Below, one piece after another: positions 1 to 64,000 of a stretch of DNA of 64,000 bases. A model generated the notes under the pieces. That model did not search any database, was not told the DNA's origin, and saw nothing but the letters and a program-made list of their open reading frames with translations. Where the stretch lies: NCBI GenBank assembly GCA_020628425.1, contig JAHDEZ010000006.1, forward strand, positions 1 to 64,000, read 5' to 3'. A program made the position numbers and the translations under genes. The DNA is from Hellea sp. GTDB taxonomy: Bacteria; Pseudomonadota; Alphaproteobacteria; Caulobacterales; Maricaulaceae. Each line of letters starts with the position of its first letter. Position 1 is the first letter of the stretch.

Positions 1-1337
1 AAGCCGCCACTGATAACGGTGTGGTCGTTATGAATACGCCGTTCGGGAATGCGATTACGACCGCTGAGCATGCTATTGCCATGTTGTTTGCCGCGGCCCG
101 TCAAGTTCCGGCTGCATCTACGAGAACGCAAAACGGCGAATGGCCCAAAAAGGACTTCAAAGGTGTTGAGCTGTTTAACAAAACACTCGGTGTCATTGGG
201 TGCGGGAATATCGGCGCACTCGTTATTGAACGGGCTCTCGGGCTTAAGATGAAAGTTATCGGTTATGACCCTTATTTAACTGAGGAACGGGCCCTCAAGC
301 TGGGCATAGAAAAGGTCGAACTGGATGAGCTGGCCGAACGCGCCGATGCCATCACGCTTCATACGCCATTGGTTGAGAGCACGAAAAACATTATCTCCAA
401 AGAGCGCATCGCCAAGATGAAAAAAGGTGTCATCATCGTCAACTGCGCCCGGGGCGGTCTGGTTGATGAGGAAGCTTTGAAAGAGGCCCTAGAGGCGGGG
501 CATGTCCGCGCAGCGGCCTTGGATGTTTTTGCGGTCGAGCCCGCTGAAAATAATATTCTCTTTGGTACACCTAACTTTATCGCGACGCCGCATTTGGGCG
601 CGTCCACATTGGAAGCCCAAGAAAATGTGGCCGTTCAGGTGGCGGAGCAAATGTCCGACTACCTGCTAACAGGCGCGGTAACTAACGCCTTAAACACGCC
701 CTCCATTTCTGCCGAAGAAGCCCCGCGTCTCAAGCCCTGGGTCGACCTGGCCGACAAGATTGGGACGATGGTTGGGCAGCTGGTGGACGAGGCGATCACC
801 TCTGTCGAGATTACCTATAAAGGTCAGATCACGGAGCTGAACACTAATCCCATGTCCGCCGCCGCTCTGGCGGGACTTTTGAAAAAGGCCATGCCGGAGG
901 TTAATATGGTCAATGCACCAGTTTTTGCTCAGGAACGCGGTATCGCCATTACGGAGAGTTATGTGGAGCGGGCGGAACGTGCTGAAAGTCTCATCCGGAT
1001 TACCGTTGAAACTAAAGCTCGTAAGTTCGCGACCGTCGGTACAATTTACCGAGGCGAGCCGCGTCTGGTTCGCTTGTTTGGGGTTCCCATGGATGCGGGT
1101 TTTGCTGATCACATGGTCTATATCCGAAACCAGGATAAGCCGGGTTTTATCGGAGAGCTGGGCCGAATTCTCGGCGAGAATAAAGTCAATATCGCGACCA
1201 TGTCACTGGGCCGTATGGATGACGGTACACCCGAAGCGGTTTGCCTTGTTTCGGTCGACACGCCGGTCAATGACAATGTAGCCAAGGCGTTGCGAAATGT
1301 GGAGCAGGTTAAACGCGTCAATGTCATCGCGATTTAG
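1..1337 (+). CDS. serA: D-3-phosphoglycerate dehydrogenase, 3' part (5' end outside the window)
   Basis: SerA oxidises 3-phosphoglycerate to 3-phosphohydroxypyruvate with NAD+, the first step of serine synthesis in the cytoplasm. The reading frame is open from base 3, giving about 444 visible residues. The first visible residues match the conserved VVVMNTPFGNA segment of the catalytic domain, so roughly the first 90 residues are missing. A Rossmann nucleotide-binding motif (GVIGCGNIG), the substrate-binding arginine region (NCARGG) and the catalytic histidine region (TPHLGAS) follow. An intervening domain and a C-terminal ACT domain (starting near VYIRNQDKPG) make this the long, ACT-containing form, which in this family usually senses serine. 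An internal GTG at base 21 is not the true start. A strong terminator follows directly. Confidence 0.95.
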   Translation, partial: AATDNGVVVMNTPFGNAITTAEHAIAMLFAAARQVPAASTRTQNGEWPKKDFKGVELFNKTLGVIGCGNIGALVIERALGLKMKVIGYDPYLTEERALKLGIEKVELDELAERADAITLHTPLVESTKNIISKERIAKMKKGVIIVNCARGGLVDEEALKEALEAGHVRAAALDVFAVEPAENNILFGTPNFIATPHLGASTLEAQENVAVQVAEQMSDYLLTGAVTNALNTPSISAEEAPRLKPWVDLADKIGTMVGQLVDEAITSVEITYKGQITELNTNPMSAAALAGLLKKAMPEVNMVNAPVFAQERGIAITESYVERAERAESLIRITVETKARKFATVGTIYRGEPRLVRLFGVPMDAGFADHMVYIRNQDKPGFIGELGRILGENKVNIATMSLGRMDDGTPEAVCLVSVDTPVNDNVAKALRNVEQVKRVNVIAI

Positions 1338-1357
1338 AACGTTCGAGAATGTTTCTT

Positions 1358-1388
1358 AAAAGCCGCTTTTAAAAGCGGCTTTTTTTTC
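1358..1388 (+). terminator. Rho-independent terminator of serA
   Basis: A perfect inverted repeat with 13-base arms (AAAAGCCGCTTTT and its complement) is followed by a run of T residues. It starts 20 bases after the serA stop codon. It also separates serA from the convergent secreted-protein genes. Confidence 0.9.
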
Positions 1389-1468
1389 TCGAATGACTTT
1401 CGATCTCCCACAAACAAGCCATGCTTTACGTAGCATTTATACGCGCCGAACTCAACTTTCGGCCGCCA

Positions 1469-1948
1469 TCAGCTAATAGGCGGAACACAGGTCGGGGTTT
1501 CGTTCTCATTAAAGCCAACAGAATTCCAGTTTTCCATATTCTGGAAATTCTGTGGTTTCTCGTCGTCATAGTGATAATAGCAATTGCCGGACTTTAAGAC
1601 CGTAAAACAGTTCACTGGATTAATGCGGTAATCATCATAGTAATAACAGATCACATTTTTCTTGACGATCCAAACGCCGCGGATGGTGAAATCTTCGCGA
1701 CCAAATTCGCTATATTCCGTGATCGTATTACCGTGATGAATTTCGGAGAAACTTACGGGAATGCCGTTATTGTTGCGGGTCCAGCTATACATACCGGTTT
1801 GAACCGTATCCGTATATTCTTTAAGGATCTCGTCGCCTGTCAGCCACTCGCCTTCGGTTGGCACTTCGGCCATGTTTGTGACCTGTGCGGCTGCGGGTGC
1901 GCTCAACAGGCAGGTCATTAAGAGAGTTAGGCAATATTTGGCAGGCAT
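1469..1948 (-). CDS. small secreted protein, tandem paralogue 1 of 3
   Basis: This 159-residue protein has a clear Sec signal peptide (hydrophobic segment ending in APAAAQ). The mature part shares a pattern with the next two genes upstream: an N-terminal G-D-E-I-type segment, then W-x(5)-ICYYY, CF-x-V-x-K-x-GNCYYHY, NWNS-x-G and a C-terminal cysteine followed by PPIS. The conserved cysteines suggest disulfides or a ligand site in the periplasm. The start at 1948 is supported by a GAGGA ribosome binding site. The start overlaps the stop of the upstream paralogue by 22 bases, suggesting translational coupling. The overall pattern is reminiscent of DUF995-type proteins, but that is only an impression. 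Function unknown. Confidence 0.8.
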   Translation of the reverse strand: MPAKYCLTLLMTCLLSAPAAAQVTNMAEVPTEGEWLTGDEILKEYTDTVQTGMYSWTRNNNGIPVSFSEIHHGNTITEYSEFGREDFTIRGVWIVKKNVICYYYDDYRINPVNCFTVLKSGNCYYHYDDEKPQNFQNMENWNSVGFNENETPTCVPPIS

Positions 1949-2460
1949 GATTTATTTTCCTCTTTTATAGATCCCATGGATGTCCAGTTTTTAAAATCAT
2001 CTTGAGTGACAGGAAATCCTCTGTTGACGGAGAAATGATAGTAACATCCATCCTGTTTGAAAACATAAAAACAATAAGTGCCGTCCCACCTGTCTGTTTT
2101 GTATGTGTAACAAATTTCGTCACGTTTAAAGCTGTAAACACCCCTCATAGAGTAGTCGTGCCGACCCCATTGTTTGTAGAGCGTGGTCGCATTTTCAAAA
2201 TGAGCTTCGGAAAAACGTTCCGGTGGTATACCGGCTCTGATGTCGGCTATGTAGCTATTGAACACGCCGGTGACGGTCTGATTTTGATAAATAGACAGAA
2301 GGTCGTTGCCGGAAATCTGGACCATGCCTAATGACTGGGCCGCAGAATTGTTGGGTTGATTGTCGTCAACGGCGTCCTGACCCCAGGCCGATCCGGTCAG
2401 GCTCAATGATAAAATTGCCATTGCGCAATAAGCCATATGTCGTTTGCTTGAAGATCTCAT
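1927..2460 (-). CDS. small secreted protein, tandem paralogue 2 of 3
   Basis: The chosen ATG gives 177 residues with a signal peptide (hydrophobic stretch ending near GSAWGQ). A TTG six codons upstream and an ATG eight codons downstream are alternative starts; none has a strong ribosome binding site. The mature part repeats the family pattern: L-x-x-IYQ-x-Q, RG-V-Y, EICYTY, YCFYVFK, GCYYHF, NWTSMG and a terminal C-LPNIA. Its 3' end overlaps paralogue 1 by 22 bases. The shared layout shows a local gene duplication. The role is unknown; export to the periplasm or outside is inferred from the signal peptide. Confidence 0.72.
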   Translation of the reverse strand: MRSSSKRHMAYCAMAILSLSLTGSAWGQDAVDDNQPNNSAAQSLGMVQISGNDLLSIYQNQTVTGVFNSYIADIRAGIPPERFSEAHFENATTLYKQWGRHDYSMRGVYSFKRDEICYTYKTDRWDGTYCFYVFKQDGCYYHFSVNRGFPVTQDDFKNWTSMGSIKEENKSCLPNIA

Positions 2461-2533
2461 TTCAACGCCATTTAACAATTATATTCCCACTTTGCAGCTT
2501 ACCAAGACTTCATGATTTAAAAGACTTCATAAT

Positions 2534-2986
2534 TTAGCTAATGCCCGGATCACAGTCATTATCCGTGCCCTCCATGAACCCTTTTGAATTCCAGTTTTCT
2601 GTCTGCAATTCATCTTTGCGATAAGGCATGTTCTCATAGAAAAAATAAAAGCAATTGCTGACTTTATAGACGCGGAAACAACCGCCGGAATAACGGTCAC
2701 TGCGATATACAAAACAAAGCATTTGGTCACGCATCGTCCATACCCCATAGTCGGGCTCGTCTCCTTCTTCCTCGTAATAAACGCGGGTATCAGGATAATG
2801 GGTTTCAACAAATGAGTTACCACCATTATAGATGCCCAGATGTTTTTGGCCGGAGAAAAGTTCGAGGATCCGGTCTTCCGTCAATCGCTCACCTTGTCTG
2901 ATAGACTTTGTTGTTGCGTCTTGGGCAAAGGCATTCAATGCGAAACTGTTCACGTAGACGCACAGAAATAAGAATAAAATTCGCAT
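2534..2986 (-). CDS. small secreted protein, tandem paralogue 3 of 3
   Basis: The open frame extends to 3124, but the ATG at 2986 is preceded by a GGGAGA ribosome binding site and begins a proper signal peptide (MRILFLFLCVYV, cleavage after AFA). This gives 150 residues. The mature protein carries the same family pattern as its two downstream neighbours: RLTEDRILELFSG, GVWTMRD, LCFVYRSDR, GGCFRVYK, NCFYFFYEN, NWNSKGF and a terminal CDPGIS. It lies 73 bases upstream of paralogue 2 and is probably the first gene of a three-gene transcript. No catalytic motif is recognisable. Confidence 0.75.
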   Translation of the reverse strand: MRILFLFLCVYVNSFALNAFAQDATTKSIRQGERLTEDRILELFSGQKHLGIYNGGNSFVETHYPDTRVYYEEEGDEPDYGVWTMRDQMLCFVYRSDRYSGGCFRVYKVSNCFYFFYENMPYRKDELQTENWNSKGFMEGTDNDCDPGIS

Positions 2987-3048
2987 AAGGTCTCCCACAG
3001 TCGCAGCATTATCATAGTCAGGGGAAAAAACCATGCTAAGATACATAT

Positions 3049-3378
3049 ATGCAAGACGAACTTGAAAATACATCTGAGTCAGAGCCAGTAACCGAACGCC
3101 GCTTTCGACGGTATCACGCAGCACAGGCCCGACGTCGCAAAGCAGACATTGCCAATGAACGCTTCAATCGTGCTGTGTTTTCCGTTGCCGGCGTTGCCGC
3201 AGCCATAGCCATCGCTTTGGGTGTTGTCGCCATGAACGGGCTCAATTTGGACAAGGAGTCAGCCGCGCACCTAACGGATCCCTGGATAATGGGATTGTCA
3301 CGAATGGAAGTCTACGGCATGGGCTTCATTGGGGTTATGGCCCTGGTATTTTTCTGGCGTATTCGGAAACGAAAATAA
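3049..3378 (+). CDS. small two-helix inner-membrane protein of unknown function
   Basis: This 109-residue protein has an acidic then strongly basic N-terminal tail (many Arg and Lys up to about residue 40). Two predicted membrane helices follow, around residues 44-66 and 90-104, and the C-terminus is a basic RIRKRK. It is divergent from the secreted-paralogue cluster with only 62 bases between the two start codons, so the promoters must share that space. I recognise no family. Confidence that it is coding rests on sensible composition, the membrane topology and lack of a competing frame. Confidence 0.6.
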   Translation: MQDELENTSESEPVTERRFRRYHAAQARRRKADIANERFNRAVFSVAGVAAAIAIALGVVAMNGLNLDKESAAHLTDPWIMGLSRMEVYGMGFIGVMALVFFWRIRKRK

Positions 3379-3502
3379 GTTTTATAGAATTCACGATAAA
3401 TTGTCGCGTGGACCGAATTTGCGGATAGACAGGCAAATCATTTTCGCCTAAACGCCTCTGCTCGTTTCAAGACGCAAGTTTTTTCCGCAAATGGAGGTCA
3501 AT

Positions 3503-4531
3503 ATGAGTATATCTTTCGCAATCGTCGGTGCCACAGGCAATGTCGGGACGGAAATGCTCACGATTTTGTCCGAAAGCGATCTGGACTGCGGTGAGGTCTA
3601 TGCCGTCGCCAGTCGTCGTTCCATTGGTCGGGAATTGAGCTTTGGTGACAAGACACTGAAATGTCACGACCTTGAAACCTTCGATTTCTCCAAAGTGGAT
3701 ATCTGCCTCATGAGCGCGGGTGGTTCCGTCTCCAAAGAATGGTCGCCGAAAATTGCCGCGCAAGGGGCTATCGTTATCGATAATTCCTCAGCCTGGCGTA
3801 TGGACCCGGATGTGCCTTTGGTGGTTCCGGAAGTGAACGCTGACGCCGTCGCTGACTATAAGAAAAAAGGCATTATCGCCAATCCTAATTGTTCAACCAT
3901 TCAAATGGTTGTTGCGCTTAAGCCACTGCATGAGCGGGCGAAGATCAAACGGGTTGTGATCTCTACCTATCAGTCGGTGTCTGGTGGCGGCAAAAAGAAT
4001 ATGGATGAGCTGTGGTTGCAGACCAAAGGCATATATTCCAATGATGAGCTCAAGCCTCATAACTTCACTAAACAAATTGCCTTTAATGTGATCCCGCATA
4101 TCGATGTTTTCATGGATGATGGCGACACCAAGGAAGAGTGGAAAATGAAGGTCGAGACCAAGAAAATCCTTGATCCGAAAATCAAGGTAACGGCCACATG
4201 TGTCCGAGTGCCAACCTTTGTGGGTCACGCTGAAGCCCTAAATATTGAGTTTGAAGAAGAGCTATCAGCCGAGGAAGCCCGCGAAATTCTACGGACATCA
4301 CCGGGTATCATGGTCGTCGATAAACGCGAGGACGGCGGTTATGTAACACCTATCGAATGTGTGGGTGAATTTGCCACTTTTGTCTCACGTATCCGCGATG
4401 ACAGCACCCATCACAAGGCCATCAATATGTGGGTTGTTTCTGATAATCTGCGCAAAGGCGCGGCGCTTAATGCGGTTCAGATTGCCGAATGTCTGGTTAA
4501 TCGCGGCCTGGTCGAGAAGAAGGCGGCCTAG
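3503..4531 (+). CDS. asd: aspartate-semialdehyde dehydrogenase
   Basis: Asd reduces beta-aspartyl phosphate to aspartate semialdehyde with NADPH, the branch point to lysine/diaminopimelate, threonine and methionine. The start at 3503 has a GGAGG ribosome binding site 6 bases upstream; an ATG four codons earlier overlaps that site and is less likely. The N-terminus carries the dinucleotide-binding motif GATGNVG. The catalytic cysteine is residue 130 in NPNCST, preceded by the DNSSAWR segment. At 342 residues the length is normal. It stands alone between a membrane protein and a convergent sulfotransferase gene. Confidence 0.95.
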   Translation: MSISFAIVGATGNVGTEMLTILSESDLDCGEVYAVASRRSIGRELSFGDKTLKCHDLETFDFSKVDICLMSAGGSVSKEWSPKIAAQGAIVIDNSSAWRMDPDVPLVVPEVNADAVADYKKKGIIANPNCSTIQMVVALKPLHERAKIKRVVISTYQSVSGGGKKNMDELWLQTKGIYSNDELKPHNFTKQIAFNVIPHIDVFMDDGDTKEEWKMKVETKKILDPKIKVTATCVRVPTFVGHAEALNIEFEEELSAEEAREILRTSPGIMVVDKREDGGYVTPIECVGEFATFVSRIRDDSTHHKAINMWVVSDNLRKGAALNAVQIAECLVNRGLVEKKAA

Positions 4532-5553
4532 GCGAACCTCTCTTTGACTTTTTCAAACCGGGTTTGGCGGATGAGAATTCGGCGGCCAAGGGTGGCAATT
4601 TGTTCTTTGCTCAGCAGGTCAAGCAGCGAATCCGGCGCAACGGTCACAGACGATTTTTCCGGAAAAAGTGACTGTTTGTTGAAATAGCGCAGTGCTGCTT
4701 TTGCGTTGTGTCCCTTATAGAAATTTCGAACCCGTTTCAGGCTAGCCTGATCATAGAGCGAGTAATGGGCCGGAATATCTTGTGACTTCAGAAATGTCTG
4801 AATTTCTTTGGTTATACTGTCCTTATCCTCTTCGGCAATGCCGGGGCGAATAAGGCCGGAATTTACGCCGTCCCCATAAGGGTTCAGATATAGGCTTTGC
4901 AAAAGGGTCACTGTCAAAGCGTTGGGCGAACTGCCCGCGCGCTTGACGATGTCCAAGCCCTGGGTATTCTCGACACCGCACAATGCGACAAAATTTGAAA
5001 ACAAATTCTGGTTACGCGATTTATAAAAATAGATGTCCAGATTGTCCCGGCCAAATATTTCTGACAACTGATCAAGCCAGATATCATATTTTAAAAAAGC
5101 ATATCTTTGCAGGGCCATATCAAGCCAATCCTGAAACGCTATCTTAACCAGCTTTGACAGGTAAAAGGACTTCCACATGGACTCCAATAAGGCATCCTGG
5201 CGGCGCAAATAGACGATAACCTTCACCCTATGGGACGGGTCAAAGGCCGCCTTCAATTTTTGTAATTGTTCTTTATCGGTAATTTCACTGAAAACTTCGG
5301 AGCTTAGAACGATATCTTTTTGCCAGTCCCGGGCGAATGATTCAAGGTCGTACAAGCGGTTGAATTTCGCGCCAAAACTGTCCAGTCCCGCTAATTCCGC
5401 CGCCACATTACTATGAGAGAAAAAGACCAGATTTTCGTCGGGATAGGCCAGACCGCGCTTCAGCAATGTCTCACGATTTCTCCAGAGATTATGCTGTATG
5501 GTCGTGGACCCTGTCTTATAGGGCCCCATGTGAATATAAACAGTAGGCGTCAT
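4528..5553 (-). CDS. sulfotransferase-like P-loop protein, long form
   Basis: The 341-residue product begins with a sulfotransferase-type phosphosulfate-binding loop (GPYKTGSTTIQ) right after a beta strand, and has a later IVYLRRQDALLES segment matching the 3'-phosphate-binding region. Members of this fold transfer sulfate from PAPS to a hydroxyl or amine acceptor, often on polysaccharides, but the acceptor cannot be read here. Its ATG overlaps the stop codon of the upstream sulfotransferase by one base (TGATG), so the two are translationally coupled. Its 3' end overlaps asd by 4 bases. The C-terminal 100 residues are basic and do not match the shorter copies. Confidence 0.8.
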   Translation of the reverse strand: MTPTVYIHMGPYKTGSTTIQHNLWRNRETLLKRGLAYPDENLVFFSHSNVAAELAGLDSFGAKFNRLYDLESFARDWQKDIVLSSEVFSEITDKEQLQKLKAAFDPSHRVKVIVYLRRQDALLESMWKSFYLSKLVKIAFQDWLDMALQRYAFLKYDIWLDQLSEIFGRDNLDIYFYKSRNQNLFSNFVALCGVENTQGLDIVKRAGSSPNALTVTLLQSLYLNPYGDGVNSGLIRPGIAEEDKDSITKEIQTFLKSQDIPAHYSLYDQASLKRVRNFYKGHNAKAALRYFNKQSLFPEKSSVTVAPDSLLDLLSKEQIATLGRRILIRQTRFEKVKERFA

Positions 5554-6296
5554 CAGACCTGTCGTCCTTTGGCTTGACGCTGCGCGACATGGCGTTTGGC
5601 GAAATCGTAAAAGCGTATATCCAGTGCGTTATCGGCCTTTATGCGATCAATAAGCTGTGGCGAAACGGAATGCGTTTTCTTTGTCTCATTGACGAATTTG
5701 GCGGCGCCCAGATCCCAATCAAATTTCGCTTCCAGGGCTTTACAAAACCGATCGTAATCGTCCTGGAGACCCACAATATTGACTTTTTTTAAATTGGATT
5801 TCGCCGTCTCCAGATGAGCGTCCGTAAAGTTAATATGGGTCATAACCGTATCCAGATCCGGCCCATAGGGCAGGGCAAACATTTTGACCATGTGATTATG
5901 GATAAGTCCGTGAAACCGGATTTTGTCATCATAGATATCCATCAGACTGGCGTTTTTCAGCTCAGGTGTCAGTTTTTTAGTATGTCGCAAAAAAGATAGC
6001 GTCCGTTCAATCGGGTCTCTGAGGATGGTAAAGGTTCGTATTTTGGGGCCGAGTGTGTTGACCAGCAAATCCCGCGTGCAATAGGGAAAATGCCCCGAAA
6101 CCACTCTGATGTTTTTGCCGTCCTTATCCAGATAGGTTTCCAGCATTTTCAGGCTGAGGATAGCCATAGGTCCGTCCTGTTTTTTTATGGCTTCGGTGGG
6201 GCAGATCTCTCCTGACTTAAACTGATGGGCCAGTTGCGCCATGAGACTGGTACCCGCCGTTTTTTGACAATGTACAAACAGATAGACCGGTTTCAT
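5553..6296 (-). CDS. sulfotransferase family protein
   Basis: The 247-residue protein starts with a phosphosulfate-binding loop (HCQKTAGTSL) and has a clear 3'-phosphate motif (LRDPIERTLSFLRH), both typical of carbohydrate sulfotransferases using PAPS. It is the first gene of a two-gene unit with the coupled sulfotransferase downstream. It resembles the product at 27155-27940, sharing the TAGT loop, R-TLSFLRH and a similar C-terminal YDFAKRHV/YRYAQNLV ending. These look like paralogues that decorate exported glycans. The first 19 bases around its start codon recur near 32406-32424. Confidence 0.85.
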   Translation of the reverse strand: MKPVYLFVHCQKTAGTSLMAQLAHQFKSGEICPTEAIKKQDGPMAILSLKMLETYLDKDGKNIRVVSGHFPYCTRDLLVNTLGPKIRTFTILRDPIERTLSFLRHTKKLTPELKNASLMDIYDDKIRFHGLIHNHMVKMFALPYGPDLDTVMTHINFTDAHLETAKSNLKKVNIVGLQDDYDRFCKALEAKFDWDLGAAKFVNETKKTHSVSPQLIDRIKADNALDIRFYDFAKRHVAQRQAKGRQV

Positions 6297-6302
6297 GTTT
6301 GG

Positions 6303-8045
6303 TTAAACGAGTCCGGAAAACAGGGCGCGCTGGACTGTTGACAATCCCTGCGGATCGGTAATCTTCAAACTGTCGCCGGATTTTTTGACTGTAAATTCGG
6401 CGGCCCGGAAGGCCTGATAATCGGTCTTGTTGACCGTGTCGACGGCGACCATTTTTGCGCGCACTTTAGAGGCCGTGAGCGTCAGGTCGATATAACCTTT
6501 GTGCATGGGATTGTAATAGCGCACATCTTTATTGTCCCGCGTCACCAACATGGCCAGGTCCCGTGCGCTTTCACCCAATACGTCGCCCCGGGTTTCAGAG
6601 GTTACAGACGTCGTGCAAAACTCCACGCCTTTGGCCACACCTGCCTCATCGGTCAGGTCATTGGCGAAATATTCATGGGCGTCACCGGTGACCACAATCA
6701 TGTCCTCCACACCCGCATCGGTCAGGGCCTTATAAAGGCGTTCGCGCTCTGCCGGATAGCCATCCCAGCTATCAGGGTAGATGGGCAGGCTTAGGGGCGA
6801 CATACGCATATTACGGATTATCAGATCCCGATAAGGACTGTCCTCAGGTACAGAGTCCTCAGAAATATAAGGCGTGATGTCCGGGGTCACCATGCGGGCC
6901 ATTAAAACCTGATTGGCCAGAAGCCGCCAGGTCTTACCGTCTTTTTTGGACTGTCCGAATGCCTTGGCCAGCCAGTCGATCTGCAAAGACCCCATAAGCT
7001 CCCGGGAGGGATCGAGCCATTTCTCCTCTTTGACCCGCTGCAGGCTTTCCTCTTCGAACAACTCATCGTAATAGGTGTCGAATTCAAAGGACACACTGCG
7101 AGCCAAAAGACGTGTCTCGATGGCCGCTAATGTCAGCAGATTGCCCCACTCAAACTTACGAAAGAGAAATTCCCGACCGCGGTTTTGGGCTGGGTCGCGC
7201 ACGGGCATCCACTCATAATAGGCGCGCATGGCGTATTCTTTGCGTCGCGCCCAATCGCCTTCGTCCGGCTGATGGTTCTGGGCGCCGTCCTTATAGGCGT
7301 CATTACTGCTCTCATGGTCATCCCAGATGGAAATCATCGGCATTTGCGCCGTGACAGCCTGCAGGTTGGGATCCGTGCGGTAGAGGGCATGGCGGCGGCG
7401 GTAATCCTCGAGGGAGACTATCTCATGGGCCGGGTCGTGGAACCGCCCGGCTTCTTTCATGGCGTCTGTGGTGTCGTCTTGGGAATATTCGTAAAAATAA
7501 TCCCCCAAATGCAAGAGCGCGTCAAACTCGCCGTGGCCTTCAGTTTGGGCATGGGTGATGTGGTCATAAACATTAAAATAGCCGTGCTGATAATTACAAC
7601 AGGAGACGATGGCAAAGCGGGCCTGCGGAACGTCACCCTCGGGCAGGGTGCGGGTGCGACCCACAGGCGAAACCGTGCCGCCATATTTAAACCGGTAAAA
7701 ATACCATTGGCCCGGCTCGAGCCCGGTCACATCGACTTTGACCGTCATATCATTGGCCGGACGGGCCATCTCCATGCCCCATTTGGCGATAGATTTAAAT
7801 TCGGCATCCGTAGCCACTTCCCACTCAACCCCCAGCGCGGTGCCGGACGGCGAGTCAGCAGGGCTTAAACGGGTCCAGATGATCACCCGGTCGGCCAATG
7901 GGTCGCCACTGGCCACGCCATGGGTGAACTGACCTGCGATACCGTTTGTCTCAGCCCTATGGGTGACCGGTTCACGTTTACAGGCCGCGAGGCTCCCCCC
8001 TGCCAATAATCCCAAAGCCGTGCGTCGATTCAGTTTCATGTCCAT
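6303..8045 (-). CDS. phoD: PhoD-family alkaline phosphatase/phosphodiesterase, Tat lipoprotein
   Basis: PhoD enzymes hydrolyse phosphate mono- and diesters outside the cytoplasm to release phosphate. The ATG at 8045 (or the one two codons later) begins a signal with twin arginines (NRRTALGLLAGG) and a lipobox ending LAAC, so the enzyme is probably Tat-exported and lipid-anchored. An N-terminal fibronectin-like PhoD_N region (GVASGDPLADRVIIWTR) precedes the metallophosphatase domain. Metal ligands lie in VSCCNYQ, LGDYFYEY, WDDHESSND and TGDAHEYF. The 580-residue length is normal. It is divergent from the autotransporter gene, with two CRP-like operators between them. No obvious Pho box was seen. 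Confidence 0.9.
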   Translation of the reverse strand: MDMKLNRRTALGLLAGGSLAACKREPVTHRAETNGIAGQFTHGVASGDPLADRVIIWTRLSPADSPSGTALGVEWEVATDAEFKSIAKWGMEMARPANDMTVKVDVTGLEPGQWYFYRFKYGGTVSPVGRTRTLPEGDVPQARFAIVSCCNYQHGYFNVYDHITHAQTEGHGEFDALLHLGDYFYEYSQDDTTDAMKEAGRFHDPAHEIVSLEDYRRRHALYRTDPNLQAVTAQMPMISIWDDHESSNDAYKDGAQNHQPDEGDWARRKEYAMRAYYEWMPVRDPAQNRGREFLFRKFEWGNLLTLAAIETRLLARSVSFEFDTYYDELFEEESLQRVKEEKWLDPSRELMGSLQIDWLAKAFGQSKKDGKTWRLLANQVLMARMVTPDITPYISEDSVPEDSPYRDLIIRNMRMSPLSLPIYPDSWDGYPAERERLYKALTDAGVEDMIVVTGDAHEYFANDLTDEAGVAKGVEFCTTSVTSETRGDVLGESARDLAMLVTRDNKDVRYYNPMHKGYIDLTLTASKVRAKMVAVDTVNKTDYQAFRAAEFTVKKSGDSLKITDPQGLSTVQRALFSGLV

Positions 8046-8100
8046 GTCACGCTTATACACGCAAAGCAGAGCGGGGAAAGAGGCTGAATTCTCGTCAATC

Positions 8101-8116
8101 TGTGACAAAAATCACA
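8101..8116. promoter_or_regulatory. CRP/FNR-family operator, site 1
   Basis: The sequence is TGTGACAAAAATCACA, a perfect TGTGA-N6-TCACA palindrome, the consensus of the CRP branch of the CRP/FNR family. It lies in the 152-base divergent region between phoD and the PKD autotransporter gene. Confidence 0.7.
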
Positions 8117-8132
8117 GGGAAAATCTTTTCGG

Positions 8133-8148
8133 TGTGACGGATCTCACA
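8133..8148. promoter_or_regulatory. CRP/FNR-family operator, site 2
   Basis: The sequence is TGTGACGGATCTCACA, a second perfect TGTGA-N6-TCACA palindrome. Its start is 32 bases from that of site 1, about three helical turns, so two dimers would bind the same DNA face. It is 50 bases upstream of the autotransporter start codon. Confidence 0.7.
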
Positions 8149-8197
8149 GAGCTTGCTTTTTCAATCATCTACGCTGGCCTTTAATTGGGAGGCCACC

Positions 8198-11100
8198 ATG
8201 TCAAAATCTACACAATCAAATTTCAAATCCAATGCCTTGAAGGCCGTATCTATGGGCGCGCTGTTGAGCGCGACGCTCGGTGCGGGCCAGGCTTGGGGGG
8301 TGACGGGTAGTTTTCCGAACGAATCAGTAAACGCTTTATTACTGGGCGGAAATTGCCTCATTCCTAATCTCCCGTTGACATATACAGGGACCATTGAAGA
8401 TTTCAGAGATGGAAACAATGTTCCTATAGATGAATTTGCTGTTCGTGTAACGGATAGTCAGGGCAATTTGGTTGGAAGTAATGATGTCTATACTGTTCCA
8501 GTTGGAGACACCAGGAACAATCCTAGTTTATGGATTTCAACTAGTGCAGTTTTTCCAGTTACCTTTACTTTGAATGAAAGAGTAGGGTCAGTTGTTGGTC
8601 CAGCTGTTGCCAGCCGGAGCGTTGCAATGACCGAGATGATTGGGGGTTGTTCTTTTTCTAATCCCAACACCGCCCCCGTTGCCAATGCTGGGCCGGATCA
8701 GACATCCGTCGCGTCAGGTTCAACGGTAACGCTGGACGGGACGGGCTCGAGCGATGCGGATGGGGATACGCTGATCTATAGCTGGACGCAGGTGTCGGGC
8801 ACGCCGGTGACATTGAGCGACCCGACGGCCGCTTCGCCCACATTCACCGCGCCGGGCACGGCCGAGACCCTGGTCTTTCAGCTGATTGTCAATGACGGCA
8901 CAGAAGACAGCGTCGCCGACACGGTGGAAGTGACGACAGTGGCTTCTGGGCTTCAGATTATCGATATGACTCTCAACCCAGCTATTCCATCAACGGGCTA
9001 CCAACCAATAAACTCTAGTCAGTATGCGTGCTCCGCTAACAATACAACAGGGTTTCGGAGTTTTAACGTAGTTGGATCAGAGGATGATGGCGGAGGTAAA
9101 GACTATTTTGATATTGAATGGTATGATACTTTTGGAAACCTACTTTCTGAGAATATTGTAACTCGCAATGTCGCTATTGCGCAATTCTATGCAAATTCAG
9201 ACGGAACGCCGAGAGTGTCCCAATTGGCAGTTGAGTCGTTCCCGTTTTTCTATGCCTATGATGGCTCTCCCGACGCTTACATTATTTATTATGACACAGA
9301 TGGTCCCGGTGGTAATCGATTGGATTCTGGCACGCGGTTTGACCCAACTATAAACGTCGCTGATGACGCGGGCTGGCGGGCCTGTTGGGATCAACTCCGG
9401 AGTACCAACACCGCCCCCGTCGCCAATGCTGGCCCCGATCAAACCATGGCCGCCGTTGGCTCCACGGTGACGCTGGACGGGACGGGCTCCTCGGACGCCG
9501 ATGGAGACACACTCACCTATGCCTGGACACAAGTCTCCGGGCCGGTGGTTACACTCTCTGACGCGACGGCGGCCATGCCGACATTTACCTTGCCGGCCGG
9601 TGCAGTCAGCACGCCCATTGTGTTTCAACTGATTGTTAATGACGGCACAGAGGACAGCGCCGCTGATCAGGTCAGTATTCAAGGCGTGCCCGCCAATACG
9701 GCCCCTGTGGCCGATGCGGGCGCCGACCAGACAACCTTACGCCCCAATGATGTGGTCACACTGGACGGATCCGGGTCCACCGATGCGGATGGCGACACGC
9801 TCACCTATATGTGGACGCAGGTGTCCGGCCCTGCTGTGACGCTTGATGATGTCACGGCGGTCAATCCGACCTTCACTATTCCCCTTGATGCGGTGACTAC
9901 GCCCATCGTCTTTGAATTGATTGTCAATGACGGCACGGTGGACAGTGCCCCGGATCAAGTGACATTCCAGGCCGTCAACGACGCGCCCGTCGCCAATGCC
10001 GGCCCGGACCAGACCGATCCGCGCCCCAATGATGTGGTGACATTGGACGGGACTTCGTCGTCAGACCCGGACGGGGATGGTCTCACCTATATGTGGACAC
10101 AGGTGTCCGGCCCGGCTGTGACGCTTGATGATGCCACTTCGGCCACGCCCACATTCACGATTCCTCTGGATGCCGTCGCCACAGCCATTGTCTTTGAATT
10201 GGTGGTCAATGACGGCTTTGTCGACAGTGCACCCGATCAGGTCATGATTATGGCCCAGAACGAGTCGCCTATTGCCGATGCAGGTCTCGATCAAGATGAT
10301 CCGCGCCCCAATAGCGTCGTCACACTGGACGGTTCCGGCTCCTCTGACCCGGACGGGGACACACTCACCTATATGTGGACACAGGTATCCGGCCCGGCTG
10401 TCACATTGGATGACCCGACGGCCGTCAACCCGACATTCACAATACCGGTAGCGGCGGTCACAACGCCCATCGTTTTCCAGCTCGTGGTCAATGACGGCTT
10501 TGTCGACAGTGCGCCGGATACGGTCACCATTATGGCTCAGAACGAAGCCCCCGTGGCCGAAGCCGGTATAGATCAAAACAACGTTATTCCCGGCAATTCG
10601 ATTGGTCTTGACGGCACGGGCTCGACGGATGCCGACGGCGACCCGCTGACCTATATGTGGACGCAGGTCTCAGGCACGCCGGTCACGCTGGACGATGCTA
10701 CGTCCGCCACGCCCACATTTGAGGCCCCCGGCGGGGGCGGCGCCCTTGTTTTCCAACTCGTGGTCAATGACGGCTTTGTGGATAGCGCGCCCGATATGGT
10801 GACCATCACAGTCCAGGATAATGTGGCCGTGACCACCAAGGCTATTGGCGACTTCTTGACGGCCCGTAACAGCCTCATCCTGTCCCATCAGCCGGATCTG
10901 CAAAGACGGATTGACCGTCTGCAAGGTCGCGGCGGCAAACGCGGGGCCAGTTCAGTCAACGGCATTCCGGTTCTTGGCAGCTCCAATCTGCCGGTTCAGA
11001 TGCAGGTTACGGGCGGCAATGCACAGCTTTCCGGCTCATTGTCCGGTCTGAAAAATACGGACGGAAACCGGAAAGTCAGTGAGCCGGGCACGATTGATGT

Positions 11101-11833
11101 GTGGGGCGAAGCCTATTTCACGAGCTTTACGATTGATCAGCGCAGCGGCGATTTCGGCATGTACTATCTGGGCGCGGATTATCTGCTCTCCGAGGACGTC
11201 TTAATAGGCATGCTCGGGCAGCTCGATACTATCGATTATGATGATAACTTCCTGGTCGGTGTGCTCGACGGTGAAGGCTGGATGGTCGGGCCTTATGTAA
11301 CGGCGCGCCTGTCCGATAATCTCTATGGCGATGCCCGGATCAGCTACGGCACCAGTGACAATACCATTGCGCCGTTTGGTACTTATGTGGATAGTTTTGA
11401 GACATCCCGCTATCTCATGGCCGGGACCCTGACCGGGGAGTTTGATCTCTCCGAAACGTTCACTTTGCGTCCGGAGGCGGGGATTACCTATCTGTCCGAA
11501 GATCAAGACAGCTATGTGGATGCGCTAGGCTCAACCATTCCGTCACAAAGCAGCGAACAAGGCCAGCTCCATCTCGCGCCGCGCCTGCACTATAATTATA
11601 TGTCCGATACGGGCTTTAACTTCCGGCCCTTCGTCGAAGTGGAAGGCATTTACAGCTTTGGTGACGGAGTCTCGACGGTCATTGGCGATGATACGCGCTT
11701 CCGTTTCGAAGGTGGTTTCGATGTGTTCACCGGCGGTGGTCTGCGGCTATCGGGTTCCTATTTCAAGGACGGCATCGCTGCAGATAATTATGATGCCGAA
11801 GGCTTTAGACTTACCGGCGGCTATACGTTTTAG
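8198..11833 (+). CDS. PKD-repeat autotransporter-like outer-membrane protein
   Basis: The start at 8198 follows a GGGAGG ribosome binding site and gives 1211 residues with a signal peptide (ALLSATLGAGQAWG). A novel N-terminal domain is followed by six PKD/Ig-like repeats beginning near residues 157, 404, 500, 594, 688 and 782, each opening with an NTAPVANAGPDQ-like segment and containing DGDxLTYxWTQVSG and VNDG. The last four have an exact 94-residue spacing. An unrelated domain of about 155 residues separates repeats 1 and 2. A linker (residues ~880-960) leads to a C-terminal beta-barrel ending in phenylalanine, typical of autotransporters. It probably displays an adhesin-like or glycan-binding stalk on the surface. 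The two unique domains are AT-richer than the repeats, suggesting domain exchange. Confidence 0.85.
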   Translation: MSKSTQSNFKSNALKAVSMGALLSATLGAGQAWGVTGSFPNESVNALLLGGNCLIPNLPLTYTGTIEDFRDGNNVPIDEFAVRVTDSQGNLVGSNDVYTVPVGDTRNNPSLWISTSAVFPVTFTLNERVGSVVGPAVASRSVAMTEMIGGCSFSNPNTAPVANAGPDQTSVASGSTVTLDGTGSSDADGDTLIYSWTQVSGTPVTLSDPTAASPTFTAPGTAETLVFQLIVNDGTEDSVADTVEVTTVASGLQIIDMTLNPAIPSTGYQPINSSQYACSANNTTGFRSFNVVGSEDDGGGKDYFDIEWYDTFGNLLSENIVTRNVAIAQFYANSDGTPRVSQLAVESFPFFYAYDGSPDAYIIYYDTDGPGGNRLDSGTRFDPTINVADDAGWRACWDQLRSTNTAPVANAGPDQTMAAVGSTVTLDGTGSSDADGDTLTYAWTQVSGPVVTLSDATAAMPTFTLPAGAVSTPIVFQLIVNDGTEDSAADQVSIQGVPANTAPVADAGADQTTLRPNDVVTLDGSGSTDADGDTLTYMWTQVSGPAVTLDDVTAVNPTFTIPLDAVTTPIVFELIVNDGTVDSAPDQVTFQAVNDAPVANAGPDQTDPRPNDVVTLDGTSSSDPDGDGLTYMWTQVSGPAVTLDDATSATPTFTIPLDAVATAIVFELVVNDGFVDSAPDQVMIMAQNESPIADAGLDQDDPRPNSVVTLDGSGSSDPDGDTLTYMWTQVSGPAVTLDDPTAVNPTFTIPVAAVTTPIVFQLVVNDGFVDSAPDTVTIMAQNEAPVAEAGIDQNNVIPGNSIGLDGTGSTDADGDPLTYMWTQVSGTPVTLDDATSATPTFEAPGGGGALVFQLVVNDGFVDSAPDMVTITVQDNVAVTTKAIGDFLTARNSLILSHQPDLQRRIDRLQGRGGKRGASSVNGIPVLGSSNLPVQMQVTGGNAQLSGSLSGLKNTDGNRKVSEPGTIDVWGEAYFTSFTIDQRSGDFGMYYLGADYLLSEDVLIGMLGQLDTIDYDDNFLVGVLDGEGWMVGPYVTARLSDNLYGDARISYGTSDNTIAPFGTYVDSFETSRYLMAGTLTGEFDLSETFTLRPEAGITYLSEDQDSYVDALGSTIPSQSSEQGQLHLAPRLHYNYMSDTGFNFRPFVEVEGIYSFGDGVSTVIGDDTRFRFEGGFDVFTGGGLRLSGSYFKDGIAADNYDAEGFRLTGGYTF
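8666..10825 (+). repeat. array of six PKD-type coding repeats
   Basis: Repeat units start at 8666, 9407, 9695, 9977, 10259 and 10541. The last four are spaced 282 bases apart. Blocks such as TCACCTATATGTGGAC and GTCAATGACGGCTTTGT recur almost unchanged, so the array could recombine and change copy number. Confidence 0.85.
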
Positions 11834-11835
11834 GC

Positions 11836-12570
11836 TTAGGGGCCGGTAGACGTCAGGCCTGCCAGGGTCTGGCGCAATATATCGTCATCGGGCCAGAGTG
11901 TAAGCATTTCGTTGAGAATATCGGTCTGGCGCGAGACCTTGCCGGTTTTGCCATAGAGAAAGTTCATCAGATCGTAATGGCGGCGTTCCTTTTCCGTGAG
12001 GCCATTGAAATAGGGTTCAGCGGCCGCCAGAGCGTTTTCGAAATTCCCGGCATAGCTCCAGCTGTCAATAAGCAGTTCGGTGGTCTCGACGTCGTTGACC
12101 GCGCCGCCATCGGCCCGCCATTGCTCAAGGGCGATGGCTGATTGCTCATAGTTTTCCATGGTAAAGGACAGCTGCGCGATATCGCGTAAAGTATTGCGTC
12201 CGTCATAAGGGCTAAGCCCGCCCGTATCATAAGCGGCTTGAAACGCGATAACGGCGTTTTCATCATCCGCCATTTCGAAGTAAGTGCTGCCCTTCAGGAT
12301 AAAGACGATCGCCCGCTCAGGTGGGTCGAGATATTTATCGTCCAAAATGTCATTCAGTATTTTCAACCCTTTGTCATAATCGCCTTTGGCGAAATAGGAT
12401 TGGGCCTGACCGATACGGGCCTTTTCGCGACGTTTGAAATTGACCTCAGTCACTTGTTCTACAAGCTCTGCGTCGTCGGGCGGTGCGTCTTGACTATAGG
12501 CATTTGGGACGAGCGTTAGCCCGAGCCCGAAAACGGCCATTATAAAAGTGGTTTTGAGATGTTTTGACAT
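11836..12570 (-). CDS. exported TPR-repeat protein
   Basis: The 244-residue protein has a signal peptide ending in NAYSQ. It is followed by helical TPR-like segments (IGQAQSYFAKGDYDKGLKIL, then AIVFILKGSTYFEMADDENA, then ENYEQSAIALEQW). Such periplasmic TPR proteins usually act as scaffolds in envelope or uptake complexes; no partner is evident here. It is tail-to-tail with the autotransporter gene, two bases apart. A terminator for the upstream gene sits just before its start codon, so it needs its own promoter or some read-through. Confidence 0.75.
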   Translation of the reverse strand: MSKHLKTTFIMAVFGLGLTLVPNAYSQDAPPDDAELVEQVTEVNFKRREKARIGQAQSYFAKGDYDKGLKILNDILDDKYLDPPERAIVFILKGSTYFEMADDENAVIAFQAAYDTGGLSPYDGRNTLRDIAQLSFTMENYEQSAIALEQWRADGGAVNDVETTELLIDSWSYAGNFENALAAAEPYFNGLTEKERRHYDLMNFLYGKTGKVSRQTDILNEMLTLWPDDDILRQTLAGLTSTGP

Positions 12571-12595
12571 AAGAAAACCCGGCTTTGACCGGGTT
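12571..12595 (-). terminator. Rho-independent terminator downstream of the phosphohexomutase gene
   Basis: On the minus strand a 7-base stem (AACCCGG/CCGGGTT) with a 6-base loop is followed by TTTTCTT. It lies between the end of the phosphohexomutase gene and the TPR gene start. Confidence 0.7.
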
Positions 12596-12653
12596 AGCTT
12601 AGTTTATCTGTTTGTTTGGATCAATTGATCAGGACATCACAATGTTATGAGGC

Positions 12654-14174
12654 CTAGATCTTCTGGTCGTATTCGCCGATCTCGCTATATTTGGCGAGGC
12701 GGGCTTCAATCTCCCGGAACATGCCGGTCTTGTTCTCCTCGGATGTCGGGCTTTCGACCACGACCACCAGGTTCGGCGTATTAGAGCTGGCACGGACCAG
12801 ACCCCAGGTGCCGTCCTCCAGAACGACACGAACCCCGTTGACCGTATTACAGTCGCGGATTTTCATGCCCATAATCTCGCCGCCAGAAGCCTTGAGGTCT
12901 TCATATTCTTTGACCACGCGTTCCACGACACCGTATTTCTCTTCGTCGGCGCAGTAAGGCGACATAGTGGGCGAGCCCCAAGTCTTGGGCAGGTCACGAC
13001 GCAGGTCGGCCATGGTCTTGTCCGGGCTACGGTCGAGCATTTGCAGGATGGCGATGGCGGACAGAATGCCGTCATCATAACCGCGGCCGATAGGTGAGTT
13101 AAAGAAGTAGTGACCGGACTTCTCAAAGCCCACGAGCGCGCCAATTTCCTTGGAGCGGCGTTTAATATAGCTGTGTCCGGTTTTATAATAATCGGTCTGC
13201 GCACCGTTTTTCACCAGAACCGGGTCAGTCAGGTAAAGCCCCGTGGATTTCACATCGGCCACAAATTGCGCATTGGGGTAAAGCTCGGACAGGTCTCGGG
13301 CCAGCATGACGCCGACCTTGTCCGCGAAAATCTCTTCGCCTTCATTATCGACCACGCCGCAGCGATCGCCGTCGCCGTCAAAACCGACAGCCAGATCAGC
13401 GCCGTGTTCCAGCACCGCATCGCGCATGGCGTGCAGCATTTTCATGTCTTCCGGGTTCGGGTTATAAACCGGGAAAGTGTAATCGAGATTACACTGAACC
13501 GGGATGACTTCCGCGCCGATTTTATCCAAAACATGCGGGGCAAAGGCGCCCGCTGTCCCATTACCGCAGGCGGCGATGACTTTGATTTTCTTTTTAAGCT
13601 TAATACCTTTGGCCAGGTCATTCATGTAAAGCTCACGCACACCGTCGACGAATTGATAGCCGCCGCCACCGCGGGCAATAGACTCTCCGCCCAAGACGAT
13701 TTGCTTAAGGCGGCTCATTTCATCAGGCCCAAATGTCAGCGGAGCTTCGATGCCCATTTTCACGCCGGTCCAGCCATTGGAATTGTGTGAGGCGGTGACC
13801 ATGGCCACGCCCGGGCAATCCAGAGCGAATTGTGCGAAATAGGCCATAGGCGAGAGCGCCATACCAATATCCAGAACTTCGACACCCGCATTCATCAGGC
13901 CCACAATCAGCGCCTGTTTGATGGACAGGGAATAATGGCGGAAGTCATGACCGACGACGATTTTGGGCTGAATGCCGCGCTCATACATCAGTGTACCCAG
14001 GCCTTCGCCGAGCGCCTGTATACCATAGAGATTAATCTCCGGGTCTTTTTCATGGCCGGGAATACCAAACCACCAGCGGGCGTCATATTCGCGAAAGCCC
14101 GTAGGTTTGACCACGGCGCGGTTTTCAAATTCAAGTGTATTCGGCTTGATGCCGGCGGCAGGTTTCCTGGACAT
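12654..14174 (-). CDS. phosphomannomutase/phosphoglucomutase
   Basis: Enzymes of this alpha-D-phosphohexomutase family interconvert hexose 1- and 6-phosphates, supplying GDP-mannose or UDP-glucose for surface polysaccharides. The catalytic phosphoserine motif VTASHNSNGWTGVK is present. The magnesium loop reads FDGDGDRCGVV, the sugar-specificity loop is near GFEKSGHYFFN, and the phosphate-binding loop is near RASSNTPNLVV. At 506 residues it is slightly longer than the usual 450-470. It is of the AlgC/ManB type rather than GlmM, because the active-site flanks differ. An inverted repeat lies just upstream of the start. Confidence 0.9.
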   Translation of the reverse strand: MSRKPAAGIKPNTLEFENRAVVKPTGFREYDARWWFGIPGHEKDPEINLYGIQALGEGLGTLMYERGIQPKIVVGHDFRHYSLSIKQALIVGLMNAGVEVLDIGMALSPMAYFAQFALDCPGVAMVTASHNSNGWTGVKMGIEAPLTFGPDEMSRLKQIVLGGESIARGGGGYQFVDGVRELYMNDLAKGIKLKKKIKVIAACGNGTAGAFAPHVLDKIGAEVIPVQCNLDYTFPVYNPNPEDMKMLHAMRDAVLEHGADLAVGFDGDGDRCGVVDNEGEEIFADKVGVMLARDLSELYPNAQFVADVKSTGLYLTDPVLVKNGAQTDYYKTGHSYIKRRSKEIGALVGFEKSGHYFFNSPIGRGYDDGILSAIAILQMLDRSPDKTMADLRRDLPKTWGSPTMSPYCADEEKYGVVERVVKEYEDLKASGGEIMGMKIRDCNTVNGVRVVLEDGTWGLVRASSNTPNLVVVVESPTSEENKTGMFREIEARLAKYSEIGEYDQKI

Positions 14175-14203
14175 GGATGATTCCCTCGTAAATTCGCGAA
14201 GCT

Positions 14204-14223
14204 TTTAAACCATAAGGTTTAAA
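14204..14223. repeat. inverted repeat upstream of the phosphohexomutase gene
   Basis: TTTAAACC-ATAA-GGTTTAAA has perfect 8-base arms and a 4-base centre. It lies 30-50 bases upstream of the 14174 start codon. It could be a regulator site or a small hairpin in the leader. Confidence 0.45.
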
Positions 14224-14270
14224 GATTTGTGACATATTTAGAGCGTTTTGGGTAACGGGCGATGAATGGA

Positions 14271-14672
14271 TTACCCAATTCTCTTTTTGTCAAAATGGCG
14301 TTTGAAATTTGAATAGATAGGGATGGTAAACAGGGCAATCACAATCAGAAAGATGATCATTGAAACGCGAAAGGTTTGATAGTCCTCAGGAAAATCTTCA
14401 AAACCGTCTTCAACAACCCAATTATAATATAAATAGCAAATGATACTGGCCGTTAGCCAAAGACATAAGACTTGAAACGGTCGCGGCGTTGACAATTGAC
14501 GAAGTGCCACGATGGCCAATGTTAATCCCGACAAGCCGAACGCAAGAAAAAGCACGAAAACTTCCCGGTCAAAAGGCGAGAGAAAAAGAAATGAGATGGC
14601 TAAAACTATCAGGCCTAAACCTGGGATCAACGGAATGAAAATACTCAGCCATATAAGCGTTTCGGATTTCAC
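14271..14672 (-). CDS. small four-helix membrane protein of unknown function
   Basis: The 133-residue product has four predicted membrane helices, at about residues 8-30, 37-57, 68-86 and 101-121, and a basic C-terminal tail (KRHFDKKRIG). A charged, acidic loop (VVEDGFEDFPEDYQ) lies between helices 3 and 4. It lies 16 bases downstream of kdsD on the same strand and may be cotranscribed with it. I recognise no family. Confidence 0.6.
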   Translation of the reverse strand: MKSETLIWLSIFIPLIPGLGLIVLAISFLFLSPFDREVFVLFLAFGLSGLTLAIVALRQLSTPRPFQVLCLWLTASIICYLYYNWVVEDGFEDFPEDYQTFRVSMIIFLIVIALFTIPIYSNFKRHFDKKRIG

Positions 14673-14688
14673 GGTCTTTAATCCTGTC

Positions 14689-15642
14689 TTAAATGAGACC
14701 CGCCCTCAGGAAATCATGGAGATGAACAAGTCCGATGGCTCGGTCATTTTCCACCACAAACATCTGCATAATTTTTTGCTCACCGCCGGTCATGCGGCGC
14801 AGTACATCGGCTGCCAGCTCATCGGTGCGGGCTGTGCGTGGGTTTGACGTCATAATGGCGGCGATAGACACATCAGGCATGAGGGCAATATTGCGGCGCA
14901 CATCCCCATCCGTGATCATGCCCACAAAGTTTCCGCCTTGGGTAATACCGGCGCAGCCAAAGCCTTTATGGCTCATGATAGCGAGCACGTCATCCATGCT
15001 GGCGTCCTGATCAATCAAGGGCAGCGCTTCGCCCTTATGCATGAGGTCGCCCACGGTGGCGAGGGATGCACCGAGCGCACCGCCCGGATGATAGGTTTTA
15101 AAATCGCTCGCCGTAAAGCCTTTGGCCTCTAACAGGGCCACGGAGAGCGCATCCCCAAGCGCGATTTGCAAGGTTGTGGATGTGGTCGGGGCTCGGGTTT
15201 CTGCGCAGGCCTCTGGCGCGTCTGGCAGTAATAACAAATGATTGGCGGCGCGCCCTAAAGCGCTGTCCGCCTGGGCTGTCATAGCAATCAAAGGAATAGA
15301 AAAACGCCGACAATAGCCGATCACGTCTGCCAGCTCTGTTGTCTCGCCGGAGCGGGAGAGGGCGATGACTGCGTCTTCCTCTGCTATCATCCCCATATCA
15401 CCATGGCTGGCCTCGGTCGGGTGAATATAAAGCGAGGAGCTGCCCGTACTGGCGAGCGTGGCGGCGATCTTGCGCGCCACATGTCCGCTCTTGCCCACAC
15501 CGGTTAAAACAATCCGTCCCTTTAGAGCTTTGAGGGTTTCGACCACATCACTAAAGCCTTCGGACAGATTATCCGACAGGGTGATTAAGGCTTGCGTTTC
15601 TATGTGCAGAACGCGCCGTGCGGCTTTGATGTGGTCATTCAT
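14689..15642 (-). CDS. kdsD: arabinose-5-phosphate isomerase (KdsD/KpsF)
   Basis: KdsD converts ribulose 5-phosphate to arabinose 5-phosphate, the first step to Kdo for lipopolysaccharide or capsule. The protein has an N-terminal SIS sugar-isomerase domain (TGVGKSGHVARKIAATL, HGDMGM, SRSGET) and two CBS domains (around DLMHKG and IMTSNPRT), the standard layout. The start at 15642 gives 317 residues; a GTG eight codons upstream (15666) with an AAGG site would overlap the preceding glycosyltransferase gene by a few bases. Its position after a GT2 gene fits surface-glycan synthesis. Confidence 0.92.
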   Translation of the reverse strand: MNDHIKAARRVLHIETQALITLSDNLSEGFSDVVETLKALKGRIVLTGVGKSGHVARKIAATLASTGSSSLYIHPTEASHGDMGMIAEEDAVIALSRSGETTELADVIGYCRRFSIPLIAMTAQADSALGRAANHLLLLPDAPEACAETRAPTTSTTLQIALGDALSVALLEAKGFTASDFKTYHPGGALGASLATVGDLMHKGEALPLIDQDASMDDVLAIMSHKGFGCAGITQGGNFVGMITDGDVRRNIALMPDVSIAAIMTSNPRTARTDELAADVLRRMTGGEQKIMQMFVVENDRAIGLVHLHDFLRAGLI

Positions 15643-15655
15643 AGAGCGAGCTTTA

Positions 15656-16630
15656 TCATGGAACACGTCTGCGATAAACCTTGCGCGGTGACCAGGTCAT
15701 GATTTTCAGCAGGCTGGATATTGATGCGTGACGCGTCACGCGACCTCCCCATGGATATTTGAAGAACCCATGCAGGACGCCTTTAAACGTGGGCTTAAAC
15801 CGGCCTTTACGAAAGGCAGACCAAGTCAGGGTAAACAGATTAGTCGCAATATGCGCAGGGAGTAGCACTGGCAGTAAAATACGCGGCGTGTTCTTAAGGA
15901 ATGTCCAGACCCGGTTACGTGTGCCGTGATATACCGCAAACTCTGATGCCCGCCCCGCTATGCCGGAGCTGATATGGTCAACCACTGCCATATTGTTTTG
16001 AATACAGATGCCGCCGTCTCGTCTCATTTTATACGCCAGATCCACATCTTCGTGATAAGTGAAAAAGCGCTCGTCAAATCCGCCGAGCCGCAAGAAGGTC
16101 TCGCGGTGATAAAGCGCTGCGGCGGCGCAAGGGCCGAAAACTTCCCGTGTTGCTGCGAATTCATAAGCGTCATCCGCATGTCCGCATCCGGCCCGGTAAG
16201 CCAGGCCAAAGAGATGGTAGCAATCCCCCAAACCATCGAGCACGCCGGGCTCAAGGGCCATGTTCTGCCGTGAGCCCGCCATGGTCACATTGTCTGCCAG
16301 CGCAGGTGTTTTCAAAAGCTCTTCCAGCCAGTTAGGGTGGGCAAAGGCATCCGGGTTCAGACAGACCATCCAGTCCGCTTTCGCCTTCGCAGCGCCCAGA
16401 TTATTGGCTTTGGCAAACCCCAGATTATCGCCCAGTTTCTCTATCGTAAAACGCGCATCCAACTTTGGCAGCGTTTCGAGCGACCCATCTGTCGACCCAT
16501 TATCCATGATGAAACATTCAAACCGGTTTTCGGTTTGCTCGAGCAAGGCCTCAACACAACGGCGTAGATAATCGCCGCCATTATAATTGACGATAATGAT
16601 GGAGGCTTTGGGGGTATGTGTTGGCTGCAT
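15656..16630 (-). CDS. family 2 glycosyltransferase (rhamnosyltransferase-like)
   Basis: The N-terminus has the GT2 nucleotide-sugar fold (SIIIVNYNGGDYLRRCV, MDNGSTDGS), followed by the metal-binding NPDA segment and the HEDVDLAYKMRRDGG motif that carries the catalytic acidic residues. This pattern is typical of WbbL-type rhamnosyltransferases building O-antigen or exopolysaccharide. The ATG at 16630 is used; a GTG two codons upstream directly follows the parE stop codon. It is followed by kdsD, so the two probably form a glycan operon, with parDE at its head. Confidence 0.88.
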   Translation of the reverse strand: MQPTHTPKASIIIVNYNGGDYLRRCVEALLEQTENRFECFIMDNGSTDGSLETLPKLDARFTIEKLGDNLGFAKANNLGAAKAKADWMVCLNPDAFAHPNWLEELLKTPALADNVTMAGSRQNMALEPGVLDGLGDCYHLFGLAYRAGCGHADDAYEFAATREVFGPCAAAALYHRETFLRLGGFDERFFTYHEDVDLAYKMRRDGGICIQNNMAVVDHISSGIAGRASEFAVYHGTRNRVWTFLKNTPRILLPVLLPAHIATNLFTLTWSAFRKGRFKPTFKGVLHGFFKYPWGGRVTRHASISSLLKIMTWSPRKVYRRRVP

Positions 16631-16636
16631 TCCCAC

Positions 16637-16939
16637 TTATTCCAGTTGTCCTGTCAATTGTAAAATCGGCAATTGGCGTTGATGTAAAACAGCGTGAAGC
16701 ACAATAACTAAGTCTTTCTGTTGATAAAAAAGTCGGTGCTTTTCAACGTCGAAACAAAAATAGGTGACGTCCAAGCGAACGGGTTTTCCAATTTTTGGGT
16801 GTGTTCTAATCGTTGCAATCGCTTGTTCAATTTGATCCAGGTAATGATTTGCTTTGGCGACACCAAATAATTCGGTTGTATAGCGCTTAATATCGCTCAA
16901 GTCGCATGTGGCACGCAGTGTTATTTCCAAATCCAACAT
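16637..16939 (-). CDS. parE: RelE/ParE-family toxin
   Basis: The 100-residue protein has the ParE pattern: an N-terminal LEITLRATCDLSDIKRYT helix pair, IRTHPKIGKPVR, and a C-terminal strand region with HRLFYQQKDLVIVLHAVLHQRQ. ParE toxins poison DNA gyrase; RelE relatives cut mRNA, and the sequence alone cannot settle which. It lies 11 bases downstream of the antitoxin gene. It ends one base before the alternative GTG start of the glycosyltransferase gene. Confidence 0.85.
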   Translation of the reverse strand: MLDLEITLRATCDLSDIKRYTTELFGVAKANHYLDQIEQAIATIRTHPKIGKPVRLDVTYFCFDVEKHRLFYQQKDLVIVLHAVLHQRQLPILQLTGQLE

Positions 16940-16950
16940 TGAAACCGGAA

Positions 16951-17208
16951 TTATTCAGACGACTTTATGGTGTTAAAAAACGTTTTCAAATCTTCTTGTG
17001 ACTGAATGCGTGTTGTTCGACCGGCCTTATAATCTTCCTGACTTTCCGCCAGGTGCCCCGAGAGAAACTCCATTTTCGCCCGCTCGGCCTGATCCTGCCG
17101 GACGAGATCGCGGATATACTCGCTTTCATTATTATACTGACCGGATTTTACACGCTCAGTGATCCAGTCGCCCATAGCATCGGGCATAGATATGGTTTTC
17201 CTAATCAT
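16951..17208 (-). CDS. parD: ParD-family antitoxin
   Basis: The 85-residue protein opens with a ribbon-helix-helix DNA-binding region (MIRKTISMPDAMGDWI, SGQYNNESEYIRDLVRQDQ) and has an acidic/polar C-terminus expected to wrap the toxin. A GGAGG ribosome binding site lies 6 bases upstream. An 8-base-arm palindrome starting 19 bases upstream of the gene is the likely autoregulatory operator. The pair sits between the atp operon terminator and a glycan operon, so it may have been inserted there. Confidence 0.85.
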   Translation of the reverse strand: MIRKTISMPDAMGDWITERVKSGQYNNESEYIRDLVRQDQAERAKMEFLSGHLAESQEDYKAGRTTRIQSQEDLKTFFNTIKSSE

Positions 17209-17226
17209 TTGAGCCTCCGAATTGAG

Positions 17227-17245
17227 TGTATGAATAATTCATACA
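17227..17245. promoter_or_regulatory. probable parDE operator
   Basis: TGTATGAA-TAA-TTCATACA has perfect 8-base arms and a 3-base centre. It lies just upstream of the antitoxin gene and overlaps a plausible -10 region. Ribbon-helix-helix antitoxins commonly bind such sites to repress their own operon. Confidence 0.6.
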
Positions 17246-17259
17246 TCATAATCGGGCAA

Positions 17260-17285
17260 TAAAAAAGGGCCCATTAGGGCCCTTT
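17260..17285 (-). terminator. Rho-independent terminator of the atp F0 operon
   Basis: On the minus strand a 9-base stem (AAAGGGCCC/GGGCCCTTT) with a 4-base loop is followed by TTTTTTATT. It begins about 20 bases after the atpF stop codon. Confidence 0.9.
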
Positions 17286-17306
17286 GAATTCTGAATTGTC
17301 AAAACC

Positions 17307-17825
17307 TTAGTTCAAAGCTTTTCCGAGGCCGGCAATACCTTCCGCCACCATGCTCTTGTGGTCGGTTGCGGTCATATTGCCCTTCAGGAGACCTTCGGCT
17401 CCGGAAATGGCAAGCTCTGCGGCTTTGGCGCGAACTTCGGCGAGGGCCTGTGCTTCAGCGTTGGCGATTTTGGCTTCAGCTTGAGCGGCGCGACGATCCA
17501 GGCGTTCTTTGAGATCAGCACGAGCACGGCTTGCCATGGATTCGGCGTCTTTGCGGGCTTGAGCCACGATTTCCTCGGCCTGTTCCTCGGCTTCCTTTTG
17601 CTTGCGCTCATAAGAGGCCTTCAAACTTTGAGCCTCTTCGCGCAGTCGGCGAGCCTCGTTCAGGTCATCTTCAATCTGAGCGGCTCTGTCATCCAGGGCT
17701 TTGCCCATGGCTTTGAAGGCGCCCTTGAAAAGAAGAATGAGTAAGAAAATCGTTACACAAAACGCGACCCAGAAAGTGGCGTCTTGATAAAACGGTGTTC
17801 CGGCGGGGGCTGCAAAAAGTAACAC
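17307..17825 (-). CDS. atpF: ATP synthase F0 subunit b
   Basis: Subunit b forms part of the peripheral stalk joining F0 to F1. The 172-residue protein has one N-terminal membrane helix (FWVAFCVTIFLLILLFKGAF) followed by a long, charged Ala/Glu/Arg-rich coiled coil. It starts with GTG, preceded by a GGGAG site, two bases after the b' gene. It is the last gene of the F0 operon and is followed by a strong terminator. Confidence 0.92.
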   Translation of the reverse strand: MLLFAAPAGTPFYQDATFWVAFCVTIFLLILLFKGAFKAMGKALDDRAAQIEDDLNEARRLREEAQSLKASYERKQKEAEEQAEEIVAQARKDAESMASRARADLKERLDRRAAQAEAKIANAEAQALAEVRAKAAELAISGAEGLLKGNMTATDHKSMVAEGIAGLGKALN

Positions 17826-17827
17826 GA

Positions 17828-18355
17828 TTAACTCCCGAGGATTTTCTTGAGCTGAGCGGCCGTTGGCGCCTTGCCTGTGAACTTCTTGACAATATCAGAA
17901 GCCACGTCCTTGGCGATACCATCAATATTCGACAGGGCGTCCCGGCGAATATCAGCGATTTTAGCTTCGGATTTCAGCGCATGCGCGGCCGCATCTGCAT
18001 CAGCAGCGGCGACCTCACGCTCAATCTCTTCATTAATCGACGCCCGTGTGCTTTCGGCTACATTGTGAGCCTTGGCTTTGGCGTCAGCCAGAACGCGTTC
18101 ATACGCTTTTTCTGCTTCTTCGGCCTCACGCTGCATGCGGGATGCTGTATCCAGATCATCCGCAATGCGATTGCGACGATTGGCAATGGTGTTGCCAATA
18201 TTCGGCAGAATGACATAGGCCAGAACCAGGTATAAGATCCCAAACGTGATGGCTAGCCAGGTAACCTGACTTGCAAACGTTGTGAAATCAAATTGCGGCA
18301 TGCCGCCAGAAGCCGCCGCTTCGGCGCCGTCTGCATATCCCTTTTTCTCAGCCAT
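17828..18355 (-). CDS. atpG: ATP synthase F0 subunit b'
   Basis: This second b-type subunit pairs with b as a heterodimeric stalk, as in alphaproteobacteria and cyanobacteria. The 175-residue protein has an extended N-terminus, a membrane helix (VTWLAITFGILYLVLAYVIL) and a long coiled coil with many Ala, Glu and Arg. An AAGGA site precedes the ATG. The symbol atpG is used for b' in several genomes but elsewhere denotes the gamma subunit, so treat it with care. Confidence 0.88.
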   Translation of the reverse strand: MAEKKGYADGAEAAASGGMPQFDFTTFASQVTWLAITFGILYLVLAYVILPNIGNTIANRRNRIADDLDTASRMQREAEEAEKAYERVLADAKAKAHNVAESTRASINEEIEREVAAADADAAAHALKSEAKIADIRRDALSNIDGIAKDVASDIVKKFTGKAPTAAQLKKILGS

Positions 18356-18395
18356 AATGGCGTCCTTTAACTTAGAGTGCTTATGCGTTTACAGC

Positions 18396-18623
18396 TTAGG
18401 CTGCGAACAGGATAATCATCGCCAGAACGAAACCGAACAGACCGGTCGCTTCGCAGAGCGCGAAGCCCAGCAGAAGGTTGGTCCGCTGACCGGCAGCGGC
18501 TGACGGGTTGCGCAAAGCACCTGACAGGTAGTTAGCGAAGATAGAACCGATACCGATACCGGCACCGATAAGAGCTGTACCGGCAAGACCTGCGCCGATA
18601 TATTTTGCTGCTTCTGGACCCAT
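18396..18623 (-). CDS. atpE: ATP synthase F0 subunit c
   Basis: The 75-residue c subunit forms the rotating membrane ring. It is a hairpin of two helices with the glycine-rich first helix (GAGLAGTALIGAGIGIGS), a polar RNPSA loop, and the proton-carrying glutamate in FALCEATGLFGF. The ATG at 18623 follows an AAGGAGA site; an upstream in-frame start is not credible. The Gly-rich helix and Glu (not Asp) agree with a proton-type alphaproteobacterial ring. Confidence 0.95.
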   Translation of the reverse strand: MGPEAAKYIGAGLAGTALIGAGIGIGSIFANYLSGALRNPSAAAGQRTNLLLGFALCEATGLFGFVLAMIILFAA

Positions 18624-18652
18624 TTTTTTGTCTCCTTGATTAAAATGGAATT

Positions 18653-19405
18653 TTAGTGATGATCGATGTGGTAAACATCGTTCAGATAAACACATGTCAG
18701 GATTGCAAACACAAAGGCCTGCAAGGCTGCCACGAGGAATTCGAGAGCCACGATACCCACAGTACCCAGAATAGGAACAATGGAGGCGAACATGGTCGCA
18801 CCGCCTTGTCCAACCAGGTAGGCAATAAAGATGGCGAAAAGTTTCAGCATAACGTGACCGGCCGTCATATTGGCAAACAGTCGAACGGCCAGAGTGATCG
18901 GGCGGCTGATAAAAGAGATAATCTCAATCGGAATAATTATGGGGTACATCAGGGCAGGCAGGCCGGCCGGTGCAAAAATCTTGAACCATTTCAAACCGTT
19001 TTTCCAAATACCCGCGACGACCACGGCTAGGATTGTAAAGACGGCCAGGGCTGCGGTCACTGCGATATGAGATGTCGTTGTAAAGGCGTAAGGGTTCATC
19101 CCGATGAGGTTGGCGAACAGGATGAAAAAGAAAATCGTAAAAATGAACGGAAACCATTTAATGGCTTCGGGGCCCGTTGTGTCTTTGAGCATGTCTGCAA
19201 TAAATTCGTGGCTGAGCTCGCCAATACTTTGCATACGGCCCGGGATAAGCTTGCCGCGCATGGTTATGCCCATAAACAGGATGACGGCCAGAACCGTAAT
19301 TACCATCCAGAGAGAGGAGTTTGTGAAAGACAGATCAATCGGGCCGAACTTTGGGCCTTCGATGATCTCTTTAATTTTGAACTGGTCCATTGGGTTGCTG
19401 GCCAT
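18653..19405 (-). CDS. atpB: ATP synthase F0 subunit a
   Basis: Subunit a provides the proton half-channels next to the c ring. The 250-residue protein has five to six membrane helices and the conserved arginine-bearing helix (PITLAVRLFANMTAGHVML). It also has the C-terminal ALEFLVAALQAFVFAILTC helix. It starts 7 bases after the atpI stop and is followed by atpE. Confidence 0.95.
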   Translation of the reverse strand: MASNPMDQFKIKEIIEGPKFGPIDLSFTNSSLWMVITVLAVILFMGITMRGKLIPGRMQSIGELSHEFIADMLKDTTGPEAIKWFPFIFTIFFFILFANLIGMNPYAFTTTSHIAVTAALAVFTILAVVVAGIWKNGLKWFKIFAPAGLPALMYPIIIPIEIISFISRPITLAVRLFANMTAGHVMLKLFAIFIAYLVGQGGATMFASIVPILGTVGIVALEFLVAALQAFVFAILTCVYLNDVYHIDHH

Positions 19406-19412
19406 TGTGTTC

Positions 19413-19787
19413 TCAATCCATCTCTTCGTCGTCGGTCAACGGCATGTCATCGCCAATGGGGGTGTGCGCGTTTTCGGCTTCCATTTTGCCAGCCACTCTG
19501 AACACACTCATAAATCCGGCAGCGATACCGAAACCAAGTCCAATCAATAATAACCACGGTCGCGTTCCAAACAGATGATCCAGTCCGTATCCCAGACCGG
19601 CACCCACTAAGACTGCCACCACTAATTCTGTACTCAGGCGCCACGCCATACCTAGCAAAGTCCCGCCGCCATCATCGTCTGTCTGAGGTTTTTCCCGACG
19701 GTTTTTCGCTTCTGCGAGCCGACGTTCTAGATCTTCCAGATCAGATGGAGATGTGTTTGCTTGAGATGTCCTTTTCTCGTCTGACAT
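19413..19787 (-). CDS. atpI: AtpI, ATP synthase assembly/accessory protein
   Basis: AtpI assists c-ring assembly and is the usual first gene of the F0 operon. The 124-residue protein has a polar N-terminus with a coiled-coil stretch (LEDLERRLAEAKNRREK). Two membrane helices with glycines follow (TELVVAVLVGAGLGYGLDHL and LLLIGLGFGIAAGFMSVFRV). The C-terminus is acidic. The ATG at 19787 is preferred over an upstream TTG. Confidence 0.85.
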   Translation of the reverse strand: MSDEKRTSQANTSPSDLEDLERRLAEAKNRREKPQTDDDGGGTLLGMAWRLSTELVVAVLVGAGLGYGLDHLFGTRPWLLLIGLGFGIAAGFMSVFRVAGKMEAENAHTPIGDDMPLTDDEEMD

Positions 19788-19833
19788 AGGCACCAAAATA
19801 CACCCTCAGAAGACCCCCTCTGAAAGCGCGCGA

Positions 19834-19862
19834 AACTTACTCGCGAGGCCCTGTTAAGTCAA
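19834..19862 (-). promoter_or_regulatory. candidate promoter of the atp F0 operon
   Basis: On the minus strand TTGACT and TAAGTT are separated by 17 bases, close to the housekeeping consensus. The -10 element lies about 47 bases upstream of atpI. Confidence 0.5.
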
Positions 19863-19901
19863 CAGACTCGAGTTAGATGTTAAGTGCTTGATTAATAATA
19901 A

Positions 19902-19926
19902 GAAAACGCCCTTTTTTTCGGGTGCG
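19902..19926 (-). terminator. possible terminator downstream of smc
   Basis: On the minus strand CGCACCC and GGGCGT can pair imperfectly around an A-rich loop, followed by TTTTCTTATTATT. The stem is short and contains a mismatch. Confidence 0.35.
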
Positions 19927-19956
19927 ACAATCCTGCACAAGGGAGGTTTTAAGGGC

Positions 19957-22900
19957 TTATTCCGCCGCAACCAGACGTGCCGCTGATTCCAACTCCATGG
20001 AGACCAGTTGCGAAACACCCTGTTCGGCCATTGTGACTCCGAACAGACGGTTCATTCGGCTCATGGTCACCGGATTATGGGTAATTGCGATGAATTTCGT
20101 ATGTGTTTGCTTGGTCATTTCGTCCAAAAGATTGCAATAACGGGCCACATTGGCATCATCTAATGGCGCGTCAACCTCGTCCAAAACGCATATTGGGGCC
20201 GGATTGGATAGAAATACCGCAAAAATAAGGGCGGTTGCGGTCAGGGCCTGCTCACCACCGGACATCAAAGACATGTTCCCCAGTTTTTTACCTGGTGGGC
20301 TGACCATGATTTCAAGACCAGCTTCTAACGGGTCATCTGATTCAGTCAGCGCCAATGCTGCTTCACCGCCGCCAAACAAAGTCACAAACAGGCGCTGAAA
20401 GTGGCCATTGACCGTGTCAAAAGCATTCAAAAGCCGCTGACGTCCTTCATTGTTGAGCTCATCAATACCTTCGCGCAGGCGGGCAATCGCAGCCATCAGA
20501 TCGGCACGCTCATCATTCATAGCGACAAGTCGTTTTTCCTGCTCATCAGCTTCCACATCGGCCCGCAAGTTAACCCCGCCCAGTTTTTCCCGCTCTTTTT
20601 GCAGGCGCTCTAATTTCCGCTCAATATCGTGTTCGGACAGTTTGCTTTCCGCAGACAGCTCACCCAATTGATTTTTCAGACCGGATGGCTCGCAGTTCAG
20701 CGTTTCGGAAATACGCGCTTTTGTTTCTTCGATGCGTTCTTCAGAGGCCGTTTGACGAGCTTCTGCGGCGGCCCGTTGTTCGCGGGCTTGACCGTGAGCA
20801 GCCTCAGCTTTGCGAGCTGCATCTTCAGCTTCGCGAAGGGCGGACTCGGCTGCTGCCAGACTGTCACCCGCCGTTTTACGGCGTTGTTCTGCGGCTTCGA
20901 GTTCGGAGAATAATTTATGACGGCGCGCTTCAAATTGATCCGGGCCGTCCGTAGCCGCACTCAGGGCGGTACTTGTGCCCTCCTGCCGCCCTTTCAGGGT
21001 AACCACGCGATTAGAGGCGGTTTCGCCGCGCTCCGTCCAGGCTTGACGCTCTTGTGCGACGCGCTCCAGGCGTGATTTGCGGGCGTCGGCTTCATTTTTT
21101 AGGGTTCGGTAATTAGCACCGCTTTCATCTGCCGCTGTGCGGGCCTCAGATAGTTGTGTGAATAAATCTGATTTTCTGGCTTCGTCCTGAGAGTCGTCTG
21201 TGAAGCCTGCGAGCAGTTCTTTGGCTGACGTCAGCTGCGTGCTGACATCTCTGATTTCCAGATCCAATCTCTCTATACGGTCTTCGAGAGCGCTCTTCCT
21301 GGCTGTGTCCCGGGCAATGTCAGCTTCATATTGTGTGAGGGAGGCCTGCGCCGCCCGTTCTTGACGTTCCAGTTCTGGCAGGCTGCGACGAAGTTCCTTA
21401 AGGCTCGCAGATACATTATCCCGTTGCTCACGTGCAGAATGCCAAACAGTTCTGGCTTCATCAACGGCCGTTGATTTCCGACTTACCAGTATTTCCAAAT
21501 CCGCATAACGGTTTTGTTGAGCGAGTCTTACGGCGGCCGGTGTTTCAGCTTCGGCTTGGATTTCAAATCCATCCCAACGCATAAGATGACCGGACTTAGT
21601 GACCAGTCTCTGACCGGGACGCAATTGCGACTTTAATATTGCGACGGCGTGATCATCAACAACCCCAATTTGCGACAGCCGGGCTTCGAGTTCTGAAGGC
21701 GCTTTGACAAAATTGGACAAAGGTTCCGCTGTCGCTGGCAGGGACAAGGCCGGGACTTTAGCGCCAGACCATTTCAACGTATTGTTTCCACCAATCGGGG
21801 CTTCCAAATCGTCGCCCATGGCTGCTGCCAGAGCTTTTTCATAGCCGGGCTCGACGTCAATATTGTCCAAAGCTCTTTGGGTGTTTTCATCCATATCGTT
21901 ACGGATGATTTTTTCGATGGCGGCACTTTCGGCTTTCAGGGCCGATAATTCACGCTCCAGCTCAGCCAGAGACTCCCGCAGTTTTTGAGCCTCTGTTTCG
22001 GACTCATTGCGTTCATCAAGTAAGGTTTGTTCTTTGGCCTTGGCGGTTTCGACAGCGGCCAAAGCTTCCTGCAGCGTTGCAGCAAACAGGTTGGAGCTAT
22101 CGTTTGATTGATTCCCCAGTTCGGATAGCTTCGCTGAGGCTTCAGATTTTTCGCGGTTCAAGCGCTCAAGACGGGCGGAAGATTGTGTCACTTCTCGTTC
22201 GGCCAGTTCACGCCGAGCTGATTTATCAGCCATAGCGCGTGTCAATTCGTTGTAATCTGTTTCAAGCGTGCTGCGATGGGCTATAGCGTCTTCGGCCAGT
22301 TTCGCAGCCTCTTCGATGGCCTCGGTCGTATCCGCCATAGATGACAGATGGTCTTGTTCTGAGGTGAGGCGGGATATGGCCGTTTCGGCGTCAGAAACGA
22401 TACCTTCCTCGCGAGCAATGTCGGTCGCGAGTTGTTCAAGTTGTTGTTCTAACTTGGTAATTTCTGTTTTTGCAGCCGTTTCGTCTTGCTCAAGGCTTTC
22501 CCGGGCGGCGTTCAGTCGAGCCAATACGGCGGCGGCTACAATTTGCTCTTCTCGACGGGGTTCCAATGCTTCGGCAAGACCAGCCGTCTGGCGGGTTAAT
22601 TCTGATGCCTTGGTTGCCGTTTCGGAAACCTGAGTTTCGCAATGTTTCAATGCTTCTTGAGACGAAGCCAGTGTTTCAAGTGCCAATTCCCAGCGTTTAA
22701 GCCAGAGTAAAGACTTATATTCATGAATTTCGCCGGCCAGTCGCTTATAGCGGGCGGCCTGACGTGACTGTCGACGCAAGGATAAAAGTTGGCTTTCGAT
22801 CTGACGAATGATGTCGTCTAGACGGTCCAGATTGGACTCAGCGGCGCGAAGACGGAGTTCGGCTTCGTGACGTCTATTGTGCAGGCCCGAAATCCCTGCC

Positions 22901-23409
22901 GCCTCTTCGAGGATACGGCGGCGATTGGCCGGTTTTGCACCAATTAATTCGCTGATTTGACCCTGTCGTACCAGTGCTGGGGAGTTAGCGCCCGTACTGG
23001 CATCCGCAAATAAGAGCTGAATATCCTTCTGTCGGACGGTTTTATTGTTGATTTTATAGGAAGAGCCTTTGCCAGACGTAATAATCCGTGTGACCTCAAG
23101 GATATCGTCTTCGTTGAACTGAGGTGGTGCGACCCGAGCGCTGTTATCTACGGTCAGCGTTACATGGGCTTGGTTGCGGCCGGGACGTTGTTTTGTGCCA
23201 TTGAAGATGACATCTTCCATACCCTTTGCGCGCATGGCTTTGGCTGAATTTGCCCCCATGACCCAGCGAATAGCTTCTAACAGGTTGGATTTACCACAGC
23301 CATTAGGGCCGACAATGCCGGTCAAACCCGGTTCGATCAAAAAATCAGTCGGATCCACGAAGGATTTAAAGCCAACTAACCTTATCTGATTGAAAACCAG
23401 GCTTCCCAT
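19957..23409 (-). CDS. smc: chromosome segregation ATPase SMC
   Basis: SMC organises and helps segregate the chromosome with ScpA/ScpB. The 1150-residue protein has the Walker A motif GPNGCGKS at residues 34-41. Two long coiled-coil arms (Ala/Glu/Arg-rich) flank a hinge around residues 500-620. The C-terminal head carries the ABC signature LMSGGEQAL and Walker B VLDEVDAPLDDAN. It is the last gene of a four-gene run (DUF721, two DsbA-like genes, smc), with only two bases after the preceding stop. The DsbA-smc arrangement with mutY nearby is common in alphaproteobacteria. Confidence 0.96.
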   Translation of the reverse strand: MGSLVFNQIRLVGFKSFVDPTDFLIEPGLTGIVGPNGCGKSNLLEAIRWVMGANSAKAMRAKGMEDVIFNGTKQRPGRNQAHVTLTVDNSARVAPPQFNEDDILEVTRIITSGKGSSYKINNKTVRQKDIQLLFADASTGANSPALVRQGQISELIGAKPANRRRILEEAAGISGLHNRRHEAELRLRAAESNLDRLDDIIRQIESQLLSLRRQSRQAARYKRLAGEIHEYKSLLWLKRWELALETLASSQEALKHCETQVSETATKASELTRQTAGLAEALEPRREEQIVAAAVLARLNAARESLEQDETAAKTEITKLEQQLEQLATDIAREEGIVSDAETAISRLTSEQDHLSSMADTTEAIEEAAKLAEDAIAHRSTLETDYNELTRAMADKSARRELAEREVTQSSARLERLNREKSEASAKLSELGNQSNDSSNLFAATLQEALAAVETAKAKEQTLLDERNESETEAQKLRESLAELERELSALKAESAAIEKIIRNDMDENTQRALDNIDVEPGYEKALAAAMGDDLEAPIGGNNTLKWSGAKVPALSLPATAEPLSNFVKAPSELEARLSQIGVVDDHAVAILKSQLRPGQRLVTKSGHLMRWDGFEIQAEAETPAAVRLAQQNRYADLEILVSRKSTAVDEARTVWHSAREQRDNVSASLKELRRSLPELERQERAAQASLTQYEADIARDTARKSALEDRIERLDLEIRDVSTQLTSAKELLAGFTDDSQDEARKSDLFTQLSEARTAADESGANYRTLKNEADARKSRLERVAQERQAWTERGETASNRVVTLKGRQEGTSTALSAATDGPDQFEARRHKLFSELEAAEQRRKTAGDSLAAAESALREAEDAARKAEAAHGQAREQRAAAEARQTASEERIEETKARISETLNCEPSGLKNQLGELSAESKLSEHDIERKLERLQKEREKLGGVNLRADVEADEQEKRLVAMNDERADLMAAIARLREGIDELNNEGRQRLLNAFDTVNGHFQRLFVTLFGGGEAALALTESDDPLEAGLEIMVSPPGKKLGNMSLMSGGEQALTATALIFAVFLSNPAPICVLDEVDAPLDDANVARYCNLLDEMTKQTHTKFIAITHNPVTMSRMNRLFGVTMAEQGVSQLVSMELESAARLVAAE

Positions 23410-23411
23410 GA

Positions 23412-24092
23412 CTACTCGGCAGACTCTTTGGTGGTTTCAAGGAAGGGGGCGAAAGTGCGGTCAAAGTCTTCAATGGTGAATACTTTTGGTGCTATCTTGC
23501 CATTGACCATAAAGGTCGGGGTGACACCGACGCCAGCATTCCGGGCATCTTTGATTTTCTGCTCATATTCGGCGCGCCACTCTTCGTCTTGAAGGCAGGC
23601 TTGGTACTCATCGACACTCAGGCCACTTGCCTTGGCGAAATCTTCATAGGCCTTGCCACGGTCTGGTGCGTTGATGAGCGCCTGTTGCCGCTTATATTGC
23701 GTGGCGATATTGGCAAAGAACTTGGACTCGTCGACGCAATTCGCAATGGCAAAGCCCGTATCCGCCAAGCGGCGCGGCGGCGTCGGAAATTCGCGGAATA
23801 CATAGCGGACTTTCCCCGTGTCGATATATTTTTTCTTAAAGTCCGGATAGACTGTATTGTGCCAGTTGGCACAGGCCGGACAAACAACAGACGCGTATTC
23901 TGCGACAACAATTGGCGCTTCCTTTGAGCCAATTGCGTGGTCGTTGGCAAATTCATAAGTATTCACAGCCTCGCCGGGGGCCATAGTCCCGCCGCTGGTT
24001 TCGCTGCCGCCACAGGCGGCCAACAAAAGAGCTGCGCCTGAAGCCACAACCATTCGTCGAGTGAACGAATCAATTTTCATAAAAGATGTCAT
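23412..24092 (-). CDS. DsbA-like thioredoxin-fold lipoprotein, copy 1
   Basis: The 226-residue protein has a lipoprotein signal (lipobox LLLAAC, cysteine 27) and a DsbA/BdbD-like thioredoxin fold. The active-site motif is VCPAC and a cis-proline segment reads GVTPTFMV. Proteins of this kind form or shuffle disulfides in exported proteins. The ATG at 24092 has a GGGAGA site; an upstream in-frame start is less likely. It directly precedes smc and follows a second, diverged copy. Confidence 0.85.
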   Translation of the reverse strand: MTSFMKIDSFTRRMVVASGAALLLAACGGSETSGGTMAPGEAVNTYEFANDHAIGSKEAPIVVAEYASVVCPACANWHNTVYPDFKKKYIDTGKVRYVFREFPTPPRRLADTGFAIANCVDESKFFANIATQYKRQQALINAPDRGKAYEDFAKASGLSVDEYQACLQDEEWRAEYEQKIKDARNAGVGVTPTFMVNGKIAPKVFTIEDFDRTFAPFLETTKESAE

Positions 24093-24139
24093 AGTGAAGT
24101 CTCCCATTTTCACGCATAAAGGCAAGAATAGTGTAAAGG

Positions 24140-24161
24140 TTTTGTTAACTTATTAACAAAA
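24140..24161. repeat. inverted repeat between the two DsbA-like genes
   Basis: TTTTGTTAA-CTTA-TTAACAAAA has 9-base arms. It is AT-rich, so a hairpin would be weak. It may be an operator or part of a promoter for the downstream gene. Confidence 0.35.
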
Positions 24162-24203
24162 TCCTAAAGGCGAACATTTGAACAAAGCTGGATTTGCTGT
24201 GAA

Positions 24204-25034
24204 TTATTTCAGCGCTGCATCAAGAACGGCGGATAAGGCTTTGGCATTCTTGTCCTGCGGCTCAAAGATTTTTCCGTCAATGATAATACCAGGTACGCCT
24301 TGCATGCCGGCAGCCGTCATGCGTTCTCCCGATAGATTTATGCGCGGGGCATGATCTGTTCTTTCAAAACAGGCTTGCAGCTTTTCCATATCATCTAGCC
24401 CGGCCATATCTGCCCAACCTATGACGACATCCTGTATGGTGCCGTCCTGCAGGCTGGCAAAAGTTTTTTCCTGGGTCTGCATCTGGTGAACAATCAGGTC
24501 TTCATGTTGCCCCTCAGGCGCACAGGCGGCGATCATGTAGCCCGGCACTGCGATTTGTTGGGGTTGGGTGATTATTTCGCGGAAAGCGACCCGAACCTTG
24601 CCCGTGTCCACATAGTCGGCCTTCAGAGTTGGCCATTCATTAGTAAACCATTTGCCGCAATGACGGCAAACAACTGAGGCGTAGACGATCATATCGACTG
24701 AAGCGTCGGCATTGCCCCATAAAAAATCTTCCGGTGCAATGTCATAGACATAATCGACATCGGACGCAGACACATCTGGTTTAGAATGATTATGATCTGC
24801 ATGGTGGTCTTTGTGGTCATCAGCGGTCTGAGGTGTATCCGCAGGGGCGCTGGTCGGTGTCGCTTCAGCCTGTGAAGTCGGCGCCGTCATTTCAGCGGCC
24901 GTTTCTGTCGTGGACTTAGTTTGTAGGTCTTTTGCAGCGCTATCGACATCAACTGTTTCCTGCGCGCAGGCACTGAGTCCAAAGCCGAGCAACAGCGACG
25001 CAGAGGTCAGAATGGTGGATTTGAAAAATGTCAT
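24204..25034 (-). CDS. DsbA-like thioredoxin-fold lipoprotein, copy 2, with His-rich linker
   Basis: The 276-residue protein has a lipoprotein signal (lipobox GLSAC) and a Thr/Ala-rich linker containing a histidine-rich patch (HKDHHADHNH). The thioredoxin-fold domain has the active site VCRHC and the cis-proline segment GVPGIII. It shares its layout with the next gene (Y-ASVVC-x-x-C, DTGKVR-x-x-FRE) but is clearly diverged. The His-rich linker could bind metal. The gene starts one base after the DUF721 gene's stop codon, implying an operon. Confidence 0.82.
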   Translation of the reverse strand: MTFFKSTILTSASLLLGFGLSACAQETVDVDSAAKDLQTKSTTETAAEMTAPTSQAEATPTSAPADTPQTADDHKDHHADHNHSKPDVSASDVDYVYDIAPEDFLWGNADASVDMIVYASVVCRHCGKWFTNEWPTLKADYVDTGKVRVAFREIITQPQQIAVPGYMIAACAPEGQHEDLIVHQMQTQEKTFASLQDGTIQDVVIGWADMAGLDDMEKLQACFERTDHAPRINLSGERMTAAGMQGVPGIIIDGKIFEPQDKNAKALSAVLDAALK

Positions 25035-25035
25035 G

Positions 25036-25584
25036 TCAGTCTCTTTTCTTGGCGTATACCTGCCGTCCTAATTGTTCCAAGGCTTCCTTTAGGTCAGGGT
25101 TACGAACGTTTTCCAGTGATAATTTCAGTTTCTCGGACTGAGCCGGAGTCAAATCGGTCGATTTGATTTGCTTGGTGCCCGCAAGGTGCCCGTCCCGCAT
25201 TTTGGTCTGCATGACTTTGATATGCCTTATATATCCGGGCCCAAGATAGCTATTTGTTCTATCTATAATGGTGCTGCCAGCCGCCATAATCAGCGCTGCG
25301 GCCGGGCCAGGGGCGGAAATCAATAATGTACGGCCCTCGCGTCCACCTAGAAATCGAACAGGGTGAGAAATCCGAGCAAAACGCGGACCGACGATATCTT
25401 CCCAGTGCTCCGTCAGGCCGGATTTTCCAGCGCCGAACTTTCGGGACAATGGTGCCATGACTTTGGCCAGGCTGGCCCCGGCCTTGGGCGGAGACCGGTA
25501 GGCCTGTTTGCCCCGTTCTTGCGCCAGCCATTGATGAACAGCGACGGCATTCCGGCGGGATTTGTTTTGATTGTCCGGTTGCAT
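25036..25584 (-). CDS. DUF721/DciA-like protein
   Basis: The 182-residue protein matches the DUF721 family: a basic N-terminus, then the KH-like core with LTEHWEDIVGPRFARISHP and a later RTLLISAPGPAAALIMA strand region. Family members such as DciA interact with nucleic acid and, in many bacteria, help load the replicative helicase. Whether this copy does so cannot be read here. The ATG at 25584 is chosen, with a TTG three codons upstream as an alternative. It is divergent from mutY across 46 bases and begins the DsbA/smc operon. Confidence 0.75.
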   Translation of the reverse strand: MQPDNQNKSRRNAVAVHQWLAQERGKQAYRSPPKAGASLAKVMAPLSRKFGAGKSGLTEHWEDIVGPRFARISHPVRFLGGREGRTLLISAPGPAAALIMAAGSTIIDRTNSYLGPGYIRHIKVMQTKMRDGHLAGTKQIKSTDLTPAQSEKLKLSLENVRNPDLKEALEQLGRQVYAKKRD

Positions 25585-25630
25585 GGGGGGCAAAATGCCT
25601 TATGCGGAGGGCAAGGTAAAGCGCTCAGAT

Positions 25631-26683
25631 ATGAATCTTCGTCCACATATCCCCCGTTTGAGGTCAAAGCTGTTAGCTTGGTATGACTCTAGCGGACGCA
25701 CATTGCCCTGGCGTATTCGGCCTGAAGACCGGGATGCTGGAGAACAAGCCAATCCCTATGCAGTATGGTTATCAGAAATCATGTTACAGCAAACCACTGT
25801 GCCTCATGCGACTCCCTATTGGGAGGCGTTTTTGACGAAATGGCCAACAGTGCGCGAGCTGGCCGATGCCGCGCAGGACGATGTACTCGCGGCCTGGGCG
25901 GGTCTTGGGTACTATGCAAGGGCTCGAAATCTACATAAATGCGCGCAGCTTATCCGAGATCAATATTCGGGTGAGTTTCCCCAAACCGAGCAGGCATTGC
26001 TAAAGCTTCCGGGCATCGGACCTTATACGGCGGCAACCATGGCGGCTATTTGCTTTAATGAGGCCACTAATATTGTCGATGGAAATGTGGAGCGCGTTAT
26101 TGCCAGGCTCCATGCGGAAGATGCGCCTTTGCCCAAATCTAAGAAGTTATTGGCGGGTCTGGCTGCGCCCATAGCCGACCCGGACCGACCGGGAGACTAC
26201 GGACAGGCGCTCATGGATCTGGGGGCAACCATCTGCACGCCGCGAGGCCCTGACTGCCCAAATTGTGTATGGAGCTTTGCCTGTCAGGCTTTCAAAGACG
26301 GAAATCCGGAAGATTATCCCGTAAAAATAAAGAAGAACCGACCCATTAGGTATGGTGCGGTCTTTGCGCTGATGCATGACGGACGGGTTCTGCTCAGGAA
26401 ACGCCCTGATGATGGATTATTGGGCGGAATGTTGGAACTGCCGGGAACTGACTGGGGGGATGCTTACCCAGAAACCCCTCTGATGTTTGCGCCGATGAAA
26501 CGTAATTGGGAAAAGTGCGACGCGCCTGTCAAACATGTCTTTACGCATTTCGAATTGTGGCTTGAGGTGTTTCGTGCCGAAGGTGACGGTGGGGCCGGGC
26601 TATGGGTGCCTTTCGATGATATGACGGACTATCCCATACCGAGTTTGACAAAGAAGGCAATTTTACAAGCTCTTAAGAATTAG
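25631..26683 (+). CDS. mutY: A/G-specific adenine DNA glycosylase MutY
   Basis: MutY removes adenine mispaired with 8-oxoguanine. The 350-residue protein has the helix-hairpin-helix LPGIGPYTA, and the catalytic aspartate in VDGNVERV. The [4Fe-4S] cluster cysteines are spaced C-x6-C-x2-C-x5-C in CTPRGPDCPNCVWSFAC. A C-terminal NUDIX-like domain for 8-oxoG recognition follows. The ATG at 25631 fits the family N-terminus (LLAWYDSSGRTLPWR); earlier in-frame starts lack conservation. Confidence 0.93.
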   Translation: MNLRPHIPRLRSKLLAWYDSSGRTLPWRIRPEDRDAGEQANPYAVWLSEIMLQQTTVPHATPYWEAFLTKWPTVRELADAAQDDVLAAWAGLGYYARARNLHKCAQLIRDQYSGEFPQTEQALLKLPGIGPYTAATMAAICFNEATNIVDGNVERVIARLHAEDAPLPKSKKLLAGLAAPIADPDRPGDYGQALMDLGATICTPRGPDCPNCVWSFACQAFKDGNPEDYPVKIKKNRPIRYGAVFALMHDGRVLLRKRPDDGLLGGMLELPGTDWGDAYPETPLMFAPMKRNWEKCDAPVKHVFTHFELWLEVFRAEGDGGAGLWVPFDDMTDYPIPSLTKKAILQALKN

Positions 26684-26723
26684 TCTGTTATATTATAATA
26701 ATTGAGCCTAAAGGGAGGGAACT

Positions 26724-27131
26724 ATGCCAAAACTCACCGGAAACTGTCTTTGCGGGAATGTCAGCTTCGAAGCCGAGGGCGAAATTGCCATGCAAGGGAA
26801 CTGTCATTGTACGGATTGCCAACAAGTAACGGGAGCCACCCATGCGACACTGGTATTTATGCATACGGATGACGTAGCAGTCACTGGTGAAACCCGTCAA
26901 TATGAGCACAAAGTTGATAGTGGCAATGTACTGATCAAGGATTTTTGCCCGAGCTGTGGCTCGCAGTTATTCTCAACTAATAAGGCACGCGCCAATATGA
27001 TCGGATTGCGCGCTGGGTCCATCAATGAAAAGGATCAGATCCGGCCGCAATTTAATGTTTTCGTTAGCAGTAAAGTGCCCTGCACAATATTGGACGTGAA
27101 TATTCCGGCCTTTGAAAAAATGCCTGGGTAA
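26724..27131 (+). CDS. GFA-family (CENP-V/GFA fold) zinc protein
   Basis: The 135-residue protein carries the zinc cysteines of the GFA family: GNCLCGNVSF near the start, GNCHCTDCQ around residue 35 and FCPSCGSQLF around residue 80. The best known member condenses formaldehyde with glutathione, but most members have no proven reaction. A GGGAGG ribosome binding site is present. It is 40 bases downstream of mutY and may share its transcript. Confidence 0.85.
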   Translation: MPKLTGNCLCGNVSFEAEGEIAMQGNCHCTDCQQVTGATHATLVFMHTDDVAVTGETRQYEHKVDSGNVLIKDFCPSCGSQLFSTNKARANMIGLRAGSINEKDQIRPQFNVFVSSKVPCTILDVNIPAFEKMPG

Positions 27132-27154
27132 AATTCTATATTAAACGTCGTGTC

Positions 27155-27940
27155 TTATGCTTCTTTGCCAGCCATCCGTCTTTCACGGACAAGGTTTTGG
27201 GCGTAGCGATAAAGTTTAAAATCCAGCTTATTGTCGTCTTTAATGCGCTCTATTAGGTGAGGCGGCGCGGCTTCATGCGGAGACTTATTTAAAATCCTGG
27301 ATAACGACGGATCAAAATCCATAGCGGAAGCGAATTCACGCCAGAATATTTCAAACTCGGGCTGCAGGCCAATGAAATCCAGAGATTTTAATCCGGCCTT
27401 GGCATTTTCCAGAAGGCGTTGATTGTCCTTGGTATGTGACCAGACCCCGTCATTGCCGTACATTTGTTGCCAGGTCATGCCAAACATTCGAGTCATGTGA
27501 TTCCGAACAGTCCCGTGAAATCTGACAGGGTCATCGTAAATCTCCTCCAATGATTTGTCTTTGTCAGCGCTAACCCAGAGTTTTTGATGTCTTAGAAATG
27601 ACAGGGTTCGTTGAACAGGCGGGCGCAAAAGGCCAATAGTAATGAAATCCTGTTCGAATAGTTTAGTGGTACTCAATGGAAAGTGTCCGTCGACGACTTT
27701 AATGGTCTTTTGTCGTTTTTCCCAGCATTTAAGCAAATGTGATACGGAGATTAACTCTCTAAAAGTATCCGGGCTTTTGTCGACTTTTGCTGGATAGACT
27801 TCTGCGTGCGAGAGGCTTTTAATGAGCCGGTCTCGCAATGTCGTGCCAGCCGTTTTCATAGGCCTTACGACAAATATCTTTTGACCGTTTTGAAATCGTC
27901 TTGCGAATTCCGTGGTTTTTTTGATTTTCTTTTCTGACAT
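27155..27940 (-). CDS. sulfotransferase family protein, third copy
   Basis: The 261-residue protein has the phosphosulfate-binding loop VRPMKTAGTTLRDRL and the 3'-phosphate motif LLRPPVQRTLSFLRHQ. It resembles the sulfotransferase at 5553-6296 along its whole length (for example LEEIYDDPVRFHGTVRNHM against LMDIYDDKIRFHGLIHNHM), so the two are paralogues separated by 21 kb. The basic N-terminal tail (KKIKKTTEFARRF) is not a signal peptide. The acceptor is unknown. It is convergent with the GFA gene. Confidence 0.85.
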   Translation of the reverse strand: MSEKKIKKTTEFARRFQNGQKIFVVRPMKTAGTTLRDRLIKSLSHAEVYPAKVDKSPDTFRELISVSHLLKCWEKRQKTIKVVDGHFPLSTTKLFEQDFITIGLLRPPVQRTLSFLRHQKLWVSADKDKSLEEIYDDPVRFHGTVRNHMTRMFGMTWQQMYGNDGVWSHTKDNQRLLENAKAGLKSLDFIGLQPEFEIFWREFASAMDFDPSLSRILNKSPHEAAPPHLIERIKDDNKLDFKLYRYAQNLVRERRMAGKEA

Positions 27941-28023
27941 CAAAGGATGATAGAATTAGCTTACAATTGTTACAACATGTAATGAACAGGCTAGTTTTAC
28001 GAAAATAATTGAATGATATTGGG

Positions 28024-29205
<1,182 letters not shown>

Positions 29206-29294
29206 TTATTGTATTTTTAACTATTTGTTAGGCGAGGTTAACAGGAGGTTGCGCACTAAGTGGGTTTGGTAACGTCTGGTTAACCAAGGTTAAA

Positions 29295-29450
29295 GCCTTC
29301 CAAGGCCCCAGACCCCGCCTGCTTGCGTGGGCGGTCTCCGTGCGAGAGGTGGACACAACGTAAGCGCGGCCGGAGGGGGAAAACCCCCCATCGACCTTTT
29401 AACCTGCCGTAGCAGGATAAAAGCCCACTTCCCCCGTAAACAGGGGAAGA
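29295..29450. repeat. palindrome-rich REP-like intergenic element
   Basis: The 426 bases between ccrM and the sigma factor gene hold the ccrM promoter signals and then a chain of hairpins: GCCTT/AAGGC at 29295, GACC-CCGCC/GGCGGTC at 29311, GGGGG/CCCCC at 29375, CTTTTA-A-CCTGC with its partner at 29396-29423 and CTTCCCC/GGGGAAG at 29428-29449. The middle part (GAGAGGTGG, GCGCGGCCGGAGGGGG) resembles palindromic extragenic repeats common in alphaproteobacterial genomes. No coding frame is credible here. Confidence 0.55.
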
Positions 29451-29535
29451 CGGAATGGTCATCGCCACAAAAAAAATAAAAAAAAATCACAATCTTCCCA
29501 AGGATCGCGGGTTACGATACGTCTTACGGGGTAAG

Positions 29536-30093
29536 ATGTCTGTTGAACTTAATGATGAAGAGCTGGCCCAAAGGGCGGCCAAAGGGGATGGAAGCGCCTT
29601 TCGCATGCTGCTTGAGCGGCATTACGACCGGGTCTTTCGAATTGTCTACGGCGTATTGCGTAATCAAAGCGACGCCGAGGACGTAACGCAAGAGATATGG
29701 GCGGCCCTGCCGAGGAAGCTGAAGTCCTGGCGCGGCGATGCCAAGCTAACCAGCTGGCTTTACCGGATTGCGCTCAATGCCTCTAAAGACGCGCTTCGGA
29801 AATCAGCCTCTCGTAGCCGAACAGTTGCCGGATATGCGGAGATACAGGAACTCACCCGGGGCGAGGCGGCAGATACACAGGTCCGAATGTCCTGGCTGAC
29901 GACAGCGCTGGAGACATTATCGGATGACCTTAGGGAAACTGCGGCGTTGACATTGGGTGAAGACATGAATTTTGCGCAGGCCGCCGAAGTGCTCGGCATT
30001 GCTGAGGGCACAGTGGCCTGGCGGATGAGTGAAATTAGAAAACGGCTGAAAACCATTGCGGGCAATGAAGATGGTTTTGGAGTTATGGCATGA
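29536..30093 (+). CDS. ECF-type RNA polymerase sigma factor
   Basis: The 185-residue protein has sigma region 2 (FRMLLERHYDRVFRIVYGVL, DAEDVTQEIW) and region 4 (AALTLGEDMNFAQAAEVLGIAEGTVAWRMSEIRKRL), with no region 1 or 3, as in ECF sigma factors. The ATG at 29536 follows a GGGG-type site; the longer upstream extension is A-rich and not conserved in character. Its stop overlaps the start of the VWA gene by 4 bases (ATGA), so the two proteins are coupled. Target genes are unknown. Confidence 0.9.
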   Translation: MSVELNDEELAQRAAKGDGSAFRMLLERHYDRVFRIVYGVLRNQSDAEDVTQEIWAALPRKLKSWRGDAKLTSWLYRIALNASKDALRKSASRSRTVAGYAEIQELTRGEAADTQVRMSWLTTALETLSDDLRETAALTLGEDMNFAQAAEVLGIAEGTVAWRMSEIRKRLKTIAGNEDGFGVMA

Positions 30094-32288
30094 GTGACGA
30101 AGAACTGGAAAGACTGGCGGCTGAGATGAAGAACATCAAGCCAAGTACGGGTGCCCGGAAACAGGGCATGGATGCGGCTATGGCGGCTTTTGACGCCGAA
30201 TTTGCGGCTGACAAAACCGTGCAAAACGAAAATAATGTGACCCCGATCCAAGGATTGGAGAGCGGCCGCCGTCCTATAGCTCAAACAGAGCAAAGGAACG
30301 GTATGATGTCGAAACTCAAATCAATTTTTTCTATGGAACCCAAAACGGCCATGATGCTCGGGAGCTGCGCCGCGGCCCTGATGTTTGCGGTGGTTGTCTT
30401 CGTCCCGGAAAACCCAATGGGCACGAAAACCGATGAAAGCTTTTCGCAGGTGGCAGCTGAGGTTGGGGACGCGAGCAATGAAGTTGTTGTTCAAGGTCGA
30501 CGAATAACAAAGGATGACATCGGGCGATTGGAAGATGGCTCATTGAAAGTCGGAGATAAAGTTCTGACACCCGGGAGCGATGTTGCGCATGCAGTCCAGC
30601 CTGCTCCAGTTCAAGAGGAAGCAGAAGGAGAATTTGGCGAGTATTTAAATAGCCTACCAGACGCTGGGTCGACTGAAGTTCAAAATAGAATCGCCGGTGT
30701 TGTGTCCATTGAAATTCAGAATGAGATTGCAGGTGTCGCCAGCGACAGTGCGAAGGCGGAACTATATCTTGATGAGCAACCGCTTCCCGAAAATGACCGC
30801 TACGCCAAATATCAGGACCGTTTGGATGACATAGCAGTGGTCGAACATGGTTACGCGATGTCTCCACCCTCACGCGACCGTTTTGAGGCCTATGACCTAA
30901 ACCCCGTTACCTCGGTCAAAGAGACACCGGTTTCGACTTTTTCCGTTGATGTGGATACGGCCTCATATGCTTTCATGCGCGCCTCTATTAATGCAGGGCA
31001 GATCCCGCAGCCGGGATCCATCCGCATAGAGGAAATGGTCAATTACTTCCCTTATGACTACGCGGCGCCGCGCTCGGCCGCCAAGCCGTTCAAGGCTAAT
31101 GTGACCGTGACACCGTCACCTTGGAATGCGGATACCAAGCTTATGCATATCGGCATTAAAGGCTATGTACCGCCGGCCGTCGATAAGCCGCGCAGTAATA
31201 TTGTCCTGCTGATTGATACGTCCGGGTCCATGGATCAGGCCAATAAACTGCCGCTCTTGATCAACAGCTTCAAGCTTCTGCTGAACACGCTCGACGAAGA
31301 GGATACGGTTTCCATTGTGACCTATGCTGGCAGTGCAGGCACAGTGCTGGAGCCAACCCCGGCTACGGAAAAGGATAAAATCCACGCCGCCCTCAACCGC
31401 TTACGGGCAGGGGGCTCGACGGCCGGCGCTGATGGTCTGGAACTGGCCTATATCAAGGCGGAAGAAAACTTCGATGATGAGGGTATCAACCGTATCTTTT
31501 TGGCCACGGATGGTGACTTCAATGTGGGCTTCTCATCCCCCGAGGACATGAAGCGCTTTGTTGAAGAGAAACGAAAGTCCGGTATTTTCCTCTCTGTCCT
31601 GGGTTTCGGTATGGGCAATTATAATGACGCCCTCATGCAATCTCTGGCTCAGAACGGGAATGGCGTGGCTGCTTATATCGACAGTCTGTCAGAAGCCAAT
31701 AAGGTTTTGGCGGACGAGTCCGGCAGTGCATTGATAACTATCGCCAAGGACGTGAAAATTCAGGTGGAATTTAACCCGGCGACCATCGCGGAATATCGTT
31801 TGATTGGATATGAAACCCGGGCGCTGCGGCGTGAGGATTTCAATAATGACAAAGTCGATGCTGGCGAGATTAATTCCGGTCACAGTGTAACGGCCATATA
31901 TGAGCTAACCCCAGTCGGGTCTCCGGCAGTGAGCGTGGATGATCTGCGCTACGCTCAGGTCGAAGAGCCCCAACCGACTCTGGCCTCAGCATCGGAGGAA
32001 TTTGCCTTTATCAAGATCCGGCACAAATTACCGAATGCCACGACGAGTACCTTGCAGACTTTCCCTATCAGCACGGAACAGGAAGTGCGCTTGAACCGGG
32101 CCAGCGATGATACCCGCTTTGCGGCAGCGGTCGCGGCCGTCGGGCAGAAATTACGGGGCGACACGCAACTCTCCGATTACAGCTATACGGATGCCATCGA
32201 ACTGGCCGTCAGCGCGCGCGGCGATGACCCGCAAGGTTACAGAGCCGAGTTTATTCAGCTCGTGCGCCTGCTGGACAGTATGGAGTAA
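30090..32288 (+). CDS. membrane-anchored VWA-domain protein, YfbK-like
   Basis: The 732-residue protein starts with a short cytoplasmic segment (about 85 residues) and a single membrane helix (MMLGSCAAALMFAVVVFV). It then has a YfbK_N-like region (STFSVDVDTASYAFMRA), a VWA domain with an intact metal site (LLIDTSGSMD, later TDGDFNVG) and a DUF3520-like C-terminus. It is translated from an ATGA overlap with the sigma factor gene. By position and topology the cytoplasmic head could hold the sigma factor at the membrane, but no classical anti-sigma zinc motif is visible. A 12-residue internal duplication (VQNRIAGVVSIE/IQNEIAGVASDS) lies after the membrane helix. Confidence 0.88.
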   Translation: MSDEELERLAAEMKNIKPSTGARKQGMDAAMAAFDAEFAADKTVQNENNVTPIQGLESGRRPIAQTEQRNGMMSKLKSIFSMEPKTAMMLGSCAAALMFAVVVFVPENPMGTKTDESFSQVAAEVGDASNEVVVQGRRITKDDIGRLEDGSLKVGDKVLTPGSDVAHAVQPAPVQEEAEGEFGEYLNSLPDAGSTEVQNRIAGVVSIEIQNEIAGVASDSAKAELYLDEQPLPENDRYAKYQDRLDDIAVVEHGYAMSPPSRDRFEAYDLNPVTSVKETPVSTFSVDVDTASYAFMRASINAGQIPQPGSIRIEEMVNYFPYDYAAPRSAAKPFKANVTVTPSPWNADTKLMHIGIKGYVPPAVDKPRSNIVLLIDTSGSMDQANKLPLLINSFKLLLNTLDEEDTVSIVTYAGSAGTVLEPTPATEKDKIHAALNRLRAGGSTAGADGLELAYIKAEENFDDEGINRIFLATDGDFNVGFSSPEDMKRFVEEKRKSGIFLSVLGFGMGNYNDALMQSLAQNGNGVAAYIDSLSEANKVLADESGSALITIAKDVKIQVEFNPATIAEYRLIGYETRALRREDFNNDKVDAGEINSGHSVTAIYELTPVGSPAVSVDDLRYAQVEEPQPTLASASEEFAFIKIRHKLPNATTSTLQTFPISTEQEVRLNRASDDTRFAAAVAAVGQKLRGDTQLSDYSYTDAIELAVSARGDDPQGYRAEFIQLVRLLDSME

Positions 32289-32323
32289 TTCTCTCCTGAA
32301 ATGTGGGACACAAGGAGAGCGAG

Positions 32324-32351
32324 GGGAGGGTGCACCCTCCCTTCATTTTTC
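32324..32351 (+). terminator. Rho-independent terminator of the sigma/VWA operon
   Basis: A perfect 18-base palindrome (GGGAGGGTG/CACCCTCCC) is followed by TTCATTTTT. It lies 36 bases after the VWA stop codon. Confidence 0.75.
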
Positions 32352-32423
32352 GTTTGATTGACTTGCAGACCTCAAAAAGCTACCGGAGCGCAGTTATCAT
32401 AGTCAGAGCGATAGACCGGTTTC

Positions 32424-33161
32424 ATGTTCAGCAACTTCCCTAAAATCAGGCCTGAACTCCCGCCCGCCTTTCAAGAGATTTATAAAGAGCAGTATAAATC
32501 CAACCGGAGCGGTGACACGGCGGGCGCCAGTCTGGCCCAAAAAGTGGAGTCATGGCTGCATAAAAAAGTGGCGGCTGATGTGGCCAAAGTTCACACTAGG
32601 AAAACTCTGGAAATTGGGGCGGGGACACTGAACCAACTCGCCTATGAAGAGGCTGAGCATTACGATATTGTGGAACCCTTTAGTGAGCTTTACGCGGACT
32701 CACCCTTTCGAGATAAAATTACAAATTTCTATGATGATATTGATGAGGTCAATTTCGATCAAAAATATGATCGCATTACCTCAATCGCGACTTTTGAACA
32801 TATTCTGGATCTTCCAAAAGTCGTCGCGAAATCCTGCCTGCTTCTGCAAGAGCAGGGCACGCTACGTACAAGCATTCCCAATGAAGGGACATTTTTATGG
32901 ACGCTGGGATGGAAGGCGACGACCGGGCTGGAGTTTCGGATAAAGCATGGTCTGGATTACGGGATTTTGATGCGCCATGAACATGTCAATTCGGCCAAAG
33001 AGATCGAAGAGGTTCTGCACTATTTCTTCGAACACAATCAGCGCTCCGTTTTTGGTCTGAACAAACATATCGCCCTGTATCGATTTTATGAGAGCCGCGG
33101 GCCAAACATTGAGCGGGCCCAGCAATATCTTGCAAGCCTCGCAGGCGGCCCGGACGAATAG
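32424..33161 (+). CDS. SAM-dependent methyltransferase (class I fold)
   Basis: The 245-residue protein has the AdoMet motif LEIGAGTLNQL near residue 63, an acidic residue after the second strand (DIVEPF) and the later ATFEHILDL and TSIPNEG segments of class I methyltransferases. The substrate is unknown; nearest neighbours give no strong hint. The 5' untranslated region contains a 19-base stretch identical to the start of the sulfotransferase gene at 6296, in the opposite orientation. Confidence 0.8.
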   Translation: MFSNFPKIRPELPPAFQEIYKEQYKSNRSGDTAGASLAQKVESWLHKKVAADVAKVHTRKTLEIGAGTLNQLAYEEAEHYDIVEPFSELYADSPFRDKITNFYDDIDEVNFDQKYDRITSIATFEHILDLPKVVAKSCLLLQEQGTLRTSIPNEGTFLWTLGWKATTGLEFRIKHGLDYGILMRHEHVNSAKEIEEVLHYFFEHNQRSVFGLNKHIALYRFYESRGPNIERAQQYLASLAGGPDE

Positions 33162-33226
33162 CTCCTATGCGCTGAGAGCAGGTCTAAGCCCTTGAAGCCC
33201 TATGGCAAAAATGCCAAACCCCGCTC

Positions 33227-34123
33227 ATGTTTACCTGGGACGAACTCCGCAATTCCTTACATGTCGAGCAGATCGATAAATATCTGTTCAAAGGCGCCTC
33301 GATCCATTTAGGTCTGAAGCGTGTCTTTGGCGGACAGGTATTGGCGCAATGTCTGAATGCCGGCTATCGGTCTGTTGACGAAGATAAGGTTCCGCACAGC
33401 CTGCATGGTTATTTCCTGCGCCCCGGCGATCAGGATAAACCGATTATTTATGAGGTCGACCCGATCCGAAACGGACGCAGCTTTTCCACACGCCGTGTGG
33501 TCGCCCGCCAAAACGGCGAAGCTATATTTAACAGCTCAATCTCTTTTCACCGCATCGAAGACGGACCATCTCATCAATTTGACCTGCCGGATGATGTTCC
33601 GCCGAGAGATGGTATAAAGTCTGATAATGCCCGCGTGGATGAGTTGGCCGAAACAGTGTCCGAAGATGTGGCCCGCAAAATCAGATCTAATTATCTGATA
33701 TTCCCCGAGGACATTATTGAACTGCGCTCGCCTTTCCTTGGCGACTTGCTCAATCCAGGGAAATATGAACCTCGTCATGGCTTCTGGTTCAAGGTACATC
33801 CAGATGTGGGTGATGATCCGGTTATGCACCTGACATTGCTGGCTTATATTTCTGATAAGGCTTTAATGAGTACGGGTATCCGCCCGCACGGCGAAGGGTT
33901 TTTTACCGGCAAGATGATGGGCGCCAGTCTCGACCATGCTATGTGGTTCCATGGCAATATCAACGTCAATGACTGGAATTATTATTATCTGGACAGCCCG
34001 CGGTCGGGGCGTGCCCGCACCTTTAACCGAGGTAGTTTCTATTCGGAGCAGGGGCGCTTGATTGCCTCGACAGCACAAGAAGGTCTGTTCCGCTTCATCG
34101 AAGAAGACTACAAGAAAAGCTGA
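33227..34123 (+). CDS. tesB: acyl-CoA thioesterase II
   Basis: TesB hydrolyses medium to long acyl-CoA esters. The 298-residue protein shows the double hotdog layout: RVFGGQVLAQ near residue 34, HSLHGYFLRPGD, GRSFSTRRVVARQ, and in the second half ALMSTG, SLDHAMWFHG, RAFTFNRG-like RARTFNRG and ASTAQEGLFR. Catalytic Asp/Thr/Gln positions fall in these conserved blocks. It follows the methyltransferase gene by 65 bases. Confidence 0.93.
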   Translation: MFTWDELRNSLHVEQIDKYLFKGASIHLGLKRVFGGQVLAQCLNAGYRSVDEDKVPHSLHGYFLRPGDQDKPIIYEVDPIRNGRSFSTRRVVARQNGEAIFNSSISFHRIEDGPSHQFDLPDDVPPRDGIKSDNARVDELAETVSEDVARKIRSNYLIFPEDIIELRSPFLGDLLNPGKYEPRHGFWFKVHPDVGDDPVMHLTLLAYISDKALMSTGIRPHGEGFFTGKMMGASLDHAMWFHGNINVNDWNYYYLDSPRSGRARTFNRGSFYSEQGRLIASTAQEGLFRFIEEDYKKS

Positions 34124-34126
34124 TAA

Positions 34127-35050
34127 TTATTTCGGACAGGCTGTGCCTTCCGGATCTGTTGTGCCACGAACCCAGTCAAATGCGTTATTTAAAATCCGCG
34201 CATAATGGGGATCTTCATAGTTCGTCTCGAGATGGCCAATGGCAGAATAAAAAGCGCGACCTTTTCCGGGGCAGTGGCTCCAGATAATGGGATGATTGAT
34301 AGCGCCTTCGCCCATGCGTAAATCCTCGACCCCGTATACTGTATTTCGCGGCGAGTAGGTGCTTTCATCCAAACCGGCCAGCGGTGTATGACCATGACTT
34401 TGGGCGGTGCTGTCAAATGTGTACCACTCGTCATTATGGGTGAAATCTGCGGGAATACCGGCCATGATGGGATGTTTTGGCGCGAGATTAACGACACGGG
34501 CGTCCTGAAATTGAGGGGCCATGGGATGGCTGATAAATGTCGGCCCGATGAGTTCGTTCTGATACCAGTCCCAATCCATATGTGAGCTATCGCCCGCGCC
34601 GTGTAACCCGATCCAGGCACCCCCATTTTCAAGCCAGTTTTGAAAGGCTGTTTCCTGTTCTGTTGTTAAAGTGTCTCCGGTCATATTGTTGAATACGATA
34701 ACCTCAAATCGGGATAGAATATCGTGGTCAAACACAGACCCATTGTCCGTTGTGTAAATGCCATAGCCTTTTTCGCGGGCCAGTTTGACAAAAAAGTGAT
34801 CGCCGCCGGCAATGCCTTCATTATGGCGCCATTCATTAGTTTTAGAGAAAACCAGTATAGTCGGCGTGGCCATAAAGGGTGTGATGGCAGGGCCACGCAC
34901 GTCATGGAGCGGGGCTTTCGCACCCTGCGCTGTGTCGTCTGTAGCAGCTGTTTCGATGACAGATTCAGCGGTCGTTTCTTGGTCTGAATTGGCGCAAGCT
35001 ATTAATCCTGTCGCAATAAAGGCCATAAGAATTTTTCTATAAGACTGCAT
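34127..35050 (-). CDS. ThuA-like domain lipoprotein
   Basis: The 307-residue protein has a lipobox (GLIAC) and a ThuA-type domain: ILVFSKTNEWRH, DNGSVFD, VIVFNNMTGD, WIGLHGAGDSS, and later SHPMAPQF, HPIMAGIP, DEWYTF and GKGRAFYSAIGH. Family members have a glutamine-amidotransferase-like fold and are linked to sugar metabolism (ThuA converts disaccharides to ketosugars in rhizobia), but most are uncharacterised. An exported copy would act in the periplasm. It is cotranscribed with the hotdog gene upstream. Confidence 0.85.
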   Translation of the reverse strand: MQSYRKILMAFIATGLIACANSDQETTAESVIETAATDDTAQGAKAPLHDVRGPAITPFMATPTILVFSKTNEWRHNEGIAGGDHFFVKLAREKGYGIYTTDNGSVFDHDILSRFEVIVFNNMTGDTLTTEQETAFQNWLENGGAWIGLHGAGDSSHMDWDWYQNELIGPTFISHPMAPQFQDARVVNLAPKHPIMAGIPADFTHNDEWYTFDSTAQSHGHTPLAGLDESTYSPRNTVYGVEDLRMGEGAINHPIIWSHCPGKGRAFYSAIGHLETNYEDPHYARILNNAFDWVRGTTDPEGTACPK

Positions 35051-35054
35051 CCGC

Positions 35055-35486
35055 TTACCCTTCCTTTGGCGGTTTGAGTTTTTTGATTGTCCCTGAAAAG
35101 TTCAGGCACGGCTCCCCGTCCGCTGTTATCAATCCTCGAACAAATATCATGGAGCGACCGGATTTCAGCACTTCGCCGCGCGCCTCCATAAGCTGCCCTT
35201 CTTGGGCGGCAGAGAGAAACTCGCTGGTGAAGGCCACTGTCACAGCATAGTATGGGATTTCGTCATGGGCGATGGCAAAGAGTGCAAAATCAGCGAATGT
35301 CATCAGGCAACCACCATGCACAGTCCGTCCGCCGTTTAAATGTTTCTTGGCGGCCCGAAAACGCGAGACATATTCGTCGCCTTGTTTTCGATAATAAAAA
35401 GGACCCGCCGTCCCAAACTCAAAATCCTCTGTGGGCCAGTAATACCAGCCCTCAAATTCCCCTTCGGTTTGTAATACCGGTTTCAT
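35055..35486 (-). CDS. PaaI-type hotdog thioesterase
   Basis: The 143-residue protein has the hotdog-fold signature TVHGGCLMTFADFALFA followed by AVTVAFTSEFLSAA and GRSMIFVRGLI. Relatives cleave aryl- or acyl-CoA thioesters. The substrate is not evident from the neighbours. It starts the two-gene unit with the ThuA-like gene (4-base gap) and is divergent from the ABA4-like gene. Confidence 0.85.
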   Translation of the reverse strand: MKPVLQTEGEFEGWYYWPTEDFEFGTAGPFYYRKQGDEYVSRFRAAKKHLNGGRTVHGGCLMTFADFALFAIAHDEIPYYAVTVAFTSEFLSAAQEGQLMEARGEVLKSGRSMIFVRGLITADGEPCLNFSGTIKKLKPPKEG

Positions 35487-35552
35487 TGGATAGTCCCGCC
35501 CTTCATGTTATGCTGAGTTGATAACAAAAGCAGAGAAGAGGGAAAGACAAAA

Positions 35553-36002
35553 ATGAATTATGATATCTGGTTTACCGCCATCAATTTATCGGTCATGCCC
35601 GCTTGGGCGCTTCTAATTCTTGCGCCGAGATCGCAAATCACACAAACTTTAGTGCAATCCATGCTTTATCCCCTGCTTTTGGGGGCGGTCTATATTGTCG
35701 GCATGATCCTGGCCTTTGCGGGGCAGGGCGCGGAAGGCGGTAGTTTCACCTCTCTGGAAGGTGTCCGGACTTTGTTCTCGGCTGACGTTGGATTGCTGGT
35801 AGGTTGGGCACATTATCTGGTTTTCGACCTGTTTGTCGGCGCCTGGGAAGCACGCGATGCTCAAAGACGCGGGTTTTCCCATATATTGCTGATACCTTGT
35901 CTCTTGCTGACATTCATCCTCGGACCTACCGGCCTGTTTCTCTATCTCATTCTCAGAAAAGCCACCGGCAAAGGTGGCTGGAGCCTGGCAGAGCCCGTCT
36001 AG
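35553..36002 (+). CDS. ABA4-like (DUF4281) membrane protein
   Basis: The 149-residue protein has four membrane helices and the family pattern: an N-terminal WFTAINLSVMPAW, the conserved GWAHYLVFDLFVGAWEARDA, then LLTFILGPTGLFLYLILR. The plant relative ABA4 is needed for neoxanthin formation; bacterial members have no settled role, though several occur in carotenoid producers. No carotenoid genes are nearby. It ends in a 4-base tail-to-tail overlap with the esterase gene. Confidence 0.82.
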   Translation: MNYDIWFTAINLSVMPAWALLILAPRSQITQTLVQSMLYPLLLGAVYIVGMILAFAGQGAEGGSFTSLEGVRTLFSADVGLLVGWAHYLVFDLFVGAWEARDAQRRGFSHILLIPCLLLTFILGPTGLFLYLILRKATGKGGWSLAEPV

Positions 36003-36964
36003 TCGACATTCGCTGTTTCATAAAGCGGCGTGCCGCCTACGATATGAGCCTCAATAAAGTCCATGGTCAAATCCAAGAGCGAAACACCATTGACCGTCTT
36101 TGAGCCGCTGATACCATGGCCGCCGCCGACATCTGTATAAAAACTATAAGGCACATCAACTGCGTCGGCCTGTACTGCCAGGTCCAGGGCATTTTGATAA
36201 ACCACCGTAGGATCCTGATCTCCGTGAATGGTCATGAAAGGGGCGTCCATAAATGCCATATCCTCAGTGCGGCCCAACGCACCCCAATAATTGATGACCA
36301 CATCAGGGTCAGGGCGCGTTAACCCAAAATCATCCGACGAATATCCGACATTGAGGACGGTATAGGCACCAGCAGAAGCTCCCCAATAGGCCAGGCGGCT
36401 CATATCCAAACAATATTCATTGGCATTGTCTTCAAGCCAGTTAAGAGCCACGACTGTATCTTCAAAGGCGGCAAGGGCGGCTTTGAAGATCTCTGTGTCC
36501 ACATTGGGGTCGGGATTAGCTAAAAATCCATCATAGAACGGTTGCATGATTGAGCCTAAGACAGGGTTGTCCGGTGCAACGCGGTAGTTGATAGAGACAT
36601 AATTAAAGCCTCTATCGGTGGAGGCAGCGGAACGTTCAGCGACACCATTGCCGGTTTTACTGCCGCCTGTAAATCCACCGCCATGAACGTATAAAATCGT
36701 CGGTCTGTTGGCATCGCAGCTTTCCGAAGGGTGATAAATATCGAGCAAAAGATCTATGTCACCATTTTCTGTCGCGCCTTGGGCGTAAACCAGATCAGAA
36801 AGTGTGACGGGACCATCCGTTCCGCCCCCTCCGGTCCCGCCACCACCGCCGGTTGGCGGCGGTGTTACGACTGGCGGAGTCGTTGTCGAAGAACTGCCGC
36901 CACAAGCGGTCAAAAACAGGGCCGTTGTAAATCCTATCGTTATTGCTTTAAGTGGACGGGGCAT
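35999..36964 (-). CDS. alpha/beta-hydrolase (esterase) lipoprotein
   Basis: The 321-residue protein has a lipobox (FLTAC) and a low-complexity linker rich in Pro, Thr and Gly (positions ~29-52). The alpha/beta-hydrolase domain has the oxyanion HGGGF, the nucleophile GASAG, an acid in GDQDP and a histidine in GGGHG. It resembles the carboxylesterase/lipase class of surface or periplasmic esterases. A GGAGG site supports the ATG at 36964 rather than one four codons upstream. Confidence 0.88.
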   Translation of the reverse strand: MPRPLKAITIGFTTALFLTACGGSSSTTTPPVVTPPPTGGGGGTGGGGTDGPVTLSDLVYAQGATENGDIDLLLDIYHPSESCDANRPTILYVHGGGFTGGSKTGNGVAERSAASTDRGFNYVSINYRVAPDNPVLGSIMQPFYDGFLANPDPNVDTEIFKAALAAFEDTVVALNWLEDNANEYCLDMSRLAYWGASAGAYTVLNVGYSSDDFGLTRPDPDVVINYWGALGRTEDMAFMDAPFMTIHGDQDPTVVYQNALDLAVQADAVDVPYSFYTDVGGGHGISGSKTVNGVSLLDLTMDFIEAHIVGGTPLYETANVD

Positions 36965-37082
36965 TTTTTCCTCCAAATTTTATCCCGTTGTAGATTCAAA
37001 CGAATGAATAGAACTTTTACGTCGTTTTTTGCAGACATCGTGGCTTGCGTGATCCGCGCACTTGTTTATGGCTGATATTCGC

Positions 37083-37862
37083 ATGACACGCTGGTTGCTA
37101 AATATCCTGGCCTCTATTGCTATCACGGGCGTATTTTTTCCCGCGGCCTCCGCACAGGAAGTGTTCTGGCAAGGTGAGGATAGTTGTGGCGATCTTCTGG
37201 ATGAACCTGTTGCGGCTATTCCGGGCGGTTTTCCGTTAACGACGATCCTCTCCAACGGTCAGGCTCACTATCGCCTGCCTTTGGGCGGGACATTGCGATT
37301 ACGGCTTTGGAAAGCAGAGAGCGTTCCAGTCCAAGGAAAGGATTATGCCGAAGCCTATAAAAACCTGGTGACGCAAAAACCGCTTCAAGACGATGTCTCG
37401 GGGAGAGCCGGCGGCGAAGTTGTGTTTGCACTGGTTGAGAGCCGATATATGCTGGATCTGGATTACAGTCACGACCCGGAACTCTCACTGTTTCAGCTCA
37501 AAAAGGGCGGGTACACTGTGAACATGAATTCAAAAGTTAAAGTGATCGAATGGGACGGTTATAAGACGGCGGATGATGCCTCCCGCCGTAAATGGGATAA
37601 GATGACCTGTGAGAGTTATCATCATGAGCTGGGGCATGTTCTGATAGGCGCGCAAATATTCGCAGAAGCCGAGCCTCTGTGGATGGATCTCCGCGGCGCT
37701 GACGAAGGTATGATCAGCTGGCGAACCGATGATCTGTTTGACAGAATTATGAAAAGCGTGCGTGAGCGACAGAAAAAATACCATGAAGAGATTGATGTCA
37801 TGGGGCGGGCTGTCGCTGACTCTCGGCCTTATGTGAAATTGCCCTTTAGTTGGTTGGATTGA
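37083..37862 (+). CDS. exported DUF922-like putative zinc protease
   Basis: The 259-residue protein has a signal peptide (ILASIAITGVFFPAASAQ) and a DUF922-like body with a zincin motif YHHELGHVL (HExxH) preceded by a conserved MTCES. A glutamate-rich C-terminal helix follows. The motif suggests a periplasmic metallopeptidase, but no activity is established for this family. The ATG at 37083 is chosen; an ATG five codons earlier is possible. It overlaps the convergent gene at its 3' end by 17 bases. Confidence 0.7.
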   Translation: MTRWLLNILASIAITGVFFPAASAQEVFWQGEDSCGDLLDEPVAAIPGGFPLTTILSNGQAHYRLPLGGTLRLRLWKAESVPVQGKDYAEAYKNLVTQKPLQDDVSGRAGGEVVFALVESRYMLDLDYSHDPELSLFQLKKGGYTVNMNSKVKVIEWDGYKTADDASRRKWDKMTCESYHHELGHVLIGAQIFAEAEPLWMDLRGADEGMISWRTDDLFDRIMKSVRERQKKYHEEIDVMGRAVADSRPYVKLPFSWLD

Positions 37863-38316
37863 TTGCGGGCCTCAGCTCAGGAATAGGTGTTATCCGTAGA
37901 TAAGCTTTCATAGCCTCTTCATTTAAAACGCCAATGCTTTCTGGAAAATATTCGGTTCGCATAAACATATGGATATTATTATCACTTGTACGGGCCACAA
38001 TTTGGGAGTCATCAAAACCGACCTCAATAATATAAATACCGTCTTCGAGATTTAAAATTCCGGCGCTCCCATGTTCCGACTTAAATGCCAAATAAGGTCG
38101 CTCATTCTGAAACTCCGATGACATCAGGTAATAGGGGTGGCCGATTTCTGTTTCGCAAAAATAGCCGTCTAACGCGCCGCCGCCTCTCTTACAATTATAG
38201 GTGAACTCGCCAATTTTGAGGGATTTGGCGCCAAAAATCGTCGACGCGAATATGCCAAGCAAAACGATCCCTGCCAAAGCTATAAGACCTAAGAATTTAA
38301 ATAAGGGACCACTCAT
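37846..38316 (-). CDS. single-pass membrane protein of unknown function
   Basis: The 156-residue protein has one N-terminal hydrophobic helix (LFKFLGLIALAGIVLLGIFA) and a beta-rich, soluble remainder with two cysteines (YNCKRGGG and YFCETE) that may pair in the periplasm. No known family is recognised. It lies 49 bases downstream of lepA on the same strand and overlaps the convergent protease-like gene. Confidence 0.6.
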   Translation of the reverse strand: MSGPLFKFLGLIALAGIVLLGIFASTIFGAKSLKIGEFTYNCKRGGGALDGYFCETEIGHPYYLMSSEFQNERPYLAFKSEHGSAGILNLEDGIYIIEVGFDDSQIVARTSDNNIHMFMRTEYFPESIGVLNEEAMKAYLRITPIPELRPAINPTN

Positions 38317-38365
38317 CTATCAGATTCCGAAACTTGGCCCTATCTTTAGGGAAAAGATAAAGTTG

Positions 38366-40174
38366 TCAATCATCATCCATTTTAAGGGCCGCGATAAACG
38401 CCGCCTGAGGGATCTCGACCTTGCCGAACTGGCGCATTTTTTTCTTACCCTTTTTCTGCTTATCTAGAAGTTTGCGTTTGCGGGAGGCGTCGCCGCCGTA
38501 ACATTTGGCGGTCACGTCTTTGCGCATGGCCGCAATGGTTTCGCGGGCGATGACTTTGCCGCCGAGTGCTGCCTGAATAGGGATCTTAAACAGGTGACGT
38601 GGGATCAAATCTTTGAGGCGTTCGCACATTTGGCGGCCACGGCTTTCGGCGCGAGATCTGTGCACCAGCATGGAGAGCGCATCTACAGGCTCGCCGTTCA
38701 CCAGAATAGACATCTTGACCAGATTACCCTCGCGCTTGCCGATAGCCTGATAGTCAAAAGAGGCATAGCCTTTGGAGACAGATTTCAGCCGGTCATAAAA
38801 ATCAAACACCACTTCATTGAGCGGCAGCTCATATTCGACCATGGCGCGGGAACCCACATAAGACAGGTTGGTCTGTACGCCGCGACGGTCCTGACAGAGC
38901 TTGAGGATGCCGCCGAGATATTCGTCTGGCGTCATGATGGTGGCTTTGATCCAGGGTTCTTCTATATGTTCAATAGCCATGACGTCGGGCATATCGGCCG
39001 GGTTATGCAAAAGGATCGGATCCTCCTTTTTCATGACCAGCGTATAGACCACGCTCGGTGCCGTCGTGATGAGGTCCAGATCAAATTCACGCTCGAGACG
39101 TTCCTGAATAATTTCAAGGTGTAAAAGCCCTAAGAAGCCGCATCTAAATCCAAATCCCAGCGCCGCGCTGGTTTCCATCTCAAAAGAAAAGCTCGCATCA
39201 TTGAGGCGCAGACGCCCCATAGCGGCGCGCAAGTCCTCAAAGTCCGCCGCGTCGACCGGGAAGATTCCACAGAAGACCACGGGTTGGGCGGGCTTAAAGC
39301 CTTCGAGCGGGGTTTCTGTAGGCCGCTTATCTTCGGTTATCGTATCGCCGACGGCGGCGTCGGCCACTTCTTTGATAGAGGCGGTCAGAAAGCCCACTTC
39401 GCCGGGGCCGATTTCTTTCAGGTCTTCGGGCTTGGGCCGGAAACAGCCGAGCTTATCAACCGTGTAGCTGGCGCCCGTATTCATGGTGCGGATACGCGTG
39501 CCTTTTTTGAGCGTGCCTTCCATAACACGGAAAAGTACGACCACGCCCATATAAGTATCGTACCAGGCATCAATCAGCATGGCCTTGAGCGGCGCTTTAG
39601 GGTCGCCAAATTCCGGGGCAGGGAGCTCTTTGACGATAGCCTCTAAGATGTCTTCAATGCCAATGCCCGTTTTGGCGGAACATTCAATGGCGCCTGAGGC
39701 GTCTATGCCTATAACGTCTTCGATTTGTAACTTCACGCGGTCCGGGTCGGCGGCAGGCAGGTCAATTTTGTTTAAGACCGGCACTAGCTCATGATCATGT
39801 TCAATGGCCTGATAGACATTGGCCAGGGTCTGGGCTTCGACGCCTTGAGAGGCATCCACGACGAGGATCGAGCCTTCACAGGCCGAGAGCGAGCGGGAGA
39901 CTTCATAGGCGAAGTCAACATGGCCCGGCGTATCCATCAGGTTGAGGACATAGCTCTCACCGTCCTTGGCCGTGTAGTCCAGGCGCACGGTCTGAGCCTT
40001 AATGGTAATGCCGCGCTCTTTTTCGATATCCATATTATCGAGCACTTGTTCGGACATCTCCCGATCGGTCAGACCACCCGTGAAGTGGATCAGACGATCG
40101 GCCAAAGTGGACTTGCCATGGTCAATATGGGCCACAATGGAAAAGTTACGAATTTTGCTCTGGTCGAGTGACAT
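38366..40174 (-). CDS. lepA: elongation factor 4 (LepA)
   Basis: LepA is a ribosome-associated GTPase implicated in back-translocation or in subunit biogenesis. The 602-residue protein has G1 [10 protein letters not shown]2 ERGITIK, G3 DTPGHVDF and G4 NKIDLP. The LepA-specific C-terminal domain follows ([43 protein letters not shown]). Length and motifs are normal. Confidence 0.97.
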
Positions 40175-40250
40175 GGGGGCTATCTATTGCATTCCCTCGA
40201 TTTGGCAAGTGGAATTGAATGCGATATAATGGTGCAAGGAGGTGTGGGAT

Positions 40251-40802
40251 ATGTGGAAATTTATGATAGGCTCTGTTCTGGCTGGCCTAATGTTAGTATC
40301 ATGTGCGACAGCAGAAGTAAGCTACCCCGAAAATGTCTTTTCCCGCGCTGAAATCGCCAAAGTCAACGCTGACTTTTTCGACGTAGATATCAGGACAGCA
40401 GGCGCGGCGCTGAGGCCCGTTTACGGCAAATATGGCGCGCCGCATATTTATATCAAAGGCCAGATGTCCGCCGTTTACGACTCTGAACTTGAGAGACTAT
40501 TTGGAACCGGCACAGCCAGTCCGAAATTTGGTCTGCCTGATAATGTCTATTGGGAAATCGAGGGGCAGAATATTTTTGACCTCGTCAAGCCTATAAAGAC
40601 CGCCCACCTCATCTATAAAAAGGAACAACTGCCATTTGATACGGATTACGCAAACATTGGTGAGCTGACAGCGCGCGGACAAATGTTCAGCGTGTTTGAG
40701 AGGGAGTTGGATGGCCGGATTGTCATTACCTTAAATCAGACCAAAGATTTGCCGAAAGCTTCCGCTTTTGAAACATTGATGATGCGGGTGAGTGCGCAGT
40801 AG
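40251..40802 (+). CDS. lipoprotein of unknown function
   Basis: The 183-residue protein begins with a lipoprotein signal (IGSVLAGLMLVSC) supported by a GGAGG ribosome binding site for the ATG at 40251. The remainder is mixed polar sequence with several aromatic residues and no known motif. It is divergent from lepA across 76 bases and convergent with another lipoprotein gene. Confidence 0.65.
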   Translation: MWKFMIGSVLAGLMLVSCATAEVSYPENVFSRAEIAKVNADFFDVDIRTAGAALRPVYGKYGAPHIYIKGQMSAVYDSELERLFGTGTASPKFGLPDNVYWEIEGQNIFDLVKPIKTAHLIYKKEQLPFDTDYANIGELTARGQMFSVFERELDGRIVITLNQTKDLPKASAFETLMMRVSAQ

Positions 40803-40808
40803 AACTTG

Positions 40809-41378
40809 CTACTCCCAACCCCATGCGGCCGGCGGCGTTTCCACGGGTTTTGTCAAATCAAACTTCGCCCGAAAATCTCGGTTTTCCCGGGAAAGGGCAT
40901 AGGTGAAACTGTCATCCTCGACCGTAATCATCCATGTGTTTGTAACGGAGGCGTCCAATCCCTCGCGGATAAACATGTCGATTGAATATTGATCGACGGG
41001 AAAGGCCTGTCGGGCATATGTGCCCGGCTCATCTGTTGTTCCGCCATACATAGTCACGGCGTCGGGCTTACCGTCTTCATGGCGGTGGTCATGTTTTAAT
41101 GTTAAAAACCCATCAGACTTGGAAATGATCCAGGTGCGGGAGCGGTTCTCCCCCACATGCAATGGAATTTTAATTTCTGTATCCGAGCAATCCCGTAGAT
41201 GCATCACCAGCGTTTCTTTGGCCCAGTCCGCATCGACGGCGTCATTTGAAATGACTTTGCCGGCATAGGCTTTGCCGCAATGAGCGGAGAGCTTGTTAAA
41301 GAAATCTTCGGGAGGTTCAGCCTGTTGTGGTACGCAGCCGGTCAAGAGAACTAGAGCAGAGATAGAGAAAATACGCAT
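40809..41378 (-). CDS. lipoprotein of unknown function
   Basis: The 189-residue protein has a lipobox (LLTGC) and two cysteines that may form a disulfide (SAHCGKAY and LRDCSD). The polar body contains a histidine-rich turn (HDHRHEDG). No family was recognised. It is tail-to-tail with the preceding lipoprotein gene, six bases apart. Confidence 0.65.
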   Translation of the reverse strand: MRIFSISALVLLTGCVPQQAEPPEDFFNKLSAHCGKAYAGKVISNDAVDADWAKETLVMHLRDCSDTEIKIPLHVGENRSRTWIISKSDGFLTLKHDHRHEDGKPDAVTMYGGTTDEPGTYARQAFPVDQYSIDMFIREGLDASVTNTWMITVEDDSFTYALSRENRDFRAKFDLTKPVETPPAAWGWE

Positions 41379-41417
41379 AGGGACATCATGCGTATATTCC
41401 GCTCCTATGTCTATGGT

Positions 41418-42641
41418 TTAATGAATTACCCGAATATAAGCATCTCGACCGATAATCCGGTCATTTGGCAGTAAATCCTTGTTGTCGACCGACACAAGGG
41501 TCAATTCAGGACTCCCTTGCATGGTCATTGTGTTGGTCAGGATCATAGTCCCTGCGCCCTCTATGAAAACTTCCGGGCTACCGTGGAATTCAAGGTGGCT
41601 TTTGATAGTGTAAATAATGCCCTTTAAACTAAGAGTGCCGCCCCCGGTAATCGCATTAGGCTTTTTCGGCATGGCATCACGATCCTGGAAAAGTAAAATG
41701 CCACGATATTCTCCAGAGTTTGGCGGCATGAGATCTATATTCCCACCGGAATGAAATTCAAAATTGGCATCATCGCCTTCGAGGTAAAACATAACGCCAT
41801 CGCCCACGAGATTGGCATTTGCGCCCAGATCCAAACCGCCTTTGGAGATGAAGTAAATGCCAGGCTTAAGGTGAACTTGAGAATTGGACGGTAGTTTTAA
41901 TCCGCCGCAATAATGTCCCGGTGACAAGGTTACAGCAGTTTTACCGATTTTGAATTTATTGAAATCACAGGGTGGAACGTCTGGTGGCTCGATGTCAAAA
42001 TAGGGGTCCTGACGGGTTCCGCAATCGGTCATCGGACCCGGAATCCATTTCTTTCCACTAAAGCCGCCATTCAGACAAACTTCTGACTCTTTCAGCTGTG
42101 GATTGCCCTGTGCGTTCGCACTGGAGAGGGAATTGGAGTTGGCGTGAACATAACAATCAACAGTATTCAAAGACGGGTGTCCCTGTAATTTGATTGCCGA
42201 ACTGCGGTTTGGAGAATTGATAAGAACACAAGCCGGTTCTATGACAGTTTCCGCGGCAACTTCCACGGATAAGCTGAGTTCTTTTTGTCCGATGATGCTC
42301 ATGAGCTTAGTTGGCATAACCGTTCTTGCGGCGACTGTAGAGCGTCGAGGGGTTAGTTCGACGTCCATTTTAACTGTGTCCGCTTGGTAATAAGCGATGT
42401 CAAAGTTTTCCTCCATCATCAGGTGAGCGCGGTCGCGTCTGTCTTCATCATTTGTATTGAAAGATTTGGCGCTTGCGACGGCTGCCGTTTCCGCTGCATC
42501 ACGAAGATTAGATTTGGCACTTTGCAGATTGGCAAGATCAACCGCGACACCAACCCCAATTAAAACTGGAATCGTCATTAAGGCCGTCGTCAGAGCAAAA
42601 TTGCCCCGTTTGTCCTGCCAAATTTGTTTAACCCACCGCAC
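41418..42641 (-). CDS. TadE/TadG-like pilus-assembly protein with beta-helix-like C-terminus
   Basis: The 407-residue protein starts from GTG and has the TadE/G-type N-terminus: a basic start (WQDKRGNFALTTALMTIPVLIG) followed by one membrane helix and VDLANLQSAKSNLRDAAETAAVA. The large periplasmic remainder has six cysteines and many short beta-strand turns (LKPGIYFISKGGLDLGANA, GSPEV, GSPEL) resembling a right-handed beta-helix. TadG-type proteins anchor Flp/Tad pili, but no tad gene cluster is in the window. Confidence 0.78.
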   Translation of the reverse strand: MRWVKQIWQDKRGNFALTTALMTIPVLIGVGVAVDLANLQSAKSNLRDAAETAAVASAKSFNTNDEDRRDRAHLMMEENFDIAYYQADTVKMDVELTPRRSTVAARTVMPTKLMSIIGQKELSLSVEVAAETVIEPACVLINSPNRSSAIKLQGHPSLNTVDCYVHANSNSLSSANAQGNPQLKESEVCLNGGFSGKKWIPGPMTDCGTRQDPYFDIEPPDVPPCDFNKFKIGKTAVTLSPGHYCGGLKLPSNSQVHLKPGIYFISKGGLDLGANANLVGDGVMFYLEGDDANFEFHSGGNIDLMPPNSGEYRGILLFQDRDAMPKKPNAITGGGTLSLKGIIYTIKSHLEFHGSPEVFIEGAGTMILTNTMTMQGSPELTLVSVDNKDLLPNDRIIGRDAYIRVIH

Positions 42642-42810
42642 TGTTTTATCCGTGTTAGAAAACTCAGTACAAAACCGATAGTTTAATCTCGTGGAAATTA
42701 GGTAAACAATTGAACAAACAAACAGGAAATCTGCTTTTTGGGTTACTGATTATTTAAATGTAAGAAAACTGAAATTTATCTGGACATCGGACAGGATAAT
42801 TTAATAACAT

Positions 42811-42818
42811 AACATTAT
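42811..42818. promoter_or_regulatory. possible Zur half-site
   Basis: AACATTAT matches one arm of the AATGTTATAACATT-type Zur palindrome described in alphaproteobacteria. The other arm is poorly matched. It overlaps the start of the small gene preceding the zinc receptor. Confidence 0.25.
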
Positions 42819-43125
42819 GAATTTGAGGGACATATATCAGTTTCTCGTCGTCATTCTGATGGCGTGTGTTGTGACCGTGCAGTTTGCGGTTGCTGATCAC
42901 GATATCGAAACAGGTGAAACAGGACACCATAGCGAATGTAATCTATGTGTTTTCCTGTCCGAAGATTTGGACGATGATGATGTTCGGCCAGGCCTTGCCA
43001 TGCCGTTCACGGCATTACCTATAGCCTATATTGTTGAAACATTTGATGAAGTCGACGATTTATATATATCGGTTTCTTCTTTCAGAGTGCCCCTGCCAAG
43101 AGCGCCGCCTTTTACCCTCGTTTAA
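42817..43125 (+). CDS. small exported protein with a CxxC metal-type motif (DUF2946-like)
   Basis: The 102-residue protein has an N-terminal signal/membrane helix (FLVVILMACVVTVQFAVA) and a His/Cys stretch (GHHSECNLCVF) that could bind a metal. It ends in a proline-rich RAPP segment, as in DUF2946 proteins, a family found near metal-uptake and metal-resistance genes; the match is by impression. It is 76 bases upstream of the zinc-type TonB receptor and probably cotranscribed. No strong ribosome binding site is visible at the chosen start. Confidence 0.6.
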   Translation: MNLRDIYQFLVVILMACVVTVQFAVADHDIETGETGHHSECNLCVFLSEDLDDDDVRPGLAMPFTALPIAYIVETFDEVDDLYISVSSFRVPLPRAPPFTLV

Positions 43126-43201
43126 TTCCAAAAAAAAATACTAAAATTAACGCATGCTGCCATGAGCAGACAATTCATGTTGATGAAACGAGAATATAAT
43201 A

Positions 43202-45325
43202 ATGTCAAAATTAAATACTGTATCTAAGGTCGCTTTGACCGCAGCGCTTCTGCTGAGCGCTACCCCCGCATTGGCGCAATCACCTGATTTCGATGAGGAA
43301 ATCATCATTACCGGTGCGCGTATCCTCGACAATGATGTTGATGATGCCATTACAGGCATTTCAGTCCTCGAGGGCGAAAGACTGGAAGATCGTCTGGCAT
43401 CGACTATTGGGGAAACCTTAAAAGGCGAACCCGGTGTGTCGTCGACCTTTTTTGGGGCCGGCGCATCGCGCCCGATCATTCGGGGCCAAGGCGGAGATCG
43501 CGTCCGCGTTCTAACTAATGGCATCGGATCCATTGATGCTTCGTCAGCGTCTCCGGACCACGCTGTTGCGGCAGAGCCAGCTCAGGCTGAAAAAATTGAA
43601 GTTCTCCGGGGTCCCGCTGTGTTGAGATTTGGGTCATCTGGGGCTGGCGGTGTCGTCAATGTCATAGATGGCCGAATTCCGACGGAAGTTCCAGATGGTA
43701 CAGCTGTATCAGTACGTTTCGCCGCTGCAAGTGTAGATACAAGTGCTGAACTCGCTGCTTCGGTAGATCAGGCATTGGGCTCAAAGCTTGTCTTGCATGT
43801 GGACGGAACTTGGCGTGAGGCCAGTGATTTCCGCATTCCTGGCTTTGCCGAGAGTGAAATCTTCATGGAAGCTGAAGAAGAGGAAGAACATGGTCATGAG
43901 GACGAAGATGAGGATCATGACGACGAACATGAAGACGAAGAAGAGGAAGAGCAGTTTGGGCGCCTTGATAATTCCTTTGTCGAATCCAGTTCTATAACGG
44001 GCGGTCTGGCCTATGTTGGTGAGCGCGCTTTCTTTGGTGTCGCGGTCCATCATTTTGATAGCCTGTATGGTGTTCCGGGGGGACACGGACATGGTCACGA
44101 AGACGAACATGAAGATGAGGACCATGAGGACGAAGAAGAGCATGAAGAGGAAGAAGAGGGCGAAGAGTCAATTTCTATCGATCTCAAACAAACGCGATTT
44201 GACCTCAATGCCTCTTATGATCTGGACGGATTTTTCGAGAAAGTGCAATGGGTTGGTGGCTATGCGGATTATGAGCATACCGAACTCGAGGGTGATGAAA
44301 TTGGAACCGTTTTTGCCAATGAAGGCTGGGAAACTCGGCTAGAACTCATCCAAGCAGAAAGCAATGGCTGGGAAGCTGCCTATGGGGTCCAAATTCGCAA
44401 TCGTGATTTCTCGGCTATCGGTGCCGAGGCTTTTGTGCCTCCAACGACCACACAGCAATTCGGGTTTTACACATTTCAGGAATATCAATTAGAAGACCTG
44501 CACCTCGAAGGCGCTGCACGTATCGAACTGACGGAACAAACGAATGACACAGCTAACATTTCGAGAGATTTTGAGTTGTTCAGCGTGTCCGCCGGTGCCG
44601 ATTATCACATTAGCGAAGCCATTCGTTTAGGCGGAACAGTGTTCCGAACAGAGCGCGCGCCCACAACAGAGGAATTGTTCTCTAATGGGCCTCATTTAGC
44701 GACGGAAGCTTTTGAGGTCGGTAATCCTAATCTTGATAAAGAGACGGCGACAGGTGCGGAAATTGCCTTCCGTCATCGCGGTAAGAACAGCTTTCTGACG
44801 ACCAATCTGTTCTACACAGATTACTCGGATTATATTTTCGAACTGGCAAATGGTGAGGAAGAAGACGAGTTGGACGTTTTTGAATTTGTGGCCGATGATG
44901 CCGAATTCTATGGGTTCGAAGTTCAGGGCGGGTATGAGCTGGGTTATGTTGGAAAGGCTTTTGTTTCGGTCGATGGCCTGGTTGAATATGTTCGAGCCAA
45001 AACCGATACGGATCACCTTCCACGAATTCCGCCGCTATCCGTTCTAGTCGGCGGTGATATAGAGCTTAACAATATCAATTTGCGTGGTGAATTGGAATAT
45101 GTGGACGCGCAGGATAATATCTCGGTTAATGAACTGCCAACCGAGGACTATACGCTTGCTAATGCCTTTTTAACATGGAAATTCCCGGGCGAGCAAAATG
45201 TGAAGTTCAAGCTTTCAGCGCTCAATATATTTGATCAGGAAGCCCGGCAGCACGCGTCTTTCCTCAAAGACCTTGTGCCTCTGCCAGGTCGTAACTTCCG
45301 ATTGTCAGTGTCTGCAAATTTCTAA
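43202..45325 (+). CDS. znuD: TonB-dependent receptor, ZnuD-like zinc importer
   Basis: The 707-residue protein has a signal peptide (LLSATPALAQ), a plug domain (IIITGARI, RGQGGDRVRVLTNGIGS, EKIEVLRGPAVLRFGSSGAGGVVNV) and a 22-strand-type barrel ending in F. Two long extracellular-loop segments, around residues 222-253 and 293-324, are almost entirely His, Glu and Asp, a hallmark of ZnuD zinc receptors where they capture metal. Barrel motifs (TTEELFSNGPH, NLDKETATGAE, NIFDQEARQHASFLKD) match this subfamily. It follows a small metal-motif gene and ends at a strong terminator. Confidence 0.9.
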   Translation: MSKLNTVSKVALTAALLLSATPALAQSPDFDEEIIITGARILDNDVDDAITGISVLEGERLEDRLASTIGETLKGEPGVSSTFFGAGASRPIIRGQGGDRVRVLTNGIGSIDASSASPDHAVAAEPAQAEKIEVLRGPAVLRFGSSGAGGVVNVIDGRIPTEVPDGTAVSVRFAAASVDTSAELAASVDQALGSKLVLHVDGTWREASDFRIPGFAESEIFMEAEEEEEHGHEDEDEDHDDEHEDEEEEEQFGRLDNSFVESSSITGGLAYVGERAFFGVAVHHFDSLYGVPGGHGHGHEDEHEDEDHEDEEEHEEEEEGEESISIDLKQTRFDLNASYDLDGFFEKVQWVGGYADYEHTELEGDEIGTVFANEGWETRLELIQAESNGWEAAYGVQIRNRDFSAIGAEAFVPPTTTQQFGFYTFQEYQLEDLHLEGAARIELTEQTNDTANISRDFELFSVSAGADYHISEAIRLGGTVFRTERAPTTEELFSNGPHLATEAFEVGNPNLDKETATGAEIAFRHRGKNSFLTTNLFYTDYSDYIFELANGEEEDELDVFEFVADDAEFYGFEVQGGYELGYVGKAFVSVDGLVEYVRAKTDTDHLPRIPPLSVLVGGDIELNNINLRGELEYVDAQDNISVNELPTEDYTLANAFLTWKFPGEQNVKFKLSALNIFDQEARQHASFLKDLVPLPGRNFRLSVSANF

Positions 45326-45329
45326 ACAA

Positions 45330-45357
45330 AAAAGCCCGGGAAACCGGGCTTTTCTTT
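45330..45357. terminator. bidirectional Rho-independent terminator
   Basis: A 10-base stem (AAAAGCCCGG/CCGGGCTTTT) with a GAAA loop and flanking T/A runs lies between the convergent zinc receptor and FKBP genes. It can serve both strands. Confidence 0.88.
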
Positions 45358-45379
45358 GACTCTGTTTTTTATTGGGCCT

Positions 45380-46099
45380 TTATTCGGGTTTTGCTGTCGC
45401 TCTGTTTTGCAACTGAATGAGCTGTTGCTGAACGCGAAGTGCAAATTGCTCGAGGCCATCTGCCCGATCTTTCAGGGCTTTATTCTCATCTACCATTCCG
45501 GGCTCCCGGAAGCTTTTTAGCTGAACGTTAAAAACCAGTGTTGCATTTGGTGGAATCGAGCCTGGACGCCCCCGGGCTCCATAAGCCAGCTTGCCGGGAA
45601 TATAGAGTGTTCGGGCTTCACAAAGTGTCATATCTGTCAAAGCTTCTGTCCATCCGGTGATGACCTTATCGGCTCCAAATTCATTGGTTTTTTCCCGGTC
45701 ATATGAGCTGTCGAACACACGTCCGTCGAGGAAGGTACCATGGTAGTGAACCGTCACAAAATCCGTAGATTTAGGTTTTGGGCCGTCGTCTTTACCCGCT
45801 TGTATGACCCGATATTGCAAACCTGATTGTGTGGTTAAAACATCGTCGAATTCGCCAAGTGCCTTATGCCAATCCGCGGATTCCAGTTCGGTAGACGGTA
45901 GGCCACCCATTGACGCCGCATAGGCCTCGGTATTCGAATAAAAGTTTGCGTCTTCGCAAGCCCCGAAGCTCTTTCCATTGATTTGGCTTTCAAGTTCGAC
46001 AATGCGAGCCTCAAGGGCTTCGGTCTGCGCAGAATTATCATTGTCGGCGCAAGCAGTAAGTCCCAGCACAAGCATTGAAGAGAGGAACAGTCTTTTCAT
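45380..46099 (-). CDS. FKBP-type peptidyl-prolyl isomerase lipoprotein
   Basis: The 239-residue protein has a lipobox (GLTAC), a short coiled coil, and an FKBP domain (GLQYRVIQAG, TDFVTVHYHGTFLDGRVFDSS, GWTEALTDM, YIPGKLAYGARG, IPPNATLVFNVQL). It speeds proline isomerisation during folding in the periplasm. A C-terminal helix with many Gln residues may mediate dimerisation. A GGAG site precedes the ATG. Confidence 0.92.
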   Translation of the reverse strand: MKRLFLSSMLVLGLTACADNDNSAQTEALEARIVELESQINGKSFGACEDANFYSNTEAYAASMGGLPSTELESADWHKALGEFDDVLTTQSGLQYRVIQAGKDDGPKPKSTDFVTVHYHGTFLDGRVFDSSYDREKTNEFGADKVITGWTEALTDMTLCEARTLYIPGKLAYGARGRPGSIPPNATLVFNVQLKSFREPGMVDENKALKDRADGLEQFALRVQQQLIQLQNRATAKPE

Positions 46100-46174
46100 G
46101 ATTTAACTCCTGAATTTGGCGCCTAGCTATTCGGTTAGATTGCCGGTGTAAAGCGTATTTCAAAATCTCAGACA

Positions 46175-46206
46175 GTAAAAAAGCCCGGTAAAACATGCCG
46201 GGCTTT
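46175..46206 (-). terminator. Rho-independent terminator of the gap-pgk-fba operon
   Basis: On the minus strand a 9-base stem (AAAGCCCGG/CCGGGCTTT) is followed by TTTTTT. It begins about 25 bases after the fba stop codon. Confidence 0.88.
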
Positions 46207-46229
46207 CGGAATTTAAGTATATTGTTGCC

Positions 46230-47270
46230 TTATCCGGCCGCTTCCTGTTCGGCACTCCATTGCCCCATAGAGGCTAGGCCATTCATGCGGGCGCGGTGAT
46301 GAAAGGCTTTCTGTGCCGCGTCATAATTGGCACTGTCGCCCGCCCAGGTAAAGAGCGCAGATTGTTGCAGAGCCCGGCCATAGGAATAGGTGAGGTTCCA
46401 TGGGAAACCACCGATTTCATTCATGGCATTCAGATTTTCAGTCGCTGCAACATTATCCTGACCACCGGACAGGAACGCAATGCCTGGAACCGCAGACGGT
46501 ACACAGTCTTTGAGAACTTGAACGGTCCGCTCAGCCACTTCTTCGACAGATGGCTGTGTTGGGCAACGCTTACCCGCCACGACCATATTCGGTTTCAAGA
46601 TGGTTCCTTCGAGAATGACCCCTTGCTCATAGAGATCTGAGTACAGCGTTTTCAAGACATTCTCTGTCACATCGTGACAGGTTTGAATACCATGATAGCC
46701 ACCCATCAATACTTCCGGTTCTACGATAGGGACAATATTGGCTTCCTGACATAACGCCGCGTAACGGGCGAGGGCATGTGTATTGGCTTTAATTGCGCCC
46801 CAGCTTGGGGTCACTCTGTCAGCTGTATCGGGATTAGAAATCTCAATCACGGCCCGCCATTTGGCAAAGCGCGCTCCCAAATCATAATATTCCGCTAGCC
46901 GCGCGCGCAGACCATCCAGCCCTTCTGTAATGGTTTCACCGGGACGACCGGCCATAGGCTTTGCGCCCATATCAACTTTGATACCCGGAATGGCATCATG
47001 ACTGCGGATTAAATCCACAAGCGGCGTACCGTCTTTCGCGCTCTGACGCAGGGTCTCATCATACAGAATGACACCGGAAATGTGGTTCTTCATAGCGTCT
47101 TCAGTTCTGAACAACATCTCACGCCAGTCACGGCGTTTGTCTTCAGTCGAGACTGTATTAATAGAATCGAAGCGCTTTTTAATCGTGCCTGTCGACTCGT
47201 CAGCAGCCAACAGCCCCTGACCTGGCGTTACCATTTTTACGGCAATATTATTTAATTGTTCGAGATTCAT
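46230..47270 (-). CDS. fbaB: fructose-bisphosphate aldolase, class I
   Basis: Class I aldolase cleaves fructose 1,6-bisphosphate through a Schiff-base lysine. The 346-residue protein shows the animal/plant-like class I pattern: GLLAADESTGTIKKRF at the N-terminus, EPEVLM, and the active-site lysine in TILKPNM, with LSGGQ later. It lacks the zinc ligands of class II enzymes. It is the last gene of the gap-pgk-fba unit, 12 bases after pgk. Bacterial use of the symbol fbaB varies. Confidence 0.94.
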   Translation of the reverse strand: MNLEQLNNIAVKMVTPGQGLLAADESTGTIKKRFDSINTVSTEDKRRDWREMLFRTEDAMKNHISGVILYDETLRQSAKDGTPLVDLIRSHDAIPGIKVDMGAKPMAGRPGETITEGLDGLRARLAEYYDLGARFAKWRAVIEISNPDTADRVTPSWGAIKANTHALARYAALCQEANIVPIVEPEVLMGGYHGIQTCHDVTENVLKTLYSDLYEQGVILEGTILKPNMVVAGKRCPTQPSVEEVAERTVQVLKDCVPSAVPGIAFLSGGQDNVAATENLNAMNEIGGFPWNLTYSYGRALQQSALFTWAGDSANYDAAQKAFHHRARMNGLASMGQWSAEQEAAG

Positions 47271-47282
47271 TTTACTCTCCGA

Positions 47283-48452
47283 TTAGACTTTGAGAATTTC
47301 CACACCAGGTAAGGCCTTGCCTTCCATCCATTCCAGGAAGGCACCTCCGGCAGTTGAGATAAATGTGAAATTGTCCGCAGCGCCGGCATGTTTCAAAGCG
47401 GCAACCGTGTCGCCACCTCCTGCCACAGCAATCAGACCATTTTCCTTGACGCGTTTTCCGGCATAATTTGCGGCTTCCACCGTGGATGTGTCAAACGGGG
47501 TGATTTCAAAAGCGCCTAAAGGCCCATTCCAGATAAGCGTCTTGGCCCGGTCGATCGCATCGAGCAGACCTTCGACTGTTTCCGGGCCCGCATCCAGAAT
47601 CATTTCGTTGGCTTTGACGTCATTCAAACCGCATACGCGGTGCGGTGCATTCGCCGCAAATTCTGTGGCGGCAACAACGTCAATAGGTAGGAGGATCTGA
47701 CAATTCGCTTTCTGCGCGGCGGTCATGATGTCTCGAGCCGTGTCGGCCAAATCATGTTCACACAAAGAATTGCCGACGTCATACCCTTGAGCCGCTAGAA
47801 ATGTATTGGCCATGCCGCCGCCGATGGCCAGCATATCCAGCTTGTCGACAAGGTTTTTCAGCAGGTCGATTTTAGTAGAAACTTTTGCACCACCCACGAC
47901 ACCTAACACAGGTTGTCTTGGGTTTTCCAACGCCTGCGCGAGATGATCCAGTTCGCGTTCCATAGACAATCCGGCATAAGCGGGGAGGAATTTTGCCAGT
48001 CCGGCACTTGAAACATGGTTGCGGTGTGATGCGGAAAAAGCGTCCTGAATAAACACGTCTCCCATAGATGCCCAGCGTTTTGCGAGATCTTCATCGCCCT
48101 TGGTTTCACCTGCTTCGAACCGGGTGTTTTCCACGAGGGTGATATTTTCGGAAATGTCTGCAGCATTTGAACCGTCAATAAAGCCGATCGTTTCGCCGAG
48201 ATGCTCATTTAAAACAGGCAAAAGAAAGTCCAGAGAGAGATCTGGTCTGACCTCGCCTTTAGGACGTCCGAAATGGCTTAAAATTACCAGCTTGGCGCCG
48301 GCGTCACGGATAGCGCGCAACGTTGGTAGCGCGGCCTGAATACGTGTGTCGTCCGAAATAGAACCGTCCTCTGCGCGAGGGACATTAAAATCTACTCTGA
48401 CAATGGCCGTTTTACCGGATAAGTTTGCGTCTTCCAGACGTCGAAAATGCAT
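47283..48452 (-). CDS. pgk: phosphoglycerate kinase
   Basis: Pgk transfers phosphate from 1,3-bisphosphoglycerate to ADP. The 389-residue protein has the conserved VRVDFNVP, LSHFGRPKG, NTRFEAGE, VVGGAKVSTKI and GGGDTVAALKHAGA motifs. It lies between gap and fba, 3 bases after gap, a classic glycolytic operon order. Confidence 0.97.
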   Translation of the reverse strand: MHFRRLEDANLSGKTAIVRVDFNVPRAEDGSISDDTRIQAALPTLRAIRDAGAKLVILSHFGRPKGEVRPDLSLDFLLPVLNEHLGETIGFIDGSNAADISENITLVENTRFEAGETKGDEDLAKRWASMGDVFIQDAFSASHRNHVSSAGLAKFLPAYAGLSMERELDHLAQALENPRQPVLGVVGGAKVSTKIDLLKNLVDKLDMLAIGGGMANTFLAAQGYDVGNSLCEHDLADTARDIMTAAQKANCQILLPIDVVAATEFAANAPHRVCGLNDVKANEMILDAGPETVEGLLDAIDRAKTLIWNGPLGAFEITPFDTSTVEAANYAGKRVKENGLIAVAGGGDTVAALKHAGAADNFTFISTAGGAFLEWMEGKALPGVEILKV

Positions 48453-48455
48453 AGT

Positions 48456-49469
48456 TTAGCCTTTGATATTTTCAGCCATGACGCGGGCAACATCGATCAT
48501 ACGATTGGCAAAGCCCCATTCATTATCATACCAGGCGATAACCTTAACTAGGTCACCTTCGATAACTTTGGTCAGCGGCGCAGCGTAGATGGATGAATGC
48601 GGGTCATGGTTCAAATCAGAAGATACAAGCGGTTCTTCTGTATAGCGAAGCACGCCTTTCATCCGTTGTTCCGAAGCCTGTTTGACTAAAGCATTCAATT
48701 CTTCGGTTGAGGTGGCGCGTTCGGGCTGAAAAGCCAAGTCAACCATAGAGACATTTGCGGTCGGTACACGCACGGCTGAACCGCTCAACTTACCGGTCAA
48801 TTCCGGGATAACCAATCCAACAGCTTTGGCAGCCCCCGTAGACGTCGGGATCATGTTTTGGCCTGCGGCACGCGCCCGGTAGAGGTCTTTATGTGAATTA
48901 TCCAGAATTCGCTGGTCCTGCGTATAAGCATGAACCGTTGTCATGAACCCACGGCGAATGCCAACGGCGTCCATGAGCACATCTGCTAAAGGTGCCAGGC
49001 AATTCGTTGTACAAGACGCACAGGAAACTATAAGATCCGTTGAGGTCAGGTCTTCATGGTTTACGCCATAAACAATGGTTTTATCCACGCCCTCTGCAGG
49101 CGCTGAAATCAGAACGCTTTTGGCACCAGCATCAATATGAGGCTGCGCCCGTTCTTTTGTGCGGAAAACGCCGGAGCATTCCATGACGACATCCACGTCC
49201 AAGGCGCCCCAATTTACATCTGCGGGGTTTCGCTCTTGCGTAACGCGTACTTTTCCACGTCCAAAGTCCATAAAACCTTCCCCGGTTTTGACTTCGGTCC
49301 CAAAACGTCCATGGACGCTGTCATAGCGCAATAGATGAGCTGAGGTCTCCAGCGCACCGGGACTGTTAATAGCAACAATCTCGATATCTTGTATGTTATA
49401 TTCGCTTACGGCGCGGGTAACGAGGCGACCAATGCGGCCGAAACCGTTAATCCCAATTTTGATTGTCAT
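48456..49469 (-). CDS. gap: glyceraldehyde-3-phosphate dehydrogenase, type I
   Basis: GAPDH oxidises glyceraldehyde 3-phosphate to 1,3-bisphosphoglycerate. The 337-residue protein has GINGFGRIGR, the catalytic cysteine in SCASCTTNC, and the catalytic histidine in TTVHAYTQDQ. The residue after AIN that is normally Asp in NAD-specific enzymes is replaced (AINSPGALETS), so NADP use or dual specificity is possible. It opens the gap-pgk-fba operon. Confidence 0.97.
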   Translation of the reverse strand: MTIKIGINGFGRIGRLVTRAVSEYNIQDIEIVAINSPGALETSAHLLRYDSVHGRFGTEVKTGEGFMDFGRGKVRVTQERNPADVNWGALDVDVVMECSGVFRTKERAQPHIDAGAKSVLISAPAEGVDKTIVYGVNHEDLTSTDLIVSCASCTTNCLAPLADVLMDAVGIRRGFMTTVHAYTQDQRILDNSHKDLYRARAAGQNMIPTSTGAAKAVGLVIPELTGKLSGSAVRVPTANVSMVDLAFQPERATSTEELNALVKQASEQRMKGVLRYTEEPLVSSDLNHDPHSSIYAAPLTKVIEGDLVKVIAWYDNEWGFANRMIDVARVMAENIKG

Positions 49470-49663
49470 GACAAAATACCTGTTCGTTTTTCAAACATAT
49501 ACAGTTTAAAGCTTAAAATTCCTTTTGCAGATGAAATGTTTTCTGCGACCTAACTTCGCGCAGGAAATGGCGAAGCCCCTATCTCAAGTCAATAAGTTAT
49601 GGCTTGTTGTTGCTGTAAAAATCAGGCTATTCTAGTAAAAATTTGATCGAACCGGGGATTTAT

Positions 49664-49960
49664 ATGAATGACAGCGCTGACATCCGAGTCGCCGCCGAAA
49701 AATTAAACGCTGCGTTAAAAAATCTGGAAGACGCGGTAGGTCCGATGTTGGCGGATCTGCAGGATCTCAAGCAGTTTAAGAGCGAATCAGAGAATTTCGT
49801 CGAAGACCGGGCCAAACTGGCTCAGGCGCTCGACGACGCGAAAGCACGCGGGGCGCAATTTGAAGACAGAGAAATCGAGTTCCGACGATTGGCCGATGAA
49901 ACGACGGCTGAACTAGACCAGGTTATCGCCAAGGTTCAAAATGTATTGGAGCGTGATTAA
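49664..49960 (+). CDS. coiled-coil partner of ZapA (DUF4164/ZauP-like)
   Basis: The 98-residue protein is almost entirely coiled coil (IRVAAEKLNAALKNLEDAV, LAQALDDAKARGAQFEDRE), with no membrane segment. In alphaproteobacteria a DUF4164/ZauP-type protein is encoded directly before zapA and works with it at the Z-ring. The start at 49664 has a GGGGA site. Its stop overlaps the zapA start by one base (TAATG). Confidence 0.8.
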   Translation: MNDSADIRVAAEKLNAALKNLEDAVGPMLADLQDLKQFKSESENFVEDRAKLAQALDDAKARGAQFEDREIEFRRLADETTAELDQVIAKVQNVLERD

Positions 49961-50319
49961 TGGCCAAGGTGAACATAACCGTAAATGGACGCCGCTACGC
50001 TTTGGGGTGCGATGACGGAGAAGAAGAACGCTTACTGGTACTGGGGCAGAAATTTGACAATCGTATCAAAGAGCTGGCCAATCAATTTGGTCAAATCGGT
50101 GATCTGCGCCTGTTAGTTATGGCCGGTATCACGATGATGGATGAGCTAGAAGACACAGACAGTCTGGTTGAACAAAAGGCTGAACGTCTGGCGGCCGATG
50201 TACGCCGCGCCAGCGAAGATGCCGTCAGCGCGGCCAAAAAACGAGAGGCCGAAGCTTCTAGAAGTTTACTGGAAGCCGCGAAACGGATCGACAATTTAGC
50301 CAATAAATTGAACGGCTAG
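49960..50319 (+). CDS. zapA: cell division protein ZapA
   Basis: ZapA bundles FtsZ filaments at the division site. The 119-residue protein has the ZapA core VNITVNGRRYALGC, LGQKFDNRIKELANQ and LLVMAGITMMDEL, followed by a coiled coil rich in Ala, Glu and Arg. It is coupled to the coiled-coil gene upstream. Its 3' end is two bases from the convergent cyclophilin gene. Confidence 0.9.
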   Translation: MAKVNITVNGRRYALGCDDGEEERLLVLGQKFDNRIKELANQFGQIGDLRLLVMAGITMMDELEDTDSLVEQKAERLAADVRRASEDAVSAAKKREAEASRSLLEAAKRIDNLANKLNG

Positions 50320-50321
50320 TT

Positions 50322-51002
50322 TTACTTCCTGTAGGCCCGTTTGATGAAAACAGGCTGCCTAAGAAGCTGTTCTCCCATCAACGCAAATTCAGGGGGTTGC
50401 TGTTTGGCCTCTTCCGGGCTTGAGGTTCTTTGTTGCTGAATGTGATAGGCAACAGCCAGTCCTTTGGTTACGCGTCCGAACACAGCAAATCCCTGACCAT
50501 CTGGATTGCGGATACCGCCATGATTCAGCACTTTATTATCATCGAGATTTATAAAAAAGAAGGCGGCGGAGGCGGAGCCGATTTCACCGCGTGCCAGTGC
50601 GAGAGCGCCAGTGATATTTTGAAAACCTGTTTGTTGTGTAGACTCATGCTCAGCCACAAGGGTCAAGTCCTTTAAATCTAACCGACCGCCCTGAATGATC
50701 GATAGATCATGGTTTTGTTTGTCATTTTCTGACGTGACGACACGGTAAAATCCCTGACCGTCATAGAGACCTTTGTCGACATAATAGAGGAAGTCCGCCG
50801 CGGATTTGGGTGCGCGCTCGGTGTAAACGTCCACATGAATTTCACCCAGATCTGTCTCCAGGACAACGCCAACGGCTTGGCCGGGGTTGCTGAATGCTGG
50901 GCCGGCATCCGGATAACTGCCGGATAACGGTACAATGCCTGTGTCATCGCCTCCGCATCCGACCAATGTCAGTGCGGCAATCCCCATGAGTATTTTTTTC
51001 AT
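50322..51002 (-). CDS. cyclophilin-type peptidyl-prolyl isomerase lipoprotein
   Basis: The 226-residue protein has a lipobox (TLVGC) and a cyclophilin domain: VLETDLGEIHVDVYTERAPKS, GLYDGQGFYRV, GALALARGEIGSASAAFFINL-like text and FAVFGRV. It aids folding outside the cytoplasm. Its ATG overlaps the stop of a small upstream membrane-protein gene by 4 bases (ATGA). Confidence 0.9.
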   Translation of the reverse strand: MKKILMGIAALTLVGCGGDDTGIVPLSGSYPDAGPAFSNPGQAVGVVLETDLGEIHVDVYTERAPKSAADFLYYVDKGLYDGQGFYRVVTSENDKQNHDLSIIQGGRLDLKDLTLVAEHESTQQTGFQNITGALALARGEIGSASAAFFFINLDDNKVLNHGGIRNPDGQGFAVFGRVTKGLAVAYHIQQQRTSSPEEAKQQPPEFALMGEQLLRQPVFIKRAYRK

Positions 51003-51157
51003 TCGCTACCACCTTGTAGACGCGTAACAGTTTCGGTGATCGCAAAAGCGGCCAATCCGACCATCAAGCTTGCCATTGGATTACGAATAGACAGAAAAGC
51101 GATAATGCCGGCTGCGCAGCCCAAAATGACTGATAGCGTATTTATACTAAAGGACAT
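50999..51157 (-). CDS. 52-residue membrane protein, short gene
   Basis: This ORF encodes 52 residues beginning MSFSINTLSVILGC and ending RLQGGSE, with two short hydrophobic segments (VILGCAAGIIAFLSI and SLMVGLAAFAITETV). An AAGGTAAG ribosome binding site precedes the ATG by about 5 bases. It overlaps the cyclophilin start by 4 bases and follows the HNH gene by 18 bases, so it sits inside a three-gene operon. No family is known to me. The tight spacing and the ribosome binding site argue that it is real. Confidence 0.6.
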   Translation of the reverse strand: MSFSINTLSVILGCAAGIIAFLSIRNPMASLMVGLAAFAITETVTRLQGGSE

Positions 51158-51175
51158 GGCTTACCTTTTTGCGAC

Positions 51176-51763
51176 TCAAGAACTCTTAAGTTCTACGTCC
51201 CAGTACAGATAGTCAAGCCAGCTTTCATGCAAATGGTTAGGCGGGAATTTACGTCCTTGCGCCTGCAATTGATGCATGGTCGGTTTATAGGGTTTTATGG
51301 CCAGTGACATGCCGGCTTCTTTGGGCTTTCGCCCGCCTTTTTTGAGATTACATCTCGAACAAGCCGCAGCAATATTGGTCCAGCTGGTTTTGCCGCCTAG
51401 GCGCCGGGGAATAACATGATCAAAAGTCAGCTCGTCGGCACTGCCGCAATAAACGCACTGAAACCCGTCTCGCAGAAATAAGTTAAATCGCGTGAAGGCT
51501 GGAGAGCGGTTTTGGGCCACATAATCCTTGAGGGCGACCACACTTGGCAGTTGCATTTCGAAACTGGCGGAGCGAACGGTTCGCTCATAATGGTCGACTA
51601 CATTGACCCGGTCCAGGAACACAGCTTTCACGGCATCCTGCCAAGACCAGAGTGACAGTGGAAAATATGATAGAGGTTGATAATCTGCGTTGAGAATGAG
51701 GCAGGGACAAGATCCCAGGGGCAGGCTTTCTTTTGGTATGTCCGGGAGTTCCATCATAGACAT
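51176..51763 (-). CDS. HNH endonuclease family protein
   Basis: The 195-residue protein has an HNH domain with two CxxC pairs (CVYCGS and CSRCN) and the DHVIPRRLGG segment carrying the catalytic histidine. It is the compact cyanobacterial/alphaproteobacterial type with N-terminal LILNADYQPLSYFPLSLWSWQDAV. Such proteins are common housekeeping-like HNH proteins whose biological role is unclear. A GGGAG site precedes the ATG. It heads the operon with the 52-residue protein and cyclophilin. Confidence 0.88.
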   Translation of the reverse strand: MSMMELPDIPKESLPLGSCPCLILNADYQPLSYFPLSLWSWQDAVKAVFLDRVNVVDHYERTVRSASFEMQLPSVVALKDYVAQNRSPAFTRFNLFLRDGFQCVYCGSADELTFDHVIPRRLGGKTSWTNIAAACSRCNLKKGGRKPKEAGMSLAIKPYKPTMHQLQAQGRKFPPNHLHESWLDYLYWDVELKSS

Positions 51764-51911
51764 GACATATCTCCCTCGCGCATTGACTGTACCGATTTAT
51801 AGATTTCGATTCCAAATAGCCTGAACCCTATCTCCTTTTCTTCCGATTCTGCTGCAAGCTAACCAAAATAGCCGCACCATGGCAAGGGAGTAGACTTTCT
51901 CTTCACTTTGG

Positions 51912-51926
51912 TTAATACATGGTTAA
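51912..51926 (+). promoter_or_regulatory. CtrA-like box upstream of the beta-propeller gene
   Basis: The sequence is TTAATACATGGTTAA, a perfect TTAA-N7-TTAA. It lies 22 bases upstream of the 51949 start codon, a position that would favour repression or a very short leader. Confidence 0.5.
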
Positions 51927-51948
51927 GGCTTTGGGGGGAAACAAGGCT

Positions 51949-53214
51949 ATGAAACGAATTCTTGCATATAGCCTGACGTGCCTGATGGGGTTGGCGTTTT
52001 GTGGTGCAACAGTCGAGGCGCAGTCGCTTATTAGTGTCGGATATGAACGGGCGCCCGAAGAACGCACAATTCCGTTAAATGCGCGTAATCGCAGCCCATC
52101 TGAATTCCCTGTCGTGAAAGCCGGTTTACAGCCTTCCATATTCTCAAAAGGTTTCGGTGAGGTCGTGGACCTCGCTCTCGGAGAGCAGGGCGAGCTATAT
52201 ATTCTGGATGGACGCAACGGTCGGATAACCGTCATCACAGACCGCAATAGAGACGGAATGCCGGATATCACTCGGAAGCTTTCTGTGACGTTTAATCAAC
52301 CCCGTTCTCTGGTCGCTCATGAAGGTCGGCTTTACGTAGCCGATCAGGATGCGGTCTGGATTTATGAAGCTGGTGAAAAGAAACTATTTGCATCATTAGC
52401 CAATGTGGACATTCACAGAAATCATCTCCCCATTATTGTATCGCCTGACGGCAATCAGATCTTACTTGGGATTAACTTCAAAAACGGTACGTCCAGCGTG
52501 TTGGCGCTGAATGCGAAAACCGGTTTTGCGGCCATTCAAGCGACCGGAACAGGTCCCATCTCTGCGATGGCTCAAGCCAAAGGTTCGCTTTTATGGCTGA
52601 GTATCGATAACCGCCTGATCCCCGTTTCCAATGGTCAGTTTGACGAGGCAATGGCACGTCAATTACCTGCTGCAGATGGCATAAAAGCGGTTTACCTGCC
52701 CGATGCCGAGCAATTAACTGCCAAAGGTCTGGGGTATCTCGCAGGGCAGTTTTTAGTGTCTCAAGAACAGGAATTTTATAACCGAAAACCGGGCGAAACC
52801 AGCCGAAACGTCGTGGCTATTTCCAGTACATTTGGCCAACCTGACGGATCTGCTGTACCCGTCATCGCGGGATTTTTAGGCAATCATGGCCGCTCAGCCT
52901 GGGGTCAGCCGGGCGCCATGGTTTGGGATGAACGGGGTTTGTTCCTCGCGGATCAACAAAACGGTATTATTTGGCGCATACATCAACTCGAACCCAAAAT
53001 CACATTTTCAGATCGTGCAGAGCCTGTGAAGTTTTACGAAGCTGAAGACGTCAAAAAGCCCAAAGCCAGTTGGGGCAGTTCCATTGAAAACGGCTCATCT
53101 ATTGTGACCGGCTCGGCTCTAGCAACGGATTGGGAAGAGAATAAACTCATTCCCAAAGAAACTCTGATGGAGCGACTCCGCCGCGAGGAAAAAGAAGCGA
53201 CGGACACGGATTAG
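51949..53214 (+). CDS. exported beta-propeller protein (NHL/PQQ-dehydrogenase-like)
   Basis: The 421-residue protein has a signal peptide (CLMGLAFCGATVEAQ) and repeated beta-propeller blades (LALGEQGELYILDGRNGRIT, LVAHEGRLYVADQDAVWIY, PGAMVWDERGLFLADQQNGI). The overall plan resembles sugar-dehydrogenase-type or NHL propellers, but no cofactor residues could be assigned. The C-terminus ends in a charged coiled region (LMERLRREEKEATDTD). The ATG at 51949 is chosen because the upstream extension overlaps a CtrA-like box. Confidence 0.7.
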   Translation: MKRILAYSLTCLMGLAFCGATVEAQSLISVGYERAPEERTIPLNARNRSPSEFPVVKAGLQPSIFSKGFGEVVDLALGEQGELYILDGRNGRITVITDRNRDGMPDITRKLSVTFNQPRSLVAHEGRLYVADQDAVWIYEAGEKKLFASLANVDIHRNHLPIIVSPDGNQILLGINFKNGTSSVLALNAKTGFAAIQATGTGPISAMAQAKGSLLWLSIDNRLIPVSNGQFDEAMARQLPAADGIKAVYLPDAEQLTAKGLGYLAGQFLVSQEQEFYNRKPGETSRNVVAISSTFGQPDGSAVPVIAGFLGNHGRSAWGQPGAMVWDERGLFLADQQNGIIWRIHQLEPKITFSDRAEPVKFYEAEDVKKPKASWGSSIENGSSIVTGSALATDWEENKLIPKETLMERLRREEKEATDTD

Positions 53215-54713
53215 GCAATTCGGATTTTATGATCCAGCAACTGACCAAGCTTTTCTAAACGGTGTGCGACCCGTTCGGTCAGGACATTGCTCCAGGCGGG
53301 TTTGGCAGCAATGGTTAGAACTCCATTTTCAGCTCGAACAGAAATCTGCCTCAACAAGACTGGCGAACGGCCGGATGCTACAACGGCCAGGCGAATGGCT
53401 GAACCGAAAATCATGGCTGCATGGCGTTCTCTTTGTGTAAGTAATAAGTTGATAGCGTCCTGATTGGGCGTCTGAGAATTACCTGTATAGGAATGGAATA
53501 ATATCAATGCCAGATAGGCACGTTCTTTATGGGTCAAACCCGATAATGGCGCATATAAGACATCTTCAAAAACCAGTCCTGCGCGATAATCAGGATGCAG
53601 GCCTTTCCCAATGCCCACCAGATGACAGGCCGCTTGCCGCAAACGAATTTCGTTATCTTTGTCAAATACGCTTGGGAGAATAGGTCCGAGCGGGTTTAAA
53701 AACCCTATTAAGGGCTCAGCAAAATTGACACCTTGTAGATTTCCCCGCGCCAGATCACGACAACCATCCAGCAGTCCGTCACGTTTGGACAAAGCCTCTG
53801 GCATATTGGCTTTGACGAGGCCTTCCCGCAGGCCCGTTGTCGAAATCACGACCTTACTGGGTTCCATAAAATCAAGCAATGTTTCGAGCATTAACCCACC
53901 ATAAGGCAAAGTCTCCGCCCGGCGTTGATTAATGCCCGGCCAGTCGAGCAAATCCTGCCGTCCTTCCCCGTAGGCCCATTTGGCCAGATCACGCGCAGTC
54001 CCCGGCATGAGCTCATAAGACTGCAGGGTTTTCATTGGATAGAGATGCCGTTTTTGGTGCACACCGGCCAGGTTACGCCATGCGCCGCCGATCAAATAGA
54101 GCGGTTTGCCGCCATTTTTTGGAAATGGTTTTTTGGTGATTTCGGCGTGAATGGTTTTGCGCAATTGCACGGGGTCAAACTTGGCCGTCAGGCTGAGATC
54201 GTGGCCGACGACCCGAAACGGCCCAATGGGATAAGACACGCCTTTACCAACGGTTCCGTTTTGAACCTGAATGAGCTCGAGGCTGGCACCACCCAAATCG
54301 GCGGCAATGCCGTTTGCTCGCGGTTCTGCGGCCAAAAGGCCTTGAGCCGTGAGAAAAGCTTCCTCTTGTCCTGAGACAGGCTTGATATCCAGGTCGGTTT
54401 CACGTTTGACCTGTGCGATAAATTCTCCTGCATCATTGGCATCCCGCAAAGCCGCAGTGGCCCCTATAATGATACGGTCAAGTTTCTGGGCCTCAGCTAT
54501 AGACTTAAATCGCGAAATGGCTGCAAGGGCCTCATCTTTGCCTTTAGGGCTAAGTTCACCCGTAATACTGAGATCTCGGCCCAGGCCCGCCAAAACTTTT
54601 TCATTATAGACCGGTGAAAAGGCCGCGCCGTACATTTCATAAATAACAAACCGAACGGAGTTGGAGCCGATATCGAGAATGCCCACTCTATTATAACGAA
54701 CGGTTTCAGTCAT
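53211..54713 (-). CDS. ppx: exopolyphosphatase/guanosine pentaphosphate phosphatase family
   Basis: Ppx/GppA enzymes remove terminal phosphates from polyphosphate or convert pppGpp to ppGpp. The 500-residue protein has the ASKHA nucleotide fold with VGILDIGSNSVRFVIYE, IIIGATAALRDA, PVSGQEEAFLTA and ADLGGASLELIQ, plus a long HD-type C-terminal region with CHLVGIGKGLHPDYR. The ATG at 54713 overlaps the ppk stop by 8 bases, so synthesis and breakdown enzymes are coupled. Confidence 0.93.
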   Translation of the reverse strand: MTETVRYNRVGILDIGSNSVRFVIYEMYGAAFSPVYNEKVLAGLGRDLSITGELSPKGKDEALAAISRFKSIAEAQKLDRIIIGATAALRDANDAGEFIAQVKRETDLDIKPVSGQEEAFLTAQGLLAAEPRANGIAADLGGASLELIQVQNGTVGKGVSYPIGPFRVVGHDLSLTAKFDPVQLRKTIHAEITKKPFPKNGGKPLYLIGGAWRNLAGVHQKRHLYPMKTLQSYELMPGTARDLAKWAYGEGRQDLLDWPGINQRRAETLPYGGLMLETLLDFMEPSKVVISTTGLREGLVKANMPEALSKRDGLLDGCRDLARGNLQGVNFAEPLIGFLNPLGPILPSVFDKDNEIRLRQAACHLVGIGKGLHPDYRAGLVFEDVLYAPLSGLTHKERAYLALILFHSYTGNSQTPNQDAINLLLTQRERHAAMIFGSAIRLAVVASGRSPVLLRQISVRAENGVLTIAAKPAWSNVLTERVAHRLEKLGQLLDHKIRIA

Positions 54714-56934
54714 CTTTGGACTTTTCGGGCGACGATTGACTTGTCGGGCGTTTGGGAATGCTGAGTTCCTTCGGGGCATTATAGCTCAGGGCTTTTCCGC
54801 GACCGGAAAGAGACGGGTTTTCCATAAAGTAACGGTGCGCAGAGAAGGGTGCGTTTGGATCTGCGATTTCCACGCGGTTATATTTTCCGTCGGATCTCAG
54901 TTCCCAGCTATTGGCTTCGTCGTTGAGATTAGCGATCATGATTTGTCGCATGACCTGACGATGCACGGTGGGGCTCTCTATGGGCACCAGCGTTTCAACG
55001 CGACGGTTCAGATTGCGCGGCATCCAGTCCGCTGATGACATATAAACTTTGGCGTTTTTATTGGGCAGGGCATCCCCATTGCCGAAACAGGCAATTCGGG
55101 AGTGTTCGAGGAAACGACCGACGATACTTTTGACCCGGATGTTTTCAGACAATCCGACAATACCGGGTTTAAGGCAGCAGATCCCGCGCACAACCAAATC
55201 AATTTGAACGCCGGCCTGAGAGGCCTCGTAGAGCTTATCAATGATTTGAGTGTCCACGAGTGCATTCATTTTTGCCCAGATAGCTCCCGGTTTTCCGTCC
55301 TTTATATTTTTGATTTCCGCATCGACGAGTTCTTCGAGCTTTGGACGCAGCCCCTCCGGTGCGACCGAAAGTTTCTCCAAGCTTCTGGGTTGAGAATAAG
55401 ACGTCACGAAATTGAATAATTTCCCCACATCACGCCCCATGGCCTGATCTGCGGTAAACAGGGCCAAATCCGTGTAAATCTTGGCGTTTTGAGCGTGGTA
55501 GTTTCCGGTTCCCAAATGGGCATAGGTTCTCAGGCCAGTGCCTTCCTTGCGAACCACCAAAGAGACTTTAGCGTGAGTTTTATAGTCGACAAAACCATAG
55601 ACGACATGCGCCCCTGAGCGTTCCAGATCCCGGGCCCAGCGCATATTCGATTCTTCATCAAACCGTGCCTTCAGCTCGACCAGAGCTGTCACGGTTTTCC
55701 CGCGTTCGGCAGCCTCGATCAGTGCTTTGACAATAGGACTGTCATCGGAGGTTCGATAAAGGGTTTGTTTGATAGCGACAACATCCGGATCCAGCGCTGC
55801 CTGCTCGAGGAACTGAATAACGACATCAAACTCTTCATAAGGGTGGTGGACCAGAATATCTTTGGCAGCAATCGCGGCGAAACAATCCCCGTCATAATCG
55901 CGTATGCGTTCCGGAAATCGTGGCTGAAAGGGTTCAAACAATAAATGTGGTCGATAGCGCGTTATCAGGCCTGACAGTGTCGCCATGCCAAGGAAACTGC
56001 TGCCGTCGAGAATGTCTTCATCCCAGCACTCAAAGCCATCAACCAAGACATCCCGCAGGACGTCCGGGATTTCCGGGTTCATCTCTAGCCGGATAACGCG
56101 TCCACGTCGGCGTTTCTTAAGAAGGAACTCGAAATGCTGAACCAGGTCTTCCGCTTCTTCATCGATGGCGATATCACTGTCTCGGGTAATGCGAAACAGA
56201 CCTGTACCTTTGATTTTAAAGTCGGGGAAAATCGAGGGAGCCGCTAATTTCAACGCTTCTTCGACGGCCACATAGACATCAACTTTTTTCTTTTTGTCAT
56301 AATCCACATGCAGAAAGCGGGGCACATGGTGAGGGATGGGAATAATTGCGTAAAGCGGTTCCATACCCTTGCCGCGATCCAGGTGCAAAACCATGCCAAA
56401 ACCCAGATTGGAAATAAATGGAAAGGGGTGTGCCGGATCTATCGCCAATGGGGAGAGTAGGGGAAACACATTGCCCTCGTATAGAGCCATGAGTTTTTTC
56501 TTCTCGGAAGATGACAGCTCTTCGGCCGTTTTAACCTGAATGCCTTCGTCGGATAATTGTTTGCGGAGTTTGTTCCAACAAGACACCTGAGATTTGACCA
56601 CTTTTTTGACCCGTTTGCGAATCTTTTCCAACTGTTGCTCAGGTCGCAATCCGTCGAAACTCCGTTCAGTGATACCCGCCAGTTCCTGTGTGCGCAGACC
56701 CGCGACCCGAACCATGTAGAACTCGTCCAGATTGCTGGCAGATATAGAGAGAAACCGCAAACGTTCTAAAAGCGGCACATTTGGATTTTTCGCTTCGTCC
56801 AAAACGCGTGTGTTGAAAAACAACCAGGACAATTCGCGGTTAAAATAAAGGTCCTCGCGCGGCAATTCCGAAACGGCTTCGATTGTCTCTTCTTCGCTCA
56901 TTATGCGTGGGTGTTTCCTTGCAGATTTTGACAT
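54706..56934 (-). CDS. ppk: polyphosphate kinase 1
   Basis: Ppk1 makes polyphosphate from ATP through a phosphohistidine. The 742-residue protein has the N-terminal LYFNRELSWLFFNTRVL, the catalytic histidine region VYGFVDYKTHAKVSLVVR, the LGTGNYHAQNAKIYTDLALF block and the PLD-like C-terminal VVRGICCLKPG. Length is slightly above average. A downstream ppx start overlaps its end. Confidence 0.97.
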   Translation of the reverse strand: MSKSARKHPRIMSEEETIEAVSELPREDLYFNRELSWLFFNTRVLDEAKNPNVPLLERLRFLSISASNLDEFYMVRVAGLRTQELAGITERSFDGLRPEQQLEKIRKRVKKVVKSQVSCWNKLRKQLSDEGIQVKTAEELSSSEKKKLMALYEGNVFPLLSPLAIDPAHPFPFISNLGFGMVLHLDRGKGMEPLYAIIPIPHHVPRFLHVDYDKKKKVDVYVAVEEALKLAAPSIFPDFKIKGTGLFRITRDSDIAIDEEAEDLVQHFEFLLKKRRRGRVIRLEMNPEIPDVLRDVLVDGFECWDEDILDGSSFLGMATLSGLITRYRPHLLFEPFQPRFPERIRDYDGDCFAAIAAKDILVHHPYEEFDVVIQFLEQAALDPDVVAIKQTLYRTSDDSPIVKALIEAAERGKTVTALVELKARFDEESNMRWARDLERSGAHVVYGFVDYKTHAKVSLVVRKEGTGLRTYAHLGTGNYHAQNAKIYTDLALFTADQAMGRDVGKLFNFVTSYSQPRSLEKLSVAPEGLRPKLEELVDAEIKNIKDGKPGAIWAKMNALVDTQIIDKLYEASQAGVQIDLVVRGICCLKPGIVGLSENIRVKSIVGRFLEHSRIACFGNGDALPNKNAKVYMSSADWMPRNLNRRVETLVPIESPTVHRQVMRQIMIANLNDEANSWELRSDGKYNRVEIADPNAPFSAHRYFMENPSLSGRGKALSYNAPKELSIPKRPTSQSSPEKSKDD

Positions 56935-56967
56935 CCGCTTAGGGGATCAGGCGGCTTTAGGCAACAT

Positions 56968-57447
56968 TTAAGCGGCGTTGGCGCGGGCTTCATCCGTAAA
57001 GGTCGTGTAAAAACTCTCAGCGTCAGGCGCCTTACGCAATCGGGCGCGTACGTCTTCGTTTCGCAGACGCCGTGAAATCATAGCAAGGGCCCGCAAATGG
57101 TCTCCGCCGGCCTCTGAAGGCGCCAGAATAAGCACCACAAGGTCGACCGGGCGCTCATCAATGGCTTCAAATTCAACGGGTGTGTCTAATCGGACAATGG
57201 CGGCAATCACACGGTCAAGACCGTCTAGCCTGGCATGTGGCAAGGCAACACCTGAGCCGACACCGGTCGAGCCTAAACGTTCCCGTTCCATAGTCGCATT
57301 GACGATGTCTTTGACGTCCATATTGGTGATGTTCAGAGAGCCACACGCAACAACAAGCTCAGCCATTTCCTGAATGAGTTGTTTTTTGCTACTGGCCTTC
57401 AAATCGACGGCCACGCAGTCTCGTATGAGCAAATCTGTCAGCGTCAT
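56968..57447 (-). CDS. ptsN: PTS IIA-like nitrogen-regulatory protein PtsN
   Basis: EIIA-Ntr (PtsN) is phosphorylated by the nitrogen PTS and regulates potassium and nitrogen balance. The 159-residue protein has the phospho-histidine motif GVALPHARLDGL and the EIIA strand LDTPVEFEAIDERPVDLVVLILA. It follows hpf on the same strand, the usual position downstream of rpoN in proteobacteria. Confidence 0.93.
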   Translation of the reverse strand: MTLTDLLIRDCVAVDLKASSKKQLIQEMAELVVACGSLNITNMDVKDIVNATMERERLGSTGVGSGVALPHARLDGLDRVIAAIVRLDTPVEFEAIDERPVDLVVLILAPSEAGGDHLRALAMISRRLRNEDVRARLRKAPDAESFYTTFTDEARANAA

Positions 57448-57503
57448 TAACAGTGATTCATCAAAAGTGATTCCGGGGGAAAACCTAGTTTTCGGACGCG
57501 CCC

Positions 57504-58088
57504 TTACACTTTGTCGGGCTTGGGGTCAATCCATCCTATGTTGCCGTCCGAGCGTTTAAAAACAACGTTGAGGCGACCATGTTTGGCATTGTTGAAGATA
57601 ACCACGCCAGTATCGGCCAGTCCAAGCTCCAGAGCGGCCATGCCGGGGGTCATAGTTTTTAGACTGCCGGGTTTTTCGGCGATCACAATAGGCTCTGCAG
57701 TCTCAGCAGTCTCATTAAGATCGTCTTCGCTATCCTCATCGGCGATAGGGTTTTCCAATATAAACATGGAAAATGCCTCTTTTTTGGAGGCTGCATTATG
57801 GTCCTTGAGGCGTCGTGAATAACGGCGAAGACGTTTTTCCATATGCTCAAGAGCCTCATCCGCCGCCGCATAGCCGTCATGATTCTGGCCCTGGGCTTCC
57901 ATGGAAGCGCCTGATGGCAAATGAATGGAACAGAGTGTTTTAAATCCGGTGCCCTCGCGACTGACGTAAACCTGTGCGTCGCCTTCGCGGTGTATGTATT
58001 TGTCCATCATCTCTTCTAGTCGGGCTTTTATTCGGTCCTGTAGGGCGGGTGAAACATCTATGCCTTTCGAAGCGATTTGAACTTGCAT
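57504..58088 (-). CDS. hpf: ribosome hibernation promoting factor, long form
   Basis: Long HPF binds the 30S subunit and pairs ribosomes into inactive 100S dimers in slow growth. The 194-residue protein has the N-terminal S30AE fold (MQVQIASKGIDVSPALQDRIKARLEEM, GYAAADEALEHMEKRLRRYSRRL) and the C-terminal dimerisation domain (MTPGMAALELGLADTGVVIFNNA, RSDGNIGWIDPK). It lies between rpoN and ptsN with a small hairpin upstream. Confidence 0.94.
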   Translation of the reverse strand: MQVQIASKGIDVSPALQDRIKARLEEMMDKYIHREGDAQVYVSREGTGFKTLCSIHLPSGASMEAQGQNHDGYAAADEALEHMEKRLRRYSRRLKDHNAASKKEAFSMFILENPIADEDSEDDLNETAETAEPIVIAEKPGSLKTMTPGMAALELGLADTGVVIFNNAKHGRLNVVFKRSDGNIGWIDPKPDKV

Positions 58089-58140
58089 ACGGACATCCTC
58101 GTTTTATTTGTTGTGAATGTTCAGCCTATACCAGAAATAG

Positions 58141-58161
58141 TTTTGAGGCCACCCCTCAAAA
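58141..58161 (-). terminator. hairpin between rpoN and hpf
   Basis: TTTTGAGG/CCTCAAAA with a 5-base loop can form an 8-base stem; on the minus strand it is followed by CTATTTCTGG rather than a clean T run. It may attenuate rpoN read-through into hpf. Confidence 0.35.
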
Positions 58162-58208
58162 GAGAAAAGGTCAGGTGGCGGTTAATTTTTTGCTGTTGAT
58201 GTCAATGC

Positions 58209-59693
58209 TTAACAGGCGTCGTTTTTAAGAATGCGCCGGCGTTCAACGGATGAAGGAATACCCAAAGACTCACGATATTTTGCGACCGTGCGTCGGGCAA
58301 TATCAATGCCCTGAGCACGCAGCATTTTAACCAGCTTGTCGTCGGATTTGACACTCTTTTCGGTTTCTTCGGAAATCAAGATTTTGATTTTGTGGCGAAC
58401 GGCTTCGGCGCTGATAGCTTCGCCGCCGTCCAACGCATTAATACCCGCGGTAAAGAAATATTTGAACTCAAAGACTCCGCGCGGTGTGTTCATGAATTTA
58501 TTGGAAGTGACGCGACTGACCGTGCTTTCGTGCATTTCAATGGCATCGGCGACGGTCTTCAGATTGAGTGGCCGCATTTTATCAACCCCATAGGCAAAGA
58601 AGCCGTCCTGCTGTTTGACGATTTCCGTTGCGACCTTGAGGATTGTCCGGGCGCGTTGATCCAGAGATTTCACCAGCCAACTCGCATTTTGATGGCATTC
58701 GGTCATAAATGTTTTGGTGTCTTCATCAGCATTTGGACCGCATATTTCGGCGAAATAGCGATTATTGACCAATACACGCGGCAGGGTGTCTGCATTTAGC
58801 TCGACGGCCCATCCGCCTTGAGGCGTCTCTCTGATGGTCACATCAGGTTCGATAGCCGCCGCCATTGAGGCACCGAATGCCAGGCCTGGTTTGGGGGACA
58901 ATGTTCTGAGTGTGGTGACCATTATCGTTAATTCGTCTTTGGAGACTTCACAAACATTAGCCAGTTTGGCCAAGTCGTGCTTGGCCAGCATTGTCAAATT
59001 ATCCAACATGGTCAGCATTGGTGTTGTGAGTAGCCCTTTTTCACGAAGTTGCAAAGCGAGGCACTCCTTAAGATCGCGCGCACAAACGCCGGTCGGTTCG
59101 AAGCTTTGAATTTGGGTCAATACGCTTTGGACTCTGTTTTCAGATACACCCAAGCGCTCGGCTGCCTCTTCGACGCTGAGGCGGAGATATCCGTTATCAT
59201 CAACGTGATCTATGAGGTACATTCCGATGAGACGTTCTCGGTCGTCCTTGATTTCGACACCCAGTTGATCGGTCAAATGCTCATTCAGAGTGATCTCGGC
59301 TTCGGTGTTTTCAATCAGATTATATTCACTGCCTCCAGAAAATGTCCCTCCAGAGCCACTTTTGGACCAATCAACAGATCCGCCCACATCGGCGGCACTG
59401 GACTGTTCATGTATGATTTCGGCGGGTGCATCGAGGCTGGTTTCAGCCGCTGTCGGTGCGTCCATGCGGACTTCGGCAAATTCGTCCAGAGCTTCACGTG
59501 CGGCTTGTGCCTCTTCGCGCCGGTTATCATCACCCGTGCCCCGCTCAAGCAGGGGATTACTTTCCAACTGCTCCTCGACATATTCCGCCAATTCCAGATT
59601 GGATAATTGGAGCAATTTAATCGCCTGCTGCAATTGCGGTGTCATGACGAGCGAAGTCGTCTGTTTCTGCTGTAATCTAGGTGCAATCGCCAT
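58209..59693 (-). CDS. rpoN: RNA polymerase sigma-54 factor
   Basis: Sigma-54 directs transcription that needs enhancer-binding ATPases. The ATG at 59693 gives 494 residues starting MAIAPRLQQKQTTSLVMTPQL, the conserved region I. The acidic region II, the core-binding domain, the helix-turn-helix and the RpoN box (ARRTVAKYRESLGIPSS) follow. An ATG 7 codons upstream is possible. No lptB precedes it; instead there is a 450-base intergenic region with a possible leader RNA. Confidence 0.96.
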   Translation of the reverse strand: MAIAPRLQQKQTTSLVMTPQLQQAIKLLQLSNLELAEYVEEQLESNPLLERGTGDDNRREEAQAAREALDEFAEVRMDAPTAAETSLDAPAEIIHEQSSAADVGGSVDWSKSGSGGTFSGGSEYNLIENTEAEITLNEHLTDQLGVEIKDDRERLIGMYLIDHVDDNGYLRLSVEEAAERLGVSENRVQSVLTQIQSFEPTGVCARDLKECLALQLREKGLLTTPMLTMLDNLTMLAKHDLAKLANVCEVSKDELTIMVTTLRTLSPKPGLAFGASMAAAIEPDVTIRETPQGGWAVELNADTLPRVLVNNRYFAEICGPNADEDTKTFMTECHQNASWLVKSLDQRARTILKVATEIVKQQDGFFAYGVDKMRPLNLKTVADAIEMHESTVSRVTSNKFMNTPRGVFEFKYFFTAGINALDGGEAISAEAVRHKIKILISEETEKSVKSDDKLVKMLRAQGIDIARRTVAKYRESLGIPSSVERRRILKNDAC

Positions 59694-59827
59694 AGCTTTG
59701 CGTCCAATCACCATTCAAATTATTGTTTTATTTGAGGTGGGACATAACAGGAAACCTTTAACGTCCGGTTTCGAAAACCGGTGCAGCGGATATTTCTGGC
59801 ATGAGTTTTGCTTTGGCGAAAGTTTGG

Positions 59828-59863
59828 ATAAAACAAAGGCCGCTCGACAGTATCAAGCGGCCT
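59828..59863 (-). terminator. Rho-independent terminator upstream of rpoN
   Basis: On the minus strand an 8-base stem (AGGCCGCT/AGCGGCCT) with an 11-base loop is followed by TTGTTTTAT. Nothing annotated ends here except the candidate RNA described in the adjacent entry. Confidence 0.6.
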
Positions 59864-60045
59864 CGTTTTGAAGTTTGGGTCCGATCAGGCGCAGTGCCTG
59901 ACTTCTCTGTAAGATAATTTAGATACCCAATTCGATTTTTACGAAAGTGCTGATCTAACAGCTTCGGGCGGTCCCCTCAAAATAGATAGACAAACGACAC
60001 CTCCTTTCGATAAACGCGGCTCCACAATGGAACGGCTATGTTGAT
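59832..60045 (-). ncRNA. candidate leader RNA or small RNA upstream of rpoN
   Basis: The 426 bases between msrB and the rpoN region hold no long ORF. A promoter-like element at 60052-60079 and a terminator at 59828-59863 bound a roughly 210-base minus-strand unit. Inside it, CGAAAG and CTTTCG can pair over about 60 bases, enclosing a very strong Shine-Dalgarno (AAAGGAGGTG) and a 12-codon ORF. Smaller hairpins (TCAGGC/GCCTGA at 59885-59901; GCTG/CAGC) follow. No Rfam family is recognised. Confidence 0.35.
59955..59993 (-). CDS. possible 12-residue leader peptide
   Basis: TTG starts 5-7 bases after an almost perfect AAAGGAGGTG site and reads MSIYFEGTARSC before TAG. The strong ribosome binding site would be unexpected by chance. 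The peptide would sit in the loop of a hairpin, as in translational attenuators. Coding status is unproven. Confidence 0.3.
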   Translation of the reverse strand: MSIYFEGTARSC

Positions 60046-60051
60046 AGTTTG

Positions 60052-60079
60052 AATCTAGCAAGAATTAAGCCGCTTTCAA
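60052..60079 (-). promoter_or_regulatory. candidate promoter for the RNA upstream of rpoN
   Basis: On the minus strand TTGAAA and TAGATT are separated by 16 bases. The -10 element overlaps a GANTC site (GATTC), so CcrM methylation could affect it. Confidence 0.4.
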
Positions 60080-60140
60080 GGCCTAAGTTTTATTAAATTT
60101 CAGTGACAGTTAACGGAGCATTTACCATACCCCGTCAAGC

Positions 60141-60653
60141 TTATGTTTCTGCCGGAATGAAATTCAGGGCGACACCGTTATTACAATAACGCAGACCCGT
60201 CGGATGCGGCCCATCATTAAAAACATGTCCCTGATGCCCGCCGCAGCGTATACAGTGATATTCTGTGCGTTTGGCCCAGAGCTTATTGTCGTCCTTTGTG
60301 CCAACGGCACCCTGAACGACGGTAAAGAAGCTCGGCCAGCCTGTACCAGAATCGTATTTCATATCGGAGGTAAACAGCTCAAGCCCGCAACCAGCGCAGA
60401 CAAAACTGCCCGCACGGTATTCTTTATCCAGAGGCGAAGTACCGGCCCGTTCGGTGCCTTCCTTGCGCAAGACATAAAATTCCATATCCGTCAGGCGCTC
60501 TTTCCATTCGCTTTCTGAAATATTGGCCCATTCTGAATCAGACATGGCAGTCTCCTTGCTGGCATTAACATCAGGCGTCTGCGCTTTTGACTGCGCACAG
60601 GCGGATAGACTAGCGGCACCAATTGCCAAAGTAAATTCACGTCGTCCAATCAT
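60141..60653 (-). CDS. msrB: peptide methionine-(R)-S-oxide reductase MsrB, exported
   Basis: MsrB repairs methionine-R-sulfoxide. The 170-residue protein has a twin-arginine signal with a lipobox (GRREFTLAIGAASLSAC), so it acts in the envelope. Zinc-binding CAGC and CIRC pairs, the substrate motif GTGWPSF and the catalytic cysteine in LRYCNNGVAL are all present. It stands alone between ubiA and the rpoN region. Confidence 0.93.
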   Translation of the reverse strand: MIGRREFTLAIGAASLSACAQSKAQTPDVNASKETAMSDSEWANISESEWKERLTDMEFYVLRKEGTERAGTSPLDKEYRAGSFVCAGCGLELFTSDMKYDSGTGWPSFFTVVQGAVGTKDDNKLWAKRTEYHCIRCGGHQGHVFNDGPHPTGLRYCNNGVALNFIPAET

Positions 60654-60738
60654 AAGGCTCTCCTTTATTCTGGATACGCTGAATATGGGGGATCTGGATT
60701 AACAGTGCCAGTGACAAAGTCTCACGAAGGTGTGAGGT

Positions 60739-61722
60739 TTAATCAATGATGTTCAGTAAGTCACTTAACGGAATCCATCCAATAGAAACAACGATTAACA
60801 ATCCGGTCCAAAAATTACTCTTGAACAAACGTAATGCTCCCGAACTATCATTCGGGTCCAGCTTCCAGACCTGCCATGCGAGATGACCGCCCGCAAGAAG
60901 CATAACAGGCAAAAATAGAAAGAAAAATACATCAATCCACGGTTCAAAGAAGTCATCCGTACCTGTTTCGAAATACAATTCATGACTGAATGCTGCAAAA
61001 AGCAAAAATATCATCAGCATATAGCTCATGCCAATTCCCAATCGAATATGTTTCCCAAATCGTCTCGCCGTTGACTTAATCCCTACAAAGGCATCATCCT
61101 CGATATCCTGACAGGCGTAGATGGTGTCATAGCCAACCGTCCAGAATATGAGTCCGATATAAAGCAAAACAGACGCCGGGCTGAGCTCGCCCGTTTTAGC
61201 CGCATAAGCCACAAGTGCTGCCCAGTTAAATGTCAGTCCTAGCCAGAGCTGCGGCCACCAGGTTATTCGCTTCATAAAAGGATAGCCGGCCACGAGCGGG
61301 ATCGAACACAGCGCAATTATCTGCGCCAGTCGCGGCAGACATAATAATATGCCCAGCCCCACCAGACATTGCGCCAGCAACCAGATCCAGGCCTGTTTGA
61401 CACTTATGGTCCCTGCCGGAATGGGACGTAGGGCCGTCCGCTCAACCTGTGCGTCCAGATCACGGTCAACAATGTCATTATAGGTACAACCGGCCCCACG
61501 CATGGCGATGGCCCCGATGAAAATAAGTAAGGCCCATTTCAGATCGCTCCAATTCAGACCGTGAGACAATCCGGCAAAGGCGAGCGCTATCCAGCCGGGC
61601 AGGGTGAGCAACCAATATCCGATGGGACGGTCCAGCCGGGAGAGCTGCAAATACGGGATCCAGCCCGCCGGCATGCGGTAGACCCAATGGCCGCTCTCAG
61701 CATCTTGAATGGTTTGTGTCAT
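60739..61722 (-). CDS. ubiA: 4-hydroxybenzoate polyprenyltransferase UbiA
   Basis: UbiA prenylates 4-hydroxybenzoate in ubiquinone synthesis. The 327-residue membrane protein has the two Mg-binding Asp-rich motifs, NDIVDRDLDAQVERT and YACQDIEDDAFVGIKST, and about eight helices. The N-terminus (WIPYLQLSRLDRPIGYWL) is characteristic. It is divergent from rsmE across 52 bases. Confidence 0.95.
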   Translation of the reverse strand: MTQTIQDAESGHWVYRMPAGWIPYLQLSRLDRPIGYWLLTLPGWIALAFAGLSHGLNWSDLKWALLIFIGAIAMRGAGCTYNDIVDRDLDAQVERTALRPIPAGTISVKQAWIWLLAQCLVGLGILLCLPRLAQIIALCSIPLVAGYPFMKRITWWPQLWLGLTFNWAALVAYAAKTGELSPASVLLYIGLIFWTVGYDTIYACQDIEDDAFVGIKSTARRFGKHIRLGIGMSYMLMIFLLFAAFSHELYFETGTDDFFEPWIDVFFFLFLPVMLLAGGHLAWQVWKLDPNDSSGALRLFKSNFWTGLLIVVSIGWIPLSDLLNIID

Positions 61723-61774
61723 GAGATCTTCTTATTCTCCTTCGCTTTTTTAGCAAGACGGGTTAAGTAAAACC

Positions 61775-62506
61775 ATGAGAGAAAATTACACACTCACCCG
61801 AATATATATGGATGCGGCGTTACAGGCTGGTGCCCGGTTTGAACTGCCCAAGGCGCAGGCCCATTATCTGACCAATGTTCTGAGGCTTGAGGTCACGGAT
61901 GAACTTCGCGTGTTTAACGGCAATGACGGAGAATGGCGGGCGCGCGTCAGCGATGTGTCCCGCAAAAAAACCGTCATATACATTGTCGATCAATTGCGGG
62001 CGCCTCAAAGCTGCCCGGATATCTGGCTGTGCTTTGCGCCGGTCAGAAAACATCGCAACGCCTTTATTCTGGAAAAGGCGACAGAGCTGGGTGTATCGCT
62101 CATGCAACCTGTCGTGACTGAGCGTACCCAACATGCCAAGCTGCGTCTGGATAAAATGCAAAGCCAGATCATAGAGGCCGCCGAACAGACGGAACGGCTT
62201 GACCTGCCGACGCTCAAAGAAACTGTCAATCTGGATCAGATGCTGCATAACTGGCCAGATAAGCGCACACTGATTTTTGCCGACGAAGGCGAGGACGCCG
62301 AACCCGTCATGAACGTCCTCAAAAAACTCAAAGGCCCGGCGGCGCTATTGATCGGTCCCGAAGGCGGCTTTACAGACAGAGAACGCAGTCATTTGCGTGA
62401 GCAAAAATTCGTCAAGTCTGTGTCGCTCGGCCCACGTATCCTGCGCGCCGACACGGCCGCCTTGTCACTCCTCACTCTCTGGCAGGCCATGCAGGGTGAT
62501 TGGTAG
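61775..62506 (+). CDS. rsmE: 16S rRNA m3U1498 methyltransferase RsmE
   Basis: RsmE methylates U1498 of 16S rRNA. The 243-residue SPOUT protein has an N-terminal PUA-like part (HYLTNVLRLEVTDEL, FNGNDGEW) and the trefoil knot with LLIGPEGGFTDRE and LGPRILRADTAAL. It is followed 13 bases later by the membrane-protein gene. Confidence 0.94.
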   Translation: MRENYTLTRIYMDAALQAGARFELPKAQAHYLTNVLRLEVTDELRVFNGNDGEWRARVSDVSRKKTVIYIVDQLRAPQSCPDIWLCFAPVRKHRNAFILEKATELGVSLMQPVVTERTQHAKLRLDKMQSQIIEAAEQTERLDLPTLKETVNLDQMLHNWPDKRTLIFADEGEDAEPVMNVLKKLKGPAALLIGPEGGFTDRERSHLREQKFVKSVSLGPRILRADTAALSLLTLWQAMQGDW

Positions 62507-62519
62507 CCGGGCCCTCACA

Positions 62520-63725
62520 ATGACATCTCCGAAATTCTGGCTGATCCTGCTGCGCTTCATAGGCTTGGGCTTCATTTGCGCCATGATATATTGGGGATTG
62601 CAGGACGAAAATCTCACCAATGAAGGCCTGATCTATGGGTTGGGTTATTTGGCTTTGATAGGTGGCATTCTTGTCGCTTTTTATATTCCGGTTATCGCTG
62701 GGCTCTATCTTTATAAAATCTGGCATGACTGGCGTTATCCGGATTTTGATCGAGAACTGGGTCAGTCCGAAATCCTCTATATCGAGACCCGTCAGTCAGA
62801 GCTGAAATCTTATGTGGAGAGTCGTAATTTTGCGTCTAAGAAATACTGGTTGACGGGCTGGGCAATTTTAGCACTGTTGCTTTTGGGTGTGTTCATTATT
62901 ACCAAGCTGTTCTTCTTTTTGGAGGATCATTTTTACGCTATGCCCGATCATGAAGTGTTTGGTCAGCTCATCAGTTTTCAGGGGAAATTCTGGACTTTTT
63001 TGCTCGTGATTTTGACCGTGATTACAGGCGCAACCATCCTCTGTGTTGTTTTCGCCGCCATAGTTTCTTATCTGTTCCGTCCATTTGCCGAGGCCACGAC
63101 CATATCATTGAGCTGGGCTGAACAAAGTCTGGCCGACAAGGCCGAAGAGCTACCCGAAACCGTCGAGACCTATTTTCGATATCGGTTCTTGGATATGAAT
63201 GACGAGCTGGGTGGTCGGGACATGTTGGATTTTATTGGCCGCCGTCGGCGCTTTTCGCTTTTGAAATGGGGTCTGGGCCTATGTCTACTGGGTATTCCCC
63301 TATTCTTTTTATCACTGCAAAATGGAACGGGATTTTATGAAAAAGGCCTCAGTCAGCGGTCGCTGTTGACTTTGTCTAAAACCGATATCGCTTACACAGA
63401 TATAGATTATGTCGGCGTAGCCTGCCTTTACAATGATGCTGAAAATAAAGCTAAAAAGCGCTCGTGGTTATTCTACAAGGACGGTCATGTAATTGCGGAA
63501 ACATGGGTTCCCCGTCAGAAAGATGAGGACTTTGAAAAGTTGAATGATTATTTGATTGGAATAGACATACCTTTTCGGAAAAACCTATTCACTTTTGACA
63601 ATCCAATTAAGCGTGTCAAAAATCCTTTTGAACATTGTATCGCAAATCTCGTGATGAACAACCCCGAAGACAGGAATTGGATCCGCACAATCATGCATTT
63701 GGACGATTTTGAAGGTCAAGAATAA
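62520..63725 (+). CDS. polytopic membrane protein of unknown function
   Basis: The 401-residue protein has membrane helices near residues 7-27, 36-60, 117-140, 165-195 and 255-275. A C-terminal soluble domain of about 120 residues follows (VACLYNDAENKAKKRSWLFYKDG). An upstream in-frame extension overlaps rsmE and is not credible. Its stop overlaps the next start by one base (TAATG), so it is coupled to the cyclo-ligase gene. No family is recognised. Confidence 0.7.
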   Translation: MTSPKFWLILLRFIGLGFICAMIYWGLQDENLTNEGLIYGLGYLALIGGILVAFYIPVIAGLYLYKIWHDWRYPDFDRELGQSEILYIETRQSELKSYVESRNFASKKYWLTGWAILALLLLGVFIITKLFFFLEDHFYAMPDHEVFGQLISFQGKFWTFLLVILTVITGATILCVVFAAIVSYLFRPFAEATTISLSWAEQSLADKAEELPETVETYFRYRFLDMNDELGGRDMLDFIGRRRRFSLLKWGLGLCLLGIPLFFLSLQNGTGFYEKGLSQRSLLTLSKTDIAYTDIDYVGVACLYNDAENKAKKRSWLFYKDGHVIAETWVPRQKDEDFEKLNDYLIGIDIPFRKNLFTFDNPIKRVKNPFEHCIANLVMNNPEDRNWIRTIMHLDDFEGQE

Positions 63726-64000
63726 TGAAACTCTCTCTCGACAAAACCTACGACAAATCCCGGGCCCGCCTACAGGCTAAAAAGGTTCGGGCGGAAGCCC
63801 ATGACCCGGGAGCGGCGGTTGAGCTGATCGGTCAGTTTCCGGCTGAACGGTTTCGTCGTGCCGTCATTGGCGGCTTTTGGCCCATCCAAAGCGAGATTGA
63901 TCCGCGTCCGCTTATGGCGGCTTTGGAACTTCAGGGTCATCAGCTGGCGCTGCCGTGTACGCCCCGTCAGGGTAAGCCGCTAACATTCAGGGATTGGCAT
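63725..64000 (+). CDS. 5-formyltetrahydrofolate cyclo-ligase, 5' part (runs off the window)
   Basis: About 92 residues are visible. The start is an ATG overlapping the preceding stop. The conserved GGFWPIQSEIDPRPLM block and the following QLALPCTP strand match the MTHFS/cyclo-ligase family, which turns 5-formyl-THF into 5,10-methenyl-THF. The N-terminal KSRARLQAKKVRAEA helix fits. In many proteobacteria this gene sits next to zapA and the 6S RNA gene; here zapA is about 13 kb away. Confidence 0.88.
   Translation, partial: MKLSLDKTYDKSRARLQAKKVRAEAHDPGAAVELIGQFPAERFRRAVIGGFWPIQSEIDPRPLMAALELQGHQLALPCTPRQGKPLTFRDWH

Follow-up and report, generated by a model that had tools for sequence, protein, structure and literature searches.

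The small RNAs (sRNAs) closest to the one described here are those of the CrfA and alphaR8 kinds. In PMC12559287, CrfA of Caulobacter crescentus is described as a sponge sRNA whose G/A-rich stem loop captures the sequence UUUCCUCCCU of SisA-D, and the alphaR8 sRNAs (SisA-D and MmgR) are described as alphaproteobacterial RNAs with a Rho-independent terminator. The DNA analyzed here, which we call the window, is a 64,000-nucleotide stretch from Hellea sp. Its minus strand has, between msrB (SelR domain, 9e-43) and rpoN (sigma-54 domains), a unit that by sequence comparison is a conserved RNA gene. (The five nearest named relatives of this rpoN, 77 to 82% identical, are from Hellea or uncultured Caulobacterales MAGs.) The best reading of the unit is an undescribed, structured small RNA of ~215 bases, of a family absent from Rfam whose carriers belong to seven genera of the window's family.

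Nowhere in the window does a match reach the gathering score of an Rfam family. The best weak Rfam hit, to RcsR1 (RF02552), is 21.7 bits over positions 59910 to 59833 against a cut-off of 60 bits, and this assignment was rejected, as was 6S RNA (RF00013), to which the RNA has no match. The genome has a 6S candidate on another contig (L059, G000:C15:3093-3253), which at 44 bits is just under the cut-off of 46.4. We found no description of the RNA in the open-access literature on sRNAs of the host genera, rpoN-linked sRNAs, and structured or anti-Shine-Dalgarno RNAs, a scope outside which most subscription papers fall, and no sRNA study of this bacterial group was found in the open-access literature. 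The features of the locus are as follows.

59829 to 60045, minus strand: the RNA; the modelled region is 60037 to 59829, with a 5' end put near 60045 by inference from the promoter
60085 to 60101, minus strand: AT-rich block GAAATTTAATAAAACTT just upstream of the -35 element, where a near-palindromic form, GAAATTTCATAAAATTTC, recurs in several genera
60052 to 60079, minus strand: putative promoter within GCTAGATT, -35 TTGAAA (60079-60074) and -10 TAGATT (60057-60052), 9 of 12 matches
60016 to 60036, minus strand: 5' hairpin P1 (60036-60029 with 60023-60016), 7 pairs, 3 of them double-changed, 100% of cells paired
59942 to 60009, minus strand: closing stem P2 around the ORF, CGAAAG (60009-60004) with CTTTCG (59947-59942), 97.1% paired
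59999 to 60008, minus strand: Shine-Dalgarno-like GAAAGGAGGT, with the invariant core GGAGGT at 60004-59999
59955 to 59993, minus strand: 12-codon ORF with a TTG start and a TAG stop, not evolving as coding sequence
59966 to 59976, minus strand: hairpin P4 (59976-59974 with 59968-59966), 3 invariant G-C pairs, loop in the pseudoknot
59969 to 59971, minus strand: 5' side of the predicted pseudoknot (loop of P4, ORF codons 8 and 9), covarying with 59883-59881
59949 to 59962, minus strand: hairpin P5 (59962-59959 with 59952-59949), 100% paired, one pair double-changed, loop holding the ORF stop codon
59866 to 59982, minus strand: tentative helix UUUUG (59982-59978) with CAAAA (59870-59866), 96% paired, no double-changed pair
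59876 to 59929, minus strand: long-range stem P6 (59929-59925 with 59880-59876), 95.7% paired, mostly invariant
59886 to 59900, minus strand: hairpin P7 (59900-59896 with 59890-59886), 5 of 5 pairs double-changed, 93.1% paired
59881 to 59883, minus strand: 3' side of the predicted pseudoknot, directly before the ACCC strand of P6, partner of 59971-59969
59836 to 59864, minus strand: intrinsic terminator with a conserved ATACTGT apex, 13 pairs, 10 of them double-changed

Strong blastn matches (E below 1e-25) are present in 17 of 61 genomes, the window's own counted, and covariance model R1 was built from 15 of those 17, leaving out one with a run of N (L005) and a truncated one (L016). When the family was searched with R1, the RNA was found in 42 of 137 genomes at 88 to 231 bits, and these carriers belong to 7 of the 19 genera; a 43rd family genome, with a sole hit of 24 bits, was excluded from the count. 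The RNA of the window scores 231 bits with R1 and 219 bits with R2, a second model made from all 42 sequences, and both models include the window sequence. Each carrier has one full match, and one genome (G014) has further weak hits of 32 and 20 bits. An order-wide search (398 genomes, E 0.01) gave some match in 32 genomes, of which 24 score at least 172 bits and are all of the same family as the window, while the other 8 score at most 28 bits. In the class-wide search (385 genomes, among them that of the window), three other genomes have hits, of at most 31.5 bits, and outside the window's family no score in the searches of order and class is above 32 bits. Searches of more than 40 genomes use stricter filters, with which weak matches can be lost. 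R2 was run with laxer filters on 38 genomes with no hit (20 of the family and 18 others) and one positive control; the control was found, and the only other hits were two of up to 24.9 bits in a single genome. Because matches outside the family are only weak, the RNA appears to be clade-specific, as far as these searches reach.

The weak hits outside the clade were discarded as candidate relatives: the best 4 of 7 alignments share mainly the terminator or the 5' hairpin, and the GGAGGT stretch is not visible in the aligned parts of these best 4 of 7 loci. A degenerate GGAGGT-TTG-TATCT core pattern (at most 2 mismatches) has one hit in each of 8 carriers and none in 8 non-carriers, and the reversed pattern, used as a control, has 2 hits, in 2 of the 16 genomes. 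No diverged copy downstream of msrB was seen by eye at 16 loci of genomes that lack the RNA, most of which have msrB in another setting (5 of the 16 also show ubiA). One member of the window's genus (G004, locus L111), whose genome is 90% complete, has no RNA hit and an apparent other gene start after msrB; therefore, the RNA may be dispensable. With its retention in 42 of 137 family genomes, a covarying structure, and no Rfam family, the unit matches the undescribed small RNA that the preliminary description had suspected.

Covariation was scored on alignment A2, which has 42 sequences and 51 counted pairs, pseudoknot included, and which leans toward the R1 structure because it was fitted to R1. 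In A2, 97.0% of cells are paired, compared with 87.0 ± 0.4% in shuffles and 41 to 53% in slid versions. Changes on both sides are seen in 23 of the 51 pairs, and none of 500 shuffles is as high on any of five measures. Most of this covariation comes from the terminator, from P1 at the 5' end, and from the hairpin within the 3' domain. Few covarying pairs underlie the core fold, since variation is almost absent from P4, P6, and much of P2; the three G-C pairs of P4, being invariant, give no covariation for or against it. The CGAAAG/CTTTCG pairing pointed out earlier is present and kept in relatives, with one pair changed on both sides and one pair broken in 4 sequences. The stems and the Shine-Dalgarno sequence, whose fate in relatives had been made a touchstone of the original proposal, are both conserved. 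The UUUUG/CAAAA helix remains tentative, and a predicted AGGUG/UAUCU helix was dropped, four of its five pairs never varying (one an invariant G-U) and the fifth being broken in 11 sequences. The folding energy of 60045 to 59830 is -69.1 kcal/mol, which 1 of 200 shuffles equals (z -2.84), and the 107-base 5' part alone is no stabler than its shuffles (z -0.41). Four copies (L073, L098, L102, and L105) have ~30 extra bases inserted between the core and P6.

The 42-sequence alignment also reveals, by covariation, a predicted pseudoknot between the core and the 3' domain. In a covariation scan of all column pairs, columns 68-230 and 69-229 rank high, and both lie outside the predicted structure; they join the loop of the GGG...CCC hairpin inside the 12-codon ORF to bases 88 nucleotides downstream. 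Because the 3' side directly precedes the ACCC strand of P6, the pseudoknot helix can stack on P6. Pair 1 is C-G in 35 sequences and U-A in 6, never broken, with one gap; pair 2 is U-A in 29 and C-G in 8, with one broken and 4 gaps; and pair 3 is weak, with 21 paired, 19 unpaired, and 2 gaps. Double-change cells in the pseudoknot number 20; shuffles give 6.4 ± 1.7, and slid versions no more than 6. Taken alone, the pseudoknot also exceeds all 500 shuffles in covariation score and percentage paired, and on two of the five measures it is not above them (double-change pairs, 284 of 500; pair types, 500 of 500). On an event tree built from the RNA itself with the pseudoknot columns removed, pair 2 changes at the base of the window's genus, and pair 1 changes twice, once within that genus and once in a subgroup of a different one. 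By our reading of the tree, the changes lie on separate branches.

Upstream of the RNA, the promoter-like pair reported at the outset is present, with the spacing TTGAAA-16-TAGATT, but such motif hits are near chance (6 in positions 58000 to 62000, compared with 4.8 ± 2.3 in shuffled sequence). A comparison across loci is better promoter evidence than motif matches: 38 of 39 loci have a TTG at 48 to 28 bases before the modelled RNA, compared with 28.7% in shuffles. These upstream counts include the window's locus, 3 of the 42 loci having been dropped for too little upstream sequence, and they are not independent, because the loci are related. Between -68 and -42, 24 of 39 loci have the sequence AAATTTNATNAAATTT with at most 3 mismatches, compared with 1.1% in shuffles of the same stretches, and the AT-rich near-palindrome GAAATTTCATAAAATTTC is a candidate UP element or operator, the site of a regulator. 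As had been noted, a GATTC overlaps the -10 element in the window, but GANTC is present at -25 to -5 in only 3 of 39 loci, the window's included, and control of the RNA through GANTC was rejected on this count. The terminator described earlier is likewise present at 59864-59836, in a region where terminator-like hits number 8, compared with 4.6 ± 2.4 in shuffles. Hits of both kinds are thus little above chance, which is what would be expected if the RNA were a nonfunctional, accidental assembly of motifs. Conservation in 42 genomes together with covariation, which we take as already refuting chance, makes the probability of such an accident negligible.

The preliminary description had also suggested that the RNA might attenuate rpoN expression, and the neighboring genes do not support this. 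We surveyed 42 loci, up to ~1.5 kb per side, for matches to the RpoN, MsrB, and UbiA proteins of the window and three neighbor proteins. MsrB is upstream in 34 of the 42 loci, within 181 bases in 29 and at 655 to 885 bases in 5. RpoN is downstream in only 8, which are exactly the 8 loci of the window's genus, and there the rpoN match begins 93 to 222 bases from the RNA end in the same direction. In 21 of the 42 loci a codirectional MarR-family gene follows, in two of them behind a convergent frame with no Pfam match, and a YCII gene is downstream in 3 loci, in two of them ~600 bases away and behind another open frame. Three of the other 10 loci have an identified neighbor, namely an AMP-binding enzyme, MipA, and a pseudouridine synthase that is convergent. 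Four loci have no match to any surveyed neighbor protein. An alternative reading of these data would be that the RNA is a cis-acting leader or attenuator of whatever gene follows it, rpoN in the window, as the same-direction rpoN and MarR genes would allow. We consider this very unlikely, since the RNA is constant while the genes that follow it have no relation to each other from genus to genus and are in some cases convergent, and the terminator stem is 99.1% paired over the 42 sequences. An rpoN leader or transcription attenuator was rejected because the same downstream gene is not found across relatives, and on the comparative evidence the RNA is not an rpoN leader. Because the RNA is unchanged while its neighbors change, its terminator stem is kept, and the TTG of the -35 stretch is retained, it is best regarded as an independent gene. 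Judged on sequence alone, it has what a trans-encoded sRNA has, which is its own promoter, a terminator, and a location independent of any one target gene. A dyad, CCGGTTT-CGA-AAACCGG with 7-base arms, lies at 59765-59781 between the RNA terminator and rpoN, and it may be an operator or form a hairpin in the 5' region of rpoN.

The 12-codon ORF reported earlier is indeed present, TTG-started, at 59993-59955, but it does not behave as a functional peptide would. In the 41 complete sequences (the cut-off L107 was dropped), there is always a TTG followed by 10 or 11 sense codons and a stop, and the start is never ATG or GTG. Parsimony on the midpoint-rooted RNA tree gives 6, 29, and 6 changes at codon positions 1, 2, and 3, which is the opposite of the pattern of change in coding sequence. 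Of the 11 codons that follow the start, 6 have changes at the second base, and 7 have a third base that never changes. Only 3 of the 38 reconstructed codon changes are synonymous and 35 are not (one is to a stop), compared with 23 synonymous ones among the 94 non-stop single changes that are possible. Codon 8, which has the most kinds (6), holds two pseudoknot bases and changes together with its pseudoknot partner. Of the marks of a dual-function sRNA, an ORF with a ribosome binding site is found in all 41 sequences, but codon-wise purifying selection is not. We therefore consider it quite improbable that this is a dual-function or peptide-coding RNA with a 12-residue product, even though the very strong Shine-Dalgarno sequence, its suitable spacing, and the universal TTG and in-frame stop favor that reading; the changes by codon position, the shortage of synonymous changes, the absence of ATG or GTG starts, and the coupling of codon 8 to the pseudoknot all speak against it. 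The ORF is probably not a gene. More generally, a convincing "upstream ORF" can be an effect of RNA structure, in this case with a highly variable codon that covaries with a tertiary-contact partner 88 bases away.

The Shine-Dalgarno sequence itself is as strong as had been claimed: GAAAGGAGGTG at 60008-59998 is an 11-base match to the 16S tail, at -18.5 kcal/mol. None of the window's 70 frames with 150 or more codons has a start that reaches this value (best -15.0, median -5.55), a comparison that took for each frame the best start within its first quarter and in which not all frames need be genes. GGAGGT is invariant in 41 of 41 complete sequences, and the longer stretch is GAAAGGAGGT in 34 and GAGAGGAGGT in 7. 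The spacer from GGAGGT to TTG is 5 bases in 39 sequences, 4 in one, and 6 in one, and its bases change freely (6, 6, 12, and 9 changes at the first four columns). In the 7 GAGAGGAGGT sequences the altered closing-stem pair is G-U in 4 and G-C in 3. In the alignment, the next pair is broken in 4 sequences and gapped in 4. The closing stem thus seems to matter in addition to the 16S match. GGAGGT might also be kept invariant by a bound protein or by a hidden contact within the RNA. The plus strand reads CACCTCCTTTC, as the preliminary description had stated when it called this sequence identical to the anti-Shine-Dalgarno tail of 16S rRNA. The exact tail, GGATCACCTCCTTTC, was found in 3 of 5 relatives and not in the window's own MAG. 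Frames antisense to the RNA vary from species to species, and nothing in these comparisons favors the plus-strand mode of action that the preliminary description had offered as an alternative.

We tentatively favor an independently transcribed, trans-acting structured sRNA that would dock to an anti-Shine-Dalgarno sequence through its GGAGGT module, a reading to which, as a whole, we give somewhat less than even confidence; that the RNA is independent seems much surer than that it docks. The RNA would be transcribed as one unit and would act in trans, offering a GGAGGT-spacer-UUG module to the anti-Shine-Dalgarno sequence. That sequence would belong either to the 30S subunit, as its 16S tail, or to C-rich sRNAs that carry the same motif. 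The knotted core would set the exposure of the ribosome-binding module, and it is unlikely that the peptide itself matters. A further reading, which we regard as unlikely, is a Shine-Dalgarno decoy in which a near-maximal ribosome-binding site would be displayed, with a weak UUG start, on the knotted scaffold. Such an RNA would hold 30S subunits or lower initiation rather than make a peptide, and it would be a lineage-specific regulator of translation initiation.

The main rival to 30S docking is pairing through other segments or protein binding, with GGAGGT a mere part of the fold. Action in trans would then depend on a bound protein or on a different conserved segment, which might be the ATACTGT terminator apex, UUUUGAGGGG, or CCCAAACUU. 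Several segments besides GGAGGT are nearly invariant, and the ATACTGT apex is identical in 33 of 42 sequences while the pair below it flips (G-C in 26 and C-G in 16), both of which fit such a role. The spacer between GGAGGT and TTG, constrained in length and free in sequence, looks more like part of a ribosome-binding signal than a structural element, and we rate pairing through other segments or a protein as rather doubtful but worth keeping in view. A sponge for C-rich anti-Shine-Dalgarno sRNAs, working as CrfA of Caulobacter does when it captures the alphaR8 RNAs SisA-D, has a published precedent in the description of CrfA given in PMC12559287, and GGAGG can pair with the CCUCC of the alphaR8 core. 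By eye, however, the alphaR8 decamer can form no more than 5 adjacent pairs with the RNA, and none of its 17 exact sites in 7 carrier genomes obviously has the layout of an sRNA with a terminator (after one of them, L138, comes a stable hairpin that lacks a T run). A sponge of this kind seems improbable. Because the CrfA-like sponge is unsupported, docking to the 30S subunit is our first choice, at low certainty. If the Shine-Dalgarno module truly binds ribosomes or anti-Shine-Dalgarno sRNAs, the RNA would be a natural, testable case of regulation by ribosome-binding-site mimicry.

In comparison with known systems, the likeness to RcsR1 is confined to the terminator, and the opposite strand over the same terminator also matches that family (17.3 bits). 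With 6S RNA the window's RNA shares its nature as a structured, stand-alone RNA of similar length. Like CrfA, which probably comes from the same order, it is a stand-alone sRNA and has a G/A-rich segment; in CrfA that segment pairs with anti-Shine-Dalgarno-like sRNAs (PMC12559287). It differs in that the core of CrfA's partners, UUUCCUCCCU, gives the window's RNA just those 5 adjacent pairs, a comparison in which CrfA is represented by its published description. The alphaR8 sRNAs carry the C-rich, anti-Shine-Dalgarno side of such a pairing, whereas the window's RNA carries the G-rich, Shine-Dalgarno side. We file it as a new family among structured small RNAs of a known kind, and it adds to them a structured RNA family with covarying stems and a predicted pseudoknot in 42 genomes.
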